From Actinomycetota bacterium (lineage in GTDB: Bacteria; Actinomycetota; Thermoleophilia; Gaiellales; Gaiellaceae), in assembly GCA_020029625.1 (NCBI GenBank), contig JAIBJP010000001.1, positions 1 to 35,239 of the forward strand: a stretch of 35,239 nucleotides of DNA, in the 5' to 3' direction. Position 1 is the first letter of the stretch; each line of letters opens with the position of its first letter. A program made the translations under genes and the position numbers. The notes beneath the pieces are model-generated. The model was not told the DNA's origin. It did no database searches and was given only the letters and a program-made list of their open reading frames with translations. Of this stretch, positions 1 through 35,239 are shown one piece after another.

Positions 1-380
1 TGCGGGTTGTGGGCGACCTCCCACGGATGGCCGTCGGGGTCGACGAAGATTCCCGAATAGCCGCCCCAGAAGGTCTTGCCGCCCGGCCGGGCGATCCGCG
101 CGCCGGCCTTCTCTGCCTCGGCGATGACGGCGTCCACCTCCTCCGGAGAGCGGACGTTGTGCGCCAGCGTGACGCCGCCCCAGCCGCCGCTGTCCTCGAC
201 TCCGCTCTCCTCGGCGAGCTGATCCCGTCCCCAGAGGGCGACGATCATGCCGCCGGCCTGGAAGAAGACGACGTCGTCCGCGGGCGCCGCGCCCGTGCGC
301 CAGCCGAGGGCCTCGTAAAAGGCGCGCGTGCGAGCGAGATCCGCCACTCCGAGCGTGACGAGGCTCAGCCGCTGTTCCAC
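1..380 (-). CDS. VOC/glyoxalase-like protein, 3' end cut by window edge
   Basis: Reading the minus strand from GTG 380 gives about 126 residues that begin VEQRLSLVTLGVADLARTRA and end near GIFVDPDGHPWEVAHNP at the window edge. The alternating beta-alpha pattern and the closing DPDGHPWE segment are typical of the vicinal oxygen chelate fold (glyoxalase/bleomycin-resistance superfamily). Members bind a divalent metal and act as lyases, isomerases, dioxygenases or drug binders, so the substrate cannot be named. The GTG lies 5 nt after the stop of the BON gene upstream on the same strand, which suggests a two-gene transcript. Only a few C-terminal residues appear to be missing. The ORF track lists only shadows here because the stop lies outside the window. 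Confidence 0.8.
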   Translation of the reverse strand, partial: MEQRLSLVTLGVADLARTRAFYEALGWRTGAAPADDVVFFQAGGMIVALWGRDQLAEESGVEDSGGWGGVTLAHNVRSPEEVDAVIAEAEKAGARIARPGGKTFWGGYSGIFVDPDGHPWEVAHNP

Positions 381-384
381 CGGG

Positions 385-846
385 TCAGCCCTGTGCTGGC
401 GGCCGGGCCGGCGTGTGCAGCAAGTTCTCGACGCCGCGGACACCCCGCACCTTGCGGACGCGTGCCTCCAGCGCCTCGACGAGCTCGGGACGGTCGACCT
501 CGCCGCGGAGGAAGACGACGCCGTTCTCCGCGTTGATGTTGATCCGGCCCTTGGGGACGTCGCGATTGCGGAAGACGATCGACTCGACCTTGTCCACGAG
601 GGTCGCGTCGTCGAGCTCGCCGGCGCTTCCGCGCGTGTGCCTCGCGCGCTCGACGAAGCCGCGCGCGTCCGCCGAGACGTGGTGGACGAGCTTGCGGCCC
701 CGCCTGGTCCCGTGCTTGGCGAGCGAAAGGGCTTTGTCGCGCGTGACGTGCCTGCGCCTGCGGCCCTGCTGCGAGTCGAGGTAGTAGGCAAGCGCCGCGC
801 CCCCAGCCGCGGCGGCGAGATAGAACGGGAGCTGGCGGGAACGCAT
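385..846 (-). CDS. BON-domain membrane-anchored protein
   Basis: This is a 153-residue protein. Residues 6-22 form one short hydrophobic segment rich in Ala and Gly, followed by a very basic stretch (QQGRRRRH), so it is probably an N-in single-pass anchor. Residues about 78-145 match the BON (bacterial OsmY and nodulation) fold: INAENGVVFLRGEVDRPE followed by a helix and VRGVRGVENLLH. BON domains are thought to bind phospholipid or act in envelope stress. A good ribosome binding site, GGAGG, sits 7 nt before the ATG on the minus strand. It is divergent from the sigma-factor gene, with 85 bp between the starts, and is followed at 5 nt by the VOC gene. The specific role is unknown. Confidence 0.82.
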   Translation of the reverse strand: MRSRQLPFYLAAAAGGAALAYYLDSQQGRRRRHVTRDKALSLAKHGTRRGRKLVHHVSADARGFVERARHTRGSAGELDDATLVDKVESIVFRNRDVPKGRININAENGVVFLRGEVDRPELVEALEARVRKVRGVRGVENLLHTPARPPAQG

Positions 847-931
847 GACGGAACCTCCGGGTCGAGAGCGGCTATCCCTTAGGCCAGCCTACCCCGGAAC
901 CTCTCCGCACCTCAAGGTGTAGAAGGGAGCA

Positions 932-1495
932 GTGGAGGGCCGTCCACTACCCGAGTCAGAGCTCGTCGAGCGAGCAAAACGGGGCGATCAAGGCGCCTAT
1001 GGACAGCTCGTGCAGGCATATCAGGGGATCGCGTTTCGCACGGCGTATCTCGTTGTCGGGGATGCAGCCGAGGCGGAAGACGCGGCCCAGGAGGGATTCG
1101 TGAAGGCCTACTACGCGATTCGACGTTTTCGTTCCGGAGCGCCCTTTCGGCCCTGGATCCTCCAGATCGTCGCCAACGAAGCTCGCAACCGCCGCAGGTC
1201 CGCGGGCCGGCGGGCCGGTCTCGTCATGCGGACGGCTGCGCATGCTCCCTCGGGGGAGGCGGCCCCCTCCCCCGAGGCGGCCTTGATCAGCGGCGAGGAT
1301 CAAAGGACGCTCCTCGCCGCTGTGAACAAATTGAGAGAGGAAGATCGCCTGGTCATCGCCTGCCGCTACTTCCTCGAGCTTTCGGAGGAAGAGACCTCGA
1401 ACGTACTCGGTTGGCGCCGCGGGACGGTCAAGTCGCGGCTCTCGCGGGCGCTCGACCGGCTCCGCGCCGAGCTGGGAGAGAAGGCATATGCCTGA
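932..1495 (+). CDS. ECF-type sigma-70 family RNA polymerase sigma factor
   Basis: This 187-residue protein has the two-domain layout of extracytoplasmic-function sigma factors. Region 2 (about residues 10-85) carries AYLVVGDAAEAEDAAQEGFV and the RFRSGAPFRPWILQIVANEA segment that binds core polymerase and the -10 element. Region 4 (about 125-180) carries LSEEETSNVLGWRRGTVKSR, a helix-turn-helix for the -35 element. The start is GTG 932, chosen because a GGGAG ribosome site lies just upstream. The stop overlaps the next gene by 8 nt, so the two are translationally coupled. By position the downstream membrane protein is its likely anti-sigma partner. The signal and regulon cannot be read from the sequence. 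Confidence 0.92.
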   Translation: MEGRPLPESELVERAKRGDQGAYGQLVQAYQGIAFRTAYLVVGDAAEAEDAAQEGFVKAYYAIRRFRSGAPFRPWILQIVANEARNRRRSAGRRAGLVMRTAAHAPSGEAAPSPEAALISGEDQRTLLAAVNKLREEDRLVIACRYFLELSEEETSNVLGWRRGTVKSRLSRALDRLRAELGEKAYA

Positions 1496-2228
1496 GCTCG
1501 AGCTCGCACTGACCGACCTCGGCCGGCACGTCGAGTTTCCGCCGACTCCCGACGTCACGCCGCGTGTGCGCGAGCGGTTGGCCGAGCGGCCGGAGTCGCG
1601 GCGGGGGTTGACTCGCCGCCGCGGGCTGGCGCTGGCCTTCGCGCTTCTTGCCGTTGCAGTGGCGGCGGTGCTGGCCGTCCCGCAGACGCGAGCGGCGATC
1701 CTCGAGTTCTTCCACCTGCGCGGGGTGACCATCGAGCGCGTGGGCGAGCTCCCCACCGTTCCGCTCCAGCGGGACTTCAACAAGCTCTTCCTCGGCGAGA
1801 AGGTCTCTCTCGACGAGGCGCGCGACCGAGCGGACTTCGAGGTCGTCGTTCCGGAAGCCCTCGGCGATCCCGACGGCGTGTACTTCCAGGAGTCGCCGCC
1901 CGGAGGAATGGTCTCGCTGGTCTATGGGACGCCTGAGCATCCGCACGCGCTCTTCACCCAGTTCCGTGGGTCGGTCGAAGAGGTGATCTTCAAGAAGACC
2001 GCCGCAGGGACGCAGATCGATTCGGTGCGGGTGGGCGGGGAGCCGGGCTACTTCCTGTCCGGAAATCCTCACGACTTCTCGTACCTCGACAGGCGCGGTG
2101 AGTACCGCCAGGAGATCGTGCGCCTGGCCGGAAACACCCTCCTGTGGGAGCGCGGGCTGCTCACCCTGCGTCTGGAAGCGGACATAAACGAGCAAGAAGC
2201 ACTGAAGATCGCCCGCTCGGTGCACTAA
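1488..2228 (+). CDS. Membrane-anchored likely anti-sigma factor (DUF4367-like)
   Basis: This 246-residue protein starts inside the sigma-factor gene (ATG CCT GA overlap). Residues 1-42 are a short cytoplasmic arm with many Arg. Residues about 43-65 form one transmembrane helix (GLALAFALLAVAVAAVLAVP). The remaining ~180 residues would be extracytoplasmic and resemble DUF4367-type domains found next to ECF sigma factors. No HxxxCxxC zinc motif is present in the N-terminal arm, so it is not a canonical ZAS anti-sigma factor. An anti-sigma or sensor role is inferred from the overlap and topology only. Confidence 0.65.
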   Translation: MPELELALTDLGRHVEFPPTPDVTPRVRERLAERPESRRGLTRRRGLALAFALLAVAVAAVLAVPQTRAAILEFFHLRGVTIERVGELPTVPLQRDFNKLFLGEKVSLDEARDRADFEVVVPEALGDPDGVYFQESPPGGMVSLVYGTPEHPHALFTQFRGSVEEVIFKKTAAGTQIDSVRVGGEPGYFLSGNPHDFSYLDRRGEYRQEIVRLAGNTLLWERGLLTLRLEADINEQEALKIARSVH

Positions 2229-2282
2229 AGATCAACCAGATGGGGGACATCCGGAACGCCCTCGCGACCGAATCCTGAGGTC

Positions 2283-2492
2283 ATGAGCACGACGGCTGCG
2301 GAACTCGACCTCGACCTCGACGCGGAAACCGAGCGGGTTCTCCTCTGGCGCGAGGAGGAGCTCGAGCGTGTCGGGTACGGGCGCGAGACGGCGCGCGACC
2401 TGGCGGAGCGCACCTACGTCGATCTTCATCTGGCGATGGATCTGCTGCAACGAGGCTGCCCGGCGGACACCGCCGTGCGCATTCTTCTGTAG
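2283..2492 (+). CDS. Small hypothetical protein (69 aa)
   Basis: This is a short, acidic, helical ORF. It opens with Asp/Leu alternation (AAELDLDLDAETERVLLW) and continues with REEELERVGYGRETARDLAE and DLHLAMDLLQRGCPADTAVRILL. The composition looks like a soluble helix bundle with no membrane segment. It follows the anti-sigma-like gene by 54 nt and could be a third gene of that operon. A GAGG lies close before the ATG. I recognise no family. It could be a chance ORF, but codon use looks normal and the ORF ends just before a repeat element. Confidence 0.55.
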   Translation: MSTTAAELDLDLDAETERVLLWREEELERVGYGRETARDLAERTYVDLHLAMDLLQRGCPADTAVRILL

Positions 2493-2495
2493 TAA

Positions 2496-2661
2496 GGGTC
2501 CCGTCCAGCAATGCCCGCCATCACTTCTGGCGGCTGCAAAGCGCCACCAGGCGTCGTCCTCGGTCGCCCGCGTATTTGAGTTCAATACGCGGACTCCCTG
2601 CGTCCTAGCCCGGCTCGCTTTTCGCGCGCCAGAAGCGGGGGAGCATCACTGGGCGGGACCC
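2496..2661. repeat. Fold-back repeat family 1, copy 1 (166 bp)
   Basis: This is a nearly full-length imperfect palindrome. The outer arms are 2496-2532 (starting GGGTCCCG) and 2627-2661 (ending CGGGACCC), with TTCTGGCG/CGCCAGAA also pairing. The centre is a 9-bp stem, CCGCGTATT/AATACGCGG, with a 7-nt loop. The core shares GTCCTCGGTCGC and CTCCCTGCGTCCT with copies 2 and 3, but the arms have a different sequence. The element occupies most of the 206-bp gap between the small ORF and lgt, the largest non-coding gap in the window. Unlike copies 2 and 3 it has a TAG in the shared forward frame. Confidence 0.85.
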
Positions 2662-2698
2662 CGCACACTCCACCCGCCTCTTCATTCACACTTCGGGC

Positions 2699-3571
2699 GT
2701 GCCCCTGCTCGCCTCGATCCCGAGTCCCTCGAGCGGCGAGGTCCACCTCGGCGGAATTGCGTTGCACGCCTACGGCGTCATGCTGCTGCTCGGGATCCTG
2801 GCGGCGGTGTGGCTCACCGGAGTCCGCTGGACTCGGCGCGGCGGCGACTGGGATCTCGTCTTTCGCGTCGCCATGTGGGGCGTTGCCGGCGGAGTCGTAG
2901 GCGCCCGGCTCTACCATGTCCTCACGAGCTGGGGCGAGGTGCCGGACCCGAAGTGGCAAGGCGTCTTCGAGATCTGGAAGGGGGGTCTCGGCGTGTGGGG
3001 CGGGATCGCCGGCGGCGTCCTCGCGGGCGCGGTCGTAGTGCGTAGCTCCGGGAACTCGGTGTACGCGTTCATGAACGCCTGCGCGCCGGCGCTGCTGCTC
3101 GCGCAGGCAATCGGCCGCTGGGGCAACTACTTCAACCAGGAGCTCTTCGGCAAGCCGACCGACCTTCCCTGGGGGCTCGAAATCGCTGTCCAGAACCGGC
3201 CGCAGCAGTACATCAGCGAGCCGACCTTCCACCCGCTCTTCCTCTACGAGTCCTTGTGGTGCCTGCTCGGGGTGGGCGTCCTCCTCCTGATCGACCGGCG
3301 CTTTCGCATCCGCCCGCCCGGCCTCTTCGCTTTGTACGTGGCGTGGTACACGGCCTTTCGGACCTTCGAGGAGACGCTGCGCGTCGACCCCTCGCACGAG
3401 TACTTCGGCCAGCGGCTGAACTTCTGGGTCTCGATCGTCTTCTTCGCGCTCGCGGTCGTCGCGTTCGTCTGGTCGCAGAGGCGGAGCGCGGAGCCCAGAA
3501 GCCCTCACCGGCCGGCGGCGGTGCCCGAGGGACCGAGGATGGCCGTCCCCAAGGGCCGCGTCCGCCGGTAG
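2699..3571 (+). CDS. lgt: Prolipoprotein diacylglyceryl transferase
   Basis: Lgt transfers a diacylglyceryl group from phosphatidylglycerol to the lipobox cysteine of prelipoproteins, the first step of lipoprotein maturation, in the cytoplasmic membrane. The 290-residue protein has about seven hydrophobic segments and the family signature GRWGNYFNQELFG near residues 140-152. LHAYGVMLLLGILAAV and the FLYESLWCLL segment also fit the family. The C-terminal tail (about 262-290) is hydrophilic and basic, as in many actinobacterial homologues. GTG 2699 is the track start; no strong ribosome site is visible upstream, so it is tentative. A substrate candidate in this window is the DUF3352 lipoprotein at 15004. 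Confidence 0.95.
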   Translation: MPLLASIPSPSSGEVHLGGIALHAYGVMLLLGILAAVWLTGVRWTRRGGDWDLVFRVAMWGVAGGVVGARLYHVLTSWGEVPDPKWQGVFEIWKGGLGVWGGIAGGVLAGAVVVRSSGNSVYAFMNACAPALLLAQAIGRWGNYFNQELFGKPTDLPWGLEIAVQNRPQQYISEPTFHPLFLYESLWCLLGVGVLLLIDRRFRIRPPGLFALYVAWYTAFRTFEETLRVDPSHEYFGQRLNFWVSIVFFALAVVAFVWSQRRSAEPRSPHRPAAVPEGPRMAVPKGRVRR

Positions 3572-3598
3572 GGCTAGCATCGCGGTCCAGGTGACCAG

Positions 3599-4327
3599 AT
3601 GAGCGCCGTAGCGGTTCGCGACCTCGACCTGGACCTCGACTCGTTCGAGGGCCCTTTCGACCTGCTTCTGACGCTCGTTCTCAAGGACGAGCTCGAGCTG
3701 GCCGACGTCGAGGTCGCCGGAGTCGTGGCGGCGTTCGTGGAGCGCCTGGCCGAGCGGGCTTCGCCGGATCTCGAAGCTTGCGGTGAGTTCCTCGTTCTCA
3801 TGGCCGCGCTGCTCGAGCTGAAGGCGCGCGGGCTCTTCCCCGACGAGGACGAGCTTGCCTTCGACGATCTGGATCCCGAGGAGGCGGCGGGCGAGCTTGC
3901 GGAGCGACTCGCGCTCTACCGGCGCTTCAAGGCAGCCGCGGCCTGGCTGGAAGAGCGCCTCGCGGCGGAGTCGGATCGGTACTTCCGCCTCGGGCCTGCG
4001 CCCCTCGCTCCGGTCCCGGAACGGCCTTTGGCTCCCCAGGACCCGGTCGCGCTTGCCTCCGCTCTGAGGCAGCTCGCAGCCGATCCGCCTGCTCCCTCGC
4101 TCAGCCACCTGGAGCTCCGCTTCCCTCCGGTCTCGCTCTTCCTCGACCGCTTCCGGGCAGTCCTGAGCCGTCGCCGTCAGTTCGTCTTCGATCGTGAGGT
4201 GGACTCCCTCTCGCGGGTCGAGCAGGCAGTCGCGTTCCTCGCCCTCCTCGAGCTCCGCAAGGTTGGCGAGATCAAGCTCGGTCAGCCCGCCCCCTTCGAG
4301 CCGATCACCGTCTGGAGTGCTTCATGA
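3599..4327 (+). CDS. scpA: Segregation and condensation protein A
   Basis: ScpA is the kleisin subunit that bridges SMC heads and, with ScpB, forms the chromosome-organising SMC-ScpAB complex. The 242-residue protein shows the kleisin N-terminus (SFEGPFDLLLTLVLKDELEL, residues 15-34) and the central helix GEFLVLMAALLELKARGLFP. The C-terminal winged-helix part (about 185-240) includes VEQAVAFLALLELRKVGEIK. Length is normal for the family. ATG 3599 follows lgt by 27 nt. scpB follows, but a fold-back repeat separates the two genes, which usually lie end to end. Confidence 0.95.
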   Translation: MSAVAVRDLDLDLDSFEGPFDLLLTLVLKDELELADVEVAGVVAAFVERLAERASPDLEACGEFLVLMAALLELKARGLFPDEDELAFDDLDPEEAAGELAERLALYRRFKAAAAWLEERLAAESDRYFRLGPAPLAPVPERPLAPQDPVALASALRQLAADPPAPSLSHLELRFPPVSLFLDRFRAVLSRRRQFVFDREVDSLSRVEQAVAFLALLELRKVGEIKLGQPAPFEPITVWSAS

Positions 4328-4332
4328 GCTTA

Positions 4333-4498
4333 AGAGCCCCAATCACGATGAAGACCTGTGCCGCTGGGCCGCACTGGACGTCGCGATGCGTTGTCCTCGG
4401 TCGCGCCCGTATCTCTTTCGATACGAGCGCTCCCTGCGTCCTCGCCTCCCACCGCCCATCGCAGCCCAACGACGAGGCTCCATCGTGACCGGAGCTCT
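4333..4498. repeat. Fold-back repeat family 1, copy 2 (166 bp)
   Basis: This is the same architecture and exact span as copy 1. The outer arms, 4333-4357 (AGAGCCCCAATCACGATG...) and 4475-4498 (...CATCGTGACCGGAGCTCT), pair with four G:C-to-A:T differences and one bulge. The central stem is CGTATC/GATACG around TCTTTC, with CGC/GCG pairing beyond a C-A mismatch. It starts 5 nt after the scpA stop. Its right arm contains the GTG start of scpB and the GACGAGG that would act as its ribosome site. The forward strand also has an ATG (4386) in frame with scpB. Confidence 0.87.
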
Positions 4499-5081
4499 CA
4501 GGCTTGTCGAAAACCCGGTGGATCGGTTGGCGCGGACGCTCGAGGCGCTGCTCGTCATCGCTTCGAGCCCGCTCTCGATCGAGGAGCTGGCCGCTGCCTC
4601 GGAGGACGAGACGGAGCGAGTGGAGACGGCTCTCGGGCTGATCGCCTCCCGCTACCGGGAAGGCCGGAGCGGCATCGTCCTCGAGCACGTCGCAGGCGGC
4701 TATGCCTTCCGGGCTGCGCGCGAAGCGGCGGAGGCGTGCGCTCGGCTCGTCGAGCGGCCCGTGCAGCGCGGGCTCTCGCAGGCAGCTCTCGAGACGCTCG
4801 CCGTCGTCGCCTACCTCGGGCCGGTCTCGCGGCCGGAGATCGCGAAGATCCGCGGTGTGGCGGCCGATTCGGCCGTTGCCGGCCTGGTCGAGCGGGGACT
4901 GATCGCCGAGGCCGGGCGCGAGAGCGACGGTGGCGCCGTTCGCTACCGTGCGACGCCGCTCTTCGAGCGCGTCTTCGGGCTCTCCGGCCTCTCCGAGCTT
5001 CCGCGCCTGGACGATCTCGCGGAAGGCTCCGAAGAGCTGCGCTCGAGGCTCGAGGAAGTCGCCGGCCGCCGCGGCGCCTAG
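4485..5081 (+). CDS. scpB: Segregation and condensation protein B
   Basis: ScpB is the winged-helix partner of ScpA in the SMC condensin. From GTG 4485 it is 198 residues, the usual family length. Recognisable parts are RTLEALLVIASSPLSIEELA (about 15-34), the second winged-helix entry QAALETLAVVAYLGPVSRPE, and IRGVAADSAVAGLVERGLI. GTG 4485 was chosen because family homology begins about 14 residues later and GACGAGG lies 7 nt upstream. The ORF track start (4194) lies inside scpA. ATG 4386, inside the repeat and in frame, would add a 33-residue leader (MRCPRSRPY...). It is followed by a convergent GYD gene. Confidence 0.92.
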   Translation: MTGALRLVENPVDRLARTLEALLVIASSPLSIEELAAASEDETERVETALGLIASRYREGRSGIVLEHVAGGYAFRAAREAAEACARLVERPVQRGLSQAALETLAVVAYLGPVSRPEIAKIRGVAADSAVAGLVERGLIAEAGRESDGGAVRYRATPLFERVFGLSGLSELPRLDDLAEGSEELRSRLEEVAGRRGA

Positions 5082-5084
5082 CCG

Positions 5085-5375
5085 CTACGCGTCCCGGACG
5101 ATCTTCTCGGCCTCCTCGCGGGTGAAGGCCCGCAGCGTCTCGGTGCGCACCTGCCCGTGGCGGGCGAGGTCGAGGAGGATCCCGTAGGCCGTCTCGTCGT
5201 CCGGCGCGTCGAAGATCTCAACGACGTCGTAGCGCCCGAGGGTCACGTAGATGTCCACTAGCTTCCCGCCGCGCTCCGCGATCACGCGCTCGCTCTCGTC
5301 GACCCGGTCGCGCCAGGCCGGCAGTCCGCCGATCCCCTGTGAGGTCCAGTTCATCAGCGAGATGTACGTCGGCAC
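5085..5375 (-). CDS. GYD-domain protein
   Basis: This is a 96-residue protein of the GYD family (ferredoxin-like alpha/beta fold). It begins VPTYISLMNWTSQG and carries GGKLVDIYVTLGRYDVVEIF, the stretch with the G-[RD]-[YF]-D motif that names the family. I set the start at GTG 5375 because members begin M-P-T-Y-I-x-L; the track start (5408) would overlap the rluB start. The function of the family is not established. The gene sits on the minus strand between scpB and rluB, 3 nt from the scpB stop and only 22 nt from the rluB ATG. It thus interrupts the common scpA-scpB-rluB order. Confidence 0.88.
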   Translation of the reverse strand: MPTYISLMNWTSQGIGGLPAWRDRVDESERVIAERGGKLVDIYVTLGRYDVVEIFDAPDDETAYGILLDLARHGQVRTETLRAFTREEAEKIVRDA

Positions 5376-5397
5376 GGCAGGATGATGACAGGTCGCC

Positions 5398-6090
5398 ATG
5401 CGCCTCAACGCCTACCTGGCCAGGGCAGGAGTCGCCTCGCGGCGGGGAGCCGAAGAGCTCATCCGCGCCGGCCGGGTGCGAGTGAACGGCGAGGTCGCCG
5501 GCCTGGCGACCTTCGTGGAGTCGCAGGACACCGTCGAGGTGGACGGAAGCCCGATCGAGCCCGAGCCGCTGACCTACGTGCTCCTGCACAAGCCCGCAGG
5601 AGTGGTGACGACCGCTCGCGATCCTCAGGGTCGGCCCACGGTCGTCGGCCTCGTCAACCATGAGCGCCGTGTCGTCCCAGTCGGCCGCCTCGATGCAGAC
5701 ACCACCGGTGCGCTCCTGCTCACGAACGACGGCCCGCTCGCGCACCGGCTGATGCACCCGCGCTACGAGGTGGACAAGGTCTACGAGGCGGAAGTCGAGG
5801 GCGAGCCAAGCGCCGAGGCGCTCGCCGAGCTCGCCGATGGCGTCGAGCTGGAAGACGGGAGGACCTCGCCGGCGGAGGTCGACCGGCTAAGCCCTTCGCG
5901 CATCGAGCTGACGATCCACGAGGGAAAGAAGCATCAGGTCAAGCGGATGCTGCAGGCGGTTGGGCACCCCGTCCGCAGCCTCCACCGAAGCCGCTACGCC
6001 GCGCTTACGCTGGACGGCCTCGCACCCGGCGAGTGGCGCGAGCTCACACCCGACGAGGTGGCCAAGCTACGTACCCCAGGGACTCCATAG
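5398..6090 (+). CDS. rluB: RNA pseudouridine synthase, RluB/RsuA family
   Basis: This enzyme converts a uridine of rRNA to pseudouridine. The 230-residue protein starts with an S4 RNA-binding domain (MRLNAYLARAGVASRRGAEE, about 1-60). The RsuA-family catalytic region follows, with GRLDADTTGALLLTNDG (about 100-116), whose Asp after GRLD is the expected nucleophile. KVYEAEVEG and HEGKKHQVKRMLQAVGHPV also match. RluB (23S, near position 2605) is the usual assignment for a family member next to scpAB, but sequence alone cannot exclude RluF/RsuA-like specificity. Its 3' end overlaps the convergent RDD gene by 24 bp. Confidence 0.93.
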   Translation: MRLNAYLARAGVASRRGAEELIRAGRVRVNGEVAGLATFVESQDTVEVDGSPIEPEPLTYVLLHKPAGVVTTARDPQGRPTVVGLVNHERRVVPVGRLDADTTGALLLTNDGPLAHRLMHPRYEVDKVYEAEVEGEPSAEALAELADGVELEDGRTSPAEVDRLSPSRIELTIHEGKKHQVKRMLQAVGHPVRSLHRSRYAALTLDGLAPGEWRELTPDEVAKLRTPGTP

Positions 6091-6543
6091 CCGTCCCGGC
6101 ATCGAGGTCGGGACGACGTCCTCGACGACGACGAGGCCGGTGAGCCGGTCCCAGAGGGTTCTTCCCTCGGGATCGGCGATCTTCCAGAGGCCACCGATCA
6201 GGGCAACCGTCGAGACCGTCGCCGCCAGGTCCCGCCAGTTCTCCTCCCTGTCGGTGAGCCCCTCATTCCCGTGCCAGCCGCGGGTCAACGTGTAGGCCTT
6301 GAACGCGGCGAGGAAGAAGGCCAGGGAGAGGCAGCTGCGCGCGACCGCCCTGACGAGGTGCGGCTCTCGTCCGGTCGCGTGCGAGAACACATGGATGTCG
6401 AGCGCCCGCATCCCCATGGTGTGCCCCGTGGAGAGGAAGTAGCCGAAATACGCGCCGACGACACCGAGGGCGAGTGCGTCCACCGTATACACGAGCGCGT
6501 CCCCCCAAAGCCCGCCGATCGCCCGGCCCACGGTCTCGATCAC
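6067..6543 (-). CDS. RDD-family membrane protein, 5' end unresolved
   Basis: From GTG 6543 the frame encodes 158 residues with three or four hydrophobic segments and GHTMGMRALDIHVF, WDRLTGLVVVED, typical of RDD-family integral membrane proteins. The same open frame continues upstream to about 6680 and encodes YRAVAAPLWRRTVASTIDWI, then LVFVAFLIVSIPLG. This looks like the conserved R...D first helix of RDD proteins. No in-frame ATG, GTG or TTG exists upstream of that motif. The true start is therefore either non-canonical, further upstream inside trpS, or lost to a sequence error. It lies just after trpS on the same strand. The function is unknown; transport roles have been proposed for some members. 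Confidence 0.75.
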   Translation of the reverse strand: MIETVGRAIGGLWGDALVYTVDALALGVVGAYFGYFLSTGHTMGMRALDIHVFSHATGREPHLVRAVARSCLSLAFFLAAFKAYTLTRGWHGNEGLTDREENWRDLAATVSTVALIGGLWKIADPEGRTLWDRLTGLVVVEDVVPTSMPGRLWSPWGT

Positions 6544-6679
6544 GCCGAGCGGGATGCTGACGATCAGAAAGGCGACGAAGACCAGGATCCAGTCGATCGT
6601 GGACGCGACCGTGCGTCGCCAGAGCGGAGCGGCGACGGCGCGGTACGTTCCGTCCGCCGGCTTGTAGACGGGCGCCGGT

Positions 6680-7660
6680 CTACGGAGCGACGAAACCGAC
6701 CCGCTCGTACGCCACGTCCAATGTCTCAGCTGCGATCAGCTCGGCCTTGGCAGCGCCCTCGGCGAGGATCGCGCGCAGCACCGGCTGATTGGCGCGCAGC
6801 TCTCCATAGCGCAGGCGGATCGGGTCGAGCAGCGCGACGACGGCTTCGGCGACGTCCTCCTTGAACTTTCCGTATCCCGTGCCGTCGTAGCGTGCCTCGA
6901 TTTCCTCGGGGGTCGAGCCGGTGGCGACGGCCATCATGTCGATCAGGTTCGTGATTCCAGGCTTGTCCTCGCTGCGGCGGACCTCTTTGCCAGAGTCGGT
7001 GACGGCCGAGCGCACCTTGCGCCGCAGCGTGTCCGGCGGATCGAGCAGCCCGACGGTTCCCTGCGGCGTCCCGCCCGTGGTCGACATCTTGCGGTCGGGC
7101 TCCTGCAGGTCCATGACTCGCGCGCCCACCTCGGGGTAGATCGCCTCGGGGAGCTTGAACGTCTCCCCGTAGCGCGAGTTGAACCGCTCGGCGAGGTTCC
7201 TCGTCAGCTCGAGGTGCTGACGCTGGTCGTCTCCGATCGGGACCTTGTCGGTCTGGTAGAGGAGGATGTCCGCGGCCATGAGCGCCGGGTAGGTGAAGAG
7301 GCCCGCCGAAACGGAGTCCTTGCCCTGGCTCTTGTCCTTGAACTGGGTCATGCGCCGGAGCTCGCCGAAGGTGGCGATGCAGCCCAGTAGCCAAGCGCAC
7401 TCCGCATGCTCCGAGACATGGCTCTGGACGAAGATCGTCGAGCGTTCCGGATCGAGCCCCGTGGCCAGGAGGATGGCCGCGAGATCGAGCGTGGCCTCCC
7501 GCAACGCCTCCGGATCCTGCGGCGTCGTGATCGAGTGGAGGTCGACGATGCAGAAGAAGGCGTCGCCGAGGTCTTGCGTCGCCGCGTACTGGCGAAAGCC
7601 GCCGCTGTAGTTGCCGAAGTGCTTCGCGCCGGTCGGCTGGATGCCCGAAAAGATCCGCAC
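6680..7660 (-). CDS. trpS: Tryptophanyl-tRNA synthetase
   Basis: This class Ic aminoacyl-tRNA synthetase charges tRNA-Trp. The 326 residues match the family length. IFSGIQPTGAKHFGNYSGGF (3-22) holds the HIGH-type motif as KHFGN. CIVDLHSIT, the LLYQTDKVPIGDDQRQHLEL pocket segment and the class I KMSKS loop in the form KMSTT are also present. GTG 7660 is the start, with no clear ribosome site. The gene is divergent from aroG with 37 bp between the starts. A GATAAT sequence on the minus strand 11 nt before the GTG suggests a nearly leaderless transcript. The RDD gene follows directly. Confidence 0.97.
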   Translation of the reverse strand: MRIFSGIQPTGAKHFGNYSGGFRQYAATQDLGDAFFCIVDLHSITTPQDPEALREATLDLAAILLATGLDPERSTIFVQSHVSEHAECAWLLGCIATFGELRRMTQFKDKSQGKDSVSAGLFTYPALMAADILLYQTDKVPIGDDQRQHLELTRNLAERFNSRYGETFKLPEAIYPEVGARVMDLQEPDRKMSTTGGTPQGTVGLLDPPDTLRRKVRSAVTDSGKEVRRSEDKPGITNLIDMMAVATGSTPEEIEARYDGTGYGKFKEDVAEAVVALLDPIRLRYGELRANQPVLRAILAEGAAKAELIAAETLDVAYERVGFVAP

Positions 7661-7697
7661 TGTGGGCCTTGATTATCCCTCACTAGACTGAGGGCGA
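7661..7697. promoter_or_regulatory. Compact divergent promoter region trpS/aroG
   Basis: Only 37 bp separate the two starts. On the plus strand TAGACT (7684-7689) lies 8 nt before the aroG ATG. On the minus strand GATAAT (7677-7672) lies 11 nt before the trpS GTG. Both fit -10 boxes of very short-leader or leaderless transcripts, which are common in Actinobacteria. A 6-bp hairpin, CCCTCA/TGAGGG (7677-7694), spans both and could be an operator. No good -35 is visible for either, so the reading is tentative. Confidence 0.4.
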
Positions 7698-9080
7698 ATG
7701 GCAGTTACAGGCTCCGTCTGGTCGCCGTCGTCCTGGCGCTCGTTTCCGGCGCTTCATCAACCGGAATGGCCGAGCGAGGAACGCGCCGAGGCGGCGCGCG
7801 CGCGCCTGGCATCCGTGCCGCCGCTCGTCTTCGCGGGTGAGGCCCGCAACCTGCGTGCTGCGCTCGCCGAGGTGGCCGCCGGGCGGGCCTTTCTCCTACA
7901 GGCAGGCGACTGCGCGGAGTCGTTCCACGACGTCTCCGCGATCCACATCAGGGAGAAGCTGAAAATCCTGCTGCAGATGGCGGCCGTGCTCACGTACGGG
8001 GCAACGCTGCCGGTGACGAAAGTGGGGCGGATTGCGGGCCAGTTCGCCAAGGCGCGCACCTCTCCCAGCGAGGAGGTCGGCGGCGAGGAGATCCCGAGCT
8101 TCCGCGGGCACATGATCCACGACGACGCTCCGACGGCGCCTGCGCGGATCCCGGATCCCGAGCGGATGGTGCAGGCCTACTACCACGCGACTTCGACACT
8201 CAACCTCGTGCGCGCGTTCACCAAGGGCGGCTTCGCCGATCTCACGCGCGTGCACGAGTGGACCCAGGAGTTCGTCGCGTCCTCGCCCGAGGGCCGCCGC
8301 TACGAGCAGCTGGCGGCGGAGATCGAGCGGGCGCTTCGCTTCATGGCCGCGTGCGGCATCGACGTCGTCTCTGAGCCGAAGCTCCACCAGGTGGACGTCT
8401 GGACGAGTCACGAAGGTCTCGTCCTCGACTACGAGGAGGCGCTCACGCGGCGCGACTCCACCACGGGCGACTGGTACTGCTGCTCAGGGCACATGCTCTG
8501 GATCGGCGAGCGCACGCGTGACCCGCACGGGGCGCACGTCGAGTTCTTCTCCGGCGTCCACAATCCGCTCGGCGTCAAGCTCGGGCCCACGGCGACTCCC
8601 GACGAGGCGCTCGAGCTCTGCGAGCGGCTGAATCCGGAGCGGATTCCCGGTCGCCTGACGCTCGTCGCGCGGATGGGAGCCGAGCAGGTCTTCGAGCTTC
8701 TGCCGCCCTTGCTTCGCTCGGTGCGTGAGGCGGAGCATCCGGTCGTCTGGGCGTGCGATCCCATGCACGCGAACGTCTTCAAGACGGAGTCGGGCGTGAA
8801 GACGCGCCGCTTCGACGCGATCATGGACGAGATCGAGGGCTTCTTTGCGGCCTGCAGGCTGGAGCGCGTCTGGCCGGGAGGCGTTCACATCGAGTTCACG
8901 GGCGAGGACGTGACCGAATGTCTCGGCGGCTCCGAGGCCGTCCTCGAGGAGCAGCTTTCCTCGCGTTACATGTCGCTCTGCGACCCGCGCCTGAACGCGC
9001 GCCAGTCGCTCGACCTCGCTTTCCGGGTGGCAGAGCTGATGCGCCACCCCGGCCGGGCCGCCGACGCCGTCGACGCGTAA
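7698..9080 (+). CDS. aroG: Class II DAHP synthase
   Basis: This enzyme condenses phosphoenolpyruvate and erythrose-4-phosphate to DAHP, the first step of the shikimate pathway. The 460-residue length and motifs are those of the class II (plant/actinobacterial) type: FLLQAGDCAESF (about 70), the KVGRIAGQFAKPR-like TKVGRIAGQFAKART, SEPKLHQVDVWTSHEGL, VWACDPMHANVF and HIEFTGEDVTECLGG. The Cys of GDC, the His of DPMH and the Glu/Asp of EFTGED are the expected metal and substrate ligands. tyrA and aroA follow at 1 nt and by overlap, so feed-in and later steps are co-expressed. ATG 7698 is the only plausible start. Confidence 0.96.
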   Translation: MAVTGSVWSPSSWRSFPALHQPEWPSEERAEAARARLASVPPLVFAGEARNLRAALAEVAAGRAFLLQAGDCAESFHDVSAIHIREKLKILLQMAAVLTYGATLPVTKVGRIAGQFAKARTSPSEEVGGEEIPSFRGHMIHDDAPTAPARIPDPERMVQAYYHATSTLNLVRAFTKGGFADLTRVHEWTQEFVASSPEGRRYEQLAAEIERALRFMAACGIDVVSEPKLHQVDVWTSHEGLVLDYEEALTRRDSTTGDWYCCSGHMLWIGERTRDPHGAHVEFFSGVHNPLGVKLGPTATPDEALELCERLNPERIPGRLTLVARMGAEQVFELLPPLLRSVREAEHPVVWACDPMHANVFKTESGVKTRRFDAIMDEIEGFFAACRLERVWPGGVHIEFTGEDVTECLGGSEAVLEEQLSSRYMSLCDPRLNARQSLDLAFRVAELMRHPGRAADAVDA

Positions 9081-9081
9081 C

Positions 9082-10182
9082 GTGGCGCTTCGCCGGCTCG
9101 CGATCGTCGGCACCGGCCTGATCGGCGCCTCCGTCGGCCTCGCCGCCAAGCGGGCGGGGGTCGAGCACGTGTCCGGCTACGACGCCGATCCGGATGCTCT
9201 CGCCGTCGCGGCCGAGCGGGGGGCGGTCGACCTCGCGGCGGGAAGCCTCGTCGCAGCAGTCGAGGAAGCCGAACTCGCCATCGTCGCGACACCCGTCGCA
9301 AGGCTCGCGGAAGACGTCGGCGCAGTGCTCGAGGCCGGAGCCGGCGTGACCGTAACGGACGTGGGCTCGACGAAGGGGCGGCTGTGCGCCGGTGTCGAGG
9401 ATCGCTCACGGTTCATCGGCGGGCATCCGGTCTGCGGTTCGGAAGCTCGGGGGCCGGGCCACGCCAGCGCCGAGCTCTTCGAGGGAGCGACGTGGTTCCT
9501 CACTCCCGTCACCGAGACGGAGCCCGAGCGTTACCGACTGCTGCACGGGCTCGTGGCCTCGCTCGGCGCCGTTCCAGTGGCCATCGATCCCGAGGCCCAT
9601 GACCGTCTCCTGGCGCTGACGAGCCACCTGCCGCACGCACTTGCCAACGTCGTGCTCAACCACGCCGGGTCGCTGCGTATCCACGGACACGAGCCGTTGG
9701 CGGCAGCCGGGGGCTCGCTGCGCGACATGACGCGCGTTGCCGGCGCGAACCCGCGGATCTGGATCGACATCTTCATGGACAACGCGGGCGAGCTTCGCTC
9801 GGCCCTGGCCGAGCATCGGCGTCGCATCGAAGAACTCGAGCGGGCGCTCGACTCTCGGGATGCCGGCTGGCTGGCACGCTGGATCGGCGAGGCGGCCGGG
9901 AATCGGAGAAAGCTGCTCGAGGAGGCGTTCTCGGACGTGGGCGGGCTCCAGCGGGTGAGTGTGCACGTCCCCGACCGGCCCGGTGTTCTTTCAGGGATCA
10001 CGCAGGCCCTCGGCGCCGAGCAGATCAACATCGAGGACTTCGAGCTCCAGCATCTCTCGCCGGAGCGCGGTGGCACGCTGTCGGTGCTCGTCTCAGGCGA
10101 GACCGAAGCGCGCCGCGCGGCCGAGCTGCTCGAGGCCCAGGGTTACTCCGTGATCGTTTCGCCGGCCTTCGAGGACTCGTGA
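9082..10182 (+). CDS. tyrA: Prephenate dehydrogenase with ACT domain
   Basis: TyrA oxidatively decarboxylates prephenate to 4-hydroxyphenylpyruvate in tyrosine synthesis. The 366-residue protein has a Rossmann N-terminus (RLAIVGTGLIGASVGLAAKR), IVATPVA, the DVGSTKG strand and GGHPVCGSEARGPGHA. The catalytic-domain segment LTSHLPHALANVVLNH carries the essential His. From about residue 290 a C-terminal ACT domain (QRVSVHVPDRPGVLSGITQA) is the likely site of tyrosine feedback. GTG 9082 lies 1 nt after the aroG stop. The stop overlaps aroA by GTGA. Confidence 0.95.
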   Translation: MALRRLAIVGTGLIGASVGLAAKRAGVEHVSGYDADPDALAVAAERGAVDLAAGSLVAAVEEAELAIVATPVARLAEDVGAVLEAGAGVTVTDVGSTKGRLCAGVEDRSRFIGGHPVCGSEARGPGHASAELFEGATWFLTPVTETEPERYRLLHGLVASLGAVPVAIDPEAHDRLLALTSHLPHALANVVLNHAGSLRIHGHEPLAAAGGSLRDMTRVAGANPRIWIDIFMDNAGELRSALAEHRRRIEELERALDSRDAGWLARWIGEAAGNRRKLLEEAFSDVGGLQRVSVHVPDRPGVLSGITQALGAEQINIEDFELQHLSPERGGTLSVLVSGETEARRAAELLEAQGYSVIVSPAFEDS

Positions 10183-11480
10183 CGGTGACGTCGGTCGAGG
10201 TCGAGCCGGCGGTGTCGCTGCGCGGGGACCTCGCCGTTCCCGGCGACAAGTCGATCACGCACCGGGCTCTTCTGCTCGGCGCGATTGCGGACGGAGAGAG
10301 CTCGCTCGCCGGGCTCGGCGTGTCCGAGGACACGCTCGCCACAGCCCGCGCCGTCGAGGTGTTGGGCGCGCGCGTCGAGCTCCACGGCGACCGCGCGAGC
10401 ATGGGCGGGGTCGGGCTCCGCGGCCTCCGTGTCCCGGACGGGCCGATCGACTGCGGGAACGCAGGCACCCTCATGCGGCTCCTTCCGGGCATCCTCGCGG
10501 GCCAGGAAGGGCGCTTCGAGCTCAGGGGTGACGAGTCGCTGAGCAGTCGTCCGCTTGACCGAGTGGCCGAGCCGCTGTCGCTGATGGGCGCGCATGTCGA
10601 GACGACCGAGGGCCACGCGCCGCTCGTCGTCGAGGGCCGCGGCAGCCTCGAGCCGATCCGCTATGAGCTCCCCGTCGCGAGCGCGCAGGTGAAGTCATGT
10701 GTGCTGCTGGCGGGGCTGTACGCTTCGCATGGCCGGACGGAGGTGATCGAGCCGGCGCCGACGCGGGATCACACCGAGCGCATGCTGGAGAGCGCCGGGG
10801 CGAAGGTGCGGCGGAAGCCGACCTCCGCCGCGGTCTGGCCTGCGGAGCGGCTGGCTCCGCTAGCACTGGAGATTCCGGGCGACTTCTCGTCGGCAGCCCC
10901 TTTTTTGGTGGCTGCGACGCTGCTGCCGGCGTCTCAGCTGCGGCTGCACGGGGTGGGGGTCAATCCGACGCGGACCGGGCTGCTAACCGTGCTCGAGCGG
11001 ATGGGCGCGCGGGTGGCGGTCTTCAACCGCCGGCCGGCCGGTGGTGAGCCGGTCGCGGACCTGGAAGTGGCCCACGCCGATCTCGTCGCGACGACCGTCG
11101 GCGTGAAGGAGGTGCCGACGCTCGTGGACGAGCTGCCGTTGTTCGCTCTCCTGGCGGGAATGGCCCACGGCGAGAGCGTCGTCAGAGGCGCGGCAGAGTT
11201 GCGCGTCAAGGAATCGGACCGGATCGAGTCTGTAAAAAACGTGCTCCGTCCTCTTGGAATTCGCATCGAAACGACGCATGATGGCTTCCGGGTGCGTGGG
11301 ATTCCCTCCCGCCCTAAGGGTGGGGGTGTGGTTGACGCGGCCGGAGATCACCGCATCGCGATGCTTGCCGCAGTGGCTGGTCTCGTCTCGCGTGAGGGCG
11401 TGCGCATCGAGGGCGCCGAAAGCGTGGCGGTAAGCTTCCCCGACTTCTTCGCGATGCTCGAGTCCATCGCGGTCAGGTGA
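10179..11480 (+). CDS. aroA: 3-phosphoshikimate 1-carboxyvinyltransferase (EPSP synthase)
   Basis: AroA joins shikimate-3-phosphate and phosphoenolpyruvate to give EPSP, the sixth step of the shikimate pathway. The 433 residues show VPGDKSITHRALLLGAIADG near the N-terminus and DCGNAGTLMRLLPGILAGQ, the phosphoenolpyruvate loop. GDESLSSRPLDR, PVASAQVKSCVLLAGL, LRVKESDRIESV and AGDHRIAMLAAVAGL follow. The loop reads GNAGTLMRLL rather than the GNAGTAMRP of E. coli-type class I enzymes, a difference in the glyphosate-contact region; sensitivity cannot be stated from this. The start overlaps tyrA (GTGA) and cmk follows 16 nt later, the usual bacterial order. Confidence 0.97.
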   Translation: MTVTSVEVEPAVSLRGDLAVPGDKSITHRALLLGAIADGESSLAGLGVSEDTLATARAVEVLGARVELHGDRASMGGVGLRGLRVPDGPIDCGNAGTLMRLLPGILAGQEGRFELRGDESLSSRPLDRVAEPLSLMGAHVETTEGHAPLVVEGRGSLEPIRYELPVASAQVKSCVLLAGLYASHGRTEVIEPAPTRDHTERMLESAGAKVRRKPTSAAVWPAERLAPLALEIPGDFSSAAPFLVAATLLPASQLRLHGVGVNPTRTGLLTVLERMGARVAVFNRRPAGGEPVADLEVAHADLVATTVGVKEVPTLVDELPLFALLAGMAHGESVVRGAAELRVKESDRIESVKNVLRPLGIRIETTHDGFRVRGIPSRPKGGGVVDAAGDHRIAMLAAVAGLVSREGVRIEGAESVAVSFPDFFAMLESIAVR

Positions 11481-11496
11481 GCAGGCGGGAGGACGG

Positions 11497-12132
11497 ATGA
11501 TCGTGGCCATAGACGGGCCGGCGGGGGCCGGCAAGAGCACGGTTGCGCGCAGCCTCGCCGACCGCCTGGGCTTCCGCTACCTGGACACGGGCGCCATGTA
11601 CCGGGCTCTCACGTGGCTTGCGCTCAACGACGGGGTCGATCTGGAGGATGGCTCGGCGCTTGGCTTGCTGGCCGAGGCCGCGCGGATCTCCTTCGACGGC
11701 GAACGGGTTCTCATCCGCGGACACGACGTGACGGAGGAGATCCGCCAGGCAGAGATCGATCGGGTCGTGTCCACGGTCGCCCGTCATCCGCAGGTCCGCG
11801 AGGTCATGCGTGACCGCCAGCGGGAGCTGGCCGAGCAGGGTGACGCGGTCATCGAAGGGCGAGACATCGGCACGGTCGTGTGCCCGGACGCCGACGTGAA
11901 GGTCTACCTGGTCGCCGAAGCCGCGGAGCGGGCGCGCCGACGAGTCGCCGACAGGCCCGAGATCGGTGCCGAGGCGCTCGCGACGGACTTGCGTCTGCGC
12001 GACCAGCGAGACGCGGCTCAGATGCAGCCGGCCCCGGACGCGGAGACGATCGACACGACCGAGCTCGACGTGGAGGAAGTCGTCGACAGGATCGAGCGCC
12101 TCGTCCAGGAACGCGCGAAGGCCTCGAAGTGA
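11497..12132 (+). CDS. cmk: Cytidylate kinase
   Basis: Cmk phosphorylates CMP and dCMP with ATP in the cytosol and recycles the CMP released by lipid and RNA turnover. The 211-residue protein starts with the P-loop IVAIDGPAGAGKSTVARSLA. It continues with FRYLDTGAMYRALT (nucleoside monophosphate site), EGRDIGTVVCPDADVKVYL and RLRDQRDAAQMQPAPDA, all diagnostic of the family. A GGGAGG ribosome site lies 5-6 nt before the ATG. The stop overlaps the plsC start by GTGA. Confidence 0.97.
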   Translation: MIVAIDGPAGAGKSTVARSLADRLGFRYLDTGAMYRALTWLALNDGVDLEDGSALGLLAEAARISFDGERVLIRGHDVTEEIRQAEIDRVVSTVARHPQVREVMRDRQRELAEQGDAVIEGRDIGTVVCPDADVKVYLVAEAAERARRRVADRPEIGAEALATDLRLRDQRDAAQMQPAPDAETIDTTELDVEEVVDRIERLVQERAKASK

Positions 12133-12809
12133 GCGCCTACAACTCCCTCGTCTACTGGACGATTGGCAAGGGCCTGTTCGCGACGTTCACGCGCTCGGTG
12201 ATGCGGCTGAAGGCCTACGGCCGGGAGCGCGTACCGCGTGAGGGCGGGGCCGTCCTGGCCGTGAACCACTTCTCCTATGCCGACCCCCCTGCGCTGGGAA
12301 CCGTCTGCCCGCGCCGGATCGTCTTCGTCGCGAAGGTCGAGTTGCACGGGGTTCCCGGCTTCGGCTCCCTGATGCGCGCGCACGGCGCGCTGGCGGTTCG
12401 CCGGGGGGAGTCCGACCGCGAGGCGCTCCGTCGCATGAGGGAGACGGTGCGCAACAACGAGCTCCTCGGCCTCTTCGTCGAGGGCACGCGGCAGAAGAGC
12501 GGTGTCCCGGGGGAAGCCAAGCCCGGCGCCGCGATGGTCGCGATCCAGGAGGGAGTGCCGGTCATCCCCGCTGCCATACACGGGTCCCAGTACTGGGAAT
12601 GGGGGAAGTGGCCGCCGGTCTCAGTCGCCTTCGGCGAGCCGATGCGATTCGACGAGTACCGGCGCAACTCGCGTGGCTACCGCGAGGCGACCGAGGAAAT
12701 CCAGTCCGAGATCCACCGGCTGTGGGCGTTCCTCGTCCGCATGCACGAACTCGGCCGGCCGCGCGCGACGCCGCCCAGGCGCGAACACGTTCCCGCGAAG
12801 ACGGGATGA
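12129..12809 (+). CDS. plsC: 1-acyl-sn-glycerol-3-phosphate acyltransferase
   Basis: PlsC acylates lysophosphatidic acid to phosphatidic acid at the inner membrane. From GTG 12129 the protein has 226 residues. It has NHFSYAD (the NHx4D catalytic motif, about 46-52), motif III FVEGTR (about 117-122) and the proline-containing motif IV GVPVIPAAI. The first 20 residues are moderately hydrophobic. The track start (11880) lies inside cmk; GTG 12129 overlaps the cmk stop and gives a normal N-terminus. gpsA, two genes downstream, makes the glycerol-3-phosphate for this pathway. Confidence 0.94.
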   Translation: MSAYNSLVYWTIGKGLFATFTRSVMRLKAYGRERVPREGGAVLAVNHFSYADPPALGTVCPRRIVFVAKVELHGVPGFGSLMRAHGALAVRRGESDREALRRMRETVRNNELLGLFVEGTRQKSGVPGEAKPGAAMVAIQEGVPVIPAAIHGSQYWEWGKWPPVSVAFGEPMRFDEYRRNSRGYREATEEIQSEIHRLWAFLVRMHELGRPRATPPRREHVPAKTG

Positions 12810-12826
12810 GCTTCGTTCGCCTATGA
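12806..12826 (+). other. Six-codon mini-ORF bridging plsC and der
   Basis: ATG AGC TTC GTT CGC CTA TGA starts inside the plsC stop (ATGA) and ends inside the der start (ATGA). It would pass ribosomes from plsC to der with no untranslated gap. The arrangement is exact, but an ORF this short could be chance, and there is no proof that it is translated. Confidence 0.35.
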
Positions 12827-14130
12827 GCGCGCCGCTGCTCGGGACGGTCGCCGTCATCGGATTTCCCAACGTCGGCAAGTCGACGCTCGTCAACCGGCTG
12901 TCAGCGACGCGTGAGGCCGTGGTATTCGAGACTCCCGGGGTCACGCGCGATCGCAAGGAGGTCGTCTGCGAGTGGGCGGGGAAGCGCTTCATCCTCGTCG
13001 ACACCGGGGGCGTGGATGTCGCCGACCCGTCGCCGATCACGCGGGAGGTCGCGGAACAGGCTCGCCGTGCCGTGGAAGAGGCCGACCTCGTCGTGTTCGT
13101 CACGGATGCGAGGGCGGGTGTGACGCCAGGCGACGAGGAGATCGCCGCCATTCTCCGCCGGGCGCGCAAACCCATGGTCCTCGTAGCCAACAAGATCGAT
13201 GATCCCAGCCGCGACACGGATGCGCTCGAGTTCCACCGTCTCGGCCTCGGTGACCCCATCGCCGTCTCCGCGCTGCACGGCCACGGAACCGGAGACCTGC
13301 TCGACCGGATCGTGGCCGGGCTGCCGGGGGAAGCACGGGAGGAGGTCGGCGAGGAGGCGATCCGTGTCGCCATCCTCGGTCGGCCGAACGTCGGCAAATC
13401 GAGCCTCCTGAACTCTCTCGTCGGCCAGGAGCGCGTGATCGTCTCCGACGTTCCCGGGACGACCCGCGATTCGATCGACACGGTGCTCGAGCGCGGCGAC
13501 CGGAAGTTCGTCCTGGTCGACACGGCCGGGTTGCGTCGCAAGCGCCGGCAGCGGCAGGGCGTGGAGTACTACTCGGAGCTCCGCGCCATCCGGGCGGCCG
13601 AGCGCGCCGACGTCGCACTCGTCCTCGTCGACTCGAGCGAAGGGCTGGTCGACCAGGATCTCGCAGTGGCCGACATCGCCCGCACGGCCGGGTGCTCGAC
13701 CCTGGTCGTGCTCTCCAAGTGGGACATCGCGACGGTTGGGATCGAGGACGTTCGCGACCGTCTCGGCGAGCGCCTGCGCCAGCGGCCGCCGATCGTCGCC
13801 GTCTCGGCCCAGACGCGGCGAGGAGTCGGCAAGCTGCTCGATCGCATCGAGGAGCTCTACACGAAGCACACGAGCCGGATCGCCACCGCGGAGCTGAACC
13901 GCTTCCTCGGTGAGCTGCGCGAGCAGCGGCCGGGCCCGAGCCGGAACGGCCGCCGCCTCAACCTCCTCTACGGGACGCAGGTGAGCGTGCGCCCGCCCCG
14001 ATTTCGCCTCTTCGTCAACGATCCCGGCCTGTTGACGCGCGACTATGGCTACTGGGTCGAGAATCGCCTGCGCGATCATTTCGAGCTCTCCGGTGTGCCC
14101 GTGATCATCGACTTCGTGCGCCGCGCATGA
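12823..14130 (+). CDS. der: Ribosome-assembly GTPase Der (EngA)
   Basis: Der is a double-GTPase needed for 50S ribosome maturation. The 435-residue protein has GTPase 1 (GFPNVGKSTLVNRL, DTGG, NKID) at about 8-165. GTPase 2 (GRPNVGKSSLLNSL, PGTTRDSIDT, DTAGLRRK, SKWD) is at about 180-345, and the KH-like domain (LYGTQVSVRPPRFRLFVND) is at the end. The tandem G domains are unique to this family. ATG 12823 was chosen because homology begins a few residues later; the track start at 12502 lies inside plsC. It overlaps gpsA by ATGA. Confidence 0.97.
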   Translation: MSAPLLGTVAVIGFPNVGKSTLVNRLSATREAVVFETPGVTRDRKEVVCEWAGKRFILVDTGGVDVADPSPITREVAEQARRAVEEADLVVFVTDARAGVTPGDEEIAAILRRARKPMVLVANKIDDPSRDTDALEFHRLGLGDPIAVSALHGHGTGDLLDRIVAGLPGEAREEVGEEAIRVAILGRPNVGKSSLLNSLVGQERVIVSDVPGTTRDSIDTVLERGDRKFVLVDTAGLRRKRRQRQGVEYYSELRAIRAAERADVALVLVDSSEGLVDQDLAVADIARTAGCSTLVVLSKWDIATVGIEDVRDRLGERLRQRPPIVAVSAQTRRGVGKLLDRIEELYTKHTSRIATAELNRFLGELREQRPGPSRNGRRLNLLYGTQVSVRPPRFRLFVNDPGLLTRDYGYWVENRLRDHFELSGVPVIIDFVRRA

Positions 14131-15011
14131 AGGTCGTGGTGGTTGGAGCGGGGTCGTGGGGAACGACGTTCGGGGCGCTCCTCGAGGAGCGCGGCCACGA
14201 CGTGATCGTCGCAGGCCGGAGGCCGCCCCAGGTGCTCATCGCCGATGCGCCCGTCGCCGAAGCAGACCTCGTCTGCATCGCCGTGCCGAGCCGCGCTTTC
14301 CGGGAGGTTGTCGAGACGCTTCCCGGCTCGGCGCCGCGGCTGATCCTGACGAAGGGCCTCGACCCGGCGAGCGGCGAACGCCTCTCGCAGGTCGTCCGGG
14401 ACGCCCCGGTCGCCGTTCTCTCGGGCCCGAACCACGCCGAGGAGATCGCGGAGGGCCTGCCCGCTGCGGCCGTGCTCGCAAGCGAAGACCAGGAGCTCGC
14501 CGACGAGCTCCAGCACGCGATCATCTCGCCACGCTTTCGTGTGTACGTGAACACCGACCTCGTCGGTGTCGAGCTCTGCGCCGCGGCCAAGAACGTGATC
14601 GCGCTCGCCGCGGGGGCCGTCGACGGTCTCGGCCTGGGCGACAACGCAAAGGCCGCGCTCATCGCCCGCGGGCTCTCCGAGATGACCCGCCTCGGCGAGG
14701 CCTGCGGGGCGCGGAGCGAGACCTTCTCGGGTCTCGCTGGGATGGGCGATCTGGTCGTCACGTGCTGGAGCCGCCATAGCCGCAATCGGCGCGCCGGCGA
14801 GCTGATCGCCCAGGGAACCCCGCCCGAGGAGGCTGTCGAGTCGATCGGGATGGTTGTCGAAGGACTGACCACCGCCCCCGTGCTCCGCGATCTCGCGACG
14901 CGGCTCGGCATCGAGCTCCCCATCACGGAGGGTGTTTGCGCTGTGCTCGGCGGTGCCAGTCTCCAGGATCTAATCTCAGGTTTGATGGGCCGGAGGCCGA
15001 CAGATGAATAG
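14127..15011 (+). CDS. gpsA: Glycerol-3-phosphate dehydrogenase [NAD(P)+], shortened
   Basis: GpsA reduces dihydroxyacetone phosphate to sn-glycerol-3-phosphate for phospholipids. Family marks are VVVVGAGSWGTTFGALL, AVPSRAFREV, LTKGLDP, VLSGPNHAEEIAEGLPAAAV, CAAAKNVIALAAGAVDGLG and GLAGMGDLVVTCWS. The catalytic Lys in AAKN is present. The protein is 294 residues against about 330 usual. The difference lies after the second beta strand, where RRPPQVL runs directly into ADAPVAEADLV. The usual ~33-residue part containing an NxxYLPG-like segment is absent. It overlaps der by 4 nt and the DUF3352 gene by 8 nt. Confidence 0.93.
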   Translation: MKVVVVGAGSWGTTFGALLEERGHDVIVAGRRPPQVLIADAPVAEADLVCIAVPSRAFREVVETLPGSAPRLILTKGLDPASGERLSQVVRDAPVAVLSGPNHAEEIAEGLPAAAVLASEDQELADELQHAIISPRFRVYVNTDLVGVELCAAAKNVIALAAGAVDGLGLGDNAKAALIARGLSEMTRLGEACGARSETFSGLAGMGDLVVTCWSRHSRNRRAGELIAQGTPPEEAVESIGMVVEGLTTAPVLRDLATRLGIELPITEGVCAVLGGASLQDLISGLMGRRPTDE

Positions 15012-16479
15012 CGTGCGACTTCGCATCTTCATCGCGTTGCTCTTGAGCGTTCTCCCGATCGTCGGTTGCGGATCGGGCAGCGCGTCAGGACCTGCCGGCG
15101 CGTCGGTTGCACCGGCGAGCTCCGAGCTCTTCCTCACGATCGACACGAGCTTTGAATCGGACCAGTGGCAGGCGGTTCTAAGGCTTCTTTCGAAGTTCCC
15201 GGACGGAGACAAGGGCCTCGACTTCCTCTTCAAACAGCTGAGCGACCAGGGAATCGACTTCGAGCGCGACGTCAGGCCCGCCCTCGGGCCGGAAACGGAC
15301 ATCGTCGGCCTCGATCTCTCCGGCGAGCGCCAGTTCGTCGGTCTCACGAAGCCCGAGGATCCCCAAAAGTTGAAAGATCTCCTGGCGAAGTCCGACCAGC
15401 CGGTCGTCACTCGCGAGATCGAAGGCTGGACAGCTTTCGCCGACAGCGAGGCGATCCTCGATCGCTTCGAGCAAGAGGGAACAGAGGGCGCGCTTGCCGG
15501 TTCCGACGACTTCAACGACGCGTTCCGTGAGGTCGGGGATCCGGCCCTCGCGCGGCTCTACCTGAACGGAGCCGCGCTGCAGGAGAGCCTCCAGCACGAA
15601 GAGAGATTGCCACCCGGGGCCCTCGCCGCGCTCCTGCCGGGGGGCAAGGTCCCTTCGATCGCGCTCTCGGTCGAGGCCGATGAAAACGGTGTCCGCCTCC
15701 AGGGGGCCGCGAAACTCGCCGGCGACCATGGCGGCCTGGTGGCCGAGCCCTTCAAGGCCGAGCTGCCGAACAGAGTTCCCGCCGGGGCAGTCGTCTACAT
15801 CGGCTTCAACGACCTGGAGGGCCAGCTGTCCGCGTTGAAGGAGTTCTTGGCTCAGGTCAGGCCGGACTTCGACCGGGATCTCGCGCGCGTGGAAGCCGAG
15901 CTCGGGCTTTCACTCGAGGCAGATGTCTTTCCGCTTTTTTCCGACGAGAGCGCGCTCTACATCCGCCCGGGATTGCTGATCCCGGAAGTGACGCTGGTTA
16001 CGCAGGTGGATGACGAAAACATGGCGCTCGGGACGATGGAGAAGCTCATCTTCGAGCTGCGAACGCGTGTCGGTCTCGTCGAGCCGCCGGAGAAGGTCGA
16101 GATCGCCGGCGTGCCGGTGGTCGAAAGTCGCGTGAAGGGAGCCCCCGTCGCCGTTTACTACGCCGCCTTCGACGGCCAGCTCGTTGTGACGACCTCTCGC
16201 GACGGTGTCGCCGCGCTTCGCGAGGGCGACAACCGACTCGCGGACGACCCTGACTTTCGCGATGCCCTCGAAGCCGCCGATGTGCCCGACGAGACGACAG
16301 GCTTCGCTTACGTGAACCTCAAGGACGCTGTGGCAAATCTTCTCGGCTTCGCCGAGATGGGCGGGGCCACGCTGCCTCCCGAGCTGCAGGCGAACCTCGA
16401 GCCGCTCGACCAGCTCGTGTTCTACGGCTCGAAGGACGGGCGTACGCTCAAGTTCGCGGGCTTTTTCGGCGTCGACTAG
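15004..16479 (+). CDS. DUF3352-type lipoprotein
   Basis: This 491-residue protein begins with a lipoprotein signal (LRIFIALLLSVLPIVGC, with Cys at about 22). It should be lipidated by Lgt, cut by LspA and anchored outside the membrane. The remainder resembles DUF3352 proteins, with several alpha/beta repeats such as SELFLTIDTSFESDQWQAVL and VPAGAVVYIGFNDLEGQLSA. The YYAAFDGQLVVTTS and DQLVFYGSKDGRTLKFAGFF strands follow. The family has no assigned function. It is embedded in the gpsA-metK run, overlapping gpsA by 8 nt and preceding metK by 12 nt, so it is probably expressed constitutively with housekeeping genes. Confidence 0.8.
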   Translation: MNSVRLRIFIALLLSVLPIVGCGSGSASGPAGASVAPASSELFLTIDTSFESDQWQAVLRLLSKFPDGDKGLDFLFKQLSDQGIDFERDVRPALGPETDIVGLDLSGERQFVGLTKPEDPQKLKDLLAKSDQPVVTREIEGWTAFADSEAILDRFEQEGTEGALAGSDDFNDAFREVGDPALARLYLNGAALQESLQHEERLPPGALAALLPGGKVPSIALSVEADENGVRLQGAAKLAGDHGGLVAEPFKAELPNRVPAGAVVYIGFNDLEGQLSALKEFLAQVRPDFDRDLARVEAELGLSLEADVFPLFSDESALYIRPGLLIPEVTLVTQVDDENMALGTMEKLIFELRTRVGLVEPPEKVEIAGVPVVESRVKGAPVAVYYAAFDGQLVVTTSRDGVAALREGDNRLADDPDFRDALEAADVPDETTGFAYVNLKDAVANLLGFAEMGGATLPPELQANLEPLDQLVFYGSKDGRTLKFAGFFGVD

Positions 16480-16491
16480 CCTTCGCCTTCG

Positions 16492-17745
16492 ATGTCCGCC
16501 AGAAGCTTCCTCTTCACGTCCGAGTCCGTCACCGAAGGCCATCCGGACAAGGTGGCCGACCAGGTCTCCGACGCCGTCCTCGACGCCGTCCTCGCTGACG
16601 ACGCCAACGGCAGGGTGGCTTGCGAGACCCTTGTCACGACCGGCCTCGTGATCGTCGCCGGCGAGATCACCACCGAAACCTACGTAGACATTCCGCGCCT
16701 CGTCCGGAGCCGGATCAAGCAGATCGGCTACGACCGCGCCAAGTACGGGTTCGACGCGGATACCTGCGGCGTCATGGTGGCGATCGACGAGCAGTCTCCC
16801 GACATCGCGCTGGGCGTCGACACGTCCTACGAGGTCCAGCACGACCCCGGCGACGATGACCCGCTCGACCGGGCCGGCGCTGGTGATCAGGGGATGATGT
16901 TCGGCTTCGCCTGCATCGAGACGGAGGAGCTCATGCCGCTCCCGATCATGCTCGCTCACCGGATCTGCAGGCGCCTGTCCGAGGTGCGGAAGGCGGAGAT
17001 CCTCCCGTACCTGCGTCCGGACGGAAAGGCGCAGGTGACGATCCGGTACGAGATCGACGAGCACGGCCACCAGCGGCCCGTGGAGATCGCCCGCGTGCTC
17101 GTCTCGACCCAGCATCGCGACGGCCTCGACGCCGACGCTCTGATCAAGCCGGACGTCATCGAGCACGTCCTCCATCCGATTCTCCCTCGCGAGCTCTACG
17201 ACGAGCGGCGCTTCGAGGAGCGCGACTTCGTGCTCGTCAACCCGACGGGCAAGTTCGTGACCGGAGGCCCGATGGGAGACACCGGGTTGACCGGGCGCAA
17301 GATCATCGTCGACACCTACGGGGGGATGGCCCGCCACGGCGGAGGCGCTTTCTCCGGCAAGGATCCGACGAAGGTGGACCGGTCGGCCGCCTATGCGGCG
17401 CGGTACGTGGCAAAGAACCTCGTCTCCGCGGGCCTGGCCGACCGTGTCGAGCTGCAGGTGGCCTATGCGATCGGCGTCGCCCATCCGGTCTCCATCGAGG
17501 TGGACTGCTTCGGGACCGAGCGCGTGCCGCTGGGAAAGATCGAGGAGCTCGTCCGCGAGCATTTCGACCTGCGGCCCGGAGCCATCCTCCGTGACCTCGA
17601 CCTGCTACGGCCGATCTATGCGAAGACGGCGGCCTATGGCCATTTCGGCCGCTCCGACCACGATTTCACCTGGGAGCGGACCGACAAAGCCGAGGAATTG
17701 CGCGTCGCAGCGGGCCTCACGGCTGAGGTTCCAGCCGCTTCCTGA
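16492..17745 (+). CDS. metK: S-adenosylmethionine synthetase
   Basis: MetK makes S-adenosylmethionine from methionine and ATP. The 417 residues carry [20 protein letters not shown] (methionine/ATP site with the key His), [12 protein letters not shown], the ATP-site segment [20 protein letters not shown] and [23 protein letters not shown] 16492 is 12 nt after the preceding stop, so there is no room for a SAM riboswitch. The product supplies methyl groups for RsmB and RsmD in this window, among many others. Confidence 0.98.
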
Positions 17746-17765
17746 ACGGGTAGAACCCAGGAATC

Positions 17766-18479
17766 ATGGCGATTGTCACGCCCGAGCGCAGGCGCGCGGA
17801 GCCTCCTCCGCCTACACCCCCGCAGTACGAGCCTCCCCGCCAGCGGCGCGAGGTCCCTTGGGGCCTGATCACGCTGGGCATCCTCGTCATCGCCATCTTC
17901 GGAGGCGTGAGCTGGGTCAGGGGTGTGATCCCGGACTTCCATAACCCGTTCGCCGAGACGACCGTCGACCGAAGCGGCCCGGCCGTTCTCAAGTCGATTC
18001 AGGATCTGAACGAGTACCACGCCGCCACCGGCAACTTCCAGCAGATCGTCGACCTGAGGAAGAGCAGTGCGCTGCCAGATTCGATTCTCGGCGAGCGTAC
18101 GCTTTTCGTCGCGGTCGGCTCGGTAGACGCGATCGTCGATTTCACCGAGGTCGGGCGCGGCGCAGTTCAGGTCTCCGACGACCGGCGGTCAGCCACGATT
18201 ACGCTCCCGCGTCCGCGGCTTTCCGACGCCCAGGTCGATGTCGGGAAAAGCTACGTCTACGACCGTGACAAGGGACTCTTCAACCAGATCGGCTCGCTCT
18301 TCGGGAGCACCACAGACGACCAGCGGCAGCTCTACACGCTTGCGCAACAGAGGATCCACGCAGCCGCGCAAAACGGCGCGGGTCTCGTCCCACGCGCCGA
18401 GGACAACACGCGCAAGATGCTCCAAAGCCTCCTTCGCGCACTGGGTTTCACCAGCGTCGCAGTGAATTTCCAGCCCTAG
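17766..18479 (+). CDS. DUF4230 single-pass membrane protein
   Basis: This is a 237-residue protein. Residues 1-32 are Pro- and Arg-rich and cytoplasmic. Residues about 33-53 form a transmembrane helix (GLITLGILVIAIFGGVSW). The rest matches DUF4230: GPAVLKSIQDLNEYHAATGN, VDLRKSSALPDSILGERTLF and VAVGSVDAIVDF. The function is unknown. It follows metK by 20 nt and is the last gene of the long plus-strand run that began at aroG. A strong hairpin follows the stop and faces the convergent dtxR-type gene. Confidence 0.82.
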   Translation: MAIVTPERRRAEPPPPTPPQYEPPRQRREVPWGLITLGILVIAIFGGVSWVRGVIPDFHNPFAETTVDRSGPAVLKSIQDLNEYHAATGNFQQIVDLRKSSALPDSILGERTLFVAVGSVDAIVDFTEVGRGAVQVSDDRRSATITLPRPRLSDAQVDVGKSYVYDRDKGLFNQIGSLFGSTTDDQRQLYTLAQQRIHAAAQNGAGLVPRAEDNTRKMLQSLLRALGFTSVAVNFQP

Positions 18480-18482
18480 CCT

Positions 18483-18545
18483 CCTGGTCGGTGCGGCAAT
18501 AAGCCGGGCGAAGCCCGGCTTCGCTCGCGCCTGACGACCCAGGAC
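18483..18545. repeat. Fold-back repeat family 2, short copy; possible two-way terminator
   Basis: In the 79-bp gap between two convergent genes a nested hairpin forms. The outer pairing is TCCTGGTCG/CGACCCAGGA (one bulge), then GGTGCG/CGCGCC, with the inner stem AAGCCGGGC/GCCCGGCTT closed by GAA. GGCGAAGCCCGGCT followed by CGC and CGCCTGAC matches the element at 32173. The complement matches the element in recG, where CAGGCG, AGCCGGGCT, CGCCCGGCT and CCAGGAG line up. It looks like one end of the longer element. No T-run follows, so termination would be non-canonical. Confidence 0.65.
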
Positions 18546-18558
18546 GTTTGGGATGTCC

Positions 18559-19242
18559 CTACGCGGCTGGCCGTACGAATAGGCCGGCGGCGGCCTTCTC
18601 CTCGATCGCGCGCTCGTCGCCGTGCACCTTGAGCGTGAACTGGCCTGCGGCCGGCGCAGCGCGCAGCTCGACGGTCGTTCCCGGTACGAGCCCTGCGTCG
18701 TAGTACCAGTGGAGGAGGGAGCCGTCGTGCTCCGCGAGGCGCACGATCTCGGCCCGCGAGCCCGGCTCGAGGTCGGCGAGCGCCTGCAGCTCGCGGTTCT
18801 CCGCCTGCTCGAAGTCGGTGTCCACGGGCCACCCGTGGGGACAGCGCTCGGGGTCCCCGAGCTGCTTCGCGATGCGCTCGACCATCTCGTCCGTAAACGT
18901 GTTCCCAAGGAGGTCGGCCTGCTCGTGAGCCTCCGCGGCGGTGTAGCCCATGAAGTCCGTCAGAAGGCGCTCGATGATCCTGTGCCTGCGCACGACCCGC
19001 TCGGCCTGCAGGCGGCCTTCCGCGGTCAGGATCGCCTCCTTGTGCTCCCCGCGCTCGATGAGGCCGTCCGCCTCGAGCCGTTTCAGCATCTCGCCCGCAG
19101 AGGCGCGGGAGACCCCCAGCATGTCCGCCACGCGGACGGCCAGAGTGGACGCGCCCTTCGTGTCGGGGCGGTATTCCCCAATGGGGAAAGCTAGGAAATA
19201 GATCGTCTCGAGGTAGTCGTCTACCGAGTGTCCCGCCGCCAT
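18559..19242 (-). CDS. DtxR/MntR-like transcriptional regulator with altered metal site
   Basis: This 227-residue regulator has the DtxR layout: a winged helix (about 5-75, AVRVADMLGVSRASAGEMLK) and the dimerisation/metal domain (80-140, RRHRIIERLLTDFMG, RCPHGWPVD). A FeoA/SH3-like domain (160-225, GTTVELRAAPAAGQFTLKVH) follows. By ungapped alignment with DtxR, Cys102, Glu105 and His106 correspond to Asp110, Gly113 and Asn114 here, so two of the usual ligands are gone. DYLE and the His of RRHR remain. The start is ATG 19242 (MAAGHSVDDYLETIY); the longer track ORF is a shadow. It diverges from priA. Effector and targets are unknown. Confidence 0.88.
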   Translation of the reverse strand: MAAGHSVDDYLETIYFLAFPIGEYRPDTKGASTLAVRVADMLGVSRASAGEMLKRLEADGLIERGEHKEAILTAEGRLQAERVVRRHRIIERLLTDFMGYTAAEAHEQADLLGNTFTDEMVERIAKQLGDPERCPHGWPVDTDFEQAENRELQALADLEPGSRAEIVRLAEHDGSLLHWYYDAGLVPGTTVELRAAPAAGQFTLKVHGDERAIEEKAAAGLFVRPAA

Positions 19243-19284
19243 CTCAGGGACAATCCTAGTTTGCCTCCGTCCAAGTTCGCCTCT

Positions 19285-21198
19285 GTGTATCCGCTCGTCA
19301 CCGCACGTGCCCTGGCGCGGCCTTTCACGTATCTCGCAGACGGGCTCGAGAAGGGCTCCGTCGTCACCGTGCCGTTCGGGCGTGCACGCCGCCGGGGCGT
19401 GGTCGTCGGCCTCGGCGACGAGGCTCCGGCAGAGGTTGAGCCCGTCGCCGTCGAGCGCGTCCTGGGCGCGATTCCTCCTCCGCTCGTGGATCTGGCGCTC
19501 TGGCTGGCGGATTACTACGGCTCCACTCCCGCGCGCGCCCTGTCGCTCGTCGCGCCCCTCACCCGGGCGCGTCGTGGGGAGATGCGCGCCCGTGCGGCCG
19601 ATCTGCCGGGAGAGCCTGCGCCTGCCGCGCTCACGGATGAACAGGAACGAGCCCTGGCGACGATCACGGGCGCGCTCGACGGCGCAGGAGGCGCCTTCCT
19701 CCTCCACGGGGCGACGGGGAGCGGGAAAACCGAGGTTTACCTCCGCGCCTGCGCCGCGGCTCTCGAGCGCGGGCGAGGAGCGATCGTGCTGGTGCCCGAG
19801 ATCGCGCTCACGCCGCAGGCCCTCGGGCGGTTCCGGGCGCGCTTCGGCGAGCGCGTGGCCCTCCTCCATTCGGGCCTGACTGAAGCAGAGCGCCGAGACG
19901 AACGGGAGCGCATCTCAACCGGGCAGGCCCGAGTTGTCGTCGGCGCCCGCTCGGCAATCTTCGCGCCGGTGGCCGGCCTCGGCCTCATCTGCGTGGACGA
20001 GGAGCACGATCCCTCCTACAAGCAGGAGTCCGACCCTCGCTACGACGCTCGTACCGTCGCGGCGAAGCGCGCCGCGCTCGAGGAGGCAGTGGCGATCTTC
20101 GGCAGCGCCACGCCGCGTCCTGAGAGCTGGCAGGCGCTCGAGCGGCTCGAGCTCGGCGGTCGGCTGGGGAGGCGACTCCCGTCCGTTCGTGTGGTCGACC
20201 TGCGCCGCGAGGCCGGGTATCCGCTCTCCGCACCGCTCCTCGCCGAGCTCGGCGCGATTGCCGACGGAGGTGGCAAGGCGATCCTTCTCCTCAACCGCCG
20301 CGGAATCGCTCCGGCGATCCATTGCCGCGCCTGCGGAGCCACGCGCCGCTGCGAGAGCTGCGACGTGGCGCTGACTCTGCACGGGGACGGGCTACTCCAC
20401 TGCCACCATTGCGGCCGCCGCGCGGCCAAGCCCGCGCTTTGTCCCGACTGCGGCTCGCCGGAGCTCGCCCGCCTCGGAGCGGGCACCGAGCGGCTCGAGG
20501 CCGAGCTCGCCGCCCAGGTTCCCGAGCTCGAGCTCTTCCGCCTCGACGCGGACGCGGTGGCCAAGCCCGCTGTCTTGGCCGAGACGCTCGCGCGCTTTGC
20601 GGCTGCGGACCGGGCCGTCCTCCTGGGCACGCAGATGGTGGCGAAGGGCCACCACTTCGAGGGTGTCTCGCTCGCCGCGGTGGTGGACGCGGACACCGGG
20701 ATGGCACTCCCCGACTTCCGCGCTGAGGAGCGCACCTTCCAGCTCGTCACTCAACTGGCCGGGCGGAGCGGTCGTGACGCTCCCGGCCGCGTGATCGTCC
20801 AGACCTACCAGCCCGACTCGCGGCCGGTTGCGCTGGCCGCCCGGCACGCCGTGGAGGAGTTCCTGGCAGGGGAGCTCGAGCGCAGGCGGGAGCTGGGCTA
20901 CCCGCCGTTCCGACACCTCCTCCGTATCGTCGTCTCGGGGCCTGACGCAGGAGGCCCAAACGCGGTGCTCGGCGAGCTGCGGGCGGAGCTCGAGCGGGCC
21001 GGGGGAGAGGCAGAGCTCCTGGGGCCTGCTCCACTGCTCCGACTACGCGGCCGCCACCGGGCTCAACTTCTGGCGAAAACGGGCAGTCCGCGGCCCCTGG
21101 CGGCGCTCGCGGGCCGGCTGCTCAGTGCTGCGGCGCCGGCCATGCGCAAGGACGACCTGAGCGCCTCGGTCGACGTCGACCCGCAAGGCCTTTCCTAG
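19285..21198 (+). CDS. priA: Primosomal protein N' (replication restart helicase PriA)
   Basis: PriA recognises stalled forks and reloads the replicative helicase. The protein is about 637 residues from GTG 19285. It has an N-terminal DNA-binding domain (ARALARPFTYLADG), Walker A GATGSGKTEVYLRA and DEEH (motif II). A zinc-binding cysteine cluster follows (CRACGATRRCESC, then CHHCG and CPDCG). The helicase C-terminal part has LLGTQMVAKGHHFEGVSL and QLAGRSGRDAPGRVIVQTYQ. The track start GTG 19228 would overlap the divergent regulator. TTG 19261 and GTG 19285 are in frame and fit the family better; I could not separate them by ribosome site. Confidence 0.95.
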   Translation: MYPLVTARALARPFTYLADGLEKGSVVTVPFGRARRRGVVVGLGDEAPAEVEPVAVERVLGAIPPPLVDLALWLADYYGSTPARALSLVAPLTRARRGEMRARAADLPGEPAPAALTDEQERALATITGALDGAGGAFLLHGATGSGKTEVYLRACAAALERGRGAIVLVPEIALTPQALGRFRARFGERVALLHSGLTEAERRDERERISTGQARVVVGARSAIFAPVAGLGLICVDEEHDPSYKQESDPRYDARTVAAKRAALEEAVAIFGSATPRPESWQALERLELGGRLGRRLPSVRVVDLRREAGYPLSAPLLAELGAIADGGGKAILLLNRRGIAPAIHCRACGATRRCESCDVALTLHGDGLLHCHHCGRRAAKPALCPDCGSPELARLGAGTERLEAELAAQVPELELFRLDADAVAKPAVLAETLARFAAADRAVLLGTQMVAKGHHFEGVSLAAVVDADTGMALPDFRAEERTFQLVTQLAGRSGRDAPGRVIVQTYQPDSRPVALAARHAVEEFLAGELERRRELGYPPFRHLLRIVVSGPDAGGPNAVLGELRAELERAGGEAELLGPAPLLRLRGRHRAQLLAKTGSPRPLAALAGRLLSAAAPAMRKDDLSASVDVDPQGLS

Positions 21199-21239
21199 GA
21201 GGGCTCGGCGAAGCAAAGTCTGTGCCGTCGGAGCCGCAT

Positions 21240-21309
21240 GGTCGGCCCGCTGCGAAAGCACCGCGGTCGGCCCTGTGTAGGTAGAACACGGGTTCGCCCT
21301 CGATAAACT
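21240..21309 (+). promoter_or_regulatory. Direct repeat and possible -10 upstream of def
   Basis: The 119-bp priA-def gap holds two copies of GGTCGGCCC (21240-21248 and 21265-21273), spaced 25 bp start to start, with GCGAAAGC between them. TAAACT (21304-21309) lies 8 nt before the def ATG and could be a -10 box for a short-leader promoter. No convincing -35 is seen. The repeated 9-mer could be an operator, or chance in GC-rich DNA. Confidence 0.3.
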
Positions 21310-21317
21310 TCGCCCCG

Positions 21318-21899
21318 ATGGGTGAGGTCGAAGGGCAGATTCGAAGCGAGGAGCTCGACGCCGAGCGTGAAGCCCGGCGTCGGGCCGCGCTTGCCCTCGT
21401 TCGCCAGTATCCGGATCCGGTTCTGCGGATGAAGGCGAATGAGGTGGGCGATTTCGACGAGTCGGTCACCGGGCTCGTCGAGCGCATGACCTTGCTCATG
21501 GACGAAGCGCGCGGCGTCGGTCTCGCGGCCCCCCAGCTCGGCGTTCTCAGGCGGATTCTCATCTACCGGAAGGCCGAGGAGGAGCCGGTGGTCGCGCTCG
21601 TCAACCCGCGGGTCGTGTCCACGGACGAAGAGGTCGAGGCGGCCGACGAGGGTTGCCTCTCGCTCGGCGCAGCCACCGTCGTCGTCGAGGTCGAGCGTCC
21701 GACGGCCCTCAAGATCGAAGCTTCGTCACCGCAAGGAGAGCCCATCAGCATCGAGGCGGAAGGACTGGAGGCGAGGGTGATCCAGCACGAGCTCGACCAT
21801 CTCGACGGCGTTTTGATCATCGACCGGACGACACCGGAGCAGCGCCGCGCCGCGCTCGCCCAGCTCCGCCCCCAGCCCGTCCTCGGCCCGGTCGGCTGA
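21318..21899 (+). CDS. def: Peptide deformylase
   Basis: Def removes the formyl group from the N-terminal Met of nascent chains. The three family motifs are present in order: GVGLAAPQLG (motif 1), DEGCLSLGAA (motif 2, with the metal Cys) and QHELDHLDGVL (motif 3, HExxH-type with two His and the catalytic Glu). At 193 residues it has a charged N-terminal extension of about 25 residues before ALVRQYPDPVLRMKA. The usual EGCLSxP reads EGCLSLG here. fmt follows 2 nt after the stop; pairing of deformylase and formyltransferase is standard. Confidence 0.96.
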   Translation: MGEVEGQIRSEELDAEREARRRAALALVRQYPDPVLRMKANEVGDFDESVTGLVERMTLLMDEARGVGLAAPQLGVLRRILIYRKAEEEPVVALVNPRVVSTDEEVEAADEGCLSLGAATVVVEVERPTALKIEASSPQGEPISIEAEGLEARVIQHELDHLDGVLIIDRTTPEQRRAALAQLRPQPVLGPVG

Positions 21900-21901
21900 C
21901 C

Positions 21902-22711
21902 TTGAAAATCGCGGTCGCCGCGACCGCGCCCTTCGGGGCAGCGATCCTCGAAGGGCTAGCCGGGCGCGGATACGAGATCGAGCTTCTCCTCACGCGGCCG
22001 GACAAGCCGCAGGGACGAGGGCGCAAGAGGGCCGCCCCACCCGCGAAGGAGAGCGCGAAGCGCTTCGACATTGCAGTCGAGCAGCCCGACCGTCTCACCG
22101 CCTTTCCCGGCGAAGCCCGCGTCGTCGTCATCGCCGGCTACGGCGTCCTCATACCGGAGAAGCTGCTCGCGGAACGTCTCTGGCTGAACGTGCATCCGTC
22201 GCTCCTCCCCCGCTGGCGCGGCGCGGCACCGGTCGAGCGCGCGATCATGGCCGGTGACCGCGAGACCGGCGTGACCATCCACAAGACGACGGGAGATCTG
22301 GACGCCGGGCCGATCGCGGCCCAGCGTCGCTTTCCGATCGGGCCCGAAGACGACTCCTCCATCGTCTTCGGGCGAGCGGCCCAGCTCGGAGTGGAGCTCC
22401 TCGGCGAAGTCTTCGCCGAGCCCACGTTCGTGCCGCAGCCTGATGGCGCGACCTATGCGGACAAGATCACGGGCGCCGACCGGGAGATCGACTGGTCGCG
22501 GCCTCCCGAGGAGACCCTCAACCAGATCCGCGCGCTGGCGCCGCACATCGGTGCGCGGGGGCTCGTCGACGGGCGGCGGCTGCTGGTCTGGCGCGCTCGG
22601 CCGGCGCGGGAGGACTCGCTGCTGGTCGCCGACGGCATCGAGGTGCTCGACGTGCAGCGCGAGGGCGGCAAGCGCATGACCGCGGAGGAGTACCTACGCG
22701 GACGACGGTAA
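21902..22711 (+). CDS. fmt: Methionyl-tRNA formyltransferase
   Basis: Fmt formylates Met-tRNAfMet using 10-formyltetrahydrofolate. From TTG 21902 the protein has 269 residues, shorter than the ~310 usual. The catalytic core is complete: LNVHPSLLPRWRGAAPVERA and GVTIHKTTGDLDAGPIAAQR contain the Asn, His and Asp of formyltransferases. The C-terminal tRNA-binding domain is short (about 200-269). The start is TTG because it sits 2 nt after the def stop and LKIAVAATAPFG matches the first beta strand; the track start lies inside def. A family 1 repeat begins at the stop codon. Confidence 0.93.
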   Translation: MKIAVAATAPFGAAILEGLAGRGYEIELLLTRPDKPQGRGRKRAAPPAKESAKRFDIAVEQPDRLTAFPGEARVVVIAGYGVLIPEKLLAERLWLNVHPSLLPRWRGAAPVERAIMAGDRETGVTIHKTTGDLDAGPIAAQRRFPIGPEDDSSIVFGRAAQLGVELLGEVFAEPTFVPQPDGATYADKITGADREIDWSRPPEETLNQIRALAPHIGARGLVDGRRLLVWRARPAREDSLLVADGIEVLDVQREGGKRMTAEEYLRGRR

Positions 22712-22877
22712 AGAACTCCATTCAGAATGAGACCTGAGCCGCCTGAATCGCGCTCGGCGGCGCGATGCGGCGTCCTCGGTCGCGTCCGTATTTCATTCAA
22801 TACGAACGCTCCCTGCGTCCTGGCCTCGCACCCCCGATCGCGCCCAGGCGACGAGGCCCCATCCTGAAAGGAGTTCT
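22712..22877. repeat. Fold-back repeat family 1, copy 3 (166 bp)
   Basis: This copy has the same span and centre as copies 1 and 2. The outer arms are GAACTCC A TTCAG (22713-) and CTGAA A GGAGTTC (-22876), 12 paired bases around one A-A mismatch, continuing inward with ATGAGACCT against AGGCCCCAT. The central stem is CGTATT/AATACG around TCATTC, with CGT/ACG beyond a C-A mismatch. The first base abuts the fmt stop. The right arm includes AAAGGAG, the best ribosome site for rsmB. The forward strand has an ATG (22765) in frame with rsmB. Confidence 0.88.
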
Positions 22878-24072
22878 GACCCTGAGCGCCCGCGGCGTCG
22901 CCTATGAGGTCGTTCGGCGCGTCTTCGAGGAGGACGCCTATGCCGACCGCGCGTTCCGAGCCCTGGCAGGCGAGCTGGATTCGCGCGACCGCGCCTTCGC
23001 CATGCAGCTTGCCTACGGAACGGTTCAGCTCGTCAGGCCACTGGATCACGCGATCGAGACGCTCGGACGCCGGCCGCTACGAAAGCTCGACCCACCTGTG
23101 CGGGCCGCGCTCAGGCTGGGCGCCTATCAGATCGGGTACATGGGCTCGGTCCCCGTGCACGCGGCGGTGAACGAGTCGGTCGAGCTCGTGCGGGCGGCGG
23201 GACTCGAGCGCGCGGTTGCGTTCACCAACGCGGTCCTGCGCCGCTTGGGGGAGGGGATGGAGCGGTTGCTCGCCGGGCTCGGCGACGGGACGCCGGCGGA
23301 AGCGGCGCTCAAGCACTCGTATCCCGACTGGATCGTGGAGGCGTGGTGGCGGGAATGGGGCTGTGATGATGCCCTCGAGCTCATGCGTGCCCAGAACGAG
23401 AAGCCCGAGACCGCCGTCAGGACGCGAGAGGGCCCGCTCGTGGTCGACGAGATCCCGCCGGAATGGATCGAGGAGGGTCGAGCGTGGCCGCAGAGCCGTG
23501 GCTCCCAGCTCGCCGGCAGAGCGGTAGGGGCTCAGCCCGGCGAGCGCATTCTGGATCTCTGCGCCGCTCCGGGCGGCAAGGCGACACAGCTCGCGGAGGT
23601 GGCGGCGGAGGTCGTCGCTGTGGAGAAGCATGCAGGACGCGCTCGCGAGCTGGAGGAGAATGCCGCCCGCCTGGGCGCGACCAGGCTCAGCGTCGTCTGC
23701 GCCGATGCGCTCGAGTTGCCTGCCGACCTCGATGGGTTCGACCGGGTGCTCGTGGACGCTCCGTGCTCGGGCCTCGGCGTCCTCAACTCACGGCCCGACC
23801 TGCGTTGGCGGGCGCAGCCGCTGCCGGAGCTCGAGTCGGCGCTGCTGGCGACGGGGCTCGAAAGGGTCAAGCCGGGCGGAACGGTGACCTACTCCGTCTG
23901 CACGATCCATCGTCCCGAAAACGAGGAGATCGCCGACGCGGCCGGGGCCCAGCTGGACGACCTCGGCTCCGAGTTTCCGGAGTTTCGCCATCCCCGGCGG
24001 CCGGAGTTCCTGCTCACGCGTCCCCACGTCCACGGGACCGCGGGCTTCTTCGTCGCCAGGCTGCGCAAATAG
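22765..24072 (+). CDS. rsmB: 16S rRNA (cytosine-967) methyltransferase
   Basis: RsmB methylates C967 of 16S rRNA with S-adenosylmethionine. It has an N-terminal NusB-like domain (SARGVAYEVVRRVFEE to GLERAVAFTNAVLRRL). The Rossmann methyltransferase domain follows, with LDLCAAPGGKATQLA, DALELPADLDGFDRVLVDAP and the catalytic PCSGLG Cys; VTYSVCTIHRPENEE provides the second conserved Cys. ATG 22765 is the only canonical start before family homology, but it lies inside the repeat and adds a 39-residue leader (MRRPRSRPYF...). AAAGGAG followed 8 nt later by CTG 22882 gives the expected N-terminus, so a CTG start there (396 residues) is quite possible. Confidence 0.9.
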   Translation: MRRPRSRPYFIQYERSLRPGLAPPIAPRRRGPILKGVLTLSARGVAYEVVRRVFEEDAYADRAFRALAGELDSRDRAFAMQLAYGTVQLVRPLDHAIETLGRRPLRKLDPPVRAALRLGAYQIGYMGSVPVHAAVNESVELVRAAGLERAVAFTNAVLRRLGEGMERLLAGLGDGTPAEAALKHSYPDWIVEAWWREWGCDDALELMRAQNEKPETAVRTREGPLVVDEIPPEWIEEGRAWPQSRGSQLAGRAVGAQPGERILDLCAAPGGKATQLAEVAAEVVAVEKHAGRARELEENAARLGATRLSVVCADALELPADLDGFDRVLVDAPCSGLGVLNSRPDLRWRAQPLPELESALLATGLERVKPGGTVTYSVCTIHRPENEEIADAAGAQLDDLGSEFPEFRHPRRPEFLLTRPHVHGTAGFFVARLRK

Positions 24073-24082
24073 AGTCTTCCCG

Positions 24083-24760
24083 ATGGGCTGGCGAGATTGG
24101 GTGCGAACGGCCGAGATCGAGCCGTCGCTCTACGCGGCGGATTTCGCCCGGCTTGGCGAGGAGGTCGAGCACCTCCTAAACGCCGGCGCGCGCGTCTTCC
24201 ATTTCGACGTCGGCGACGGGCATTTCGTCGAGCCGATCACCATGGGACCGGTCGTCCTCAAGTCGATTGCTCCGATGATCCACCGCGCGGGCGGGGTGAT
24301 CGATTGCCACCTGATGGTCGACAATCCGGACCATCACCTCCAGCAGATCAGGGATGCGGGCGGCGACAGCGTCACCTTCCACGTGGAGGCTTCCGCGGAG
24401 CCCTGGAACACGATCAGGCGGGCGCGGGACCTCGATCTCGGGGTCGGCGTGGCTTTCAACCCGGAGACGGAGGTCGAGGTGGCGGTCGAAGCGTCTCTCG
24501 GCGCGGACCTGGCGCTCTGCATGAGCATCCATCCCGGGTATTCGGGCCAGGAGTTTCTCCCGGACACCCTGTGGCGCATCCGCAGGCTCCGCCAAGAGCT
24601 GCCGAGCTCGCTCTTCGTCCAGGTGGACGGCGGGATCACGGCCGAGAACGCCGCGGATGTGCGCAAGGTTGGCGCCGACCTGATCGTCGCCGGCAGCGCG
24701 ATCTTCGGGATGGAGGACCTGCCGCGCGCCTACAAGCGCCTCGTCAAGGCGCTCGAATGA
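24083..24760 (+). CDS. rpe: Ribulose-phosphate 3-epimerase
   Basis: Rpe interconverts ribulose-5-phosphate and xylulose-5-phosphate; the former is also the substrate of RibB. The TIM-barrel pattern is clear over 225 residues: IEPSLYAADFARLGEEVEHL, FHFDVGDGHFVEPITMGPVV, DCHLMVDNPDHHL, HPGYSGQEFLPDTL and VQVDGGITAENAADV. Both catalytic Asp (DVGDGHF and VDGGI) and the metal His are present. DVGDGHFVEPIT differs from the usual DVMDGHFVPNIT, so this is a divergent branch. It overlaps ribD by ATGA, which ties pentose phosphates to riboflavin synthesis. Confidence 0.93.
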   Translation: MGWRDWVRTAEIEPSLYAADFARLGEEVEHLLNAGARVFHFDVGDGHFVEPITMGPVVLKSIAPMIHRAGGVIDCHLMVDNPDHHLQQIRDAGGDSVTFHVEASAEPWNTIRRARDLDLGVGVAFNPETEVEVAVEASLGADLALCMSIHPGYSGQEFLPDTLWRIRRLRQELPSSLFVQVDGGITAENAADVRKVGADLIVAGSAIFGMEDLPRAYKRLVKALE

Positions 24761-25704
24761 GCCTCGAACGCGCGCTCGAGCTGGCCGAGCGGGGTCGCGG
24801 GACGACGCATCCCAACCCGGTCGTGGGCGCCGTCGTCGCCCGGGACGGAGAAGTCGTGGGGGAGGGATGGCACGAGCGCCAAGGCGGGCCGCACGCCGAG
24901 GTGGTTGCCCTCCAGGCGGCGGGAGAAAAGGCGCGCGGCGGGACCCTCTACGTCACGCTCGAGCCGTGTCGAAGCTTCGGCCAGACACCGCCCTGCACGG
25001 CTGCCGTGCTCGCGGCCGGGATCGCAAGAGTGGTCGTGGCCTCGCTGGATCCGAACCCGGGCGCGGCGGGAGGGCTGGAGGAGCTTCGCGCCGCTGCGGT
25101 GGAGGTCGAGCTTGCCGAGGGGAAGCTCGCCGAGCTGGCGCGTCGTCAGAACGAGGCCTGGCGGACCTGGATCGCGCAGGCACGCCCGTTCGTGGCCTAC
25201 AAGGCTGCGATCACGCTCGACGGTCGGGTGACCGTGCCCGGCTCCCGCTGGGTCTCGGGCGAAGAGAGCCGCCGGCGCGTGCACGAGCTGCGGGCGGCCG
25301 TCGATGCCGTCGCCGTCGGGATGGGAGCTGTGCGTGCCGACAATCCTCGGCTCGACGCGCGGGATGTCGATGCGGATCGGCAGCCGCGCCGCCTCGCGTT
25401 CGGGAGCGGGCCGCTCCCGGATGACTCCGAGCTCGAGCTCCTCTCCGGGCCGCTCGAGGAGGAGTTGAGGCGACTGGCGGAGGAAGGCGTGCAGTCGCTT
25501 CTGCTGGAGGGCGGACCGACTCTCGCGACGGCATTCGTTCGAGCCGGACTCGTGGACAAGCTGCTGCTCTTCGTCGCGCCGCGTCTCTCCGGTGCAGGCC
25601 CGCGCTTCCTCGGCGACCTCGGGGCGCCCGTCGACCTCCAGGGCGTGGAGGCGGAGCAGGTCGGAGAGGACGTGCTCCTGACGGCCTACATCCACGAGCC
25701 CTGA
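24757..25704 (+). CDS. ribD: Riboflavin biosynthesis deaminase/reductase
   Basis: RibD carries out the deamination and side-chain reduction of the pyrimidine intermediate. The N-terminal deaminase domain (about 1-145) shows THPNPVVGAVV, the zinc ligands in GGPHAEVVAL and EPCRSFGQTPPC. The C-terminal reductase domain (about 150-315) shows RPFVAYKAAITLDGRV, AVAVGMGAVRADNPRL and SLLLEGGPTLATAFVRAGLV. The length of 315 is slightly short. The start is ATG 24757, overlapping the rpe stop; the track start lies in the rpe shadow. A palindrome follows before ribE. Confidence 0.96.
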   Translation: MSLERALELAERGRGTTHPNPVVGAVVARDGEVVGEGWHERQGGPHAEVVALQAAGEKARGGTLYVTLEPCRSFGQTPPCTAAVLAAGIARVVVASLDPNPGAAGGLEELRAAAVEVELAEGKLAELARRQNEAWRTWIAQARPFVAYKAAITLDGRVTVPGSRWVSGEESRRRVHELRAAVDAVAVGMGAVRADNPRLDARDVDADRQPRRLAFGSGPLPDDSELELLSGPLEEELRRLAEEGVQSLLLEGGPTLATAFVRAGLVDKLLLFVAPRLSGAGPRFLGDLGAPVDLQGVEAEQVGEDVLLTAYIHEP

Positions 25705-25712
25705 AACGGACT

Positions 25713-25806
25713 TTGTGTTTCACGAGCACAATCTTGCGGAGCGCGGAAACATGCCAAGCCGTTGGCCAGAGAGGCCCACGAATGGGCTTGTGCGTGTGAA
25801 ACACAA
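25713..25806. repeat. Palindromic element between ribD and ribE
   Basis: Within the 134-bp gap, TTGTGTTTCAC-GA-GCACAA (25713-25731) pairs with TTGTGC-GT-GTGAAACACAA (25788-25806): 17 pairs around a 2x2 mismatch. Inside are two small hairpins, GCCAA/TTGGC and GCCCA/TGGGC (loop CGAA). It would fold as a branched RNA in the ribE leader or as a cruciform. It has no sequence in common with families 1 or 2. The conserved FMN riboswitch (RFN) boxes are not present, so it is not a recognised flavin sensor. Confidence 0.7.
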
Positions 25807-25838
25807 GCGGTGTGCGACGCCGGGATATCGTTGCTCGG

Positions 25839-26414
25839 ATGTTCACCGGGATCGTCCGAGAGCTGGGCCGCGTCGAGGCCGTCGAGCGTGCTGACCAGGG
25901 GGTACGGCTACGCATCCATGCGCCCGAGACGGCGGTCGGCGTCTCGGGCGGCGATTCGGTCTCCGTCAACGGGGTCTGCCTCACGGTCACCGAGAACGGT
26001 GACGGCGTCCTCGCTTTCGACGCCGTTCCCGAGACGCTTCGCCGCTCCACCCTGGGACGGCTGGAGGAGGGGGGCGATGTGAACATCGAGCCGGCGCTCG
26101 AGGCGGGCGATCCGGTCGGAGGCCATTTCGTCCAGGGCCACGTCGACGGCGTCGGCCGCGTCCGTCGGGTCACCGATGAGGGCCTCGAGATCGAAGCGGG
26201 CCCCGAAATCCTCCGCTACTGCGTTGAGAAGGGCTCGATCGCGGTCGAGGGCGTCAGTCTGACGATCGCAGCGCTCGACGAGGAAGGCTTCACGGTCGCG
26301 CTCGTCCCGCACACGCGCCAAGTGACGACGCTCGGTCGTGTCGTCGAGGGAGACGAGCTGAACCTCGAGGTCGACATGCTCGCCAAATACGTGGAAAAGC
26401 TGGCGGCCCCATAG
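25839..26414 (+). CDS. ribE: Riboflavin synthase, alpha chain
   Basis: Riboflavin synthase dismutates two 6,7-dimethyl-8-ribityllumazine molecules. The 191-residue protein begins with the classic MFTGIVRELG and contains two lumazine-binding repeats. Repeat 1 has GDSVSVNGVCLTVT and repeat 2 has KGSIAVEGVSLTIAAL, with GGHFVQGHVDGVG between. ATG 25839 was chosen over the track start 25812 because MFTGIV is the invariant N-terminus. It lies after the palindrome that separates it from ribD and 19 nt before ribBA. Confidence 0.96.
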   Translation: MFTGIVRELGRVEAVERADQGVRLRIHAPETAVGVSGGDSVSVNGVCLTVTENGDGVLAFDAVPETLRRSTLGRLEEGGDVNIEPALEAGDPVGGHFVQGHVDGVGRVRRVTDEGLEIEAGPEILRYCVEKGSIAVEGVSLTIAALDEEGFTVALVPHTRQVTTLGRVVEGDELNLEVDMLAKYVEKLAAP

Positions 26415-26433
26415 CTCGCGTTACGATTCCCTT

Positions 26434-27687
26434 GTGACCCAGACCGCCACCGAAACGCCCTTCGCCACAATCGAGGAAGCGCTCGAGGACGTCCGGCAGG
26501 GCAAGTTCGTCGTGGTCGTCGATGCAGCCGACCGCGAGAACGAGGGCGACCTCACCATCGCCGCTCAGTTCGCGACGCCGGAGGCGGTCAACTTCATGGC
26601 CACGCACGGTCGCGGGCTGATCTGCCTCTGTCTGACGGACGAGCGCTGCGACGAGCTGGCGCTGGAGCAGATGACCGATCGAAACGAGACTCCGTTCGGC
26701 ACCGCCTTCACCGTGTCGATCGAAGCCCGCGAGGGCGTCTCCACCGGGATCTCCGCCCAGGACCGGGCCCGCACGATCCAGGTTGCCATCGACCCGAGCA
26801 AGGGTCCCGAGGACCTCGTCCAGCCCGGCCACGTCTTCCCCCTTCGCGCCCGTGCCGGCGGCGTCCTCCAGCGGGCCGGGCAGACCGAGGCGGCCGTCGA
26901 CCTCGCGCGCCTCGCGGGCCTCAATCCCGCGGGCGTCGTCTGCGAGGTGATGAAGGACGACGGGACGATGGCGCGCGTGCCCGACCTCGTCGAGTACTGC
27001 GCCCGCCACGACCTCAAGATGATCACGGTCGAAGACCTGATCGAGTACCGCCGGCGCACCGAGAAGCTGGTGGAGCGGATGACCTCGGTCCGCCTCCCGA
27101 CGGCCTACGGGGACTTCAGCGCGATCGCCTTCCGGGAGAAGCTGACGGGCAAGCATCACGTCGCGCTCGTCAAGGGACACGTCGAGGGCGAGGAGGACGT
27201 TCTCGTCCGCGTCCATTCGGAGTGCCTGACCGGAGACGTCTTCCACTCGCTCCGCTGCGACTGCGGCGAGCAGCTCGAGCAGGCGCTCGCGCGGATCGGC
27301 TCCGAGGAGCGGGGAGTAGTCCTCTACATGGCGCAGGAGGGCCGCGGCATCGGCCTCCTCAACAAATTGAAGGCCTACGAGCTCCAGGAGAACGGGATGG
27401 ACACCGTCGAGGCCAACCTCGAGCTCGGTTTTCCGCCCGACATGCGCGAATACGGGATCGGCAACCAGATCCTCGCCGATCTCGGGCTCTCGACGATTCG
27501 AATCCTCACGAACAACCCGAAGAAGATCACGGGCATCGAAGGCTTCGGCCTGACCGTGGTCGAGCAGGTGCCGATCGAGATCTCGCCGAACGACGAGAAC
27601 CGCGGCTACTTGGAGACCAAGCGCACGAAGCTCGGCCACCGGCTCCACCACCAGGACCTCCGCTTCGAGGAGCCCGAGGGCGAGTGA
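26434..27687 (+). CDS. ribBA: Bifunctional DHBP synthase / GTP cyclohydrolase II
   Basis: One protein makes both riboflavin precursors. The N-terminal 3,4-dihydroxy-2-butanone-4-phosphate synthase (about 1-205) shows DAADRENEGDLTIAAQFATP and the HVFPLRARAGGVLQRAGQTE loop. The C-terminal GTP cyclohydrolase II (about 210-417) shows the zinc triad CLTGDVFHSLRCDCG, GRGIGLLNKLKAYELQ and LTNNPKKITGIEGFGL. The length of 417 is standard. GTG 26434 is the start; the stop overlaps ribH by GTGA. Confidence 0.97.
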   Translation: MTQTATETPFATIEEALEDVRQGKFVVVVDAADRENEGDLTIAAQFATPEAVNFMATHGRGLICLCLTDERCDELALEQMTDRNETPFGTAFTVSIEAREGVSTGISAQDRARTIQVAIDPSKGPEDLVQPGHVFPLRARAGGVLQRAGQTEAAVDLARLAGLNPAGVVCEVMKDDGTMARVPDLVEYCARHDLKMITVEDLIEYRRRTEKLVERMTSVRLPTAYGDFSAIAFREKLTGKHHVALVKGHVEGEEDVLVRVHSECLTGDVFHSLRCDCGEQLEQALARIGSEERGVVLYMAQEGRGIGLLNKLKAYELQENGMDTVEANLELGFPPDMREYGIGNQILADLGLSTIRILTNNPKKITGIEGFGLTVVEQVPIEISPNDENRGYLETKRTKLGHRLHHQDLRFEEPEGE

Positions 27688-28217
27688 CGGAACGCGCTGT
27701 CGAGCACGCGGCCGGCGAGCTCCGCATCCCCGAGGGGGTCGGCGTGTACATGGGGTCGCCGAACGGCGCCCGCCGCTCGGTCGGGATCGTCGTCGGGCGC
27801 TTCAACGGGAACATCACGTCGCGGCTCCTGGACGGTGCGCTGGAGGCGCTCGGAGAGGCAGGGGTTCCGCGGGAGCGCATCGACGTGATGCCGGTCCCCG
27901 GAGCCTTCGAGCTTCCGCTGGGAGCGATGGCCCTCGCCAAGACACGCCGCTACGCCTGCGTGATCGCTCTGGGCTGCGTGATCCGGGGAGACACCCCGCA
28001 CTTCGAGTACGTCGCCGGCGAGGCGGCGAGCGGGCTCCAGCTCGCGGGGCTCGAGACGGGCGTCCCCGTCGCCTTCGGCCTGCTCACTTGCGACAGCCGC
28101 CGGCAGGCCGAGGAGCGGGCTGGAGGCGAGAAGGGCAACAAGGGCGCCGAAGCCGCGCGCACGGCCCTCGAGATGGCGGACACGCTCTCGCGCCTGCGTG
28201 CCTCGATCCCGCGCTAG
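27684..28217 (+). CDS. ribH: 6,7-dimethyl-8-ribityllumazine synthase
   Basis: RibH condenses the RibD and RibB products to lumazine, often as a 60-mer shell. The 177-residue protein has VGIVVGRFNGNITSRLLDGA, VPGAFELPLGAMALA, ALGCVIRGDTPHFEYVAGEA (with the catalytic His) and GVPVAFGLLTCDSRRQAEER, where many homologues read FGVLT. The GTG start overlaps the ribBA stop; the track start lies in its shadow. The N-terminal ~35 residues are longer than in some homologues. The C-terminal KGNKGAEAARTALEMADTL is normal. Confidence 0.96.
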   Translation: MTERAVEHAAGELRIPEGVGVYMGSPNGARRSVGIVVGRFNGNITSRLLDGALEALGEAGVPRERIDVMPVPGAFELPLGAMALAKTRRYACVIALGCVIRGDTPHFEYVAGEAASGLQLAGLETGVPVAFGLLTCDSRRQAEERAGGEKGNKGAEAARTALEMADTLSRLRASIPR

Positions 28218-28236
28218 GCACTCGGGAGGCGCTGGC

Positions 28237-28242
28237 TATACT
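28237..28242 (+). promoter_or_regulatory. Possible -10 box for the rpmB operon
   Basis: TATACT lies 12 nt before the rpmB ATG, in the 37-nt gap after ribH, and matches TATAAT at five of six positions. No good -35 is visible. It would start a new short-leader transcript for rpmB-fakA and following genes. Confidence 0.4.
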
Positions 28243-28254
28243 CAGCCGCTGACC

Positions 28255-28446
28255 ATGTCGAAGGTATGCGCATTCTGTGGGAAGGCCCCCGGCTTCGGTC
28301 ATAACCGGAGCCACTCGATGGTGGCGACGAAGCGACGGTTCAACCCGAACCTCCAGCGTGTGCGCATCCTCGTCGACGGGGTCCCGCGCCGGAGCTACGT
28401 CTGCGCGCGTTGCCTGAAGTCGGGCAAGGTTCAGAAGGCGCTCTAG
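28255..28446 (+). CDS. rpmB: 50S ribosomal protein L28
   Basis: This 63-residue protein starts MSKVCAFCGKAPGFGHNRSH and ends YVCARCLKSGKVQKAL. The two CxxC pairs form the zinc ribbon of the C+ form of L28. NPNLQRVRILVDG is the family core. ATG 28255 follows a TATACT box; the longer track ORF reaches back into ribH. The rpmB, fakA, recG, rsmD order is familiar in Gram-positive bacteria, here with three extra genes inserted. Confidence 0.97.
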   Translation: MSKVCAFCGKAPGFGHNRSHSMVATKRRFNPNLQRVRILVDGVPRRSYVCARCLKSGKVQKAL

Positions 28447-29978
28447 CCCCGCTGGCTCTCGCGCGGGCGGCGTTGGCCGCCCTCGAGGCGAGCAGGCAGC
28501 GGATCGACGATCTCAACGTCTACCCGGTCCCGGACGGGGACACGGGGACGAACATGACCGAGACCGCGCGAGCCGTCGTCTCGGCGCTCGAGCGCGGTGA
28601 GACGGACGTCGTGCGGGCCTCGCTCATGGGCGCGCGCGGCAACTCCGGGGTGATCCTCTCTCAGATCGTGCGTGGTGCGGTGGGCGCGCTGCCAGAGGAC
28701 GAGATCGACGCGCAGGTCCTCGCCCAAGCGCTGCGCGGCGCCAGCGACGCCGCGTACGCGGCTGTGCGGAACCCGCAGGAAGGGACAATGCTCACCGTCA
28801 TTCGCGAGCTGGCCGAGAAGGCTGAGGAGCTCGCCGCCGGTGGCGTCCCCCCCGACGAAGCTCTCGCCAAGCTCGTCGAGCACGGCGAGGCCGCTCTCGC
28901 CCGCACGCCGCAGCAGCTGGACGTTCTACGGCAAGCGGGAGTCGTCGACGCGGGGGGAGCAGGCGTCGTGGAGATCCTGCGCGGGATCGCGGCCCTTGTC
29001 CGCGGAGAGCCGCTCCCGGAGGGCCGCTCAGGCACCGGAGCGCTCCCGCTCGAGGCGGTGCACCTGGAGCCGTCCAAGTACCGCTATTGCACCTCCTTCT
29101 TCGTCGAGGGCGATGCAGTCGATCCGGAAGACTTCGAGGCGAAGCTCTCCGAGTTGGGCGATTCGCTGCTCGTCGTGGGCGCTCCGGGAGCGGTGAAGGC
29201 GCACGTGCACACGGATGACCCCGGGCGGGCCCTCGCACTCGCCACGGCCGCCGGCGAGGTCGAGGAAGTCGACATCAAGAACATGCACGTGCAGACCGCT
29301 CAGCGGACGCAGCGGCTCGAGCGGGAGGCCGGCGTCACCGGAGCAATCGCAGTCGTCGTCGGGGATGGGAACCGCCGGCTCTTCGAGAGCCTGGGCGCCG
29401 TTTGCGTGGACGGCGGCGAGACGATGAATCCCTCCACCGCCGACATCGCGGAGGCCATCGAATCGGTGCCCGAGAGCGCTGCGATCGTGCTTCCCAACTC
29501 AAAGAACGTCGTTTTGGCGGCCGAGCAGGCAGCGGAGTCAGTCGACAAGGAAGTGCTAGTCGTCCCGACGCACTCGCTCCAAGCCGGCCTAAGCGCTCTC
29601 GTCGCCTACGACGCAAAGCGACCGGCGGACGAGAACGCCATCGCCATGGCGGAAGCGGCGGCGGCGGTTCGGAGCGGCGCCGTTGCCCGGGCCTCCCGTA
29701 GCGCCTCGATGGGGCCGGTCGACGTCGAGCAGGGCCAGCTTCTCGGCCTCGTGGAAGGGGAGCCCCTCACGGCCGGCCCCGCGCTCGACCCCGTTGCGCG
29801 CGAGGTCGTCGAGCGGCTCTTACAGGCGGATCCCGAGGTGCTGACGATCCTCCTCGGTGAGGAAGCCGGCGACACCGATACGCTCGTCGACGGGATCCGA
29901 ACAGCACATCCGGGGCTCGAGGTCGAGGTGCACGAAGGCGGCCAGCCCCACTACGCGCTTCTGTTCGGAGCAGAATGA
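28410..29978 (+). CDS. fakA: DAK2-domain protein, fatty acid kinase subunit FakA-like
   Basis: FakA is the ATP-binding subunit that phosphorylates fatty acids presented by FakB (DegV-family) proteins. The N-terminal DAK2 domain has IDDLNVYPVPDGDTGTNMTE, GARGNSGVILSQIVRG and VVDAGGAGVVEIL, which supply the Mg-ATP ligands. The middle and C-terminal parts (SLLVVGAPGAVKAHVHTDDP, AIVLPNSKNVVLAAEQA) match the YloV/FakA family. TTG 28410 gives the family-length N-terminal helix but overlaps rpmB by 37 nt; TTG 28473 is the alternative. A DegV-type partner is encoded two genes downstream, which supports the assignment. Confidence 0.88.
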   Translation: MPEVGQGSEGALAPLALARAALAALEASRQRIDDLNVYPVPDGDTGTNMTETARAVVSALERGETDVVRASLMGARGNSGVILSQIVRGAVGALPEDEIDAQVLAQALRGASDAAYAAVRNPQEGTMLTVIRELAEKAEELAAGGVPPDEALAKLVEHGEAALARTPQQLDVLRQAGVVDAGGAGVVEILRGIAALVRGEPLPEGRSGTGALPLEAVHLEPSKYRYCTSFFVEGDAVDPEDFEAKLSELGDSLLVVGAPGAVKAHVHTDDPGRALALATAAGEVEEVDIKNMHVQTAQRTQRLEREAGVTGAIAVVVGDGNRRLFESLGAVCVDGGETMNPSTADIAEAIESVPESAAIVLPNSKNVVLAAEQAAESVDKEVLVVPTHSLQAGLSALVAYDAKRPADENAIAMAEAAAAVRSGAVARASRSASMGPVDVEQGQLLGLVEGEPLTAGPALDPVAREVVERLLQADPEVLTILLGEEAGDTDTLVDGIRTAHPGLEVEVHEGGQPHYALLFGAE

Positions 29979-29994
29979 GCCGATACTTCGAGCC

Positions 29995-30390
29995 ATGGCG
30001 GGCGGCGAGCCCATCGAAGTCGTCCTCGTGGAGGACAACGACATCTTCCGCGAGGCGCTCGAGCTGATGCTCGAGGTGACCCCTGACATTCGCGTGGTGG
30101 CCGCGGTGGGCGACGGCGAAGCGGCACTCGAGGTGTGCCCGCGCATCGATCCCGACGTCGTCCTCGTCGACTACAGGCTCCCGGGCCTCGACGGCGTCGA
30201 GACGACCGCCGGGCTGCGATCCGTGTGCCCCGGCCTGTCGGTCGTCGTCTTGACGGCGGCGGCGGAGACGGGCGAGATTCAGGCCCTCATGGAGGCTGGC
30301 GCCGTGGCGTGCCTAACCAAGGACCGGGGGCTCGAGGAGATCGTCGGCGCCATTCGCGAGGCAGCCGGCCGCGGTGCGGCTATCGGCTGA
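29995..30390 (+). CDS. Stand-alone response-regulator receiver (REC) protein
   Basis: This 131-residue protein is a single CheY-like domain. It has acidic pair Glu13/Asp14 (VLVEDND), phosphoacceptor Asp59 in VLVDYRLPGLDG, Thr87 (VVVLTAAA) and Lys109 (CLTKD). No DNA-binding or enzymatic output domain follows. The start is ATG 29995, 16 nt after the fakA stop; the track start lies in fakA. The stop is overlapped by the degV start (17 nt). No histidine kinase is encoded in the window, so its kinase and target are unknown; context suggests a tie to fatty acid kinase. Confidence 0.87.
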   Translation: MAGGEPIEVVLVEDNDIFREALELMLEVTPDIRVVAAVGDGEAALEVCPRIDPDVVLVDYRLPGLDGVETTAGLRSVCPGLSVVVLTAAAETGEIQALMEAGAVACLTKDRGLEEIVGAIREAAGRGAAIG

Positions 30391-31237
30391 GAACACAGCT
30401 GTCGTCCTCGACTCGACGGCCGATCTGCCGGACCCTCGAGCGCGCCACCTCAACTGGCGCCTGGTGCCCCTCTACGTGCGCTTCGGCGAGGAGACGTTCC
30501 GGGAGTACGTTGACATCTCGGCGGAGGATTTTTATCGGAGGTTACGAGCAAGCTCGCAACCTCCGAAGTCATCTCAACCTTCTCCCGCCGACTTTGAAGA
30601 AGTCTTCGGTTCCCTCTCGGAATACGAACGGATCCTCTGTGTCGTCCTTTCCTCCAAGATCTCCGGGACGTACGAGAGCGCGCGCTTGGCGGCGGAACCG
30701 GCCGGCGAGCGCGTCAAGGTGATCGACTCGGGCGTGACTTCGGGCGGGACGGTTATCCTTGCCGACGCGATTCAGCGCCGCCTCGACCGGGGAACCGAGG
30801 AGAAAGAGATCGACGCGCTCGTGGACCGCTTCAAGCGTGAACGCGGGCTCCTCTTCACGGTCGACACGCTCGAGTACCTGATCAGGGGCGGCCGGATCGG
30901 CAAGGCGGCCGGCCTCGCGGGCCAGCTGCTGTCCGTCAAACCGATCCTCGTGCTCGACGAGGGCGAAGTGGCCCCGCTCAAGCGCGTCCGGGGGCGGAGG
31001 AAGGCAATCGCGGAAATGGAGCGGCTCTTCGTCGAGGGATCGCAGGACGGTTCGGGACTGCATGTCGGCGTCGCCCACGCCGATGCCCAGGAGGATTGTG
31101 ACGAGCTCGCTGGGCGCGTGCGCGCAGCCCGCCCGCACGCAGCGCTCGACCTCGTCCTGACGCTCGGGCCGGTGATCGGGACGCACGGCGGGCCCGGCAC
31201 GCTGGGTCTCTTTTGGTTTCAGGACGAGTCCGGCTAA
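30374..31237 (+). CDS. degV: DegV-family fatty-acid-binding protein (FakB-like)
   Basis: DegV/FakB proteins bind a fatty acid and present its carboxylate to FakA. The 287-residue protein shows VVLDSTADLPD at the N-terminus, SSKISGTYESARLAAE (the conserved Ser/Thr loop), VDTLEYLIRGGRIGKAAGLA, LLSVKPILVLDEGEV and GPVIGTHGGPGTLG, all family marks. GTG 30374 lies inside the REC gene. The loop RASSQPPKSSQPSPADF is normal for the family but is encoded by a near-perfect DNA hairpin. Confidence 0.93.
   Translation: MRLSAENTAVVLDSTADLPDPRARHLNWRLVPLYVRFGEETFREYVDISAEDFYRRLRASSQPPKSSQPSPADFEEVFGSLSEYERILCVVLSSKISGTYESARLAAEPAGERVKVIDSGVTSGGTVILADAIQRRLDRGTEEKEIDALVDRFKRERGLLFTVDTLEYLIRGGRIGKAAGLAGQLLSVKPILVLDEGEVAPLKRVRGRRKAIAEMERLFVEGSQDGSGLHVGVAHADAQEDCDELAGRVRAARPHAALDLVLTLGPVIGTHGGPGTLGLFWFQDESG
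30535..30566. repeat. Short near-perfect hairpin inside degV
   Basis: TCGGAGGTTACGAGC (30535-30549) and GCTCGCAACCTCCGA (30552-30566) pair over 15 positions with a single A-C mismatch and a 2-nt AA gap. It lies within the degV reading frame, in the codons for the loop after DFYRRLR. The arm does not match families 1 or 2. Confidence 0.75.
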
Positions 31238-31249
31238 CGTAGCTGCCTC

Positions 31250-32170
31250 GTGCAGCATCTGGCTCATTGGGACGACGTCGAAGGGGTTCGTCGCGAAGCC
31301 GGTCACTTGGCCGGCACATGGCGCGACCTCGGGAGCGCCACCGGCACCTGGAGTGTCGGCCTGCAACGGATCGAGATCGACCCGGGCAAGTGGTCGACAC
31401 CCGCTCATGCCGAACTCGTCGAGGAGGAGATCTTCTTCGTGCTCGGCGGCTCCGGGATCTCCTGGCAGGACGGCGAGACGTACGAGGTCGGAGAGGGCGA
31501 CTGTCTCGTCCATCTCGCAGCCGAGGAGGCGCACACACTCAGGGCGGGTCCTGACGGCCTCGATGTTCTCGCCTTTGGAATGCGGGCTTATCCGGCCGGA
31601 ACTCTTCTCCCGCGGGCCGGCCTGGTCCGCATGGACCCGGCCACCGTCGATGCCTCGCCGGATCAACGGCGTCCGTGGGAGCGCGAGGCTGCGGCAGGTG
31701 AGCCCGAAGTGGGGGACTTCTCCGACCGGCCGAAGAGGATCGTCCATTTCGCCGCCGCGGACTTCCTCGAGGTGCGGGCGTCTCTGGATCGCGACCTGGG
31801 AAGGAGCGCCGGCTCCGAGCGAACCGGGCTTTGCCATGTGACGGTGGCCGCCGGGAAGCAGGGGGCGCCGCACCATTGCCACTCCGCCGAAGAGGAGATT
31901 TTCGTGATTCTGGACGGCGGTGGGACGCTCTACCTCGGTGACGAAGAGCACGCTGTCCGCGCGGGACACGTCCTCGGGCGGCCGCCGGGCACCGGCGTAG
32001 CCCACTCGTTTCGAGCCGGCGACGAGGGTATGACGTATCTCGCCTACGGAACCCGCGACACGAATGACATCGCGTACTACCCGCGTTCGAACAAGGTCAA
32101 CTTCCGCGGGATCAAGCTGATCGGCCGCATCGAGCGCCTGGATTACTGGGACGGCGAGCCGCCCGAGTGA
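31250..32170 (+). CDS. Two-domain cupin protein
   Basis: This 306-residue protein has two cupin barrels. Barrel 1 (about 35-115) carries PAHAELVEEEIFFVLGGSG and GDCLVHLAAEEAHTLRAG. Barrel 2 (about 200-285) carries GAPHHCHSAEEEIFVILDGG and PPGTGVAHSFRAGDEG. Barrel 2 keeps the HxH...E...H metal ligands; barrel 1 has a single His in its first motif and may be non-metal. Bicupins include dioxygenases, isomerases and oxalate enzymes, so the reaction is open. GTG 31250 is 12 nt after degV. The gene ends at a family 2 repeat. Confidence 0.82.
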   Translation: MQHLAHWDDVEGVRREAGHLAGTWRDLGSATGTWSVGLQRIEIDPGKWSTPAHAELVEEEIFFVLGGSGISWQDGETYEVGEGDCLVHLAAEEAHTLRAGPDGLDVLAFGMRAYPAGTLLPRAGLVRMDPATVDASPDQRRPWEREAAAGEPEVGDFSDRPKRIVHFAAADFLEVRASLDRDLGRSAGSERTGLCHVTVAAGKQGAPHHCHSAEEEIFVILDGGGTLYLGDEEHAVRAGHVLGRPPGTGVAHSFRAGDEGMTYLAYGTRDTNDIAYYPRSNKVNFRGIKLIGRIERLDYWDGEPPE

Positions 32171-32172
32171 CA

Positions 32173-32337
32173 TCGCACTCCTGAACGGCATGGCCCCGCC
32201 CGGCGAAGCCCGGCTACGCCCACGCCTGACTCAGCTGGCTGCAGGATGCTGCGCCCGCGGCGCTAGGCCGTGCTACTTGCACTGTCCGTCGCCCCTCGGG
32301 CTTGCCTCCTTGGCCAGCGGCGCCCCAGAAGCGCGAG
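32173..32337. repeat. Fold-back repeat family 2, long copy (165 bp)
   Basis: The ends TCGCACTCCTG (32173-32183) and CAGAAGCGCGA (to 32336) are inverted copies with two differences. Inward, TGGCC, then GGCGAAGCCCG against CGGGCTTGCC, also pair. The reverse complement aligns with the recG insert along its whole length; in one 41-nt ungapped block ending CAGTGCAA I count 30 identities. It overlaps the 3' half of the minus-strand small ORF and supplies that ORF's TAG. It fills the gap between the cupin gene and recG. Confidence 0.75.
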
Positions 32338-32443
32338 TCGTCTCGGACGGCGGGCCCGAGGACTGAAGCTCGGCGAGGCGAGCGCGCACCGCGTCCGCCG
32401 AAAGCCCGAAGACGATGGTTACGGTCTTACGGCTCTTGGCCAC
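32273..32443 (-). CDS. Small hypothetical protein (56 aa)
   Basis: From GTG 32443 the minus strand encodes 56 residues beginning VAKSRKTVTIVFGLSADAVR and ARLAELQSSGPPSE, a short beta strand plus helix with gene-like character. The last ~20 residues (TTRASGAPLAKEASPRGDGQ, then CK) come from the family 2 repeat and are probably not part of the original protein. TACACT on the minus strand 6 nt before the GTG suggests a leaderless transcript. I recognise no family. Confidence 0.5.
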   Translation of the reverse strand: MAKSRKTVTIVFGLSADAVRARLAELQSSGPPSETTRASGAPLAKEASPRGDGQCK

Positions 32444-32449
32444 GCGCCG

Positions 32450-32482
32450 AGTGTACGACTCGTCCGGCAGGCTTCCTATAGT
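32450..32482. promoter_or_regulatory. Divergent -10 boxes for the small ORF and recG
   Basis: TACACT on the minus strand (32455-32450) lies 6 nt before the small ORF's GTG. TATAGT on the plus strand (32477-32482) would start transcription near 32489, ahead of every candidate recG start (32504, 32510, 32540, 32591). No clear -35 is visible for either. The boxes suggest that recG can be transcribed apart from the bicupin gene. Confidence 0.4.
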
Positions 32483-32539
32483 GAAATCGTCCTGGCCCTC
32501 CTCGTGAGCATGCGCCCAGCGCTGGCCGGCTTTGCTGGC

Positions 32540-34753
32540 ATGGACCAACGTACGCCGGAGCCGAGGTTCAGAGTGGACGAAGAGGCCCCCGTGAGCACGC
32601 TCTCCGGCGTGGGCCCGAAGGTTGCCGAGCGGCTGGCGGCTCTTGGGATCGAGAGCGTCCGGGACCTCGCGGAACACGTTCCCCGCGACTTCCTGGACTG
32701 GTCGGAAGCGAGAGGGTTCGCGGCCCTTCGGCTCGGACAGGAGGCGACCGTCGAGTGCACGGTCGAGCGGGCGCGCCTCCGACCGACGCGGCGGCGCAAC
32801 CTGAAGCTCGTCGAGGCGGCGGTCGTTGACGGGGAGGGCGGCAGGGCGACGGCGGTCTGGTTCAACCAGGCCTGGCTGGCCGAGCGCCTCGTCCCCGGGA
32901 CGCGTGTCCTCGTCCACGGCCAGCTCCAGGCCGGCGGCACCTTCAAGGTGGAGCGGCACGAGCTGGCGGGGGACGGCGCGGGCCTGCACACGGTCGGGCT
33001 CGTCCCGCTCTATCCCGCGAGCGAGGCCGTCTCGACGACGAAGCTCCGGGAGCTGACCGAGCGTGCGCTGCCGCTCGTCCGCTGGTACGCCGACGCGCTT
33101 CCCGCGGAGGTGCGTCAGCGGGAGAAGCTTCCGCTCCGCGCCGATGCTCTCGCCGCTTACCACCGGCCGGCGCGCCTCGAAGACGTGAGAATTGCTCGAG
33201 AGCGGCTCGCCCTGGAGGAGTTGATCGTGCTCCAACTAGGCCTCCTCCAGCGAAGGCGCGAGCTCGAGGAGGAATCCGTCGCGCCTGCTCTCGACACCCC
33301 GGGGGAGCTCCTCACGGGCTACCGCAAGGCGCTTCCCTTCGCGTTCACGCCCGAGCAGGAACAGGCGATCGTCGAGATCGACTCCGACCTGCGCGGAACG
33401 CGGCCCATGCAGCGGTTGCTCCAGGGCGACGTCGGCTCGGGGAAGACCGTCGTCGCGCTCTACGCTCTCCTCCGTGCCGTCGAGCGTGGTCACCAAGGCG
33501 CGCTCATGGCTCCGACTGAGACGCTGGCGGAGCAGCACTACCTCACGGTCGAGCCGATCTGCGCGGCCCTCGGCGTGCGCGCCGCGCTCTTGACCGGCTC
33601 CGTGAAAGGCGAGATCGAGGACGCGGACCTCGTCGTCGGGACGCACGCCCTGATCCAGGAGGGCGTCGAGTTTCGCTCGCTGGCGGTAGCCGTCGTCGAC
33701 GAGCAGCACCGCTTCGGTGTCGAGCAGCGGCGCGCCCTGGCGCTCGCCTCCTCACGCTCCTGGGGCCAGGCTGGCAAGGGAGGCGAGCGAGCGGCGCGCT
33801 GCGCAGTGCAAAGCGGCACGGGCAAGCGCCGCGAGCGAAGCATCCTGTCGCCAGCCGGGCCAGGCGACGGCGGAGCCGGGCTCCGCCCGGCTGGGCGCGT
33901 CGCCGGCCAGGAGTGTGAGGCGCCTCACGTCTTGCACATGACGGCGACCCCGATCCCGCGCACGCTGGCGCAGACCGTCTACGGCGACCTCGATGTCACG
34001 GAGATCGCTCGTCCGCCCAGAGGTCGCCGACCGGTCGTCACGAGCTGGGTCTCCCACGAGCGCGCTGCCGAGGCGTACACGCGGCTCAGGCGCCACCTGC
34101 AGGAGGGACGTCAGGCCTACGTCGTCTGCCCGCTCGTCTCGGAGTCCGAGGCGATCGAAGCGCGCGCGGCCGAGCAGGAGGCCGAGCGGCTGCGGCAGGC
34201 AGAACTCCGCGACTTCCGAGTGGGCTGTCTGCACGGACGGATGCGACCGGCCGAGAGGCGCGCCGTCATGGAGGAGTTCAAGCGCGGCGAGCTGAACGTG
34301 CTCGTGGCGACTACGGTGATCGAGGTCGGGGTGGACATCCCGAACGCAACGATCATGATCGTCCAGGAGGCAGACCGCTTCGGGCTCGCACAGCTCCACC
34401 AGCTCCGGGGCCGGGTGGGTCGCGGCGCGGAGCAGTCCTACTGCTTGCTCGTCTCCCGCCCCAAGGAGGAGCTGACGGAGGAGGCGCAGCGGCGTCTGGA
34501 AGCGCTCGTGGAGACCTCGGACGGCTTCAAGCTGGCCGAGGTCGATCTCGAGCTGCGCGGCGAGGGCCAGCTGCTCGGAACGCGCCAGTCGGGGCTTCCC
34601 GACCTCAAGTTTGCGAGTCTGACGCGAGACCGGAAGCTGGTTGAGAAGGCGAGGCGATGGGCCGAGGAGCTTGCTACCGACGAGAGCGACGCCGTTCAGC
34701 CGCTTCGCCGACAGGCGGAGCGGCTGAATGAGGATCATCGCGGGTTCGCATAA
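32540..34753 (+). CDS. recG: ATP-dependent DNA helicase RecG with internal repeat-encoded insert
   Basis: RecG reverses stalled forks and processes branched DNA. From ATG 32540 it has 737 residues against about 690 usual. N-terminal STLSGVGPKVAERLAALGIE and the wedge domain are followed by Walker A (LLQGDVGSGKTVVALYALL), MAPTETLAEQHY, DEQHRFGVEQRRAL (motif II) and HMTATPIPRTLAQTVYGDLD (motif III). VVATTVIEVGVDIPNATIM and QLHQLRGRVGRG complete the helicase. About 55-60 extra residues rich in Gly, Arg and Ala separate motifs II and III, encoded by a family 2 element without stop or frameshift. GTG 32591, after AAGAGG, is an alternative start. Its 3' end overlaps rsmD. Confidence 0.94.
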   Translation: MDQRTPEPRFRVDEEAPVSTLSGVGPKVAERLAALGIESVRDLAEHVPRDFLDWSEARGFAALRLGQEATVECTVERARLRPTRRRNLKLVEAAVVDGEGGRATAVWFNQAWLAERLVPGTRVLVHGQLQAGGTFKVERHELAGDGAGLHTVGLVPLYPASEAVSTTKLRELTERALPLVRWYADALPAEVRQREKLPLRADALAAYHRPARLEDVRIARERLALEELIVLQLGLLQRRRELEEESVAPALDTPGELLTGYRKALPFAFTPEQEQAIVEIDSDLRGTRPMQRLLQGDVGSGKTVVALYALLRAVERGHQGALMAPTETLAEQHYLTVEPICAALGVRAALLTGSVKGEIEDADLVVGTHALIQEGVEFRSLAVAVVDEQHRFGVEQRRALALASSRSWGQAGKGGERAARCAVQSGTGKRRERSILSPAGPGDGGAGLRPAGRVAGQECEAPHVLHMTATPIPRTLAQTVYGDLDVTEIARPPRGRRPVVTSWVSHERAAEAYTRLRRHLQEGRQAYVVCPLVSESEAIEARAAEQEAERLRQAELRDFRVGCLHGRMRPAERRAVMEEFKRGELNVLVATTVIEVGVDIPNATIMIVQEADRFGLAQLHQLRGRVGRGAEQSYCLLVSRPKEELTEEAQRRLEALVETSDGFKLAEVDLELRGEGQLLGTRQSGLPDLKFASLTRDRKLVEKARRWAEELATDESDAVQPLRRQAERLNEDHRGFA
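33752..33918. repeat. Fold-back repeat family 2, in-frame copy inside recG (167 bp)
   Basis: TCACGCTCCTG (33752-33762) and CAGGAGTGTGA (33908-33918) are inverted ends with one difference. Inside is AGCCGGGC/GCCCGGCT around TCC (33874-33892). The sequence matches the reverse complement of the 32173 element: TCNCGCTNCTGGGGC, CAGTGCAA, GCACGG, AGCGCCGCG, GCATCCTG, CAGGCG, AGCCGGGCT and CAGGAGTG occur in the same order. CGCCTC occurs at both edges (33745-33750 and 33921-33926) and could be a target duplication. Confidence 0.82.
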
Positions 34754-35239
34754 GGGCGCCCGCATCTTCGCGCCCAAGGGGCGCGAAACGCGTCCCACGG
34801 GCGACCGGGTGCGCGAGGCTGTCTTCAACCTCGTCGGGCCGGTGGACGGGATGCGCGTGCTCGACCTCTACGCCGGCTCCGGAGCGATGGGGCTCGAGGC
34901 TCTCTCTCGGGGAGCGGAGCACGCGACCTTCGTCGAGGCCGACCGCGCCGCGGCCGAGATGGTCGTCCGCAATCTCGACAAGCTCGGGCTGACCTCGGCG
35001 ACCGTCCTGCGGGAGGACGCCGCGCGCCGGCTCGCGGCCGATGCGGGCTCGGGAAGGCGGTACGATCTCGTGCTGGTCGACCCGCCGTACCGCATGCTTC
35101 CTGACGTTTTGTCCATGCTCGCCACCTATCTACCGCCGGTCGTCGAGCCCGACGGTCTCGTCGTGGTCGAGTCGGACGCACGCGAGGAGCCCGAGCTGCC
35201 GCTCCCGAAGCGGACGAGCCGCCGCTACGGCTCCGTGCG
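34728..35239 (+). CDS. rsmD: 16S rRNA (guanine-966) methyltransferase, 3' end cut by window edge
   Basis: RsmD methylates G966 of 16S rRNA. About 170 residues are visible: MRIIAGSHKGARIFAPKGRE, TRPTGDRVREAVFNLVG, LDLYAGSGAMGLEALSRGAE (SAM site) and LVLVDPPYRM (catalytic NPPF-type motif as DPPY). This is nearly the whole protein; only the last few residues lie outside. ATG 34728 is inside recG (26-nt overlap), the usual recG-rsmD arrangement. No stop occurs before the window edge, so the ORF track does not list it. Confidence 0.95.
   Translation, partial: MRIIAGSHKGARIFAPKGRETRPTGDRVREAVFNLVGPVDGMRVLDLYAGSGAMGLEALSRGAEHATFVEADRAAAEMVVRNLDKLGLTSATVLREDAARRLAADAGSGRRYDLVLVDPPYRMLPDVLSMLATYLPPVVEPDGLVVVESDAREEPELPLPKRTSRRYGSV

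Follow-up and report, generated by a model that had tools for sequence, protein, structure and literature searches.

To our knowledge, palindromic repeats inserted in frame within proteins have been described as a peculiarity of Rickettsia. Dispersed hairpins are also familiar from the REP/RAYT system, in which the hairpin measures 20–40 nt and the RAYT gene is flanked by copies of it. The Rickettsia palindromic elements (RPE) are about 150 bp long, fall into several families and have also entered housekeeping genes with the frame preserved (Ogata et al., 2000, 2002, via PMC10969869), and a 2024 review regarded a similar route in other prokaryotes as merely conceivable (PMC10969869). The same source provides a third comparison, the MITEs, exemplified by intragenic ERIC and by QMITE of Coxiella (PMC10969869). 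A text search for literature on repetitive extragenic palindromic elements in combination with Thermoleophilia did not yield a paper. Here, we describe an insert in a gaiellacean recG gene which we consider, with good confidence, to be a mobile structured repeat that is tolerated and translated at a permissive loop of the protein.

The window, i.e., the whole stretch of 35,239 nt that was analysed, contains a recG gene (coding region as used, 32576..34753, plus strand; the ORF is open from 32270) with 168 additional nucleotides, or 56 codons, in frame between the sequences for helicase motifs II and III; the spacing from DEQHRFG to MTATP is 240 nt, compared with 72 nt in most relatives. An earlier note on this DNA had placed some 55–60 extra residues here, encoded by an insert with inverted ends at 33752-33918. 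Size, place and inverted ends are all borne out, but the exact bounds are not: the terminal inverted repeats, CTCACGCTCCTGG (33751..33763, plus strand) and CCAGGAGTGTGAG (33907..33919, plus strand), form 12 Watson–Crick pairs and one G–T pair and delimit a slightly longer element, 33751..33919 (plus strand), which is recognized over model positions 1–169 by the R1 covariance model with 144 bits. The net gain of the gene equals the length of this element within a base or two, the frame is open and every helicase motif around the insert is intact, in agreement with the proposal that a structured repeat would have become coding sequence without a frame break. In alignments with the solved RecG structures 1gm5 and 9wm0, the insert maps to a gap of ~7 chain residues that separates motif II from motif III, which is consistent with a loop, in the note's view one at the protein surface. 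An intein was considered and rejected, given that the insert comprises 56 residues only, with no C-terminal HN plus nucleophile at its right boundary.

The insert belongs to a dispersed family, hereinafter the Y-element, another member of which occupies 32172..32338 (minus strand), between recG and the cupin-type gene upstream of it, whose stop codon it directly follows. The two are 76.2% identical over 168 nt (blastn E-value 7.7e-28), with a local score of 130, compared with at most 37 in 500 dinucleotide-shuffled controls. The similarity of the insert to positions 32173-32337, noticed earlier, is thus confirmed, but not the claim that the two match in the same order: the alignment is to the reverse complement, and the same-strand score (27) is insignificant. 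A partial copy, apparently a remnant, lies at 18475..18552 (minus strand; 41.7 bits). Elsewhere in the same genome (120 contigs totalling 1.47 Mb, with a completeness of 78%), a third full copy, on contig C59, is 78% identical to the insert and a fourth, on contig C75, scores 112.8 bits, bringing the covariance model count to four full-length and about six partial copies. The intergenic copy next to recG does not stand out as the parent of the insert, since the copy on C59 resembles the insert at least as much.

Iterated nhmmer searches collected 76 matches in the fetched loci, 43 of which were near-complete and were aligned. The consensus has the shape of a Y, built from P1 (13 pairs joining both ends), a long arm P2 with the cap GGACAGTAC...GTACGG, and P3 (GCGGAGCCGGGCTCCGC), and comes in two subtypes, a long one of ~169 nt, to which the recG copy belongs, and a short one of ~150 nt. 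In the 43-sequence alignment, 36 of the 47 pairs include at least one sequence changed on both sides and 94.8% of cells are paired, with a covariation score of 0.399 versus 0.139 in shuffled and at most 0.110 in slid alignments. The outer pairs are highly variable and yet complementary, as illustrated by TAAGCCGT/ACGGCTTA (L074) and CTAGCCCGT/ACGGGCTAG (L079). The recG copy retains 45 of the 47 consensus pairs, including all 13 of P1, and its predicted fold is very stable (−124 kcal/mol). Such covariation would be superfluous in a purely passive repeat and implies either selection on the fold or its repair by template switching. Tandem copies with the same variable P1 sequence, 3–5 nt apart end to end, were observed at two loci (L011 and L093).

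Outside a single family of soil actinobacteria, the Y-element was not encountered. According to the covariance model, 59 of the 103 genomes that represent the window's family (Gaiellaceae-like, Thermoleophilia), all of them drafts and many of them MAGs, carry it, with up to 26 scored copies in a single genome, counts which are lower bounds because a limited number of candidates was scored per genome. It is missing from all 156 genomes sampled from the rest of the class, and all 23 carriers in a class sample of 199 genomes belong to the family. A scan of 84,980 species for the signature pattern retrieved 21 stretches, all from Actinomycetota MAGs, the more closely named carriers being Gaiellaceae, Candidatus Gaiellasilicea or Thermoleophilia. 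Dispersal within genomes, combined with restriction to one clade, is what would be expected of a mobile element that lacks its own gene.

In this respect, the Y-element resembles MITEs: it is short (well within 500 bp), devoid of its own gene, bounded by terminal inverted repeats and predicted to fold stably as a transcript, and it occasionally produces in-frame fusions. By contrast with MITEs, it is G+C-rich, no parent insertion sequence was found, and the strong covariation extends over the whole element rather than being confined to its ends. Nor did a consistent direct repeat emerge as a target-site duplication; 19% of copies show direct repeats above the 95th percentile of re-paired flanks. 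A 26-nt direct repeat at L211, examined as a possible target duplication at a tRNA end, is part of a repeat of 51 nt that extends into element sequence, and the locus has no full tRNA; it is therefore no clean duplication. A search for an associated transposase, which covered Y1 transposases, found none. The genomes do hold Y1 transposases (78 of 103 in the family), along with a REP-like family of two-hairpin elements, which recalls REP/RAYT systems; however, the Y-element, with its 150–170 nt and paired ends, is much longer than a REP, and none of its copies lies beside the Y1 genes examined. Y1 enzymes were also rejected as the mobilizer, since presence of the two is not coupled: the element occurs in 11 of 25 genomes without and in 48 of 78 genomes with Y1, and several genomes rich in it have no detected Y1 gene. 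In the window's own genome, a single Y1 transposase gene was found (L264; contig C54, 4000-7000); its flanks consist of a direct repeat of 81 nt (99%) and the hairpin CCGGGGTCTGACCCCGG, both unrelated to the Y-element.

Comparison of 47 RecG proteins revealed extra residues at the motif II–III loop in some of them only. In the sister lineages of the window's genome (G023, G063, G064, G054, G053 and G065), zero to at most three extra residues are present at the position where the window's RecG has 56; the insert is thus not universal, and its nucleotide similarity to intergenic copies is strong, contrary to both signs that the note had named as refuting its view. One further recG gene, that of G072 from a second genus, has gained 50 residues from a short-subtype copy of the Y-element (nhmmer E-value 1.8e-14), which is missing from its genus mates (G071, G073, G074, G075, G076, G077 and G081). 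The tree places many insert-free lineages between the two carriers, and hence the two insertions are independent. Nevertheless, the distance from the end of the copy to the MTATP codons is exactly 18 nt in both genes, and the two copies agree in orientation and frame.

The same loop has received unrelated sequences as well. The recG genes of G101, G011, G067 and G100 encode 36 extra residues, which derive from the two-hairpin element (GCGGGCAAAGCCCGC ... CGGCACCGCAAGCGGTGCC; loci L034, L036, L037 and L038) together with a GVEQRRAL target segment in duplicate. This REP-like element is dispersed in 23 genomes, at times as tandem arrays that repeat about every 110 nt, and the recG insert is missing from G102, the sister of G101, and from the genus mates of G011. 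A small, related hairpin accounts for 23 and 17 extra residues in G094 and G095, respectively, and was found only in recG among the five genomes searched. In three further genomes (G027, G028 and G070; loci L063, L064 and L065), NN assembly joints coincide exactly with the motif II–III region of recG, possibly as a result of a hairpin insert that interrupted the assembly at this point. These joints, along with the fragmentation and incompleteness of the window's own assembly, might be taken to indicate that the recG insert is an artefact of assembling a MAG. We consider this most improbable: a misjoin at a repeat would connect unrelated loci, whereas here both halves of recG run on in frame with no codons lost, and independent insertions occupy the same place in other assemblies.

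A second hotspot is the linker preceding the second half of CarB (L113, L114, L115 and L119), which has received at least three dispersed insert families and a palindrome. The carB gene of G056 harbours an in-frame Y-element, read from the opposite strand, at about residues 500–547 of the CarB query; nearly all relatives lack it and join directly at this point. In the same linker, carB of G060 carries a different repeat, dispersed in that genome, with a 29-nt direct duplication, carB of G004 a palindrome and a CarB paralogue of G048 a member of the second palindromic family of the window, D2 (78% identity over 78 nt, E-value 8e-10). D2 repeats follow the pattern CGATGCG...CCTCGGTCGC...ATACG...CGCTCCCTGCGTCC and are found in the window at 4370-4498 and 22749-22877, two long copies sharing 81–82% identity, and in part at 2541-2610.

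Thus, several unrelated element families have entered the recG loop and the carB linker, always in frame, and every insertion found at the two sites has a length divisible by three and an open frame. By chance, an in-frame open insertion of the Y-element would be expected with a probability of ~0.20, and three such insertions with ~0.008. This consistency speaks for translation and against removal of the insert at the RNA level, by self-splicing or another form of excision, which would yield a RecG without the extra loop and would need neither divisibility by three nor an open frame. The compact, strongly covarying fold with paired ends, as well as its predicted stability, is what one might expect of an excised RNA. 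However, at ~170 nt the Y-element matches no Rfam family at the gathering threshold, intron classes included, for which reason a self-splicing intron of known class was rejected, and beyond a tendency to RTGAG the flanks of its copies show no conserved sequence. We therefore regard post-transcriptional removal as very unlikely, and favour translation of the insert as part of RecG.

Insertions into genes are the exception. Of the 122 distinct copies of the Y-element, three are in-frame parts of a recognized gene, namely the two recG copies and the carB copy, and no others. ORFs spanning other copies (38 candidates, 30 of which were compared with Pfam) revealed no interrupted Pfam domain except in recG and carB and thus appear to be mostly chance open frames in G+C-rich DNA; the apparent in-frame cases at L140, L138, L152, L017 and L187 turned out on inspection to be gene junctions. 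Given that coding DNA dominates such genomes, the scarcity of copies in genes suggests that most in-gene insertions are lost.

The context of the remaining copies was assessed with a simple codon log-odds score trained on the genes of the window, for 117 copies with sufficient flanks. A coding start codon lies within 10 nt of the right end in 46% of copies, compared with 15% for the left end, and 29 of the 54 right-end start codons occupy the two positions inside the terminal RTGAG. At the left end, a coding stop codon is present in 41% of copies versus 1.6% at random positions, and 39% of copies have both the upstream stop and the downstream start. The junctions include, for instance, nuoJ|nuoK-like and moaD|cysK/M-like pairs, the copy at the latter being orthologous and common to G072 and G079. 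At L187, L202, L221, L193 and L153, among others, the downstream gene takes its start codon from the RTGAG right end of the element. A start codon inside the right end is paired within P1, and translational control at such junctions is possible. The Y-element could accordingly be a functional cis-acting RNA of operon junctions, with the recG and carB copies as by-products of its spread, an idea to which the stop and start codon frequencies, the orientation bias, the junction copy kept in two species and the strong covariation lend some weight. Yet the host genes vary between copies, and the junction bias is also explicable by purging of in-gene copies or by a target preference for RTGAG, so that we hold this possibility only tentatively.

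Such a target preference would characterize a site-specific mobile element that inserts beside RTGAG/CTCAY sequences resembling its own end. In 21% of copies, RTGAG is found no more than 15 nt from the left end, as opposed to 0–7% (mean ~2%) in control windows, and the tandem copies have a similar spacing, 3–5 nt from end to end. In the window's recG, the codons of the PHVLH region (CCTCACGTCTTGCA; 33923..33936, plus strand) are a candidate target motif, the PHVL codons CCTCACGTCCTG resembling the element's end CCTCACGTTCCTGG. That the two independent recG insertions agree in position, orientation and frame, and are equally distant from MTATP, likewise suggests site preference rather than random insertion and selection alone. 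On the other hand, start and stop codons confound the RTGAG enrichment, the carB site has no RTGAG-like motif, the in-gene cases number just three and the resemblance of the PHVL codons was noticed post hoc; site specificity is therefore a possibility that we would not rank as probable. Bolder still, and rather doubtful, is the notion of a class of site-seeking structured elements that insert by RTGAG/CTCAY, settle at stop|start junctions, where their terminus becomes the next start codon, and recur at one exact nucleotide of recG, where the PHVL codons mimic their end, to be translated as a new loop.

Returning to the reading that we favour, namely a mobile structured repeat tolerated at a permissive loop, the Y-element (150–170 nt, with P1 formed by the terminal inverted repeats and two further arms) would spread through genomes, probably mobilized in trans; insertions that break genes would be lost, leaving copies mostly at gene junctions and rarely at tolerant loops of essential-type proteins; and translation of the recG copy would lengthen the motif II–III loop by 56 residues. 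The closest parallel is offered by RPE. In both cases, a palindromic repeat of ~150 bp with paired ends is represented by several families per clade and by intergenic as well as in-frame genic copies, and the host proteins, including those of housekeeping genes, would tolerate it without loss. Dispersed palindromes of ~100–150 bp with copies in ORFs read in frame are thus common to both, but not one conserved peptide frame, as the two recG copies of the Y-element share a frame and the carB copy is read from the opposite strand. The hosts, too, are not Rickettsiales but Gaiellaceae-like, high-G+C Actinomycetota known from metagenomes, in keeping with the restriction of the pattern to Actinomycetota MAGs among the species scanned. 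Furthermore, unlike RPE, the Y-element is Y-shaped with three stems, its dominant intergenic site is the stop|start junction, and the same loop has been hit repeatedly by unrelated families. In our analysis, the Y-element is best read as acting like RPE but as belonging to another lineage, in view of its different phylum, its three stems and the lack of a common peptide frame.

Taken together, these observations suggest that the outcome seen in Rickettsia has been reached independently in unrelated high-G+C actinobacteria, through several independent events in which several element families entered the same two loops. The recG and carB insertions offer natural replicates for studying how selfish DNA contributes new segments to proteins. 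Likewise, a regulatory role of the element is directly testable at those junctions where its end provides a start codon.
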